This document shows positions 1 to 50,653 of a stretch of 50,653 nucleotides of DNA, piece by piece. This DNA comes from Saccoglossus kowalevskii (lineage: Eukaryota; Hemichordata; Enteropneusta; Harrimaniidae): assembly GCF_000003605.2 (NCBI RefSeq), contig NW_003137830.1, forward strand, positions 549,638-600,290. Reading direction: 5' to 3'. The translations under genes and the position numbers were made by a program. Under the pieces are notes generated by a model. It did no database searches. It was not told the origin of the DNA and saw only the letters and a list, made by a program, of their open reading frames with translations. Positions within the stretch are counted from its first letter, which is position 1; every line of letters begins with the position of its first letter.

Positions 1-417
1 GTTTGTTGGGTATCAATGTGGAACACATGAAGTATGTCAAGTAGAGTTTGTTTGGTATCAATGTGGAACACATGAAGTATGTCAATTAGAGTTTGTTGGG
101 TATCAATGTGGAACACATGATCAAAGCATGTCAATTAGAGTTTGTTGAGTATCAATGTGGAACACATGAAGTATGTCAATTAGAGTTTGTTGGGTATCAA
201 TGTGGAACACATGAAGTATGTCAAGTAGAGTTTGTTTGGTATCAATGTGGAACACATGAAGTATGTCAATTAGAGTTTGTTGGGTATCAATGTGGAACAC
301 ATGAAGTATGTCAATTAGAGTTTGTTTGGTATCAATGTGGAACACATGATCAAAGCATGTCAATTAGAGTTTGTTGGGTATCAATGTGGAACACATGATC
401 GAAGTATGTCAATTAGA
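1..417. repeat. 45/49-bp tandem (minisatellite) array, 9 units, open at the left edge
   Basis: Nine head-to-tail units start at 1, 46, 91, 140, 185, 230, 275, 320 and 369. The basic unit is 45 bp; units 3, 8 and 9 are 49 bp, with 4 extra bases (TCAA or TCGA) after GAACACATGA. Units alternate between TTGGG and TTTGG variants, so there is some higher-order pattern. Because 45 is a multiple of 3, the array creates open frames on both strands that are not genes. The array begins before the window. Confidence 0.95.
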
Positions 418-1891
418 TGGCATCTGAATTACCTTGACATGTACAATGCCATGATATTTTCAAACTTCGCATGATATTTCATGTTACTCTTCAAATTGAG
501 GAGCTCTTCAATGTTTTTTTCTGTAAATCTGAAATGAAATGATAAAGTTTAGAACAGGAACCAATTGATGCTCCAAGATTTACGATCAATTTCTTGAATC
601 CGAGCCCTCCGATTCAATTGTATATGCAATTCTAGATAACTACAGGTGTCCTTAGGATAGGCGTACACAATTAAATTGGGTAGCGATAGAGGGTAGGGTT
701 AGAGTTGGGGTTAGGGTTGGGGGGTACAAAAGTAACAGTTTCCATTGCAAGATTTTCTGTAAATTTGTTACAATAAAAATATTTACAGCAAATTATACTT
801 GAATTTGAACAGACTAGTTCACTATGTGACTCTAGATTTGATAAAGTTTGCAGCACTTGGATTGGATTGTTTTACTAATAATAGAAATGACATGTTGTAT
901 ACATGATATGAAATATCAAAAAGTTACATAGTGTACACAGATGATATTCAACATGGGGGGTAAGTTTTATTTTAATTTCATGGATGTAATCAAAGTCTAA
1001 ATTTATATACATAAAATCATTTTTTTAAACTTCAAGAATGATTCGCAAATCGGGTTCTAATTATGAACAAAATTGTCAGTTAAATCAAGTTTAGAAAAAT
1101 GTGCAATATTAATTTGAGTTAAAAAATAAATTGTCACAAAACAAAGTCAACTTTCATGTATTATCTATTTGCATAATGACTAAATTGAGTAAAAAATAGC
1201 ATTGACAAATTTAGTCGTGGTAGGTGGTTTTCACATTAAACCATTTCAAGGTTTTACCTTTCATGCAGTTTTAGAGACACCATATCTGTTTCTAATAAAA
1301 TACTAAATTCAATCCAGTTTAGAGTTTGGTCCCAAGCTTGCCAACATTGACATTCAGCTTTCAATACAGGATCTGATGGGTACAAAGCTGGAAAAAGAAT
1401 TACCACGTACAACATTACCATGAACTAAACATTTAAATATCACAGCTTTGCACAGATGACTAAATATGAACTAAACAGATCATACATTTTACAAGAATTA
1501 AAAGTAGTTTTTTTTTACTATGGAAACTGACATCTGAACTCCAAGTGGGGCCTATTTTAATCACAACGTGATTTTTAATTAAAATACATTGACCACTTAT
1601 AATTTACATTCCAACAATTAAGGCCATTCATAAATCATAATTATTGCAATAGTGCTACAACTTGATGCAGCTTTTGTAATTACATTTTGTCTTAATTGTG
1701 CCACGGTTACTAAAAAAGACGGTAAGGAAACACTATTATTAAGAGGTGTGAATCTGCCTAATCCCTCAAGGATGCGTGTCGCGCTGTGTATTCTTTTAGT
1801 AATCGTGATGGTGCCTGTGAGTCCCACCAAACAGTAGTATTAAAGAGCAGCCACAAGTGTGTATTTACCAATAAGCAATTCTGACTCTAAT
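418..1891. other. Intergenic sequence / 3' flank of the GST-like gene
   Basis: No supported coding exon was found. It holds a G-rich, telomere-like patch (691-724) and otherwise AT-rich sequence. Short open frames around 1618-1837 on both strands lack splice or homology support. Part of this stretch may be the 3' UTR of the minus-strand GST-like gene. Confidence 0.5.
691..724 (+). other. G-run cluster, telomere-like, possible G-quadruplex
   Basis: Five runs of three or more G (691-693, 696-698, 707-710, 714-716, 719-724) are separated by short loops containing TTAG and TTAGAGTT. This resembles a degenerate (TTAGGG)n patch and fits a G-quadruplex pattern. It is too short and impure to call a telomere remnant. 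Confidence 0.5.
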
Positions 1892-4800
1892 TCAGAAAGC
1901 TTTGTGATGTAATTATAAAACAACCAGAGAATAAAAAAACAATAACAAAATATATAAACTTACATTTGCCTGTAGCTACAGTGTTGACATATTCTAGCAT
2001 AGTCTTAATGCCAGTAACCAACCTATCATTGTGTTGTAGTCTGAATAGTCCACCAGATCCATTGGGTCTACCAATCAAGTCAATGAAATCACATGAAACA
2101 GTTGTGTAACTAGTATCTCCCTAGAGACAAAAACATAGTGAAATATTGAAGCACTGAATTAAGAAAATTAAACAATATAATAATAAACTTAAATTACTAA
2201 AACTAACAGTCATAAAGGGCATTCCAACTACAAGTAAAGTAATTGAAAGCTGCAGCAGTCACTTGGTGACTTCTGAGGTAAATAATCATGGTAAATGTAA
2301 ACGATGAACATTTTCACCTTTTCCTTTAGCAATATTTTCATGATTAAACTTTCAGCTGCTGTTGAATACTCATACAAGACAAACTTTTCTGTAGCAGGGA
2401 TGGACGTGATCTTCTCTTTTGTGCAACTTTTGCGGTTTGAAAGAACTCTGCAGTGAAAGCATATATCTATATAATTGAATGATTTGAAACAAATGTTAAC
2501 CCAGCAGCAATGTTGAATCAAGCTCTGTTAACATACCTGTTTATTACAGTCATCCCATTAAATCGTTGATGTCTTTTTCCACTTCTCCAGTTTCCAATGG
2601 CAACCAACAGTGGTGACAAATATCTAATGACAAGATCCAATATCCTTGTTTTGAGGCTCACACTTTTCTGGAAGCATTCCCTTTTTGCAAGTTTATTGAT
2701 GTAACGAGAAACGTTGGGGAAATGCTGCTTTGTGATCGGCAGTCCCATTATGTCAAACATTTGAACTCTTGGAAATACTGATAAATCAGCAATCGTAAAT
2801 TGCTCACCTACCTGAAATGATAGTACAGTGTACCAAAGACTATCTAATTATGCAATATGTAAATGTACAAACAAATGAAAATGTTAAACCACTGTACACT
2901 ATGTACAATCAGAGGTACATTACTTGGGGTTTGCAACTCGCATAGTACTGTATGGTGACATCATGTCAAGATCCCATTCAAGCCTCTTCTCATAGATAGC
3001 GAGACTGAGGCTACGACCTTCTGACATGATATATATCAATGTTCAAGGTTTGTAATGAAAAAATAAAACTTTTCTTGCCACTATCATAGTGAAAAATGTA
3101 ATACATCGAAAATGTACAGAAAATATAGTTCTTGTAATCAGTCATATCGTGGGCAGCTATTTTGATCCACCTGGACATCCAAATATCGTAGTTACCTCGG
3201 GCATGCGCACTCGCAATTTTCTGAGTTGGAATGCTCATGCGAGATTGTACCGGGATCTTGGTATTATGTCACCATAGTTGCAAACCCCAAGTAATGTACC
3301 TCCGGTACAATACAAAATTTAAATGTGTTTAAAAAGTACATGTAATATATTTGTGGTGAGCTTTCTTGCAATTTTAGCTTCTGACAAACATTTGACAATA
3401 CAATGCAGTGAACAAACAACTTCATTTTCTTTAGTTTAGGTTTCATCAATCAATTATTTTTGTGAATTTCAGTTCGGATCATAGAGAAATCAAAATATAT
3501 TAAAACAATAATGAATTACCAGGAAATCTTTTCCTTCCATTTCTTCCTCTAATATTAGTAAATTTTCATAGCATGCAATAGCTCTTTGTTCCATCTCAAT
3601 AGGTGATTGGTAGGTTCCATGATACATTCTGTAAAGTTAGTTCAGACGCATAATTGATCCATTCACAATTACAGCAGCCAGCACACTCATGCAAATTAGA
3701 TACATAATTCAGAACAAAATGTGTTCAGTCACAAAAACATTGCCTTTTTCATAATTTTTTATCCAAGAGCAATTTATTTCCATTGATTCAATTAATGCTG
3801 ATTTAAGGATGTGGTTATTTGGCAGCGTGTGAAGTCTATACCAGTATTTCATTTGTAAAATACAACTTTTAATTATTATTGGTATTCTGACTAATTCCCC
3901 CTAATACCTATAGTTTAGGTTACTTTATTTACTCCAAGTATGAACCGGAAAAAATGCCTGCGTTGTTCAAGACTATTAATATCGTTTGAAATTTCACATG
4001 CCCAAACTTCTGCTCCATACAACAGAATTGGTGCAATTAATTGATCAAACAATTTCAATTTAATGTATTTCAAAATTTTGCTCAACAACATTGGATGAGC
4101 AAGTCGTATATTATTATAGTGAAAAAGCTTACATACAATTTAGTGAGTTTTTAATATGAGGATAGTTTGACATTATATACAATGAAAAGTTCTCTCCAAA
4201 ATATGTAGTATCGTAAAATCTGTATTAGAAGCCACATCCCTAATAGAAGCCGCACCCATTTTTTTTGAATAATTGAGAACCAAAAATTCAGTATTTCTTA
4301 TATGCATAAATGCTCTAATAGAAGCCGCATTCCCTCTGTTGCATTGTACCATTTTAATAGAAGCCGCGGTTTCTAATACAGATTTTACAGTACTATACTC
4401 ACTAATGAAACATTTGAATTTGGCTCAAAGTGTGTTGTTTTGCAAAGTTTTAAACCATTCACGCAACTTTATTGCACTTCACAAACAGAGTTTATTTTTA
4501 TTCATCATTTCTTTAATCCGTTCAAAACTTGAGATATTGTAAAAGAGTGCACATTCACTGGTGAACAATCATGGGATTTATAAATTGTGTTTTAGATATA
4601 GCTAGAGCAAAATAAAAAAAATAAAGACTTACTTTTCATATTTATCACGCAAATGTTGCGAGCAATCTTTACCCCTTAAAGCACTGTCAGAGCTTGGTTG
4701 TGTAGCTCTGATGACAAAACTAAACAGGTTGTGGTACATGAATGGTACAAAATCCTGAAAAAGAATAAAATTACAAAAAAATAAAATAACACTGATATTT

Positions 4801-7800
4801 TATTATGTTACATTATGTGGTTTATTCCCTCTTACAGCATTACTGACATATTATTGATTAATAAATATTTCAAAAAATTTGTAATTTTCAAGATGCCGAA
4901 TTGTTCAGTTATGGGCATTGTGTTACGAGCATCAAGTTACGATGACATTGTACAAATGACCACACTCACTTTTGCAAAACCACGCCCAAATTGTAACTCA
5001 AAGCCCAATTTACATTTAACAAACTTCAAGTTTCGGGCAACATATATTTTTATTTTTGTTAAACGTCCACATTTAGTAACTCAAACTTTAAATAACAGTT
5101 AATCGAACGTTGAGTTACAGGCAATGATGATAAGTTACTACAATGGAGAAGATACATTAATCAGAGTCATATTTTAATTTATCATGTATAACGACAGACA
5201 TGATTGACAGTAACTGGCACTTAACTTGCACAGGTGCTAATTGCAAAATGACACTCCATATTTGTGTCTAAGAAGACATCTTGTTTACAACATTCGGTAT
5301 TATATAGTAAAACTTGATACAAACTACAAATACAACTGACTATTAATTATAGTTAAAGCAACATGTATTTCTGATACATCTGATTCTCTCTAAATAAATT
5401 AAATAAAGAGAAATCACAACATTTTCTGAATACTTACATCAGTTAAACTAACTTCCCATTCTTGCCATCTCTGACATTGAGCTTTCTCCCAGGGGTCATT
5501 GGGATATAGTTTATTTCCTGGCAGAACAGTGTCCAGAAACTCTGTTATGACATTGGATTCAAACAAACAACAGTCTGGTATATCCTACATACACAAACAT
5601 AATTCATTGGATTGCTAGTGGTTAATCTGACTATTATTTGTCATATGTTACCAATTGAATTTCATATCATACACTCTAGGATCATATTAATTGATCTGAT
5701 GGTGCCTGAGAAGGCTGTACAATTGAACTGGTGTGTTCCATCGAATTGTTTCTCATTATATTAATCTGATAGTGCCTTAGGATGTACATACATGTAACAT
5801 GAAATAATGTTTCAACATGATTAGTCAAGTCATGTCAGAGATTTGGCTCTTGAACAGAATTCATTATAACTAAAGACGGTCATTTTAAATTTAACTGATT
5901 TGAAAAACAAAATGACATGGATCAAGGTTTCAATGTATGTAGTAAATTTGAATGAAATCCATCTGTACATGACCAAAATCCAGTTCCGGAATGGCAGCCA
6001 TGATAGATTTCAATGAATTTGTAACATTAAAATGGTGCCCATTCAGCCATCTTGAATCTGATCAGCAAACAAATACATGTACATACATGTGATATGATGT
6101 ACAACGTATATGTACGTATAATGTTTTAACATGAACGGTCAGACATCTGGAACAGCATTTATTTAAAAGAAAATGGCTGCCAGTTGGCTATTTTGAATCC
6201 AAATGATGTGCATCAAGGTCTCATAATGTTCAAACTATGTACCAAGTTTGAACAAAATCCATACATGACCAAGATGCAGTTCCAAAATTTAGATAAATTT
6301 TTAAGATTAAAATGGCCGCCATTCTACCATCTTTAGGCATTTATGAATTTCACAATTTTATTACATGTAATAGTTTATGCAATATTAATGTAAATTACAA
6401 AAGTGTTTCTGTGATCAAATAAATAATATTTTAATGATTCAGTGTACAACACTTCTATTGGAGATATGCTTTTAATATAAAAATACAGTAAGCAACATAC
6501 AATGTAAGTGCGAAGGAAAGGCAATGCATACAATAAGACCTATGGTACGACAATGACAGGTTGTGTCAATGTTGTATGATTAATTAATATATAGTTCAAT
6601 TATGTGCAATGTGTATTGAAGTTTAATTTCTTTATTTATCTTTAATGAAGTACATAGAAAGTTAGTGTATAAAATAGATATACTCACATCCACGTTATGT
6701 ACAATTATTGCTGGCACTTTGCCATTGGGATTTATTTTCAAGTATTCAGCTGTTTTCTGCTCAGCATTTAACAAATCCACTTCAACCTGTTTGGAAACAC
6801 ACACATGATTCAAGGTGATAAATCGAGTACATAATAACGTGTACATACATGTGCCAGACAATACCTGTCATATATCAATAATGTGATTGCAAGGAATCTA
6901 ACAAAAGGCACATGGATGATGTTGTGTAACATTACATTATCAATTTAAGAATCAATTGATTCTTTTGACTTGATATTATACAGTCGTCATGCTGCATCAT
7001 GTTCGATGTGGGACCCATAGCGACTCACACGTATGCAAATTACTTTGTTTGTTTACATGAAATCCGAACACGTGCTGTATGATGACAGTAGCTAAAATGC
7101 ATGTCTGCTAATATTATTTTTATATTTCTTTATTTTTTATTTTTTCAGTTTTTTTTTATTACATTTGTTTATTTATGTCTTGTTATTCTCTTTACCGTAC
7201 TAAATCCTCTGATGATTTAGTTGTGTAATAAAGTTATTATTATTATTATTATTATTAAAAACAGCTTGCTTAAAGCTGGGAACAGGATAAGATACACATG
7301 GACTTTACTACTGTACTATACATGACAAAATTAAACTTGGCTAAGAGGCCAAACTGGTTAATAACTTATGCAAGTTTGAAAAAGTTCATATAAAATTGTT
7401 ATTGTAACCACAAAAAAAAACATGTATGCCGAGGACAGCAACAACAATGGGGACAGACATTTTCCCCATGTATACCTTTCCCTTCATCTAATGAGGATTG
7501 TGCAAGCTAATAAAATGAATATTATTATTATATCACTCATGTATATAATACCTACTGTGTTCCACTGTCGTCCTTTCTCAAGAAGTGTCATACGTACACG
7601 TCTTCCACATGGACTAGCACCAGCATCATACAGAGTGATCCCATCACGTAGACGATACTTTCTGAAAAAAAAATTTTAATATAACAATGGAAAAAATGAT
7701 CATACGTTCTACTATAATCAGTGTGATCTTTATCATTCTTTGTTGCATAAAGCAAAGGGCTTTAGCAGATTTATTTTTGCATTATTCAAATTAAACTAGT

Positions 7801-10800
7801 GAACATCAGAAATGCAACCACAAAAATGTTTCTAAAAATAATTAAAAAGCAAAAAAAAAAACAAAGAAATAAAGAAATTCAAAATTAACTATCATAGCTC
7901 TGCTAACAATGCTTAACAGAAACAAAACAAATAAATGTTTACATCTATGGTGTAGTCTGGTTTATCAACTAACTTCCATTGAAATCTGTTTTTTGATATA
8001 CTAGAAACTTACATAATGAATTAATAATGAAAATTTGGTAACTACTGTAGAATACTTTATTTTCGCTTGGAATTTATTTTCGCTATTTTCGCTGAAGGGA
8101 TGTTTCCGTGAAAATAAAATCCAGCGAATATACTTTTTTTCCTATATTTCACATTAAACTCATCAAAAATCAGTGAAAATAAATTCCACACAAAACGCCC
8201 AAAAAGCCTTTTCAGCAAAAATTAATTCCAGCAAAAATAAAGTATTTCACAGTATTAAACATGGCTTTCAAACGTAATGTAACCAATACAGAAGACTAGG
8301 GTAATTGCTATGCAAGTAATTCAAGCCTAAATGACACGAATATGTGGCTTACCCCAGAGCATCTACATACCAAGTTTCATCAATGATGACTGGTTCTTGA
8401 GATATGTCAAACAGCTAATATTGCTAATTGTTATGCAAATTGGATATTCAATATTCATGAATTTGAACCAAGAACTAAAGAATTATGTACCAAGTTTCAT
8501 TGAAAGCTGGTTCTTCAGATAGCAATAGAAAAGTTGAACATTGACAAATTATTATGTAAATTAAGTAATTAATAAGCATGGATTTCAAACAAAAAAAATA
8601 AATCAGCTCTATATTACTAAGTACTAGCCTAGGTAAACAGTCTTTCCCACAATGCAATATTTCAGTGGAGAGAGCTATTAAACCTTCTAAGTTTAATAAC
8701 AATAATAAAATAGCACAAATGTCTCCCGAATCCTGGCCGTATATGTGTGTGTGAAGTTTGAATGTAATCGACCCAGCCATGATGTACCATGCAGATACCC
8801 ATCCCTGTTTTCAAACCCTAAAAAGCAGGATTCCGGAATTCCCTGTTAACTTGCTGTATGATTAACTCCCAGCATGCAGTGCGACAAACTCCCGACATGC
8901 ACTGGGTAAACTTCTGGTGAACTGTCCATGTACACTACTTTGTGTCACATGCGTGTATTTTTGGGAGCTGTGTAGTCTGTATTACTGTAAACGGAATTTT
9001 AATAAAAATTTAACTGTTTACCGATATTGAATTTGTACTTATTCCGTCAAACAGGATTTTCCCTTCTGAATAGGTACTAACAAATATGGGGAAAATACAG
9101 AAAATACACTATACTGTATTGCTAGATATTAGAAGAATTATATAGAAGATAATTTGCTACTAATTTCAAAAACACCATCAAAATTACAGAATTCAATAAT
9201 AAAATAACAGGAATAAGTGTAACAGACCCCTTAACAAGGAAATATTCTTTTATGAAAGAAAAGAAATCAATATAGTTAAAGATTTCAATTATCTTGGCTT
9301 AATTATGAGTCCAAATGGTAAATTTAAAGATGCCATGAAAAACCTAAAAAGAAAAGGAATAAAAGCCTTATTCTCATTAAAGCCCAAAATTACATCTGGT
9401 AGTCTGGACATGTCCATACTACTGTCACTATTTGATAAACTTATCAGACCAGTTATTGTGTATGGGAGTGACATTTGGGGAGAAGAAAGTTGTAGAAAAT
9501 CAATTGTAGAGGATGTCCAGCATACATACTATCGGTACATTCTTGGTATCTCAAAAAATACACCAATCATGGCAATATATAGTGAATTGGGAAAATTACC
9601 TCTTGACTCTTTTATTAAGAAGCAAATGATAACATATGCCAATCGTATTGCAAATTCCACAAATACTCTACTTCGAGAAGCATACTATGTCAATAAAATT
9701 ATTAAAAGTAAATGCTTTAAAAAACTTGATTTGATATTAAACAAGCAGCCTGTCGGCTGAGATAGCTCCGCTGTTAGCATTGCACATTTCAATTAAAGAA
9801 CAGAAGATATCATTAGAAAATGAACAATATGTATAGTATCAAAACAATCAGACTTGCGGTTTTCAACAAGAAGTGGAAAATATCACTTTTTACCAAAAAT
9901 TACAAAAATATTCACTAACATTAGAGAATTGAAGATATCATCATGAAATGAACAAATCTGAGAGAGGTTCACATGTAGTACCTATATATGTAATATAAAA
10001 GCAATTGGACTTATGATTTTCAACAAGAAGTTGAAAATATCACTTTTTACCAAAAATGACAAAATTATTCACCAAAATTAGAGAATTGAAGATATCATCA
10101 TGAAATGAACAAATCTAAGAGAAGCCCACCCAAGGTACATATATATATACACCAAGTATCAAAGCATTCAGGCTTGTAGTTTTCAAGAAGAAGTGGAAAA
10201 AGTAAAACATTGACACGGACGACAACGAACGACGGTGGACAACGAACGACGACGGACAATCACTCATATGATAAGCTCCGCTCGACAAAGTCAACAGCGG
10301 AGCTAAAAATATAAACCATTCTTATCTTTTAAATAAAACAAATAGTATCTCATTATCAAAATTAAAAACAATTCATGAGAAATTAAAAGAAGAGTTTACA
10401 ACTGAGTGGAAAAATGAAATAAATAATGACAATAGGAGAAAATCAAATTCTAAAAATAAACTAAGAACCTACAAAATTTTTAAAACAAAATAGAACAAGA
10501 AAACTACTTAACAATTATGAAAAACGGTGAACTTCGCAAATCCTTAAACAAATTTAGACTTGGCAACCACTGTCTGAAAATTGAAACAGGTCGGCATACA
10601 GGATTGGATTTTAAAGACAGAGTCTGCAATATGTGCGACAATGACCATGTTGAAGATGAACAACATTTTGTCATAAATTGTCCTCATTACAATGAAATAA
10701 GATTAAAACTTTACATTGTAGCTTGTAAGCTAATAAATGTATACCAAATTTTGACAAATTTAGTCATGAAAATAAATTCATATCATTACTAAGTGATGAG

Positions 10801-11201
10801 AAAATGTCAATTCCTTTAGCACAATATTTAAAAAACTGTTTTAATACAAGACAGCAGCACCTACATAAACTAAGCCAGTAACACATTCCTTGTATACAAA
10901 TTTCTATCATTTTTTTTTTATTTTTTTTATTTTTTTTTTATTTTATTTACTTTTTATGTAGTTGTTTTTCTTATACTAATATCTGATTTGTAACCCTTTT
11001 CACCCCCCGGGGATGTTGTGTGTTAATAAATAAATTAAATGTGTTAGTTTGTTGTTCCGTATGTACTTACAATTAATTACCAGTGAATTTCATCTATGCA
11101 TGATAAAAAATCCCTGAAGCAAATCCCTTTTATTGAATATCGCATCTTACTTACTGTTTAGGGTCATCGTCTTCATTGCTCTTGCTAAACAAGCTACCCA
11201 T
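1892..11201 (-). CDS. Glutathione S-transferase-like protein with N-myristoylation-type start and C-terminal extension
   Basis: The model has ten exons on the minus strand: 11155-11201, 7556-7661, 6688-6786, 5438-5584, 4633-4754, 3520-3628, 2537-2811, 2318-2447, 1964-2120 and a tentative 1892-1899. All phases join and give about 399 residues. The thioredoxin-like N-domain (about 25-105) has LYDAGASPCGRRVRM, where Ser32 or Cys34 are candidate active-site residues, then NPNGKVPAI (cis-Pro) and FESNVITEFLD, as in cytosolic GSTs. An all-helical C-domain follows, with GEQFTIADLSVFPR. The start MGSLFSKS fits an N-myristoylation signal (Gly2, Ser6, Lys7), so membrane attachment is possible. About 150 residues after the GST_C core do not match any GST class I know. 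Only the last few residues are uncertain: the 8-base terminal exon is one of two possible acceptors. It is head-to-head with TTC29. Confidence 0.85.
2912..3302. mobile_element. Foldback/MITE element with perfect 27-bp terminal inverted repeats
   Basis: The arms at 2912-2938 and 3276-3302 are perfect 27-bp inverted copies (GAGGTACATTACTTGGGGTT and on). Homology continues inward, after an indel of about ten bases, to a shared GGTGACAT...AAGATCCC stretch, so the arms are about 60 bp. The element is about 390 bp with no coding capacity, and lies in the GST intron between the exons at 3520 and 2811. Confidence 0.85.
4213..4388. mobile_element. Small MITE with 21-bp inverted ends and internal AATAGAAGCCGC repeats
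   Basis: The left arm (4213-4233) and right arm (4368-4388) are inverted copies over 21 bp with one mismatch (GTAAAATCTGTATTAGAAgCC). The interior repeats CTAATAGAAGCC(GC) three or four times. The right flank reads TTTTACAGTA, similar to the ends of the TACTGT family seen elsewhere in this window. It is intronic in the GST-like gene. Confidence 0.75.
5880..6340. repeat. Two diverged copies of an interspersed repeat, direct orientation
   Basis: Positions about 5880-6065 and 6155-6340 align: GACATGGATCAAGGT / GATGTGCATCAAGGT, then a shared stretch GAA(T/C)AAAATCCAT, CATGACCAA(A/G)AT(C/G)CAGTTCC, and TTAAAATGG(T/C)(G/C)CC(C/G)CATTC near the end. It is a non-coding intronic repeat of the GST-like gene; its family is unknown. 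Confidence 0.6.
7130..7260 (+). mobile_element. LINE-like 3' tail ending in an (ATT)n microsatellite
   Basis: A T-rich 3'-UTR-like stretch ends in a small hairpin (AATCCTCTGATGATTT), then GTGTAATAAAG and about eight ATT units (about 7227-7257). This resembles the end of a 5'-truncated non-LTR retroposon. No coding part is attached. Confidence 0.5.
8043..8254. mobile_element. MITE, TACTGT...ACAGTA family, copy 1
   Basis: The ends TACTGTAGAATACTTTATTTT and its inverted counterpart AAAATAAAGTATTTCACAGTA bound about 212 bp of AT-rich, ORF-free sequence. It shares the internal landmarks TCAGTGAAAATAAATTCC, CCAGCGAATATAC and TTTTTTCCTATATTT with copies at 23888-24085 (reversed, diverged) and 29823-30027. 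It is in intron 1 of the GST-like gene. Confidence 0.85.
9207..9760 (+). pseudogene. LINE remnant, distal end of the reverse transcriptase region
   Basis: The open frame reads FNYLGLIMSPNGKF, then LFDKLIRPVIVYGSDIWG, the connector region typical of the C-terminal part of CR1/jockey-like non-LTR reverse transcriptases (YLG..., LR/IRPV..YG.(D/E).WG). The catalytic RT core upstream is missing, with stops before about 9205. The frame ends where an inserted inverted-repeat element begins (about 9747). The rest of the same LINE resumes after 10306. It lies inside the first intron of the minus-strand GST-like gene. Confidence 0.85.
9747..10305. mobile_element. Non-autonomous inverted-repeat element inserted in the LINE
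   Basis: The perfect 13-bp inverted pair TAGCTCCGCTGTT (9763-9775) and AACAGCGGAGCTA (10293-10305) encloses about 540 bp. A small hairpin (CAGCC-TGTC-GGCTG) sits just outside the left arm and a second hairpin (AGCTCCGCT/AGCGGAGCT) forms the right end. The interior has three partly repeated blocks, marked by GAAGATATCAT at about 9795, 9930 and 10085, and a GACGACGAACGAC-type stretch near the right end. There is no ORF. If the bordering TA is target sequence, a Tc1/mariner-like origin is possible, but this is inference. Confidence 0.8.
10306..10880 (+). pseudogene. LINE remnant, C-terminal zinc-binding region
   Basis: This continues the LINE interrupted at 9747. Frame fragments read NKLRTYKIFKTK, then after a one-base frameshift near 10487 the open part (517-residue spacing aside) shows LRKSLNKFRLGNHCLKIETG and CNMC...HFVINCPHY. 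The last is the Cys-Cys-His-Cys motif found at the C terminus of many CR1/jockey-type ORF2 proteins. The frameshift and missing catalytic core make it inactive. Confidence 0.85.
10900..11040 (+). repeat. T-rich 3' UTR and (AAAT)n-type tail of the LINE
   Basis: A T-rich block (10908-10950) is followed by about 60 bp ending in CCCCCCGGGGATG and TTAATAAATAAATTAAAT. This is a typical short A-rich tandem tail closing the LINE copy that starts at about 9207. Confidence 0.65.
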
Positions 11202-12588
11202 AGCTGTGGTGGTTTTATTAAATACTAGTAGTACGTTTCAGTACATCGTACATAAAGCTGCAAATTTATTTAGCTGAAATGCAAATGCAGAGTCTCTGCA
11301 AAGTCAGTATTATGTCAATAAATAAACTCAAAGTTCAAAGGTTGTCGCACTTCACGCGAGAATTCGTTTGATCAACTCGTTCACTAACTTATTCATTCAC
11401 CACATTTCATCCAAACTACTGGTGGCGATAAGTTTGTCATTCAAAATATTAACTCCTTTTAGTAATTAATAATAATATACAGCAATGAATTAATGTTTAT
11501 ATGCTATGTGAGTTATGTTTCAGTAGCCGTCTAATAAAACTATTGTGAAAGAGGCCGATATGGTGTTCATAGCAACAAGGAACATAGTCCGCCATATTGG
11601 ATTTTAGTAGAACTTCGAAATTCGGGAACATCAGCCGAAAGAGGTATTGTTCTACTTTCTTCGTTTTATTAAATTCAAATGTCGCTGGTAACACATATAT
11701 TAATTATACGACTTTACTTTTATACGTTTTATAACATTCGAGTGTGTGGGTTCTCTTTCGAAGCTCATATTTTTTTAAATATTGAATCGCGGTGTTCAGA
11801 TTTGTTTACATTCTGTCTGAAAATTTCTGATATCGTACCCAAATAGTTGATGATTTCACTTGATGACGCTTTGTGATATCATGGAAGGTAGACCTTCTAC
11901 CTTCCATGGCTACAGTAATGTTCACACTGTGAAAATATATAATAGGCATTGTATATATAATTTGTGGCGAAAAAAAAAAACTAATCATGGAGCTCACTGT
12001 TTTCTTTTCTTTACAAATTTTGTTCCTGTTAGTTCCTGAGTGTCTCCTCACTCATAACTCTAATCTCAACCATGCCCGTCTAGTGCCTCTCCCTTATTTC
12101 AATTGTATATACATGTGCACCTCTTCAGGTCACTTATAGTTATTTGGAGGGGCATATTGAATTACATTGGGGAGGGGCTTGATTGTTCGGGTTAGGATTC
12201 AGGTCTGGGGTAGGAAGTCTTAATTATTACTGCATAATCCAAATTATAAATTTTTGGCTTCCGTTTACTTTTTGACTTAAATTGCTTCGTCTGTTACACA
12301 AAAAATGCTCAGAGTTTGCTAAATGTGCCATTCTGATAGAATGTTCAGTGATTTTCTTTCAAATGTCAACAGTTTGTTTTGATCATTGTCATGTTGTGTG
12401 CGAGTCTACTAAGTTCAGTCTGTTCATTAAAAGTAGATATTTACTTATAAAATCTGATATAGTATATAATCAACAATTTTGAACAACTGTGCCCAGTGTG
12501 ATATAGGGAATGGGTTGGTCTATATTGTGTATTTCCATTAATGATTTAATCTTTCATCATTTTTATTTTTCAGTTTTTTTAAATAAAA
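11202..12588. promoter_or_regulatory. Head-to-head intergenic region of the GST-like gene and TTC29
   Basis: 1.39 kb separate the two divergent start codons. I see no TATA box that I would defend. The region holds a perfect 13-bp-stem hairpin (11880-11908). A pyrimidine tract with AG at 12572-12573 just before the TTC29 ATG suggests that TTC29 has a spliced 5' UTR. A shared promoter is inference from orientation. Confidence 0.45.
11880..11908. other. Perfect 13-bp-stem palindrome with 3-base loop
   Basis: CATGGAAGGTAGA - CCT - TCTACCTTCCATG is perfectly self-complementary around a three-base loop. It lies between the divergent GST-like and TTC29 genes. No inverted-repeat element ends or duplications flank it, so its origin is unclear. 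Confidence 0.9.
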
Positions 12589-15500
12589 ATGGCAGCACCA
12601 CTGCCAGCTATCCCGCCAGGGCAGGGCCATGGCCCTGGATTACAAACAATACAACAACACAGGGTGCCAAGCCCTCCCAGCAAAATTAGTACAGGAAGCA
12701 TTTCCAGATCAACTTACAGACCAGGACAGAGACTTATAGGCAAAAGGGAAAGAGAACAGCAAGCAAAACAGCAAATGCTACGAGCAAAACAGCCAGACCT
12801 TTCACACATGGACACAGCTAGGTTAGAACTCCTTTTTTGATACACTAATTTTTCAGGTCTCTGACCTCATGCAGTTTATTATATTGAAGGGCAAACCACT
12901 CAACCATAAAAATAAGTTATTTACGATGCCAAACACAAGCATGTGATTCAATGTGTAAGCCCTTTTCCAAAGTCGCATTTGTACATGTAAATGAATAATG
13001 CTCCTAGTCCTAGACTATTTTTCACCAATCATTCTTCTCCACATTATTTTTACAGATACAGGAATACATACTTCCACACATTGTGCGTAGAAATGTTAAA
13101 AGATGGTTTCCATAGATCTTTCTCTGAGCTATTTGCTCTCATCAAACGACAGAAAGCAGAAAGAGAAGCAGCAGGTCCAGATTCATTAATATGGAATTTA
13201 ACACTGTTAGAAGATGAATATGAGAAATTAGACAAATTAAAACAATACCTTACAGAAGCAGAAGCTGCACTCAGGCTAAGTAAGTATATTAAATGTCTAT
13301 TGAATCACACCCGCTTATGTAAAAGCCTTCTTAATAAAGTTTTAAATTACAGTATAAGTTCAGTAATAAGGCTTCCTGTGCATGGCTTGCAAATACTGTG
13401 GCAGCTAGAGCAATACTTTTAAGTCTTTAACTTAAGTAGTAAAATTAGCAATGAACTAAAATCAGTATTTACAATGTCCATGAGTTCTTTTTTATCTGGA
13501 CAACCTAAAATCTGTGCATGCAACGTGGGCTTGGATCCTGCTGCTGTACACGCTCAACACAACTCCTGGATGCAGTGGTAGTGGAAAATAGATTCCTCGT
13601 ATGAAGTTAGAATAAATGGTCCTAAAGGCACCAAGCAGAAAAATCTAAGTGGCAGATATTCGTTGAACAAATCATAAGGGGAATGCTTCACGTCATTGTT
13701 TTAATTGAAAGCCTGAATTAGAAATGTCAGTCAGAACATTCCGTGTAATGTGGTGGTCGTAGTGATATCTTATGATACTCATAAATGCATAGTAAATGAT
13801 GTTCAGCTGTTTGCATTGAACTTCTTAGCTGGATATCTTGCAAATATTGTAATTGTTGCATTTGATATGATACATACTAACGTACTACATCATACAGTGA
13901 AGGCTACTAACTAAATATATCCAATAATACAAAGTTTAATAGCAATCTGGTCAAAATATTAGTTAACGTTGTGCATACAGTAACAGGCTACTGCACAGAA
14001 TCATTTTTAACTTGTATTATGCAGTAATATCTCTTATAATTACAATTATTGCTCAGCGTCAGAAAAGTGTATACATGTACATGCATCTGTCCAGGGCACC
14101 ATGCACTCTATGCATTCAGGCAGCTATTTAAATGTCTACCATTGTGCCAACCAGGAATTTCATTAACACCATTATTAACATGAGGTCTCTTTCTGATAAA
14201 GTCACATAATTTTCATTTTTGTACCTTTTTTATTTGCACTCTACACATAAATATTGTAGAACAAAAAATATTCATTGGTTTTAATTTTAACAGATTTGAT
14301 GTTGCAGACATGCATTGAATTCACTGGTTTGTAAAAACAATACATTCTATTGTTAAATTTCAAGATTCACTGGATTTTAAATTAGCGCATTTAGCTGTCA
14401 CTTATCAGCAAAATAAAGAAAAATAAAAACAAATACTTAAGCCCATACAGTGTGGGATTGTATTAGTCTGTCTGACCCTATGATATCAAGTACTAAGTTT
14501 CAATGAAGATAATACACCTAATATACATGTATATCGGTATGTAGTAAATCATCATATTTATCTTGCAGGCAATATGGAGGCAGTCTATACAGCACAGCAT
14601 AAATTAGCAGAATATTTTAAAGCAATAGAAGATTACTGGTTATCAGATCATTTTTACACATTGTGTCTTGACACTAGCTTACAAATAAAAGGAGACGGGC
14701 GACGGAAAGAAGCTGAAGCCAACTGTAATATGGGTTTAGGATATGAACATAACAGTAAGTCCAATCACCAATTTCGCAGTACCTTTTTGTTTGATTTTCT
14801 TCTTTTGACCCTCATAAAAATTTATATATGCCAGATATTTGTCATTTTAATCTCACTTTTCCTGGTTATGCATATTAGGAGTATATGATAAAGCAGCAGA
14901 ACACTTCGAAACGTTTTATAAGCTATGCTCAAGGAATAAAAGCTGGAGAACAACAGATGGTGGCAGTTTGCATGCCATGTCATGTGATCATCTCATGAGG
15001 TTGTACACAACAATGGCAGAAAACTTTCAGAAAGCAGAGAAAAAAGATCTACAGCAGGCAATCCAGTATTTGCTGAAGGCGTTTGAAATGGCAAAAGAAA
15101 GTAAGTTAAAAACAAAGTAAAATGTTAGATTTGTCAATAGAGGGCAGCATCTGCTGCTGTGCGTCCACTGCACCTTCAATGCAATGCACATTTCCTAACT
15201 GACTATTTATTGTCAAAATCTGTTACTACAAAACTACAAAACACTGATAAACCAATTTTCATTTCATTCATTTGTTTGGTTTGGATCTCGACTTATTTGC
15301 TGTGTGTGTGAATTGGACCCAATCTTGGTGATTTTAGATCACTAGCATTTGCAAAGACTCAAGTTGTAAATGCATTATTTTTGTCCTGTAATTCTTCAGG
15401 TGGTGACACAGCTAAAGAAGGAGTGTCAAGTTATAAATTAGGTTTAGCATACAAAGATATTGGAGATCCTGAAACAGCACTCATGGTAAGGGGAAAAATC

Positions 15501-17900
15501 TGATAACATTTACTTTACTCTGATTCACTTTCTGATTTTGAGAACTATGAGAAGTCTCGATGAAGTATACTTTTTCTTTGTATATTATATAAAATAATGC
15601 AGTCTTGATGGTTTAACCATATTACAACATTGCTATATTATAACTGATTAGGACTCAGTTGACATAACGTTCTATTTTCCTATTTCCTAGTGTAGTTTTG
15701 TGTATGTAATCAATATGTTCTCAATCTCCAAACTGCATGGCAAATAATGCATTTTAATCTTTAAATTAAACCCTTCATTACCTTTCAGTATCATGAAGGT
15801 TACATGGAAATCTGTAAACAACTTGGAGATCAGGAAGGTATGGGAAAATCCTGTGAAGCCATAGCTGCTGCATATGAAAGGTGACTAATATTTGATTTTA
15901 AGTACGAGTACATGCATATACATGTACATTGTATGTAAACTACAGTAGTGACTGGAATTATACATAAATATATGTAATCGGTTTGTAGTTTTCTGTAAGT
16001 TATTAAACCTGTAAATTTATAGGAGTATATTTTTCAGGAAGCTAGGGTGGTAGAGAACATTTGTTCATATTTGTTTGTATTGTGGTACACCACCTGCAGC
16101 TATGAAAATGATTATGTTTGTACAGTGTGAATATGATGAACTCAGAAAGTGCCAAGATCTAGAAATAACTTCAATCTATTTTCCAATTGTTCACAATATT
16201 TATCTTAACCTAATCAACAAGGCTAAATGTTCTCATTCTATAATTGTGCTTTCAGGATGAGTTATTGAGTGTCTTAGAAATGAAATTGATGCATTTAGCA
16301 TAATAGTTCTCTCACAGCTAATAATGTACAAAAATATTATGTCAGTGGATCTAAACTCTGATATTGTTATTGGGTAGATTATTTATCAGTAATCTCAGTA
16401 GTATACAATTAATATTAGCATTATGGTATTTGATGTTTTTGTTTCTCATATTAGTTTCGTTCAGACCATGAAATATTCAACTGTTTTTGTACCTATACAT
16501 ATTTTGTTACTTTCAGTCAAGGCAAGGCTGAAGATGCTATACGTTACCTTGAGATGTTTGTTGAAGTGGCAGAAAAAAGCAAGCAAGAAAAAGCACTTGG
16601 CAGAGCATCAGCTTGCCTTGGTACCATATATAACATACAGGTAAGAGATAGTTTCGCGAACTTATTATTATCATGATTCAGTGTATACTTCATGTTTCAT
16701 TCCACAATTTACTACCTGTATATGCAATTTAAGAGGGGGCTTTGATGATTTTATTGTCTTGTCCACATCGTCTAATCATTATTGGTGGTTGTGAATTTTA
16801 TCTGTTCAGTAAAAGCTTCATAGATAGTCTGTAGAAGTCTGTATTACTTCAAATGCTGCAATGGTTGTGATGTTACAAAAGACACTTGTTATATGTCACA
16901 ACTTAAATAATACCTTTTTTGCTAAATTACTTGTTGGTTAGGTAATTTTTTTTTATTACTTCATGTTATAAATAATCTAAAATAATTTTTCTATTACAGG
17001 GCCAGTACCTGAAAGCGGCTGAATACTTTGGAAAAGCTTACAACATAGCACGTAGCACTGGTGATAACTTAGGTACCAGTGAGACAAGGGTGCACTATGG
17101 TATTGCCAGTGCACATCGCATCTTACTTAACTATACTGACTGTGTTGAGAAACCCTCAAAGAAAAGATTGGAGGCATTGATTTTATACAAGAATGGACGT
17201 GGTGAGCAGTTTGCTGAACCAGTCAAGGATAGCCCTCCTCCCAAAGGTAAATATATTGTGGAAGGAATATTCGTATGTATGATTTTCTCTTGCGTCAATA
17301 ATGCCCTAGTGAATTACCACAACTAGTTGTCTCCTAGCAAATCTGTGTGTGTCAGTGACACATCTTGTCGACTTAGGACACACTGTTGAGGAAAAACTGA
17401 TTTCAAGTTCTCGTCTTGATTATTCTGTTATTCTCAACCTATTTTACTGGTACATGTAAAGTGAATTAATTTTGTTTAACTTTCTTAAAAATATAATTAA
17501 AGGGGAAGACTATGTGAATGAAATGTTTGTCACCTTCCACAAAATTGATCCATTTTTTTACTTCAAAATTTTGATTAAGACCAGTACTGTACTCTACATG
17601 TATGTTCATTTGCACTAAAATAATAAATTATGGAAAATAAAAATGTGGCAAATATTGCAAAAAAAATTTGGCAGCAGAAATGATAGTGTTCAATCCGCTG
17701 ATTGGCAGCCATTGCGTTTTTACTTAGCCAAAAACATTAGACTCCTTTCCCTTGGTTATGACAATTCTTATTTATTGAAATTCGTGTTCTTTCTATTAGT
17801 TGAAGAGAAAAAGGAGGAGAAGAAGGAAGAGGAAAAAAAGGAAGAAAAAAGTGAGAATAAGGAAGAAGAAAAGACAGAGGAAAATGAGAAGAAAGATTGA
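12589..17900 (+). CDS. TTC29: Tetratricopeptide repeat protein 29 (axonemal/sperm flagellum protein)
   Basis: Nine exons: 12589-12821, 13056-13279, 14569-14754, 14879-15100, 15400-15485, 15789-15880, 16517-16640, 17000-17246 and 17800-17900. All junctions are GT-AG with matching phases, giving 504 residues. After a Pro/Gln-rich N-terminus, a conserved block (YRNTYFHTLCVEMLKDGFHR) leads into TPR helices: ALMYHEGYMEICKQLGDQEG, AIRYLEMFVEVAEKS, GQYLKAAEYFGKAYNIARST. TTC29 in vertebrates is needed for sperm flagella; I infer the same family role from sequence. The last exon encodes only a Glu/Lys repeat tail of about 33 residues, unlike the rest of the protein. Introns hold no recognised genes. 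It converges on p62A. Confidence 0.9.
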
Positions 17901-18816
17901 AAATATAACTAATTTCTCTGTATATGCAAGCATTCCACTGTACATAAATCATATCATTTTATAAACAAAATACTAAATAAGAGGAATTCTTTTAAGAACA
18001 CACAACATTTGAAATCGATTGAAGAACAAAAACTTACATAGGACTGTTTGCAGTATAGCCCTTGTGTGTTCTAATTCAGCATCCCACTTGGATGTTTTAT
18101 ACAGAGGTTCTTAAAATGTAGGCTGTAAATATTTTGTAATTGACTGTTTATTTTGTATAAAACTTGAAAGCATTTCAGTGCTTTTATAATGTGAGTTTAT
18201 TAACATGGTGTGCAGTGATACATATTGCGACACTCCTCCCCTTCACTTTATTTACAAACTGTTATCCATACTGTACGAGTTTTTTTTCTCAATTTAACAT
18301 TCAGTCTATTGTGTTGAGAATGAATAGGGATTGATATAATTAATATTATGCTGCTTGATTGAAGAAATATTGATTTAAGGAAGATGCCTTGAAATGTGTT
18401 GATACATCCCTCCTACCTGGTAAATAGATACAGGAAGTGTTTTTGTACAGTGTACAGTAGAAAAAATGAATGCAACAGTAAATATTTCTATCCTTCAATT
18501 GTCAGTACCATAGACACAAACCCATGACTTGCATGTGTATCACATGAATCCTGTCCATGTACCCTGCTTAATGTGTTCATTTCAAGACCGATACAGTCAA
18601 CATACCTGTTTTTTACCGTCCAGATTGGTAAATGCTCAAATAGTAACTATACTACCCCTGGTACTGTAGTTTACTTTGTTGTTTTCTGCAAGATGCTATT
18701 TATTTTCTGATTGTCTCACATTATTAAAAAGGGTACCCCTATTGATTAGATCTCTAGGTAATGCATTTTTATAATGCTTGCATGTACAAGATCATTGAAT
18801 GTATTATTTTATATCA

Positions 18817-18822
18817 AATAAA
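18817..18822 (+). terminator. Polyadenylation signal AATAAA for TTC29
   Basis: A canonical AATAAA lies about 0.9 kb after the TTC29 stop codon, followed by AT-rich sequence. Confidence 0.6.
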
Positions 18823-19867
18823 AATATATCTTGAAAATTGAATATCCTGTTGAAATATTCACACTATGCTTTGGATGCTTGCTTCTTTCCTTACTGCAAT
18901 GTTCGAAATTCATCATTTTTCAAATCATATTCTGAGTTTGCATCAAAAGTATCAAGAATGTTCTTGAAAAAATCAAATTTAGGTATAGGGTGAATAAATA
19001 ACTGTCTGGCTACATTATTTTTTCATACCACCTGATGCAAATTGCTTATTATGTGAATCACTGACACTAGAGGGCGCTGTGTCAATATGACTTAAGTTAA
19101 GAAACCAGAATACATATGCCCTCAAAGTGGTAATGAACTTTTGAGATGTGTATATGATTCATATATGGGTGAAAATGTCCATAACATAGAAAGTTGTATC
19201 GACTATTTCAATAATTGACAGAGGACCATTGCTTCTGTATTGCATAACGGATGTACGTATTGAATATTACTATATCAATAAGACTTACTAAATCAATAAT
19301 TGTAGAAGTGACAGTGGGCCATTGTACAACAGATTTAACTTCAGGGGCAACACAGCAAAGAATGATAAGGTATAATCCAGGGATGTACAAAAAAAATTCT
19401 AAACAAAGCATGTAAGTTTCAACAGTTTAATACCCATGCGGTAAATCCATACAAAGTTAAAAAATTAAATACCATTTCCTTAAAACTCTGATAAATTTAT
19501 TTATGTGGCAATAAGTTATTTGTGCTTTCATGAAATCTCTTAATGTAAACAGATTTCCAGGTAAATAACTTTATTTGGTGGAATATTGGCCTTTCTTCTT
19601 AACTGTGAAACTCAACATTTTGTCAATGCTTTCTACTGACTACGCAATATATTGATGAAAACAACCAATGCTGAGACTCAATCACCAAAATGTATTGCAG
19701 TGTTGACTCGTCCGTGCAATAAAACCGACAGCCATCCTACTTTTCCCCTCAATTTGAAATTTGAGAGTTTCGGTCCAACATGACCAGCTAAACATTTGTT
19801 TGATAGCTGGGTCAAGTGTCCCGAGGCATATGAAAATAGTTGTCTGTCTGCCTTCCACAAACGATAA

Positions 19868-20008
19868 TAAAAAGGACACACTGCATGGAACCCATGATTT
19901 TCCTTTCCTAGGCTTTCCCATACACAAGCTATATTAACTGGTAAACAGTAGAATTCTGTTATTCATTATTGTAGGAAACATTCATGGGTTCCTGCCAGTC
20001 CTTTTTTT
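19868..20008. repeat. Small foldback repeat (about 140 bp)
   Basis: GGAACCCATGA (19887-19897) pairs with TCATGGGTTCC (19982-19992), and outer AAAAAGGAC pairs with GTCCTTTTT (19999-20007). The arms continue imperfectly inward (TTTCCTTTCCT / AGGAAACAT). It is probably a MITE remnant. Confidence 0.6.
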
Positions 20009-20498
20009 TTGGTTATATACGATTAATATTGACTGACCCAGTGATGACATTTTAAAAATGTGCCAGCTTTATAATTGGCATAATATAATTTGTATCTGTA
20101 ATTCCCACTGATGGTTTAACAGTGAAATATACTCTAAATATATTGCCATATTTTGGTCGTATTAATTAAACAATTGAAAACGTGCATTATTGGTCTCATC
20201 TTCATAAATCCAAATAAATAAATAATGCAGTCATTTCAAAACTAATTTTTAAAATTTGGAGAGAAAAAAAGAATCCAAATCATAATCGAAAACAAATGGT
20301 TCAAATTGCATTTTTCAGAAAGATGTTTTGTGAAATGTTATCAGTCACTGGGTCATTTGTAGCGCATATCAATTAAGTCAACACATTTGAATACACCTAA
20401 ATAATGATAAAGCTAAAAACATATTTATAATGTGGATAAAATCAGTATCAGCAAATCCATGTCAAGTCACAATGTAGGTTCCATTGTAGTGGGTATGT

Positions 20499-23400
20499 TC
20501 ACTTTGCGTGATGGCCCATCTTGATAGCATCCAATGCACGACCAATATCACCACCCTTGGCTTCTAACAGGCTAGTTAACCAACCACCTTCATCATCAAA
20601 CCCCATAGCTTTCATCTGTTTCAATGCTTGTGCTAATCCACTATCTGTAATGAGATTTAACAACACTTTAGAAACATGACTGGCATGGTAGATGCTATTT
20701 ATCCCCACTTTCAATGTAACAATATGATCTTGATCCAAGTTCAAAAAACAATTACCTTTTGCAGGGGTGCCATCTTGGGGTGCAGAACTGACCGGGTCTT
20801 GTACAACTGTCCAATCATTTTCATCACTAGATCCACCTTGCCCTTCCTTGGCAGGAACATCAGTTTCCTGCAAGTCAAACGTAAATGAATATCTTATATA
20901 CAAAATAAATTGGGTAGTTTAATAAAAATTTTATCAAACCCTGAAAATATAATATATTAATTTTGGTTATTTATTTAGTCTTGTAAAATTACATTTAATA
21001 TGTTGGGAACAGCAAATCATAGGCTGTAATGTGAAGAGTTATGTATAGTAATTCATAATTTACCATTGGTGAAGCAGTTTCTTCATGATTCTTTGGAGTA
21101 TTCTCATTCATTGCTTCTTGGTTGTCAGTTGAAGTTGCTTCTTTAGCAGCACCAGCTTTTGCCTCAGCTTGAGCCTTGCGACGTTGGCATCTTCCACCTT
21201 GACCACCACGACCTCCACGTCCTCTACCACAACCATGTGGACCTCTTCCCCATGGATGACCAGGACCAGGACCTTTACCACAACGTTTACGCATACCATG
21301 GTGTTCTACATCAACGTCAACATCAATACCTGTGAAAACAAATCCAAATTATTATAAAATATGTTATGTTGGAATATTAAGAAACCACAATTTTTAAGGT
21401 TCTTGACATATCTATTTTTTTTTAACCGCACCTTTTTTTGTAAACATTGATAGTTGTTGTTTCCGTTCATTGAACATTGCCATTCTTCTAGGACAATGTA
21501 TTTGTTGACATCTTCTGGTTTGTTTACCACTGAAGACACAGAATTGGTAGGGTATTATGGGACTAATGTCTTGATCTCTGCATGGTCTTATTATCGGGTA
21601 AAATCCCCTTCTCTGCTGTTTCAGTTGCTGCACTTGGTGAAACCTTTTGAATCGTTTGCCACCAGAGAAACCAGATGGTCCTAGGGGTACATGGGTTCTA
21701 ATGAACCTATGACATTTAAAAGATCTAGGCATTGGGAAAAAATTTCCCCCATGTCGCCTCACTTTATGTCGTTGTAGCCATTCTGTCTTGTCTGCATTGG
21801 GAAAACAACGACCTGTACGAGGACTTGGTCGCATGTAATCTAAGCCAGTGCATGTTGCTACTTTATGAATTCTCTTTAGGTTTCGTTGCGGTAAACGTCT
21901 TATGAGTGGTCTTTTACGATGTTTTTTGTTTGCTTTAAAATTAATTGAAAAAAAATGTCTTTGTGAGATAAACTGAGGAATTAATCCAACTAGATATAGC
22001 AAAAGATGTAAGGAAAAGTGAGGTGACGGGAATGTAACCCAAAATTGTATCAGTTACCGTAAATCAACTTACCAAATGGTCCCAACATGTCAGCCACTGC
22101 ATCACCAACATTTTTCAGATACTCCTCCTGTGGGTTGGCCCCCTCAGTTGGATTCTCAGAAGCGCCTTCTTCGGCTGGTGCATCACCTTCAGGACACTTC
22201 TCTGTTTGTTCTTGGTTTCTTTGTCTCCACATACGGTTCCATTCCTGAGCCATTCTGGGACGTAAACCACCAGCAAAGAGTTGCCAGAGACCAGGACGGA
22301 AGGAGAATCCCTGTTTGGACAAGACATGTTGTGTAAAATATGGAGTCCAATACAACATGTAACTGAAAGCAAAGGATGCCATGTCTCATGGAACCTCAAC
22401 TACGAGTCAATTACTCTACAATTACTACAATCAATTTTAAATTCGAAATATCAGACACAATGCTCATAAAAGATCATTTAAACCAACTCACCCCCATATG
22501 GCTACGACCAATCTGTGGTTTACGAATCTTAATCATCTCATGATCTGGGTGAAGTCCTTTCTCCTCACACCCTTTACACAGATCATAGTCTGGACACACC
22601 GCACACTTGAAACGTGGTCCAAAGATTCGACCTTCGCATCCATCACAGATCACCCCGGGATGAAGGACTTTCTCACCACATTTTGACTCATCATGGGAGA
22701 CTTTTTTACCAGTCACTAAAATTAAAAGTGAACAGTTTTAAAACATAAAGATCAAATAACGATTAGAGTTTTATAGAAGAATGAATATTACAATCAGTCT
22801 ATAAATAAAATCAGTGTATGATGTCATAGAACCAAATTCTCCCATCATGCAATGCTTCAATTTTGATTGCATCATCCATCACCTCATTCCAGTTAAAATA
22901 GATACAGGCATGTTTGATACTCACGTTTGATGTAGACTCGGAAGATATCTTCACTGAGCTGACCAAGAGCGTCAACTAATTCTTCATCACTAGAGAAAGC
23001 AATCAAGTCACCCTCACTATCTGAAATATCCAAGAGAATTGAAATATAACTAATGTGTCACTGCAGTTTTTTGTTTTTAGTTGAATTGCAGTTCACAAAT
23101 TTACTTTCACTAAAAAATTTAATTATTTGTATGCCAACAGGACAGGTTGTTGTTTATTTGTATGCTTGAGGACAGGTTCTGAACATCCACAAATATTAAT
23201 TATTATTTATTTCTAATATAATATAAAAAAAAAAAAAACTGGCTATTTCATTCTATTAAAAAATGTCTGCCTTTCAATTTTGCAATGTAATGGTTTGTTG
23301 ACAATTTCGATTAAGTTAGGCAGGCTGTTCATGTCATGTGATAATTAGAAATAGAATATGACTACTGCAGCTGACACAACACAGCAATGACGCAGATAGA

Positions 23401-24317
23401 AATAAAATTCTTCAAAATTTTACTATGCACATTAGTGCATGGTGTAAAATGAAGGTTTTCCTAATTATTTCTGTTTTCCCTTCATGTCAAAGGGTGAACA
23501 TTTTTCACAATTTTCAGCACTGATCTTTGTTCTTATAAATGTGATCATCGCAAACTGTGATTCAATTTTGAATCAATATATATATATATTCACATCACAT
23601 GTGTTTAATTCTGTTTCCTATTCAAAATCACAAAAGAGTGATAAGCATAATAAATCTCCATACCAGCTAGAATAGATTACAGAAATTCTGGCTATTCAAT
23701 GCAGAAAAACTGAAAGTCAAGGGAACCAACAGTAGTGTCAAAAGTAAGAGTATGACCATTTGCATCCTCTACAGTTTTCAATGCAGTTTTGAGATTGATA
23801 ATATACAAATACAACACCTAATATTAGCTGTGAATCTTATTGGTATCAAACCTGAATGGGGAAAAGCATATACATGTACCAAAGAGAACTGTGAAATACT
23901 TTATTTTATATAGCTGTAATTAATTTTCTCTGAAAAGACATTATTGCTGTTTTGTATTTTCACGGATATTTGATGAGTTGGTGTAAAAATACAGGAAAAA
24001 AAGGCATTTTCGCTAGATTCCATTTTCAGTGATTCTCCCTTTCAGTGACAACAATTTACAAGTAAAAATAAAGTAATTTACAGTACTGCTAAAACTAACC
24101 AACAAATATATGATCTATTGCCATTTGACAGTTGTCATTGCTACTTACCTCTGTATGAGAGGGTAAATGAATCCGATCTTCCAATAGATGGGAATACCTG
24201 TGTTATTTTCGTAGACAGGTACTCGTAGCTTGTGGATGCACCCTGATCCACAGCAAATCGACGAATTTCTTGACTGTCGTCGGCAGTCTGCAAATATGCT
24301 TTCACTGTAATAGACAT
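20499..24317 (-). CDS. SQSTM1: Sequestosome-1/p62, copy A (selective autophagy receptor)
   Basis: Canonical exons on the minus strand: 24149-24317, 22925-23020, 22492-22715, 22073-22310, 21064-21329, 20756-20867 and 20499-20644 (416 residues). PB1 is residues 1-88, with [13 protein letters not shown] and the acidic [15 protein letters not shown] motif. ZZ has C112/115/126/129/135/138 and H144/147, with all three N-degron-pocket Asp (113, 131, 133; human 129, 147, 149). The conserved [13 protein letters not shown] is followed by an RGG/GRG-rich stretch, the [13 protein letters not shown] (W350, V353) and a C-terminal UBA with [11 protein letters not shown] do not see a DPSTGE-like KEAP1-binding motif. 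An additional 167-codon exon may be included (separate entry). MNM at 24323 is an alternative start. It is divergent from SREBP. Confidence 0.95.
21432..21932 (-). CDS. Novel phase 1-1 cassette exon of p62 copy A, 167 codons
   Basis: The frame is fully open from the acceptor TTTTAAAG (before 21932) to the donor AAAG|GTGCGG (after 21432), 501 bp. Both ends are phase 1, matching the canonical exons on each side (22073-22310 and 21064-21329). It can therefore be skipped or included without breaking p62. The product is very basic (Arg/Lys/His), with scattered Cys. Its C-terminal half has [16 protein letters not shown], and 44 residues later a diverged second unit ending HCPRRMAMF. By hand count about 40 of 67 residues match the equivalent exon in p62 copy B. 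I know of no such domain in p62 elsewhere. Inclusion in mRNA is inferred. The donor GTGCGG is weak, so inclusion may be partial. Confidence 0.7.
22495..22569 (-). repeat. ZZ-exon tract identical in both p62 copies
   Basis: About 75 bp encoding the end of the ZZ exon ([19 protein letters not shown] region) is identical with about 46525-46599, whereas the upstream half of the same exon differs strongly and by 7 codons. This suggests a gene-conversion tract or strong constraint. Confidence 0.6.
23888..24085. mobile_element. MITE, TACTGT...ACAGTA family, copy 2 (reversed, diverged)
   Basis: On the minus strand it begins TACTGTAAATTACTTTATTTT and ends AAAATAAAGTATTTCACAG, with internal CTAGCGAAAATGCC and TTTTTTCCTGTATTT matching copies 1 and 3. 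It lies in the first coding intron of p62 copy A. Confidence 0.7.
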
Positions 24318-24324
24318 GTTCATA
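24149..24324 (-). other. p62A first coding exon, near-identical to p62B (gene conversion tract)
   Basis: Positions 24169-24320 are identical to the corresponding part of the p62B exon (about 47747-47898), with no synonymous change over about 152 bp. The last 20 bp of the exon differ at four sites. The exon starts with splice acceptor CTGCAG one base before ATG, so the 5' UTR is in a separate upstream exon. Confidence 0.85.
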
Positions 24325-24544
24325 CTGCAGGGAAAAGGAAAACAAATTATTACACTCAGGTTGTTAAGTTATGGAGATTGATGTTTGAAAAATACGGATG
24401 AAATCACATGTACGTTGTTAGCGGAATCATAATGATCGTGAAAATTGACAAACATAGTCTAGAAATACGACCATACATATCGTTGGCTGAACTACGAAAT
24501 GATGTAAATAAACAACAGCAAAGTGTCCGGACGAGGTGACGTAC

Positions 24545-24645
24545 CTGTAGCTGATTTCTCCCGTCGAATGATTTTTTCGCACTGTATTGGCAATAATAGT
24601 CTTCTTTGAGATGCTTGTCTGTATGCTTGTCATCAGTAGTAATAG
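24545..24645 (-). other. p62A non-coding 5' UTR exon (tentative)
   Basis: The donor CTACAG|GTACGT lies at 24543-24545. A transcription start near 24640-24645 is expected from the TATA box at 24670-24675. The homologous segment in p62B also has a donor (CAACAG|GTTCG, exon edge 48038). The exon would be joined to the acceptor before 24324. Confidence 0.55.
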
Positions 24646-24669
24646 TTTCTGGAGGTTGGATCTGATGTA

Positions 24670-24675
24670 TTTATA
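24670..24675 (-). promoter_or_regulatory. TATA box of p62 copy A
   Basis: TTTATA on the plus strand is TATAAA on the gene strand, in the context GTGTATAAATAC. It is conserved at the same place in p62B (48165-48170) and in the orphan promoter copy (49154-49159). Confidence 0.7.
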
Positions 24676-24720
24676 CACAAATCTAGAGAACCAGATGGTT
24701 CCAATTTACGAAATCGTGCA

Positions 24721-24730
24721 GCTGAGTCAC
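24721..24730 (-). promoter_or_regulatory. Antioxidant response element (ARE) in p62A promoter
   Basis: The gene strand reads GTGACTCAGC, a full match to the ARE consensus RTGACnnnGC, about 50 bp upstream of the TATA box. Mammalian SQSTM1 is known to be induced by NRF2 through an ARE. Here this is inferred from sequence and position. Confidence 0.7.
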
Positions 24731-24763
24731 ACTCAGAAAATTGCCCAATACCCGTCTCGTCAG

Positions 24764-24768
24764 CCAAT
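24764..24768 (+). promoter_or_regulatory. CCAAT box (NF-Y-type) in the p62A promoter
   Basis: CAGCCAATCA lies 34 bp beyond the ARE. The equivalent site GGCCAATCAG is kept in p62B (48267-48271). Confidence 0.5.
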
Positions 24769-25074
24769 CACACCCTGGACAGAGAAATGCAATTCGCGCA
24801 TCAAGCACTGCGCATGTAAAAATAGCACATGACTTCATAGTCTAAATTTAGAAATATCCAACGTCACCGTGATAGTAATTTTAGATACCTTCGAAATATC
24901 GTCGCCAAATTTCGATCTTTCATAGTTTTATTGTATTTTAATGAAAAAAAATGAATGATATAACTATTATGCTGGAATTCTCAATAACATTTGGAATGCA
25001 AAACTCCTAACTTCGACCTCCAACCCCGAACATTTGCATGGAAGTCGAAAACAACATTAGCATGAAGTTGTAAA

Positions 25075-25082
25075 TGACGTCA
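25075..25082. promoter_or_regulatory. Palindromic CRE/ATF site upstream of SREBP
   Basis: TGACGTCA is a perfect CRE palindrome 79 bp before the SREBP start codon. A reversed CCAAT (GATTGGCTC, 25109-25117) lies between them, and GATCGTACGATC (25083-25094) is a further 12-bp palindrome. NF-Y sites normally accompany SREBP-family promoters. No convincing SRE (TCACnCCAC) was seen. Confidence 0.6.
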
Positions 25083-25160
25083 GATCGTACGATCGTATTC
25101 TGAACCCTGATTGGCTCAGTTCCGTGGTGCTACAAAGCTTTTACTCATTGAATAACAAAA

Positions 25161-26526
25161 ATGGCCGATCACAGTCCTTGGTTGTCGGCATCGGACGCTG
25201 TCCAGGACTTGGGACCGACCATGGACACGACACACGAGTTTGATAATGTGCTCTTCAACGATTTAGACGGTAAGAAAACATATTTTATTTTTGGTGTATA
25301 AATTCAGTGTTTAGTTGGAGTGATATCATGCATGCCCATACGTTTCGGGAAGTGATAGTAAACTGTGCAGTTGATACTGAAAACTCAGCTGATTACGGGC
25401 ATTGACCTTATTCAAGTTATTGAAAAAAAGTCGCAGTATCGAAGTGAAATTCAGTTTCCAGCGCGATTCTTTTTGTAGTGTAAATACTTGTACTTCAAAT
25501 GTTATATTTCGTTTTCTTTTTATCTTGCATTGTTTTCCGCGCTGCAAAAAGTAACCATGTACGTATTTCTTTACCAATGTCAATGAATGATAGCAACGCC
25601 AATCAACATCGCGACAAAAGTTCATGTTGCAAAATGAATGTTCTCGTATCTTATTATGATTTTAACGTACAACGCAATATTTTATGTACAATTTACTTTT
25701 AATTTCCCACTGTTAATCAATATTCCCCTTCTCCACATTCTCAATAATACCTGGCATTTTGCACCACTGGGCACTTCCGCATTTTTTATTGAGTTGGTTA
25801 CGTCTGTGTTTTTTTTTTTTGCTGCTATTTCATATTTTTTTTTAATATTAATCAATTAGTTTCGGTCACGACTTTTCACGAATGAAAAGGTCTGGCGTTC
25901 TTAATTATTTTTATCTGTGCCTAAATCTGCTAAAGGCGACCAATTTGAGTTATTACCGAGAAAATGTGACATGTTTGAAGCAGGTCGTTCTGTGATTGGT
26001 TGATTCTGAACATGGCATGATTGAATATAATAATCATAATGAGCTCGGTTTAAAAAGAGCTGAGAAAGGTAGAGTCCTGGTACTTCTGCTTGGGTTTCAT
26101 CACTGGCAGGTTCACTTCTGACTGTGTTATAGTTTTGTTTCTTTTCAACTGAATTTACCGCCCTGTATAATTGGCAAGATGTTGTCAGGTGTTGACTATG
26201 CTGATATTTGGTGGTTTTGGTTTATGTATGTGTTTAGACTAAATCAACATTTTAGGTAGGTCTTCTGTGTTTTTTTATTCTTATTAATGCCATGATTATC
26301 GGTTTTCATGCTGTAGTTCCTCATAAAAAATTTTCTCTGTTTTATAGATATGATAAATTTCATCAATTCAGATGAACCCACTACAACTACAGATGCTTTA
26401 TTTGGCGATCCAATTGAGGTAACCAGTCCGCTGCAGGAGCCTCTACTTTCACCAACTTCTTTCCCAGTGAAGCGAGAAATAGAGCCTTTAGACTGTATTA
26501 TGCCAACACTTCCTGTACAGTTGCCA

Positions 26527-26561
<35 letters not shown>

Positions 26562-26683
26562 ACAACAGCAGCAGCAGTTGCTGCAACAGCAGCAGCAACT
26601 CCAACAGCAACTAACACAGCTACAGGCAACTTTACAATTAGCTCAGCAGCAACAACAGCAGCAACAGCTACAACAACAGCAAA

Positions 26684-26723
<40 letters not shown>

Positions 26724-29700
26724 TATAGTAGCTCCTGTTCAGGTTTTAAGTCCAGCACCAAGTACACCGTTATCACCAGCTCTGAGTATCCAGTCTGTGC
26801 CTTCTCCACCTGCAACCACACCAACTATAAAAGCTAGTCCAAGTCCGCAACAGGTGCAGTTGAGCACCAAGCCTCTTCAGCAGCAGCCACAACCACAGCA
26901 GCAGCAGCAACTTCTAAACCAAACTCTGCAACAGCCATCATCACCAAGATTTCAACAGGTATGTGCTAAATTGCTAAAGAGTGTCCCGTATTGTAAATAA
27001 AACGCCCCTTTTTTATAGCCACTGACTAATAAATGGATCATTAAGTAATAGTATCTTGTAAGCCCTTGTAAATACCTTGTAAAAACTGAGTGAATTTCCA
27101 TTGTTTAAAATGTTACTTGGGTGACTATAACTGATTGACCAGTGAGTACCGGTAAATAGAGAAGAAGCTAATATATCAAAAAACAAAAGGTTGGTTCTAT
27201 CCAAATATGGCAGCATTATTGAGAGAAGAAACACATGGTGTGTCCCAATTGACAATGATAAACGACTTTGTTTATGAATGGCTAATAGCATGGCCAGGGG
27301 CCAAAATAATGAGATATAGCTTGTCATAATTCACATGATTTATAACAATACCTATATTACCTGCTAATCTGATTTAATTTAAATTAAATTTAAATGCACA
27401 AATTATTTGCTGTTTTTTTTTTAAGTAAAATCTGCTAAATTAAATCTATGTGAACATGTAAAATAGCAACAGAAGTCATTGTTCCTCTGTAAAGTTTGTG
27501 AACGTAAAATCCAGTGAAATTGCTTAAAGCATTAAAATACTGAAATTTAATGCCAGTAAAAAATTAAGTTTTACAGTAATTTATGTCATAGATTCCAATA
27601 TATATTTTGTTTTATGTTGCAGGTTCTTCTGCAGTCTCAGCCAATTACAACATGCACAGCTACTTCTATTCCTGTGGTCACCACAGTCACAACTTCACCG
27701 CTGCAAACCATTGTGGGATCAGCCAATATACAGTTGACCAGCATCCCCATGATACAGGTTGAGGCAAAAGATAAACTACCAATCAGCAGGATAAACTGTC
27801 CGAGCAATGGGCCACCACTAGTAAAAGGTGAAAAAAGATCTGCCCATAATGCTATTGAGAGGCGCTATAGATCCAGTATAAATGATAAAATAATTGAATT
27901 GAAAGAAATGGTGTTGGGAAGGGATACAAAGGTAAAATTTGATTATTATTCAATTCTTCATGAATCATATAATTTATTAGAAACCATATTATTAAAAGTT
28001 TGTTTAAACCAAAAATTAATTGAAGGTTTTAGATTGTTCCAACAGTTTATTTTTCTGTGTGACAATATTTTATTGTTTTGTCTTGAATGAATATATTGTT
28101 AAAGTCTGACATTTATTTTCTCAAGTTTTACCTTCTGAGAATATGCATGCTATACAATTTGAGAAATGCAAAGTTCTTGCTCAATCATCTTTTGTGTTTT
28201 TTACAGATGAACAAGTCTGGAATTTTAAGAAAAGCAATTGATTATATAAAGTTCCTGCAGAATTCCAACCATAAATTAAAGGAGGAGAATATGATGCTAA
28301 AAATGGGACTAGGAAAAAGTAAGTAACACCTGCAAATATTGCCTGCCTATTTATAAAAGTGTAGCTTGATATATCAATACATATTGATACACATCTATTA
28401 TTTCTCCAATTTGTTTCTATTTTAAAGGTGGAATCATTCCAACTACCATCAAACAAGAATCGCTGGGTGAACTCAGTCCTCCCCCGTCTGATCCTGGGTC
28501 ACCAGAGCGCAGTCCAGTTAGTAGCAACTGTACAGATCCCCAGAGCCCCAAGATGTTTGATGATGGAGATCAGGATATTGATGATGATGAAGATGAGGAT
28601 GATAAAGATATTATCATGCAGCAAACTGATAGCTTTCCAAACTGCACACCAAAAGTGAAATCTGAAAAACTGCCTCGCAGTAGCTGTGGGATGCTGGACC
28701 GCACTAGAATGACTTTATGTATGTTCATGTTTGGTGTCCTGCTTTTCAATCCATTCAAGTCTATGATGAAAGGAGCTACTGGTGGCGGTGGTCCTGATTA
28801 CATGCAGATGCATGGTGGTGCTAGAACTTTGATGGGCGTGGGTACAGATTCAGGTACTAATCTTACTTTATTCAATAGTGTTGATGCCAACCATCAGAAT
28901 TAGTTGTGGTTTTTGTAGTCTAAACTTGCCAAGAATTTGACCTCTAAACAAGCATTAATTCCTAAGAATTTACTCCCACCTAATCTTATGTAAATTACAT
29001 TTCAGCCTGTTATTGAGCTCTCTCTGCTCCACATGTTCATTCATTTTATCATAATGATTCTTACAGTGACTTATTTTCACTGCTGTCCGTGCTTATATTA
29101 GTAGCAGTATAAAATTAGCTGATAATCTGATAAGATAAACTTTTTCTCAATCGCATCTTTAGTGAAAATGAATAAATCCATTTTTTCGTTAATGGTGAGA
29201 CTTTTTGCAGTGGAATAGACTGCATTTAAATGTTAACATTTGGAGTCAATTTAAGTTATAAATTTCAATAAGCAATCCCTAATCATGCTACTTTCTAGGG
29301 GGATGTACAGATCCCAGGCATGTTTGTCTGACACTTTGACATGTTTAAACAGTCTCCAGCTACCTTGTTTGCATTTCATGCATTGTTTAAATACAAGGAG
29401 ATGTTTTATCATTTCTTGTTGCAATAAATCGCTCGGACACTCTCTGTAATCAATCTTTGATTGATAGAATTGTTGACTTGTTTTTTCTCAACAGTTGATC
29501 AAAGCTGGATTGAATGGTTGCTGCCTTCCATTCTTGTTTGGTTGATTAATGGGGTCATGGTACTGGGGGTGTTCACTGGCATATTTATCTATGGTGAACC
29601 AGTTCTACAGCCTCACTCAGAAGCAGCTGTGAAATTCTGGCGCTACAGAAAGCAAGCTGATAGAGATCTTGCCCGGGTAAGAACAGAAGACATTTGTACT

Positions 29701-32700
29701 GCGAATCACTTCTCCATAAATTCTTGATACTAAGTGGAAGACATGTTCACTTGCACCTCTGTTAGAATAGTTTTCTCTCTAAGCAAATTTGGAACTTAGC
29801 TAGTTTCTTCAAGAAAGTCAAATACTGTGGAATACTTTATTTTTTCGCTTGGAATTAATTTTCGCTGAAGGAATGATTTAGTGAAAATAAAATCCAGCGA
29901 ATATACCTTTTTTCCTATATTTTACGTTAACCTATTCAAAAATCAGTGAAAATAAATTCCATACAAAAGATCCAAAAAGTCATTTCAGCGAAAATTAGTT
30001 CCAGCTAAAATAATGTATTTTACAGTAACTTAATTTAAAATATGACATTTAGGGAAAAGTTGATCATCTGGTGACAAATTTAGTAACTGAACAAACCTTT
30101 TTCATACAAGGCTTTAGAAAATAAATCTACTGTAGACTGCATATTGATTATGGGCTAACTGGTATGCCACATGTCTAGCCAAAGCAGTGAAAAATTATTT
30201 TCTTTTTATTCAGTAGGCTTATTGTTCACATCTGTGACCTGTAAGCTGTATAAAACACACTTTGTAATTGTGGTATTTGTGCTTTTTATCCAGGGTGATC
30301 ATTCAGCAGCTGCAGGTCATCTGAGAACGTGCTTGACTGCCCTGGGAAGACCTCTGCCAACTTCTAAACTGGACTTGACTGCCAGCACTTACTGGAATGT
30401 CTCTAGACAGCTGTTGAATCGTATCTGGGTTGGCAAATGGTTAGCTTGCAAGGCTGGAGGATTGTTCAGTAACTGCACAAGTGATAAGAAGATTGATGCC
30501 AAGTTATCTGCAAAAGATGGAGCATTGGTTTATCATAGATTACATCAACTGCAAATGACTGGTAAGTTGGAAAAAAAACCAGTGTGGATTAATCTGTTTT
30601 ACTGTTTCAGTTCATGTAATAATGTACTTGTTAATTAAACGCTAACCTAATTCTGTAAAGCTCCAATGATATTGAGTAATTAACCAGAAAGTGTACAATA
30701 AAAAAAATCAAAAGCGGAGATTCATAATCAGGGACCGATCCATCATAGTAAATGATGAATTGAAATACCTTGTGTAAAAAATACTCTGTATCAGACCATG
30801 GAAACTGTGAAAGAATTTTGATTCCTCATTCTCATTCCTTCTATTGACCTTGGCCTACTGTTAGCAGTGCTCTGAAAATAGATTCTACCACTATTAGAAA
30901 TAGAAGTAGGGTCAGTGAAAAACAAAGCTATAAATCTTCTACTAGTGTAAACTTTAAATCACCTAGTTTATGACCTGGATTGGTGCTTGCAGATTGACTG
31001 TAACACTAATCCCTAAGTGTTCTTTTTTGTAGGTCATGAAACTGATGGTATAATCAGTGGTATCAATCTTGCCTTGAGTGCTGTCAATCTGGCAGAGTGT
31101 GCAGGTGATGCAATCAGCAAAGAAACCTTGGCAGAAATATACACTATGGCTGCTTTGAGAATAAAAACCAGTTTTCCAATGAGGATGCATTTTCTTGCTG
31201 TAAGTATTGAAATCTGTTTATAATTTATGGTCTTTAAATATTTCAAACTTTAATTAAAAATCGCAGGATAATGAACCACCCTCTTTTCAAAATTACAAAT
31301 ATATAATATTGTTGTTAGTATTGTGATTTAAATATGGGTGTAAATGTTAGCCATTCATTACAGATAGATTTCAAATGCTCATTTCTCACAGAGATACTTT
31401 CTGAGCTGTGCAAGACATGCCTGTGCTATCAATGCAGGATATATGCCTGCATCCCTACAATGGCTGTGTCACCCCTTTGGTCACAGGTTCTTTGTGGATG
31501 GAGATTGGAGTTACCAACCAAAGGAAGGACTGTATAGTATTACTGGCAACCCTGGTGAGCATGGTTAAAGTAAATTTGTTTTCACCATTTTGGTAGATGT
31601 CTTATAAAACTATTTGTTATCGGGATAATGATGATGTGGTATAAATCTTCATAGAAAACTATTATTTGTTGTCTTATTTCAATTGTACGAATTTTTTTTT
31701 TATCTCAGCTGATCCACTTGCCTATGTCAGCCAGGCTTTTCGAGAGTGCTTGCTACAGAAAGCACTGTATTCCCTCGTCACTCCAGGGTCCAGCAGTGGT
31801 AATTATAACACTTCATCTGTTGCTGAGGATAATAAAGGAAAATCAGGGTGAGTAGATGTTTGTGATTTGTCCATCCACTAAGCACACCCAGCATTATCAA
31901 AGAATTTAAACCATATTTGTCAGCTTTCCATGTTTTATGTTAACTCTATATGCATGACCTGCTTGAGGAATTGACATTGAGTTTCATTTATCTTCCTCTG
32001 TGACAGGTGCCAGTCTTCTGATGCCTTAAAGTATCTGCAGCTGTTGGGAGAATGTGCTGATTCTGCTGGTGCTCCGAAAAAAACAAGTTTTGCCATTGGA
32101 TGTAGTATGTCATCTGTTACTGGTGAGTTGAATCACAATCCCCATGCAACATTTCCATTATACATTCCCACAGGTTTACATTACAGTTAAAACTAGGTTT
32201 TCATATTCACCATATGTCAACTGTCAGCATTAATTAGTCTCCATTTGGACAAAGTGCCTATAAATTAACCCAGCATACATATATCTGCACACCCATTTGC
32301 ACATATGAAGGATGTGCCTGGATCAATCGGATTCTAACTTTTAATGTACATTATGTATACATTTACAGTTCATTTCGTGTATTTAATTCAAAGTTATGGT
32401 ATTGTAAAAATACACCTAAATAAAGCATTTCATCACCCCTTTATTTGAAAGTCAATTTGAAGTGTTTTTGTGTAAATGTTTATGTTTCAGTGTAATGTAC
32501 AAAAGAAGACTTGTGTCTGATAATAATAGATAATAATGCAAGTTCTATTGTAAATCTTATACAAGTTTTTCATTTAATCTACAGGGGAAGATCCAGTAGC
32601 TAAGTGGTGGTGTAACGTTCTTTCCGTTGCTTCATATTGGTTGGCTGGTGATGATGATGCAGCTGAGAGGTTGTATGGTAGCATAGAGTGCATTCCAAAA

Positions 32701-34769
32701 CAAGTGTTAGACTCGGAAGATCCTATTGGTAAAGCCGTATTGATAGCATTCAAAGCTGCACAGAGTTTTCTGACAGAAAGCAGTATACGCAAATGCATAC
32801 CACTATGTGACAAAGCCAGTTCCCTGTTGAGAAAAAGTATTGGACATGGTGCAAATCAGTCAGCAGATAAAATCACACAGGTAAATAGATGTACTCATTT
32901 CTTGCAATTTGGGATGTATGTTCTGCATATGAAGCTTTTTCTGCTGAAAATAAAAACTAACATATGCTGAATATTACTATTGGGGTAATTTACCGTATCC
33001 ATGATTAAAAGAAGTTGGAAGAAGAGGACATTGCTTGTCTCTGTGGTGCATTGTAGTTGCATTGCATGTACGATACACTCTGCAGTGCTTCTGCAGTGCA
33101 AACACAGAGCCAAGACCATTCACCATTTCCAAATACCAGCATTGAGGTGTGTTTAGCTTCATTGTGATTAAAATGTTTCACTATAAACTACACATAACTA
33201 TCAAAAATCACTGAGATGAGCAATCTCTGATGTGTGGCTCAAAATTTGCCTACGCCACATTAGCTATGCCTTTGATGAACCACTTTCATATTGGTTACTT
33301 CATACTTTCTTTGTGTGGTTGTAGGAGTTGCATTAATAGTCATTTTATTTAGATCAATTAAAGAATTGTTTGCATGCGGTTGGGTGCACTCAGAATGTTC
33401 ACATGATATGAGATAGAGCTCTGTCTTTTGGCTGTACTCTGTGGTGATATAAAGAAGGCAGTTTCTTGTTTCATTAACATGAATCTGACGTTATCCTTTG
33501 TCTTAATCTCGCCATTAGGTTGTTCAGCTGTTGGTTTGCGACTGGTTGTTGACAACACGTACGGCTGTGTGGCAGAAGCATTGTAGCCATGCCCCAGAGA
33601 GTAACATTTGCAGCCCAACAGAGCTTTTATCATTCCAACAAGACATTGCCAGTCTTAAGAAGTTGGCACAAATTGAAAAATCAGCACTGCCAAAAGTTTA
33701 TCTGCATGAAGCAACAGCCCGACTAATGGCAGGTGCTAACCCAGCCCGAACTCAGCAGTTACTTAATAAAAGTTTACGAAGACGTTGCATCAAGAACCAG
33801 AATACAAATGGTAAATAAATTAAACATAGCCCTGGTAGTGGGAGTTTATTTTGGTACAGTCAAACCTATCTATAGCAACCTCAGACGATCTTTATATAGA
33901 GATTGATATATTATTTTATGACTGAAATATTATTATGTTGACTTCTAACTTTGATGATGATAGAAATGAAGAAAACATTTTTTGATCAAGATGTCATTGT
34001 AGACAGTGTAAAATTCAATCATCTTTCCTAATTCTGGCCTTTTATACAAAAGTCATGTGGCCATTTAGAGCCACAAAAGTAGTCACATTAAAAAAGTGGG
34101 TCGAAAATGCAAAATTCAATGGGTTGTTCAGTTATTCAGATATAAAAGTGGTTATTAACTGTACAATTGACTGTAAAATTATTAGTTGCCTGAAAGGGAA
34201 TATACCAGATTCTAATACAGGCAATTTATTTATTCATGTTTATCATGCCTGAACAAGTAGGAAGAATGCAGGAAATTTAGCTGAATTTAGGAAGTGTTAA
34301 TTGTGATAAGCCTAAAAAACAAAATTCAACTCAATAGATCACTTGCCATATTTACTTTTGTAGTAATGTATGCTTGTCTATTGTCAAATTGTATTTTAAA
34401 TGATCCAGTGTACAAATACAAGCAACTGTTGCTTGATGTGTGCTTCTATTAGAGATGAACTCCTAATAAATGTTCTACCTGTTGTACTTGTCACAGTTTT
34501 CAAACTAATTCTCTACACTGCTGTTTGTTTTTACTTCAGATACTGAAGTGAGTGAGAGTATTGTCGGAGAGAGGGAACATGCTACAGCCCTGTTGATAGC
34601 ATGCCGACATCTACCAGAACAGTTATTGTCAACACCTGGTCAGAAGGAAAGCATGCTTGCTGAAGCTGCCAAGTCTCTGGAAAAACTGGGAGACAAACGT
34701 GCCCTGCAGGATTGTCATAAAATGATTATGCGTTTAAATAGTGGTTCTTCGGCAATTGCTACTCGCTAA
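25161..34769 (+). CDS. SREBF: Sterol regulatory element-binding protein (membrane-bound bHLH-Zip factor)
   Basis: Fourteen exons: 25161-25269, 26348-26958, 27623-27931, 28207-28318, 28428-28853, 29495-29676, 30294-30561, 31033-31199, 31392-31554, 31709-31847, 32007-32122, 32585-32880, 33519-33810 and 34540-34769. All phases agree, giving 1139 residues, the usual family length. There is an acidic N-terminus, then a long Gln tract in exon 2, then bHLH-Zip (about 309-380) with the SREBP-specific Tyr322 in [14 protein letters not shown]1 (about 475-494) starts DRTRMTLC and holds Asn488-Pro489, matching the human S2P site (Leu-Cys, Asn-Pro). The lumenal loop has RTLM (513-516) as candidate S1P site, then TM2 (about 531-555) and the SCAP-binding regulatory domain with [11 protein letters not shown] and [16 protein letters not shown]. 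It controls sterol and lipid gene transcription after Golgi cleavage. Confidence 0.97.
26524..26732 (+). repeat. CAG/CAA repeat encoding interrupted poly-Gln in SREBP
   Basis: About 70 codons are mostly CAG/CAA with Leu, Thr, Ala and Lys interruptions, and a shorter Gln block follows at about 26877-26908. CAG/CAA mixing makes it less prone to slippage than pure CAG. It lies between the activation domain and the bHLH and creates a long false antisense frame of Ala/Val. Confidence 0.95.
29823..30027. mobile_element. MITE, TACTGT...ACAGTA family, copy 3
   Basis: It begins TACTGTGGAATACTTTATTTT and ends AATGTATTTTACAGTA, with internal CCAGCGAATATACC, TTTTTTCCTATATTTTACG and TCAGTGAAAATAAATTCC, closely matching copy 1 at 8043-8254 in the same orientation. 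It lies in the SREBP intron between the exons at 29676 and 30294. Confidence 0.85.
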
Positions 34770-34953
34770 TTCAAACAGTTTTATACTTTAATACACTAGT
34801 TAGTAGTTAGGCTGTAGCTATTTATTTTAATGATAAATGATTATTACAGTTTTACAAAACAAATTTTGTATGTAATTATTCTTGAGCAAGTACAAGATAT
34901 TCTATGAAAGAATATAACATATTTTTTGTTTATGGGTTGCATCTCATCTTGTG

Positions 34954-34959
34954 AATAAA
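34954..34959 (+). terminator. Polyadenylation signal AATAAA for SREBP
   Basis: AATAAA lies 185 bp after the SREBP stop codon, followed by T-rich sequence. Confidence 0.75.
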
Positions 34960-36061
34960 TTTTTAATTGGAGACTGCACTTCATTGTTTTACTGTGTTAT
35001 TTTGTTGATCACACAAGGATTTCTGCCATGCTTGAAAGTTATGTACAGCCGAGTTAAGTATTGTATTAGTATACTGGTAGTAATGTAACTTTTTTGCTTG
35101 CCTCTATTATTAAGTCTGCTAACCTTCAATTGCAGGCAGTTTTCGTTCAGCATTTAGTAGGAAAATACTCTTTGTTCTGAATAATACTAGTTTACCCTTT
35201 TTCCTGAACAATCTTGTACTTGCATGATGGGAAGTATAGGTCCCCCCCCCTAATTTTTTAAAAATAGGTTATTTTTAGATCAGCAACACTCAGGATTTAA
35301 ATCAATAATTTCCTAGCTTAGTGCCGGGAGGGGAGTTGTGGTGGAATGCAACAAGAAGTCCACCATGACATGCTGCAAGTCATGGCCTCGTGTCCTATTC
35401 AAAAGAAGTTGCGTAACATGCATGCTGTGAATAAACACAACCGGCAATGGAGCTGTAGAAAAAACTCTGGCCTAATTCGCATTATCACTCTAAGTATGGC
35501 AACTTGAACTTCCTCGGGTCTTTGATGTTTACTAGAGACCAAAAACTGGCCATTAGCATCCTTCTTGCCATCATTCAACTATCAGTTAATCACACAAGTA
35601 GCCACGCTGTTTCAAGTATAACAACCACTCTTACGGTCAGTGTCTTGTAAAATGTTATGAGGCCAAACAAAATGATGACCGCAAGTGTCGCTGTTACACT
35701 TGAAGTGACGTGGCTATAAAGAGAAACTAACAACTTGTACCATTCGCGACAAAAACGCAAAGTAAATACATGTATACTCGTACACTAATTGGAAGGGTAC
35801 ATTTGCATAAACACAAAAGACTATTCAATGCGTTGTGCGTGTCTGTATAGCCATCTCAACCAAATCCCTGATACTGTCTGCCAATACAAAAGTCATGGTT
35901 CTAACCTCGTTTGGCCATCTTTTTCAATAGTTGAAAAAGAAATAGCATTTGCCTTCAAAATTTCAAACCTTGACTCCTGGCAAGCTCAAAGTTCAGAAAT
36001 TCTTGACACAAACAAGTATGCAAAATATCTATGTCCATATACCATAACTTTGGTTGTTACC

Positions 36062-36251
36062 TAGACTGGCACAGTCTGGGTGATTTATTTCTTTTTAAAA
36101 TTAAATAAAAATAAATAGCAAAATGGAGGTGTTAACGCGAAATCCACTAACGTGAAATCACCCAATGTGGTGGTGTCGCAATCAACCCACCCTTCGCAAA
36201 ACTATTTTTTCCCTTTTTTTTAAAAAAAATCACCACAGCTGGGCCAGTCTA
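36062..36251. mobile_element. MITE with TAGACTGGC...GCCAGTCTA inverted ends
   Basis: The left arm 36062-36086 and right arm 36227-36251 match as inverted copies at about 20 of 25 positions. If the element begins one base in (AGACTGG), ACCT flanks both sides as a possible 4-bp target duplication. The interior is AT-rich with no ORF. Confidence 0.7.
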
Positions 36252-39153
36252 CCTAATATTCATATGAAACCATCTGGCAATTACTAAACTGCATGTGAAA
36301 ACAGCTACAGTGATTATTAATTTGCATATCACAGAAACTGATTACAAATCTACATAGAGACGAAAGACTGGAATGATAGAAGTAAATACACTGCCAGAAC
36401 GAGTACTAGTAGTTTAATATTGTCAATTCCTACAGTAAGTAAAAGTTGTGCGGTTGGCATATTGGTGGATTAACAGACTTACTGATATAAGGTAAGTGGT
36501 AAATTGCCCAAACTATACTTCTGAATTGGTGTGATAGTGAGAATCTACTATGGTGCAATGCTTAAATTTTAGTTATTCTACAATTACAGGTCCAAAATAT
36601 GAAATTGGAAGGCACCAATGCAATGGCATCACCTTGGGCAGGGATCGGGCCATATATAATTTGAAGTCCTTTATTAATGATTTCACGGCTGTGTTAATCA
36701 TATGAACCAGAAATTACAAAATTAATATTGCCAACAGTTCTTGCAAATCGTTGCCCTAGAGGGCAGTACATGTATTCAAAAAGTACACAAGAAAAAAGTT
36801 CCAGGCACCCCTTGCGACTAAAATGGCAAGTATTGTTCACTTAGGGCTGGTATCAGCTGGATTAAAGTATTTTAAAATTGTCCAGAAAGCATTAGCTGGT
36901 AGCCCGAGGCAGTGTCGCGACAAGAGAATAGAACAAAGTTTAATATTTATATAGTTTGTGATTGTGATACTAAAACATTGTGAAATGCTTTGATACATCC
37001 CACCAGAAGTCGTTTAGCGGGGTAAACATTATGATCTGACATTGTGTAAACTCACGCCACCAGCGGGCGTCATCCTATATTCAACCAATAACATATTGAA
37101 ATTGTACATCTGTTTATTATGCTTATTGTCAAAACTTTATTGAGCTTAATTGAATTCATTTTATTTTATTTTAGGGCTGACATTTGTTTTCGAAATATGG
37201 CTACGTTAATCATTGTATTTGGCAGTTATCGTACGCCTACCAGTACGTTAAAATGAATTAACACGTGCTATGGGTGGACTACAACCATGGTGATATGAGA
37301 GAATTCGGGAACGCAAAATAATCTACCATCTTGACATTCATTAATTATCAGACCTTGAACATGTAAGGGGGGCTTGCCTGGAAAAGTGGTAGGAGTGGGT
37401 CCCCTTTTTGAGCAACGTGTCTGGGGGGAATACATCATCATTCATTGCCGAATTTATAAAAACTCAAAAAATGTTTAAAAGCATAATTCAAGCCATAACA
37501 TATATAATTCTGGCAGAAGAATGGCTCATACAACTCAATACTCGTTATTCAATACTTCAGAGAATTTCCCCAAAAATATATAACTATACATGGTTTATGG
37601 TGCTGGGTTTTAAACCAGATATTGCTATCGCACTTGGGCTCTTCTGGTTCAAATATATCCCAAAAGAGCCCTCGTAATCTGGCCACTATACATTCTGGGG
37701 GTTACTGTGACTATAGTAGGAATTACTTGTCAATTATATAGGTATCTGTAGAAACATTCAAAAGAACTTACACCGACCTTTTTTTTTTTAAATTAGCTCT
37801 TCTCTCATCTAGTCATCCGTCAACAAATGTATTTGATTTTTTGAAAACAACGATTTCATTTCGTGACGGCATCCCAATTTCCTTTTTTTTTTCAACGAAC
37901 AATGTTGTCATATTGGGTTAAAAAATCATTTTCGTCTTCTAGGTAATTGCCAACTCGATTGATTTTGTTTATTTCATGACTGACAATATTTTGCCCGGGT
38001 ATTTTGCACGTATAGTATTTGTAATGTTTGGTAAATGCGTTATTTGTACCTTCAAATTCTCCCGACTATATGGTCTTACACTTGACTATAACCAAAGTTA
38101 TTGTTTGATTATTGTTTTTAGTGAGAACCCGGAGTCTGAGACAACCAAATATGTTTCCACAAACCGACAATATTGGCATTCAGCGGGTGAATGATTAATT
38201 ACAAAAAAAACAAACATGTTTATTGTTTATGTCATCTTTTTCAGTATTATACAATTTTTAAATTCAGATGATGGTAAGTTATTTTTTTTTAGATAAAACT
38301 GCTCTACTCTGCTCGTTATCATTCAATACAGACCGCTTATTACTATACAAGGTCATATGTGAAACAAAAACAACAACAACAACAATGTTTTGTGATACAC
38401 GCTATATTACCCATCATTGTCATTTTTTAACTCGAAACTTTTTATTTGAAACTTCCTACATTTGTTCGCTTCTGTGTATAGTAAGCGGATTCCTAGCATG
38501 AGTTAAAATGAAAAGAAGATTTCAGTTTACTGTACCACAAACTGCTATGACTAATGACCAAAGCCAGAAGGGCAATAACTATTTCTTTATCCCGAAAGAG
38601 AACAACGAGGCAGTATAAACGAAGTAAAACTGTGCGCCCAATTTTGTTGTTGTTTGCGATAAACTAAATGTTCCGGACGTTGTGACATCATAGTCGAATG
38701 ACACACAAATGACGCCAGAGGCAAGAAATACGTTGACAGAGGCCAATGTCAATATTTATTATATTTTCTGATGATATAGCCTGGGCCGACATCAAGAATA
38801 CTAGCTCCAAGTGGCCAAATGTGACCGCCATTATTGACCAGTATCATTAACTGTTTTATGCTTGAGGAATGATTTCGTGCGATACACCCTATCAAGGTGA
38901 CCTTGTTGTTCTCAAGGGCAGGTCATTTAAAGTGAAATGGGGTTCTATATTCTCCACTTTATTTGGCAAGGTATGCCAATGCAATAAAGACAGTTAATAT
39001 TCGACCACACGCATCTACTTCCTCGGCTGTCTATTTTCCCCGCTTTACTAAATCGGTAGCGAAGCGGAAACAGAGGTAGCTGGGGGTAACGCATGCACAC
39101 ACGTACATGCGTACATTATTATAGATGACCATGGGATGTCGTGTGTTATTAAA

Positions 39154-39390
39154 CAGTGGCGGTGGCACGAGGGGGGTGGGGGTGGCAGAGCGGTGGCCCC
39201 TCGAAAAAAGTTGGAGGGGGTCGTCCCTCCAGAATCAATTGCAAGCTGAAACCCTTTGTGTCAGCATAATTTATCCCTCAAAATGCAGGAAATATCGTTT
39301 CAGTGGGTCTAGATTTAAAATTTGTTAAGGGGGAGCATGTTGGTGAGCAGATCTCGCCCCTCATGCAAAATTTCGTGCCACCGCCTCTAT
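39154..39390. mobile_element. hAT-like non-autonomous element
   Basis: The left end CAGTGGCGGTGGCACG and inverted right end CGTGCCACCGCC (39374-39385, then TCTA) share a 12-bp perfect inverted repeat. CAGnGGCGG-type ends are typical of hAT elements. Both flanks contain TTAAA, which may be the remains of a target duplication. No transposase is present. Confidence 0.65.
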
Positions 39391-39869
39391 TAAAGTTGTT
39401 TTGTCGGCTCAGTGAATTTTGTTTGAAGGTATTGACATGTCAAATAATATATGTACTGTAGTAAATGTAAGAGTTATGGTATTCACAATACATACGTACA
39501 GTTAATGTACAACTTAATTTTTGACAAGTAACATAAAATTCCCCGAAGTGGGGCGTTATATCATAAAAAGAAGTAACCTGAGTAAATCGAAAGGCTCTGT
39601 ACTATCATGTGGCCTAAGTAAGTTACTTATGAACCCTCTAGGGGAGCAAATAATACATAGTATATCAAACACAAACCAGGCCTGAACACAAACAATATCA
39701 TCTAGAGGCGTGTTACACGGAATCGTGTTATTTTATTTACTTCTAGGGAGTCATGCTGCCATTTTCCGAGACAATTATTTACACTGACACTACACGGTAC
39801 AAACTGATAAGTTGTTGACTTCTCTAGTAGTGGGCGAGACTGAGTAAGTAAATTTAACTTTCTGGAGTC

Positions 39870-42061
39870 ATGGCAGCTTCTAAACCCTATCAATTGGTTG
39901 AGGAGCTTGACGAAGACCTTTTAAACTGTGAGATATGTTCCGATCGTTATACCAATGCGAAACTACTTCCGTGTCAACATAGTTTTTGTGAAGATTGTCT
40001 CGTTACGATGGTCTCAAGGAGTGGACTTCCTGGCGTTGTTATATGTCCTCTGTGTAGACGTAAACATGACATTCCTGGCGGCATCTCAAATGTAGAAAAT
40101 AATATGTTTATTAATCAGTTAGTAGAGGTTTTCAATGTACGAGATGAGAATACCTGTCAGCCGATAAAATGTACAGCGTGCGCAGAGTCAGAAGTCATTA
40201 AACGATGTTTGGATTGTGCAATGGATGTATGTGACAACTGTGCACGTGCTCATACCAAGTTTCCAGTTACCAGAAATCACACAATCATAACACTGGAAGA
40301 ATACAAGTCGGACAAGACAGGGCAACTCCACTCAGCTGTTTACTGTGATAAACATCCGGATAATCAGATAAAATTATACTGCGACACATGTGAAGTGGCC
40401 ATCTGTCTAGAGTGTACTGTGATCGACCACCATCATCATCACTGCAAGTATCTGGATAATGCAGCATCAGAATTTAAAGAGAAATTAAGTGTGATGGTAA
40501 AGGAAATGAAAGTGAAGGAAAAAGAGGGAAGACAAAGTATAGTCTCTGTACAGAAGGTGTCCGATTCACTCGAATCCAATTTCAAGCAGGAAGAATCAAA
40601 GCTCTGTCAGTTTGTAGAGAAGATGATGGAAGAAACCTCACGTAAAATACGTGACAATGGAGCAACACTGATGAAGGAGATAGAAGACGTGCATAAAGTG
40701 ATGCAGAGTAACTTGAAAGCTCAACTGAAACAACTGGAGACATCAACCAGTGATTTAACTCGTACAAGAGAATTTGCTGAGAATCTACTGACTCACGGAA
40801 ATGCATCACATTTGATGTCTGCTAAGAAAAGCATGTCATCAGAATTACCACGACTACTAGAAATGTGCATTATACAAGAACCAAAAGAAAGTGACTACAT
40901 AAAGTTCTGTCCATCACAGAAAGTAAACCAAACTGCAGACATTGGGGTGATATCGACTCACCACTGTCTTGGTATTCACTCTCATCCTAATATTGTGAGA
41001 ATCCAAGATGATGTCATCGTTACCATGGGAAACAAGTTGAAAATAAAAGAACCGATTACACTTGACTGTATACAGGCTGCATTGAAGACACCCAGTGACA
41101 AACCTGTTAATATGACAATAAAAAATAGCCATGATGGGTCAGTAGAATTTAAATTTAAAGCTGAAAATGTGGGTGATTATGAACTGTCAGTATCATCATA
41201 TAATAAACCAGTGATGGGGTCACCTGTCAGCATAAATGTAATTCCGAGAAAAGGATTGATTTGTAATTTTGGTAGAAATAGCCCAGGATTAGGGAAACTA
41301 TCTTATCCCTTTGGTGTAGCATTGACCAAGAAAAGGAATATTTTAGTTTGTGATAGTGCCAGTAAAAAAATACAACTGTAGGGCGTCTTTCATTCCACTA
41401 TTACATTCAAAAATTTTCCAAAGTCATTCCATCCAATGTATTCTGCAGTGTCAGATGAAGGGTATATATTCACTACGGACCGTATCAATAAACAGGTGGT
41501 TGTATGTGATGACACCGGCAGACTAATAAGGTGTTTTGGTAACAATGAGCTAGATGATCCTCATGGCATTGCCATTAGTCCAACAAATGGGAAAGTGTAT
41601 GTTGCAGATAGAGGCTCAGATTGCATCAGATTGTATAGCCAGGAAGGAGATTACTGTACGTCTTTTGGTAGAAAGGGAAATCAGTCAGGAGAGATAGACG
41701 GATTGAATGGAATTGATGTTAACTGCGATGGCAATGTTGTTGTACCAGAAGAATATAATAATCGTGTACAAGTGTTTGAGCCATTTGGCTTGTCACTATT
41801 TACCTTTGAAGGAAACATCAAGGGTGAGTTAAACCAGCCAGAAGACGTGGTGACTGGCAGTGATATGTGTATGTATGTGTGTAATTATGGCAATGATAAT
41901 ATACTGAAGTTTGATAGTCGTGGTAGATATGTAGCTAGAATTGATAGCGACAAAGATAAGGTGATTTCCCCCAAGGTATATGTTTAACGGATGACAAACC
42001 TTATGCTAGAGTGATAGTTGCAGAGTATACAGGAAGGTATGTGAAAATATTTGCGCAATGA
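39870..42061 (+). pseudogene. TRIM2/3/71-like RING-B-box-filamin-NHL protein, broken by one stop and one frameshift
   Basis: The gene is intronless. The first 503 codons (39870-41381) encode a RING (from Cys20: CEICSDRY...CQHSFCEDC...CPLC), B-box 1 (CTACAES...), B-box 2 (CDKHPDNQIKLYCDTCEVAI), a coiled coil (about 197-320), a filamin/ABP280-type repeat (about 350-460) and the first NHL strand. A TAG at 41379-41381 then interrupts the frame. The same frame continues open through 41987 with four NHL-type units (DDPHGIAIS...VYVADRGSDCIRLYS). After that a one-base loss in the C-run near 41968-41972 ends the frame at TAA. Reading the shifted frame restores the usual end GICLTDDKPYARVIVAEYTGRYVKIFAQ-stop at 42059-42061 in parts. 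Active family members are E3 ligases or RNA-binding repressors. The disruptions suggest decay; a truncated RING/B-box/filamin protein could still be made. Confidence 0.85.
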
Positions 42062-44707
42062 ACGCAAGCTACATAAACACTCGTTATGACGAGTGGAGTT
42101 TGTTTGATGTAATAAATATTTATACAAAGTACAGTTATTGTATATTCTCCAAAATGGCGCTATTTTCAAATTCTTCAAAATTAGTTTGCCTTCACATACA
42201 CATACCATAAACTTATATGAAATACTTATATGCTGATGTCCCAAAACACTCATCATAACCAAGTCAACAAAAGTTAGTGTGCATTGCATTATTAATCTTC
42301 AAAATTTTAAAAATATTTTTTTTTGACATTACATGTATAATGTTAGTTTTTTTGATTTACCAATAATATATGTATTATATGCATATACATGTACTTTTAA
42401 TTCAAAGCATGTACGCATTCGCATACTAGTAGTTTTAAACTTGAACTGAAACACTTTTTTGTTTAAATTGAATCATTATGATTTGTACAATAAATGTTTG
42501 TTTATATAACCACACTTTCCAATAATAAATGCAATATGTTCTTCGACGAAATAATTGTTTTTATATGAATGTCATCTCTGTCTTCTACTTCCGGTATAGG
42601 GTATGTCCTCACTATTTTAAGAGTGAGTCATTCGGAATTGGAACTTGTTTAGAATAGCTGTGAATGGTAGGGTAGCAGCACTCTCTGTTAGCTTTGAGCT
42701 GTTATATTACAACTTATTAAATAAATTGATGGTTTCATTATGAGGTGTAGTTATAAGCTGATTAACCGTGGTAGTCATATACTAATACAGTAAGAATAAC
42801 TGTAATGTTTTGAGTTACGAATTGAGGAATATTTACCGGTACTCCTACATCCACTTGTTGTACATTCCATCTATAATTCTAGAAACCATAGACATAACAT
42901 GTGAAGTTGATTGATATTACAATCACAATGCAGGTTATTTCTTTGCAAAATGTTCACTCCCCGATTCTAAGCCACCTGATACAACCACCCTCACTGAAAT
43001 TACTAGTGATGCATTTTGGTATGAGATGGGGCGAAACTAGCTAATCAAGTATTATTCGTAATAAACAGCATAATTACAACATAATTACAGGTATTATTAT
43101 TTATAAAACAAACGTTATTTATCACAACACATTTTTGTGAGTTCACATTTATTATTAAATTTCTTTCTAAACCACCAAAAAACGTGCCCATGTGCATAAT
43201 GTAAATATATAACAGTACACAATATGAGACTATTCATAAAATACCGGCATTTACGATATTGACGCAAAGTAAATTTTCTTTATGACCTTATTATTATACG
43301 CCTTTTGTTGATTAAATTGAAAAAAGTCAATACAGGGAAATCTAAACCTGTGTTTGTACAGTGTTGAGTTTGCACTCGTTTACATAAGATCGAACAGTTT
43401 GCTGTTTCAAACTTGTTCAAACTCAGTTTCAATATAAGGGGACGTTATGGCCTGGATCACCGACTCTCAGAACTGAACTTTGCTGATTTTAAACAATATC
43501 ACTCCTTAAAATACGAGGACATTTCGACAGTGTCCGTAAACGCGGCAACTATTATTCCATTAATCAGTGTTCGCATCTTCTCGTCGTTATTGCATGTTAT
43601 AATACTTTCTGAAGATATTCGTAACGTGACTGTAAAAATACAATTGCTGGACATTTTTTTAAAACAAAAGAGCGGTTACGGCCTTCAAGTATGATGGGCC
43701 TGATGGTAAACTAGCTCTGAAAGCGAAACCATATTTTAGCTGACCTTTTCCTTTCAAAGTTTTTCAAAAAGACACAATAATAATGTCATTGACAAAATAC
43801 CGGAATTTGTCTTCTCGTCCATCGAATGATTAGGCATATATGCTCCGCAATTATTTGGTGTGCGTTTTCATTGATCAGTTGTGGGAGGGCAAGGGTCACA
43901 TAGGGTACAGCAAGTGCAACCGCCTATTCACAGAGTAAGTAGACTATATCGCATTTCGACATGTCTGCGGGATGTGCTCTTTTACATATGTAAAATAATA
44001 TGGAACAAACAAATTACCATGGTTTATATAATCTGCAAATTGGGAAAAATTTTCGCAATTTGACAAATTATTATTGCGGGAATTGTAAGCGCTTGTGATT
44101 TCTCTAATCCGAAAATTCTCTTTATCAAAGTAGCTCCCTGAATTTGTGATGATATTTAAAGTGACATCTTGTGAAATATACACAGGATATCAGTTCTACC
44201 CATGATAGCCATACAGTATATAAATGCATACAATTAAAATATAAACAAATGATATATCAATAACGTATCTATTTTATTGCTAACAATAATAGCAGGTAAG
44301 TAACAAAATAAAATTATATGTAATTATGTAATATATATAATTATTGACTATGTAATATTAAAACACAATGCCACAAACCGATTACTAAACTATAAAAATG
44401 CATGTCAGTGCGTTCCTCGCAGAAATTCAGGTGATCACCCTCGCTTTAAGTTCAAGATTTTATTCCAGTCGAAGTACCAATAATCTGAACTTTTGTTCAT
44501 TTTATTTACAATTGTAAAATCGACGTTTGAATAACAATGGAAAGGTTTAAAGAAATTATCCCCTATTTAACAATATTTCGTTTAGCCGTCATTTTCACAC
44601 TCTATTTAGTCTATAATGTACAAATAATTTCAAAATAAATATTGTCCAACGCTGTATTGTCTTCATTATTGTCCTCTAACAGCTTCTCTTTATTGAATAG
44701 CAGTGAT
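42062..44707. other. Intergenic region, template of a downstream duplication
   Basis: No gene was recognised. Parts of 42410-42790 and about 43690-43760 recur at 50190-50575 and 50590-50653, so this flank was copied together with the NHL end of the TRIM gene. Open frames of up to 93 codons (43413-43694) have no supporting features. Confidence 0.55.
44689..44694 (-). terminator. Possible polyadenylation signal of p62 copy B
   Basis: AATAAA on the gene strand begins 13 bp after the copy-B stop codon. This is unusually close, and further signals downstream are possible. Confidence 0.35.
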
Positions 44708-47700
44708 CTATTTAGCAGTAGCTTGAGCCTCTCTTTGAGCTTTGTAACATTGACAACGATGACAACCAATCCCGTTAGAACCATGCGGACCTCTTCCGCA
44801 TGGATGTCCACGGTTTTGTTTCATCCAAAAACGTTCACGCATACCATGGTGATCTACATCAACATCAAAACCTGTAATGACAAATGAAACTAATTAATTT
44901 ACTTGTAACGTTGGAACGTTGGACATGGAACACATACTAGCACTTTAATGATGGCAATATATGCTACATACCTTTACTATGTTTCATTCTAGGAGATATA
45001 TTTGAGGATAAATGTTTATTCTGTGCAATGAACATTGCCATTCTTCTAGGACAATGCATTTGTTGAAATCTTCTGAATTGCCCACCACCGGAGACACAGG
45101 TTTGGTTGGGTATTACGGGACGAATGACTCGACTTCTGAATGGTCCTAGGACCGGGGAAAATCTTTCTTTCAGGTTTTTCAGTTGCTGCACTTGGTGAGA
45201 CCTTTTAAATCGTTTACCACTGGAGACACATATAGGGTTTGGTGTCATCTTCTGAATTTTGATTTGGTGATCTCTGAATGGTTTTGTCATTGTGGAACAT
45301 CTTGTGTGATGTCTCACTGGTTGTGCTTGATCGGGTCTTTTGAACTTTTTACCACCAGTTGATCTACATCTCCCTATGTTATGCCACATGCGTCGTGATT
45401 GGTGCAATCTTTTGACTTGTTTACCATCAGAGGCACACGTTGGTATGGACTTCATATTGGGATCAACGCTTCGGTGTGGTTTGGATGGTTTTGTCATAGT
45501 GGTAGAGTTTCTCATAGGCATTGTGACTTTCTGTGATGGGTGGAATTTTTTGTATAGCTCAGCGTCAGAGAATGGTGCTGTTTTAAGCAGTATTCTTTGG
45601 TTATTCCATTTGTGGCCTCTGAAAGGTCTTAGCGAAAGTCTGCGTCTGCACCGCTTTATTTGCTGTTCTTGTCGGAATTTTTTTAGTTGGGTTGACATGT
45701 TTATCATACTGCGGCTGCGGTCTCTGCAACATCTGGGAGATGTTTGGAATGTTGAACATTTCCCTGCAGGTTGGTTTAAACGATGTCTTTGGTGGTTATT
45801 TTCTCCAGTCTTACTATCTCCATAGTTCTTTCTAACATCAGTTGGCTTTTTGAAAACAGCTTTTCGTTGTAGAAGTCTTTTCCGTTTGGGGTTCGCTACA
45901 AATAACGAATTTGCAAATTGTTAGAATTTAAGTTTTATATTTGTTTAGCCATGTTCATAATTATGAATGTGTGAAAGGCAGATGGACAATGGATATGGTA
46001 CTAGATCTGATATGCTGCCCCTTAACTAACTTACCTAATGGTTCTAAGATGTCAGCATCACCAACGTGTTTCAAACACTTCGGATGTGGGTTGATCCCCT
46101 CAGTTGTATTCTCAGGAACATTCTCCTCGGTTGGTGTATCATTAGCCGGACGCGTTTCCTCTAGTATATTTTGCCTTTGTCCCCACTTATTATTGCATTT
46201 GGGAGTCACCTTATGTTGAAACCCACCAGAGAGAAGTCGCCAGATACAAGGACGAGAAAATCTCTATAAACATAAAAGAGGAGATTCTAACTAGCAACAT
46301 AAAAATGTAACACAGCAAATATTTTATTAAATATTTGTAAATTATTTAATATTATATTGAATAATTTTATCAACCAGTCCTTAAATATGAGATAGAAGTA
46401 TTTATATTACTGTATAAAGCTCACCAATTACATAGCGCATAAATGTTTTCCTCTCTTTAATATATTTACATTAATGTGAAGTTTGGTTAAAACTTTGGCA
46501 AAGATAATGAAACAAACTTACCTTCATATGGCTACGACCAATCTGTGGTTTACGAATCTTAATCATCTCATGATCTGGGTGAAGTCCTTTCTCCTCACAT
46601 CCTTTACACAGATCATAACCAGGACACACAACACACTTGAAACGTGGTCCAACAATTCGGTTTTCACACCCATCACACATTATTCGAGGATAATGTACTT
46701 TCTTGTGATACTTTTTACCAGTCACTGAAGAGAAAAACAGCAACTCATTGTAAGTTATATATGTAACAATAGAAAAAGCCAAATTCACGATGTCATATTG
46801 GTTATTCATTAAATATGCGCAATGTGCAATGTGTGTGTTTGTATAATCGTGATATCGGTTACTGTTCATTTCAAACTGGTTTCCAAAAGCACGAGTCAAA
46901 CACGTTTTGGGTATTGCGTTTGACGAAAAGCGAGTGAGTGACGTCAATGTACGAGCGTTAAATTTATTATTTATTTCTATAAGTGTTATATTTCTTTGAT
47001 ATAGTATGTCATCATGCAATAAATATACTTACGACGTATGTAGACTTTTAAGATATATTTACTGAGTTGGCCAACAACGTCTTCCAATTCTTTGTCAGTG
47101 GAAAAAGTGATCGAGTCACCCTCGCTATCTGAAATGGTAATGAGATATACTTCATTTCGTTCTATCTACTGTCACAGAAGTCGACTCGGATATTCAGTCA
47201 TGTATAGTCGAGGATATTTTACGTAAATATTCTATAAATGAACACTGTTCATGACATCACTGTCCGATCACGTCATCATAATCATCGCTAAATATCACAA
47301 AACAACATTAAATAAGAATTTCTCTGAAAATTGAATAGTGGCCATATTTTATGACTCAGTTTTCAGACGATATTAACTGGCGGAATTTAAAGGTATACAA
47401 TAACTGTCGCAGCTGACACCAATTAGTAAATAACAGAGGTCAGATATGAACTGTACATGTTTACTATCGCGTTAAGGAAATTAACTATACAAGTTTTCAA
47501 TTGTTACAATGTCGTATTTAGTATTTAATCAATTGTTCCGATACAATGTGATATAATTTTTTTTATAATTATCTATAATTGTAATAACGGCAAATTGTGA
47601 AATACAAATAAGTTACGAAAATTTGCAAATATTTATTTGAAACACGCCTATTAGTGTGTCATATATTCGGTTACCGAGTCGTTGCTTATGGAATGTAGAA

Positions 47701-47895
47701 AAGTAATGAAATAATAAAATGCTTACCTCTGTACGAGAGTGTGAACGAATCCGATCTTCCAATAGATGGGAATACCTGTGTTATTTTCGTAGACAGGTAC
47801 TCGTAGCTTGTGGATGCACCCTGATCCACAGCAAATCGACGAATTTCTTGACTGTCGTCGGCAGTCTGCAAATATGCTTTCACTGTAATAGACAT
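44708..47895 (-). CDS. Sequestosome-1/p62, copy B: truncated paralog without LIR and UBA
   Basis: Exons on the minus strand: 47727-47895, 47033-47128, 46522-46724, 46035-46263 and 44708-44871, all phase-compatible (286 residues), plus a cassette exon (separate entry). PB1 is complete; its first exon is identical in protein to copy A. The ZZ finger keeps its eight ligands (C105, C108, C119, C122, C128, C131 and two His), but CPGYDLC has Gly124 where copy A and human p62 have Asp (human Asp147), one of the N-degron-binding acids. The equivalent of the VDVDVEHHG exon starts normally (GFDVDVDHHGMR), then stops with TAG at 44708-44710. The exons for LIR and UBA are absent downstream. It could bind copy A through PB1 but not ubiquitin or LC3, acting as a modulator; that is inference. 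It may also be decaying. Confidence 0.85.
44972..45895 (-). CDS. Novel phase 1-1 cassette exon of p62 copy B, 308 codons, with ~45-residue repeats
   Basis: 924 bp are fully open between the acceptor TTTGTAG (before 45895) and the donor AAAG|GTATGT (after 44972). Both ends are phase 1 and lie between the same two exons as the 167-codon exon of copy A. It begins ANPKRKR, matching ANKKHRKR in A, and ends with HCPRRMAMF plus a short tail, as in A. Four repeat units carry cores CASDGKQVKRLHQ, STGGKKFKRPDQ, CVSSGKRFKRSHQ and CVSGGGQFRRFQQ, spaced 23, 46 and 44 residues. A linker resembling TMTKP(F/S)(R/K) precedes two of them. The product is strongly basic with regular Cys and His. Such a long open frame in AT-rich DNA, with both boundaries kept, argues for coding function. 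Metal or RNA binding is speculation. Confidence 0.75.
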
Positions 47896-49084
47896 GTTTA
47901 TACTGCGGAGAGAGCAAAACAAACAGTAAGACAGGAGAGTCAAATTGTATTAATGTTATGTTTAGCCGAGGAAAAAAACGAATATATTTGTAATACGAAA
48001 TAGAGGAATGTATGTTCATGAATGCGTCGATACGAACCTGTTGCAGTTTTCTCTCGTAGAATGATCGTGTTCCATCGCTGTATTGGAAATAATCATCTTC
48101 TTTGAAGTGCTTATCTTGTGATTCGTCATCATATTAATAATTTCCCTTGGTAGGATCAGCAGAATTTATACACAAATTTAGGCAAACACATGGCTCCAAA
48201 TTGCTAAATCTGGCTGATGAGTCATCGACTGGTACCATGGCAATTGCGAAATAACCACTTCGTTGGCCAATCAGACTCAGGGTCAAGTTAGATTATTTGT
48301 ATACGAAATATTGCTAAAAATAACACATGATGTCATGGTCTATATTTAGAACAACGCCATCATTTCTTTTGTAAGCAGGTGACGCCCTCTATCGGCGGGT
48401 ATACCCAAATTGACTCCCAGTAGTAGCCATGGTAACGAGAGTTAGGAAAATAAAGCATTCACTAAACCCCACTCTTCATTACCAACAATTACGCAGTAAG
48501 ATTTGTTAACATGACAAATGGACGGTGATTTTGTATACCTCCATCACCACAAAAATTTCACGCCTGCATTAACGTTTCATACGCGAATTGTTGGCACAGT
48601 CAATATTCAAAATACAATTCATTTATGGAAACGACAGATGGGATGAGACTGGTTGGGTGTCGCGGTCGATCACTTTTCTAGTACTTATCAGCTATTATTA
48701 ATGTGGTGCTTATATCACTTTCATCTTAGAACACGCACCTTTTAGGTATTTTTTTTCTTTTATTTTCTAGAAACTTGTTTCCGTGTGCATGCATTACAAG
48801 GAATTCATATTCCGTGTAGGTCGGCATTTTGAATATATGGAAAAGAACTAATAACAAACTCGGTATAGAACAAATCTTGATGTAAATATGAACTGATTCA
48901 AAAAGAGAAAACTATTATCTTTCTTCGAAACGCTATTCTGCTAAATTGCAACGTAAAATACCACGGTTGTCAACAGCGGGCGCTATTTCTCGGCGTATTG
49001 ATAAATGCTGAAAATGACGTTATGTACTATTTTTAGCATCGCGCACTCTCGTATTCAGAGAAGCCACTCGCGAGGTGGGTATTG
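47896..49084. promoter_or_regulatory. p62B 5' UTR, intron and promoter; further intergenic DNA
   Basis: The acceptor CCGCAG precedes the coding exon at 47902. A 5' UTR exon ends at 48038 (donor CAACAG|GTTCG). Upstream are TATAAAT (TTTATA at 48165-48170), an AP-1/ARE-related palindrome GATGACTCATC (TGAGTCA at 48218-48224) and CCAAT (48267-48271). The order and spacing match p62A, but the ARE 3' GC is lost. Nothing recognisable lies in 48310-49080. Confidence 0.65.
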
Positions 49085-49227
49085 AGCAATTTGTTTGGTG
49101 TGACTCATCTGCACGATTTCGGAATTTGGAACCATCTGGTCTTTGGATTTGTGTATAAATACATCAGATCCAACCTCCAGAAACTATTATTACTACTTAT
49201 GACAAGCATACAGACAAGCATCTCAAA
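49085..49227 (+). promoter_or_regulatory. Orphan third copy of the p62 promoter/5' UTR, inverted
   Basis: This plus-strand stretch matches the p62A promoter and 5' UTR on its gene strand: GTGTGACTCA(T/G)CTGCACG, GGAACCATCTGGT, TTTGTGTATAAATACATCAG, then CCAACCTCCAGAAACTATT and GACAAGCATACAGACAAGCA. Homology stops after CATCTCAAA (about 49227). It is closer to copy A than to copy B. It points toward the broken NHL copy 90 bp downstream, so it could drive a chimeric transcript. Confidence 0.8.
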
Positions 49228-49317
49228 AAAATATCAATCAACTGTAGGACACAGTTTCAGGTCAAAACTTATTTATAGACTGTGTTTATATTTCTGACAA
49301 CTATCATACTTCTCTAT

Positions 49318-50025
49318 ATGGCGTCTTTCATTCCACTATTACATTCACGAATTTTCCTCAAATTCATTCCATCCAATGTATTCAGCAGTGTCAAATGAAG
49401 GTTATATATTCACAACGGACCGTATCAACAGACAGGTGGTTGTATGTGATGACACCGGTATACTAATAAGGTGTTTTGGTAACAATGAGCTAGATGATCC
49501 TCATGGCATTGCCATCAGTCTAAGAAATGGGAAAATGTATGTTGCAGATAGAAGCTCAGATTGCATCAGATTGTATAGCCAGGAAGGAGATTACTGTATG
49601 TCTTTTGGCAGAAAGGGAAATCAGTCAGGAGAGACTAGACGGATTAAATGGAATTGGTGTTAATTCTGGTGGCAACATTTTTAGAGCAGAATAAAATAAT
49701 AATCGTGTCGAAGTGTTAGACCCATTTGGCTTGTCGCGATTTACCGTTACATTTGAAAGAAACATTGAGGGTGAGTTAAACCAACAAGAGGCCACGTGAC
49801 TGGCAGAGATATGGGTATGCATGTGTGTAATTACGCCAATGATAACATACTAAAGTTTGATATCCGTGGTAGATTTGTAGCGATAACTGACAGTGACCAG
49901 AATAGGATGTTTTCTCCCTGCAGTGGGTAAATGTTTAACAGACGACAAACCATATGCTAGAGTGATAGTTGTAGAGTATACAGGAAGGTGTGTGAACAAT
50001 ATTTGCGCAATGAAATAATCTAGAG
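49318..50025 (+). pseudogene. Partial duplicate of the TRIM-NHL gene, NHL end only
   Basis: It starts at GGCGTCTTTCATTCC, exactly where the parent TRIM has its premature stop (41382), and follows the parent to its end. The open part (49376-49663) encodes NHL repeats nearly identical to 41436-41723. Two extra bases near 49633 shift the frame, and further stops and indels follow (for example TAA at about 49690). RING, B-box and filamin parts are absent. It is clearly non-functional as a TRIM protein. Confidence 0.9.
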
Positions 50026-50653
50026 AATTTCTAAATATGATGAGTGGAAATTGTTTTTTTCTGAATTGCGTTATTAAACTTGTTTGATATGTATATTGTC
50101 CATTTTTTATTTTCCTGTAAAACAGTAATTGTCTGATGAAACTATGATCTATATATATGCACATAAATTATTGGCATGTAATTTTAATTCAAAGTATTTA
50201 TGTATATTTGCATAGGTCATTGAGTTATCGTTTAAAGTAAACTGTCTTGAACTGAAAAAAACACGTTTTTGTTTAAATTGTATCATTATCAATTGTACAG
50301 TGATTTTTTTTATATATCTTCACACTTTACAATAAAACTATATTATTCGACGAACTAATTGTTTTGTGAATGTCGTGTACTTGTGGTATAGGGTAGGTCC
50401 TCAATACTTTGGAGTGACTCATTTAAAATAGAAACTGGTTTAGGAAAGTTGTAGTTAAGAGGGCAGCGACAGTTAACTGAGAGTTGTTATATTAAAACTT
50501 AACTAAATAGATGGTTTCACCACGAGGCATAGTTTAAGTTGATTAACCGTGGTAGTCACATACTAATACAGTGAGAGTGTGCGCATGTGGAGCACGTTGA
50601 GGTAAACTAGGTCTGAAAGCGAAAGCAATATTTTAGCTAAACTTTTTCCCACC
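50026..50653 (+). repeat. Duplicated 3' flank of the TRIM-NHL gene
   Basis: Sequence around 50190-50575 matches 42410-42790 (shared GATTAACCGTGGTAGTCA, TACTAATACAGT, TTTTTGTTTAAATTG). The last 60 bp match 43690-43760 (GTAAACTAG, CTGAAAGCGAAA, TATTTTAGCT). The roughly 0.9 kb between these blocks in the original is missing here. The duplication continues past the window edge. Confidence 0.85.

Follow-up and report, generated by a model that had tools for sequence, protein, structure and literature searches.

An additional basic exon in three of four p62/SQSTM1 genes of Saccoglossus kowalevskii looks like a real but unproven addition to p62

Three of the four p62/SQSTM1 genes seen in the genome of Saccoglossus kowalevskii carry an additional exon, here called exon X, which looks like a real but unproven addition to p62. 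The three homologous exons (924, 723 and 501 bp in copies B, C and A) occupy the same p62 intron, and all are open, a multiple of three in length and in phase 1-1. In our preferred reading, held at a probability of roughly 0.4, exon X is a genuine coding exon that would encode a basic disordered arm, displayed on PB1 polymers and binding anions multivalently, with copies B and C serving as PB1-recruited adaptors; its splicing, translation, disorder, binding and co-assembly are what we infer from the sequence.

Location and gene context of exon X

The window, the whole stretch of 50,653 nucleotides analysed here, contains p62 copies A and B, whose exons are collected in Table 1. Exon X of copy B sits between exon 4 and the following exon, is bounded by AG and GT, and is stop-free over its full length (924 = 3 x 308). 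Position, length, borders and phase agree with the preliminary description, and a homologous open exon lies in the matching intron position of copy A, as also described there. The reported C-terminal identity between the two exons (about 40 of 67 residues) is close to our count of 43 identical residues in 77 aligned, 41 of them within the first 69. The four cores assigned to copy B are found at residues 152, 176, 221 and 265, with Cys-to-Cys spacings of 23, 46 and 44, and the two of copy A start at residues 86 and 130.

Table 1. Exons of the p62 copies and core units of exon X (window positions unless a locus is named)
Feature	Position	Strand	Details
Copy B exon X	44972..45895	-	924 bp, phase 1-1, 307 whole codons + split codons
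Copy B exon X core unit 1	45399..45440	-	TCASDGKQVKRLHQ
Copy B exon X core unit 2	45327..45368	-	CRSTGGKKFKRPDQ
Copy B exon X core unit 3	45192..45233	-	ICVSSGKRFKRSHQ
Copy B exon X core unit 4	45060..45101	-	TCVSGGGQFRRFQQ
Copy B exon 1	47727..47895	-	PB1, first part
Copy B exon 2	47033..47128	-	PB1, second part
Copy B exon 3	46522..46724	-	ZZ zinc finger
Copy B exon 4	46035..46263	-	linker, next exon upstream of X
Copy B exon after X	44708..44871	-	terminates in stop
Copy A exon X	21432..21932	-	501 bp, phase 1-1, open
Copy A exon X core unit 1	21634..21675	-	14 residues
Copy A exon X core unit 2	21502..21543	-	14 residues
Copy A exon 1	24149..24317	-	PB1
Copy A exon 2	22925..23020	-	PB1
Copy A exon 3	22492..22715	-	ZZ
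Copy A exon 4	22073..22310	-	linker
Copy A exon after X	21064..21329	-	RGG-rich
Copy A LIR-like exon	20756..20867	-	contains DENDWTVV
Copy A last exon	20499..20644	-	UBA
Copy C exon X	5399-6121 of locus L004		723 bp, open, phase 1-1, AG/GT bounded

Distribution of exon X and domain content of the p62 copies

Protein search of the 572-Mb genome with exon X of copy B (E up to 0.001) leads to three places: copy B itself, copy A, and a new copy C located on the contig of B at a distance of about 150 kb. With exon X of A or of C as the query, protein searches of the genome (E up to 1) returned no further gene; the A query recovered A and B, the C query recovered C and B, and neither recovered the other, the direct match between A and C having an E of 2e-4. 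The ZZ exon, used as a genome query, identifies four strong p62 genes (A, B, C and D) together with three weak matches of 40-42% identity. Copy D lies on a different contig (locus L020) and is a full-length p62 gene with PB1, ZZ, LIR-like and UBA exons and without exon X; its intron at the exon X position measures 158 bp, and none of the three X proteins (A, B, C) matches the locus. The intron of copy D between the ZZ exon and exon 4 contains a tandem array whose unit, judged by eye, is about 70 bases long.

PB1, ZZ and UBA pass the Pfam cut-offs in copies A and D, and PB1 and ZZ pass them in copy B. The ZZ zinc finger is present in all four copies by Pfam, copy C being a partial sequence, and PB1 exon 1 is found only in A, B and D, the sequence of C being incomplete. 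UBA is found only in A and D, not in B and C. The motif DENDWTVV, which we take to be a LIR, occurs in A and D; a LIR exon was looked for and not found near B or C, and neither a LIR nor a UBA exon was found beyond the last listed exon of copy B. Remains of a lost tail behind the stop codons are weak, with shuffles scoring as high in 5 of 500 cases against D and 66 of 500 against A for copy B, and in 9 of 500 and 428 of 500, respectively, for copy C. Pfam at E up to 0.001 gives no FW domain in A, B (without X), C (partial) or D. The exon after X is rich in RGG/GRG in the full-length copies A and D and is reduced in B and C; to our knowledge, human p62 has no RGG/GRG-rich stretch of that kind.

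Structural matches are in line with the p62 identity, since PB1, ZZ and UBA of copy D, and PB1 and ZZ of copy B, match PDB chains named Sequestosome-1, while PB1 exon 1 of copy B by itself has no PDB match at 0.001. Aligned with Sequestosome-1 chain 9hge_A, the PB1 domain of copy B keeps VKAYL and EIRRF, the motifs in which we place K7 and R21, and its acidic loop reads RDSEGD against RDEDGD. By domain content, B and C count as paralogues of p62 but fall short of complete receptors.

Searches for known families and for an origin

Exon X of A or B contains no Pfam domain at E up to 10, and no NCBIfam match was found for exon X. In a Pfam scan of the three members, DUF501 (E 0.0089) and HxlR (E 0.4) each matched one member and are taken as chance; both are absent from member B, which, with the null result for A and B at E up to 10, leaves copy C. 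A single unnamed PHROGs family over 17 residues of B (E 0.0059) and the best PDB matches (E 0.16 with B alone, 1.6 with the three-row A/B/C profile) are likewise taken as chance. With only such chance-level matches in Pfam, NCBIfam, PHROGs and PDB, exon X resembles no known family convincingly.

Two origins were considered. A transposon-derived domain is not supported, only the three p62 exons having been found in genome protein searches at E up to 0.001 or 1. A viral or bacterial origin was rejected, with pattern matches only (2, 91 and 88 stretches) and no tblastn relative in viral or prokaryote contigs. Among the matches listed from the open-licence literature, none describes an additional basic repeat domain for p62. 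Relatives of exon X in other species may exist and be already annotated, and lineage specificity, as proposed in the preliminary description, is a candidate reading.

Splice sites and maintenance of the open frame

Splice sites were scored with a position matrix derived from the other splice sites of these p62 genes (18 donors, 18 acceptors). Exon X donors score 3.8 (A), 9.7 (B) and 8.5 (C), the other donors ranging from 5.9 to 13.3, and exon X acceptors score 3.4, -3.1 and 6.1, the other acceptors ranging from -2.5 to 17.8. Of all GT in the window, 7.4% score as well as the donor of A, and 42% of all AG score as well as the acceptor of B. These two sites score lower than every other site of their kind in the set, so exon X may be included inefficiently or under regulation. 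Omission of exon X preserves the frame in A, B and C, and we call it a cassette by hypothesis.

Not one of 5000 dinucleotide shuffles was stop-free for any of the three exons, and the other frames of exon X in copy B hold 18 and 22 stops in the sense direction and 20, 13 and 7 in the antisense direction. Unconstrained drift was simulated with 300 runs per kappa (1, 2 and 4) in both directions. Over the B-C distance (231 differences, 234 aligned codons) neutral drift produced a mean of 11.2-11.8 in-frame stops, compared with none observed, and 0 of 300 runs stayed open at each kappa and in both directions. Among 300 neutral runs, 1-3 stayed stop-free when the first 100 codons of the B-C alignment were taken, 0 or 1 over the A-B alignment (186 differences, 158 codons), and 12 over the A-B C-terminal block alone. 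Shuffles and drift simulation together indicate that the reading frame is guarded, in support of the proposal that the exon has been kept open and is not a chance opening. Indel lengths were set aside as coding evidence because the gap counts are not decisive (multiples of three in 4 of 6 gaps for B-C and 3 of 5 for A-B, on nucleotide alignments).

These results bear directly on the view that X is not an exon, being instead an unspliced intronic open frame, left over from an element or arising from base composition. The weak donor of A and weak acceptor of B would suit such a frame, but its persistence in three copies with lengths of 3n, the failure of every shuffle, and the lack of any other homologue in the genome protein searches or in viral and prokaryote contigs leave this view very improbable.

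Selection on the encoded residues

Amino-acid constraint on exon X is weak. The dN/dS values are 0.51 for B-C (bootstrap 0.34-0.70), 0.59 for A-B (0.37-0.94) and 0.44 for A-C (0.22-0.83), and the 77-codon A-B C-terminal block gives 1.14 (0.61-2.6). Neutral runs gave a value as low as that of B-C in 0 of 300 cases in both directions at kappa 1, in fractions of 0.003 and 0.013 at kappa 2, and of 0.070 and 0.080 at kappa 4; for A-B the fractions are 0.003 and 0.007, 0.067 and 0.053, and 0.233 and 0.260, respectively. The B-C value is thus low at kappa 1 and 2 but not clearly at kappa 4, the A-B value at kappa 1 alone, and the support from dN/dS is soft. Differences between B and C are spread almost evenly over the codon positions (0.306, 0.328 and 0.351 on the nucleotide alignment). 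Outside exon X, the B-C comparison gives a dN/dS of 1.52 for exon 6 and 0.85 for exon 4, and the ZZ domain gives 0.16-0.25 for B and C against A and D and 0.58 for B-C, with a wide range (0.21-3.3).

Values of this kind may also reflect a relaxed, tolerated insertion, in which X is translated but serves as little more than a spacer, selection keeps just the frame and an approximate composition, and B and C are paralogues heading for decay. The A-B C-terminal block with its dN/dS near 1, the almost even codon positions, and the fast exons 4 and 6 of B and C, together with their poorly bounded ZZ value, are consistent with it, and copy D dispenses with X and UBA was not found in B and C. However, the ZZ domains of B and C are constrained relative to A and D, none of the roughly 11 stops expected between B and C is observed, and the G-K-x-F-K-R cores are common across copies; we therefore consider a relaxed insertion possible, if on the unlikely side.

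Repeat units and the metal-binding question

The core common to the copies is G-K-x-F-K-R with a flanking Cys or Phe. Self-alignment scores 121 in B (shuffle mean 40.4, maximum 82; 40 shuffles) and 72 in C (mean 32.9, maximum 47; 40 shuffles), while A alone does not exceed shuffles, its score of 29 lying close to the mean of 80 of them (28.7). Unit HMMs carry from copy to copy, with the B model finding C at 46.0 bits, the C model finding B at 55.3 bits and the model of B and C cores finding A at 46.0 bits, each with 0 of 2000 shuffles as high, although these scores partly reflect the homology of the copies as well. The proposed repeat family is thus supported by internal repetition in B and C and, for A, by the model of B and C cores, in exons of differing lengths. 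Extra units marked by eye in the N-terminal halves (B1, B2, C1, C2) were discarded, shuffles scoring as high in 1848 of 2000 cases for B and 1745 of 2000 for A; the N-terminal half of C is marginal only (19 of 2000).

A Cys/His metal-binding fold, raised in the preliminary description, is unlikely because the C-H-C-H arrangement is complete in only one of eight cores. Cys alternates with Phe, and the last two positions of the arrangement are absent in four of the eight, with ligands assigned by eye. The relic of a C2H2 zinc finger was also rejected. C2H2 fingers follow the spacing C...GK.F.....hydrophobic and repeat every 28 residues; CVSSGKRFKRSHQVQQL displays this spacing but is without the second Cys and both His. 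The second Cys occurs in 0 of 8 cores, core spacing in exon X is mostly 44-46 residues as against 28, and no zf-C2H2 Pfam match was found in A, B or C.

Charge and predicted disorder

Net charge per residue of exon X is 0.211 in A, 0.202 in B and 0.175 in C, and by the charge-hydropathy boundary formula, a rule of composition, all three exons fall on the disordered side. Under neutral drift over the whole alignments the charge would fall, with means of about 0.11-0.14. At kappa 1, a charge beyond the upper end of the neutral 95% range is seen with B as end point, at 0.205 starting from C (neutral 0.070-0.175) and 0.228 starting from A (neutral 0.057-0.177). With C (0.179, neutral 0.083-0.188) or A (0.190, neutral 0.063-0.190) as end point, also at kappa 1, the observed value touches the limit of the range or falls inside it. 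Over the first 100 B-C codons the charge of 0.16 lies at the neutral mean (0.164), and the A-B C-terminal block is within the neutral range. Given these mixed end points, retention of the charge is suggestive only.

Another reading takes the basic clusters as additional nuclear localisation signals, which would move p62 into the nucleus. Exon X contains PKRKR and GK.FKR clusters, and mammalian p62 carries both an NLS and an NES (PMC3332208), but exon X is much longer and more repetitive than an NLS requires, and we give nuclear targeting very little weight.

History of the copies

Among the 558 sites common to the four copies, 39 patterns support the split AD|BC and 2 and 6 the alternatives, and AD|BC wins in 1000 of 1000 bootstraps. 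An origin of exon X before the duplication agrees with its presence in A, B and C, but copy D is without it. Presence in A, B and C but not in D implies that D lost X, that D branched first, or that A received X from B or C by gene conversion. With the root between AD and BC, X would have been lost in D or passed to A from B or C; with the root on D, X would have been gained once. Third-position differences (A-D 0.219, B-C 0.246, A-C 0.289, A-B 0.326, C-D 0.335, B-D 0.345) favour the root between AD and BC, without proof.

Exon 1 shows a separate pattern, with 97.6% DNA identity between A and B, compared with differences of 16-32% in exons 2, 3, 4 and 6. At third positions, 4 of 56 differ in exon 1 and 74 of 227 in the other four exons (P 5e-5). 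The exon changes slowly between B and D as well (P 0.009), and perhaps between A and D (P 0.066). Gene conversion of exon 1 between A and B is possible, and constraint may contribute.

Copy B is flanked by closely similar genes or gene pieces at 39858-41987 and 49298-49663, presumably of TRIM/NHL type, which have the stretch FHPMYSAVS.EGYIFTTDRIN in common; their presence on both sides suggests several local duplications in the region. Elsewhere in the window, element remains at 9203-10792 contain open frames of 185 and 102 residues and are, we assume, reverse-transcriptase-like, and a tandem 45-bp repeat of nine copies at the window edge (1-417) contains an open frame of 102 residues on the + strand. 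The COX1 gene of this genome reads TGA as Trp, has ATA at places where Met is conserved and contains neither AGA nor AGG, in agreement with an invertebrate mitochondrial code.

Proposed function and comparison with known systems

According to our preferred reading of a polymer-displayed basic arm, exon X would have been gained in one lineage of p62/SQSTM1 genes, placing a mostly disordered, repeat-built and strongly basic segment after the ZZ finger and ahead of the C-terminal half of p62. Displayed in many copies on PB1 polymers, such arms would form a multivalent cationic surface for nucleic acid (as RNA or RNP) or for other anionic partners, which would be drawn into p62 bodies. The RGG-rich exon after X in A and D also points to nucleic acid, and residues K7 and R21 are required for p62 polymers and RNA binding (PMC9014876). 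Copies B and C, in which LIR and UBA were not found, would enter p62 bodies only through PB1 partners, serving as adaptors where the full receptors A and D form the body; no PB1 domain was found in the incomplete sequence of C. NBR1 joins p62 through PB1 and is recruited to p62 bodies (PMC9582228).

Copies A and D resemble mammalian p62/SQSTM1 and Drosophila Ref(2)P in possessing PB1, ZZ and UBA, and the fly homologue keeps the PB1-ZZ-UBA order (PMC3332208). The present genes differ from known p62/SQSTM1 in the exon X of A, B and C, in the ending of B and C before LIR/UBA, and in the number of four gene copies. NBR1 has a similar PB1-ZZ start and common ancestry with p62, but it is set apart by its FW domain, for which Pfam lists none in A-D, and metazoan NBR1 has lost the basic PB1 face, whereas copy B retains the motifs (NBR1 statements from PMC9582228). 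Exon X is also comparable to disordered basic or RGG-type RNA-binding linkers in its high K/R content, low D/E content and position on the disordered side of the charge-hydropathy rule, and by inference from this analogy it may work like a basic RNA-binding linker. Unlike the RGG type, exon X is not RGG and instead carries GKxFKR cores spaced 23-46 residues apart, plus Cys.

A role in an immune arms race would make exon X a fast-changing surface for contact with the viral capsid or bacterial surface of a pathogen, or else a reserve of cationic peptides set free in autolysosomes. Rapid amino-acid change with an intact frame, differing unit numbers and high cationic content agree with such a module, as does the p62 route by which cytosolic proteins are delivered and then cut to antimicrobial peptides (PMC10196109), and the p62 homologue of the fly controls a rhabdovirus (PMC3332208). 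However, dN/dS is not confidently above 1 either in the A-B block or for B-C, and UBA and LIR were not found in B and C, and we judge this role improbable. Also quite improbable is a more specific proposal, in which B and C would be receptors stripped of LIR/UBA that keep PB1 and ZZ and bear a fast-changing polycationic repeat arm. As an immune adaptor of invertebrates, such a protein would bring nucleic-acid or microbial cargo into p62 bodies, and it would evolve through gain and loss of units.

p62 is among the most studied autophagy proteins. If the polymer-displayed arm is true, a sizeable extra domain in three of four paralogues, two of them without the autophagy end, would mean that the p62 scaffold can be re-purposed, and these genes would offer a natural test of how polymer-displayed charge affects p62 bodies.
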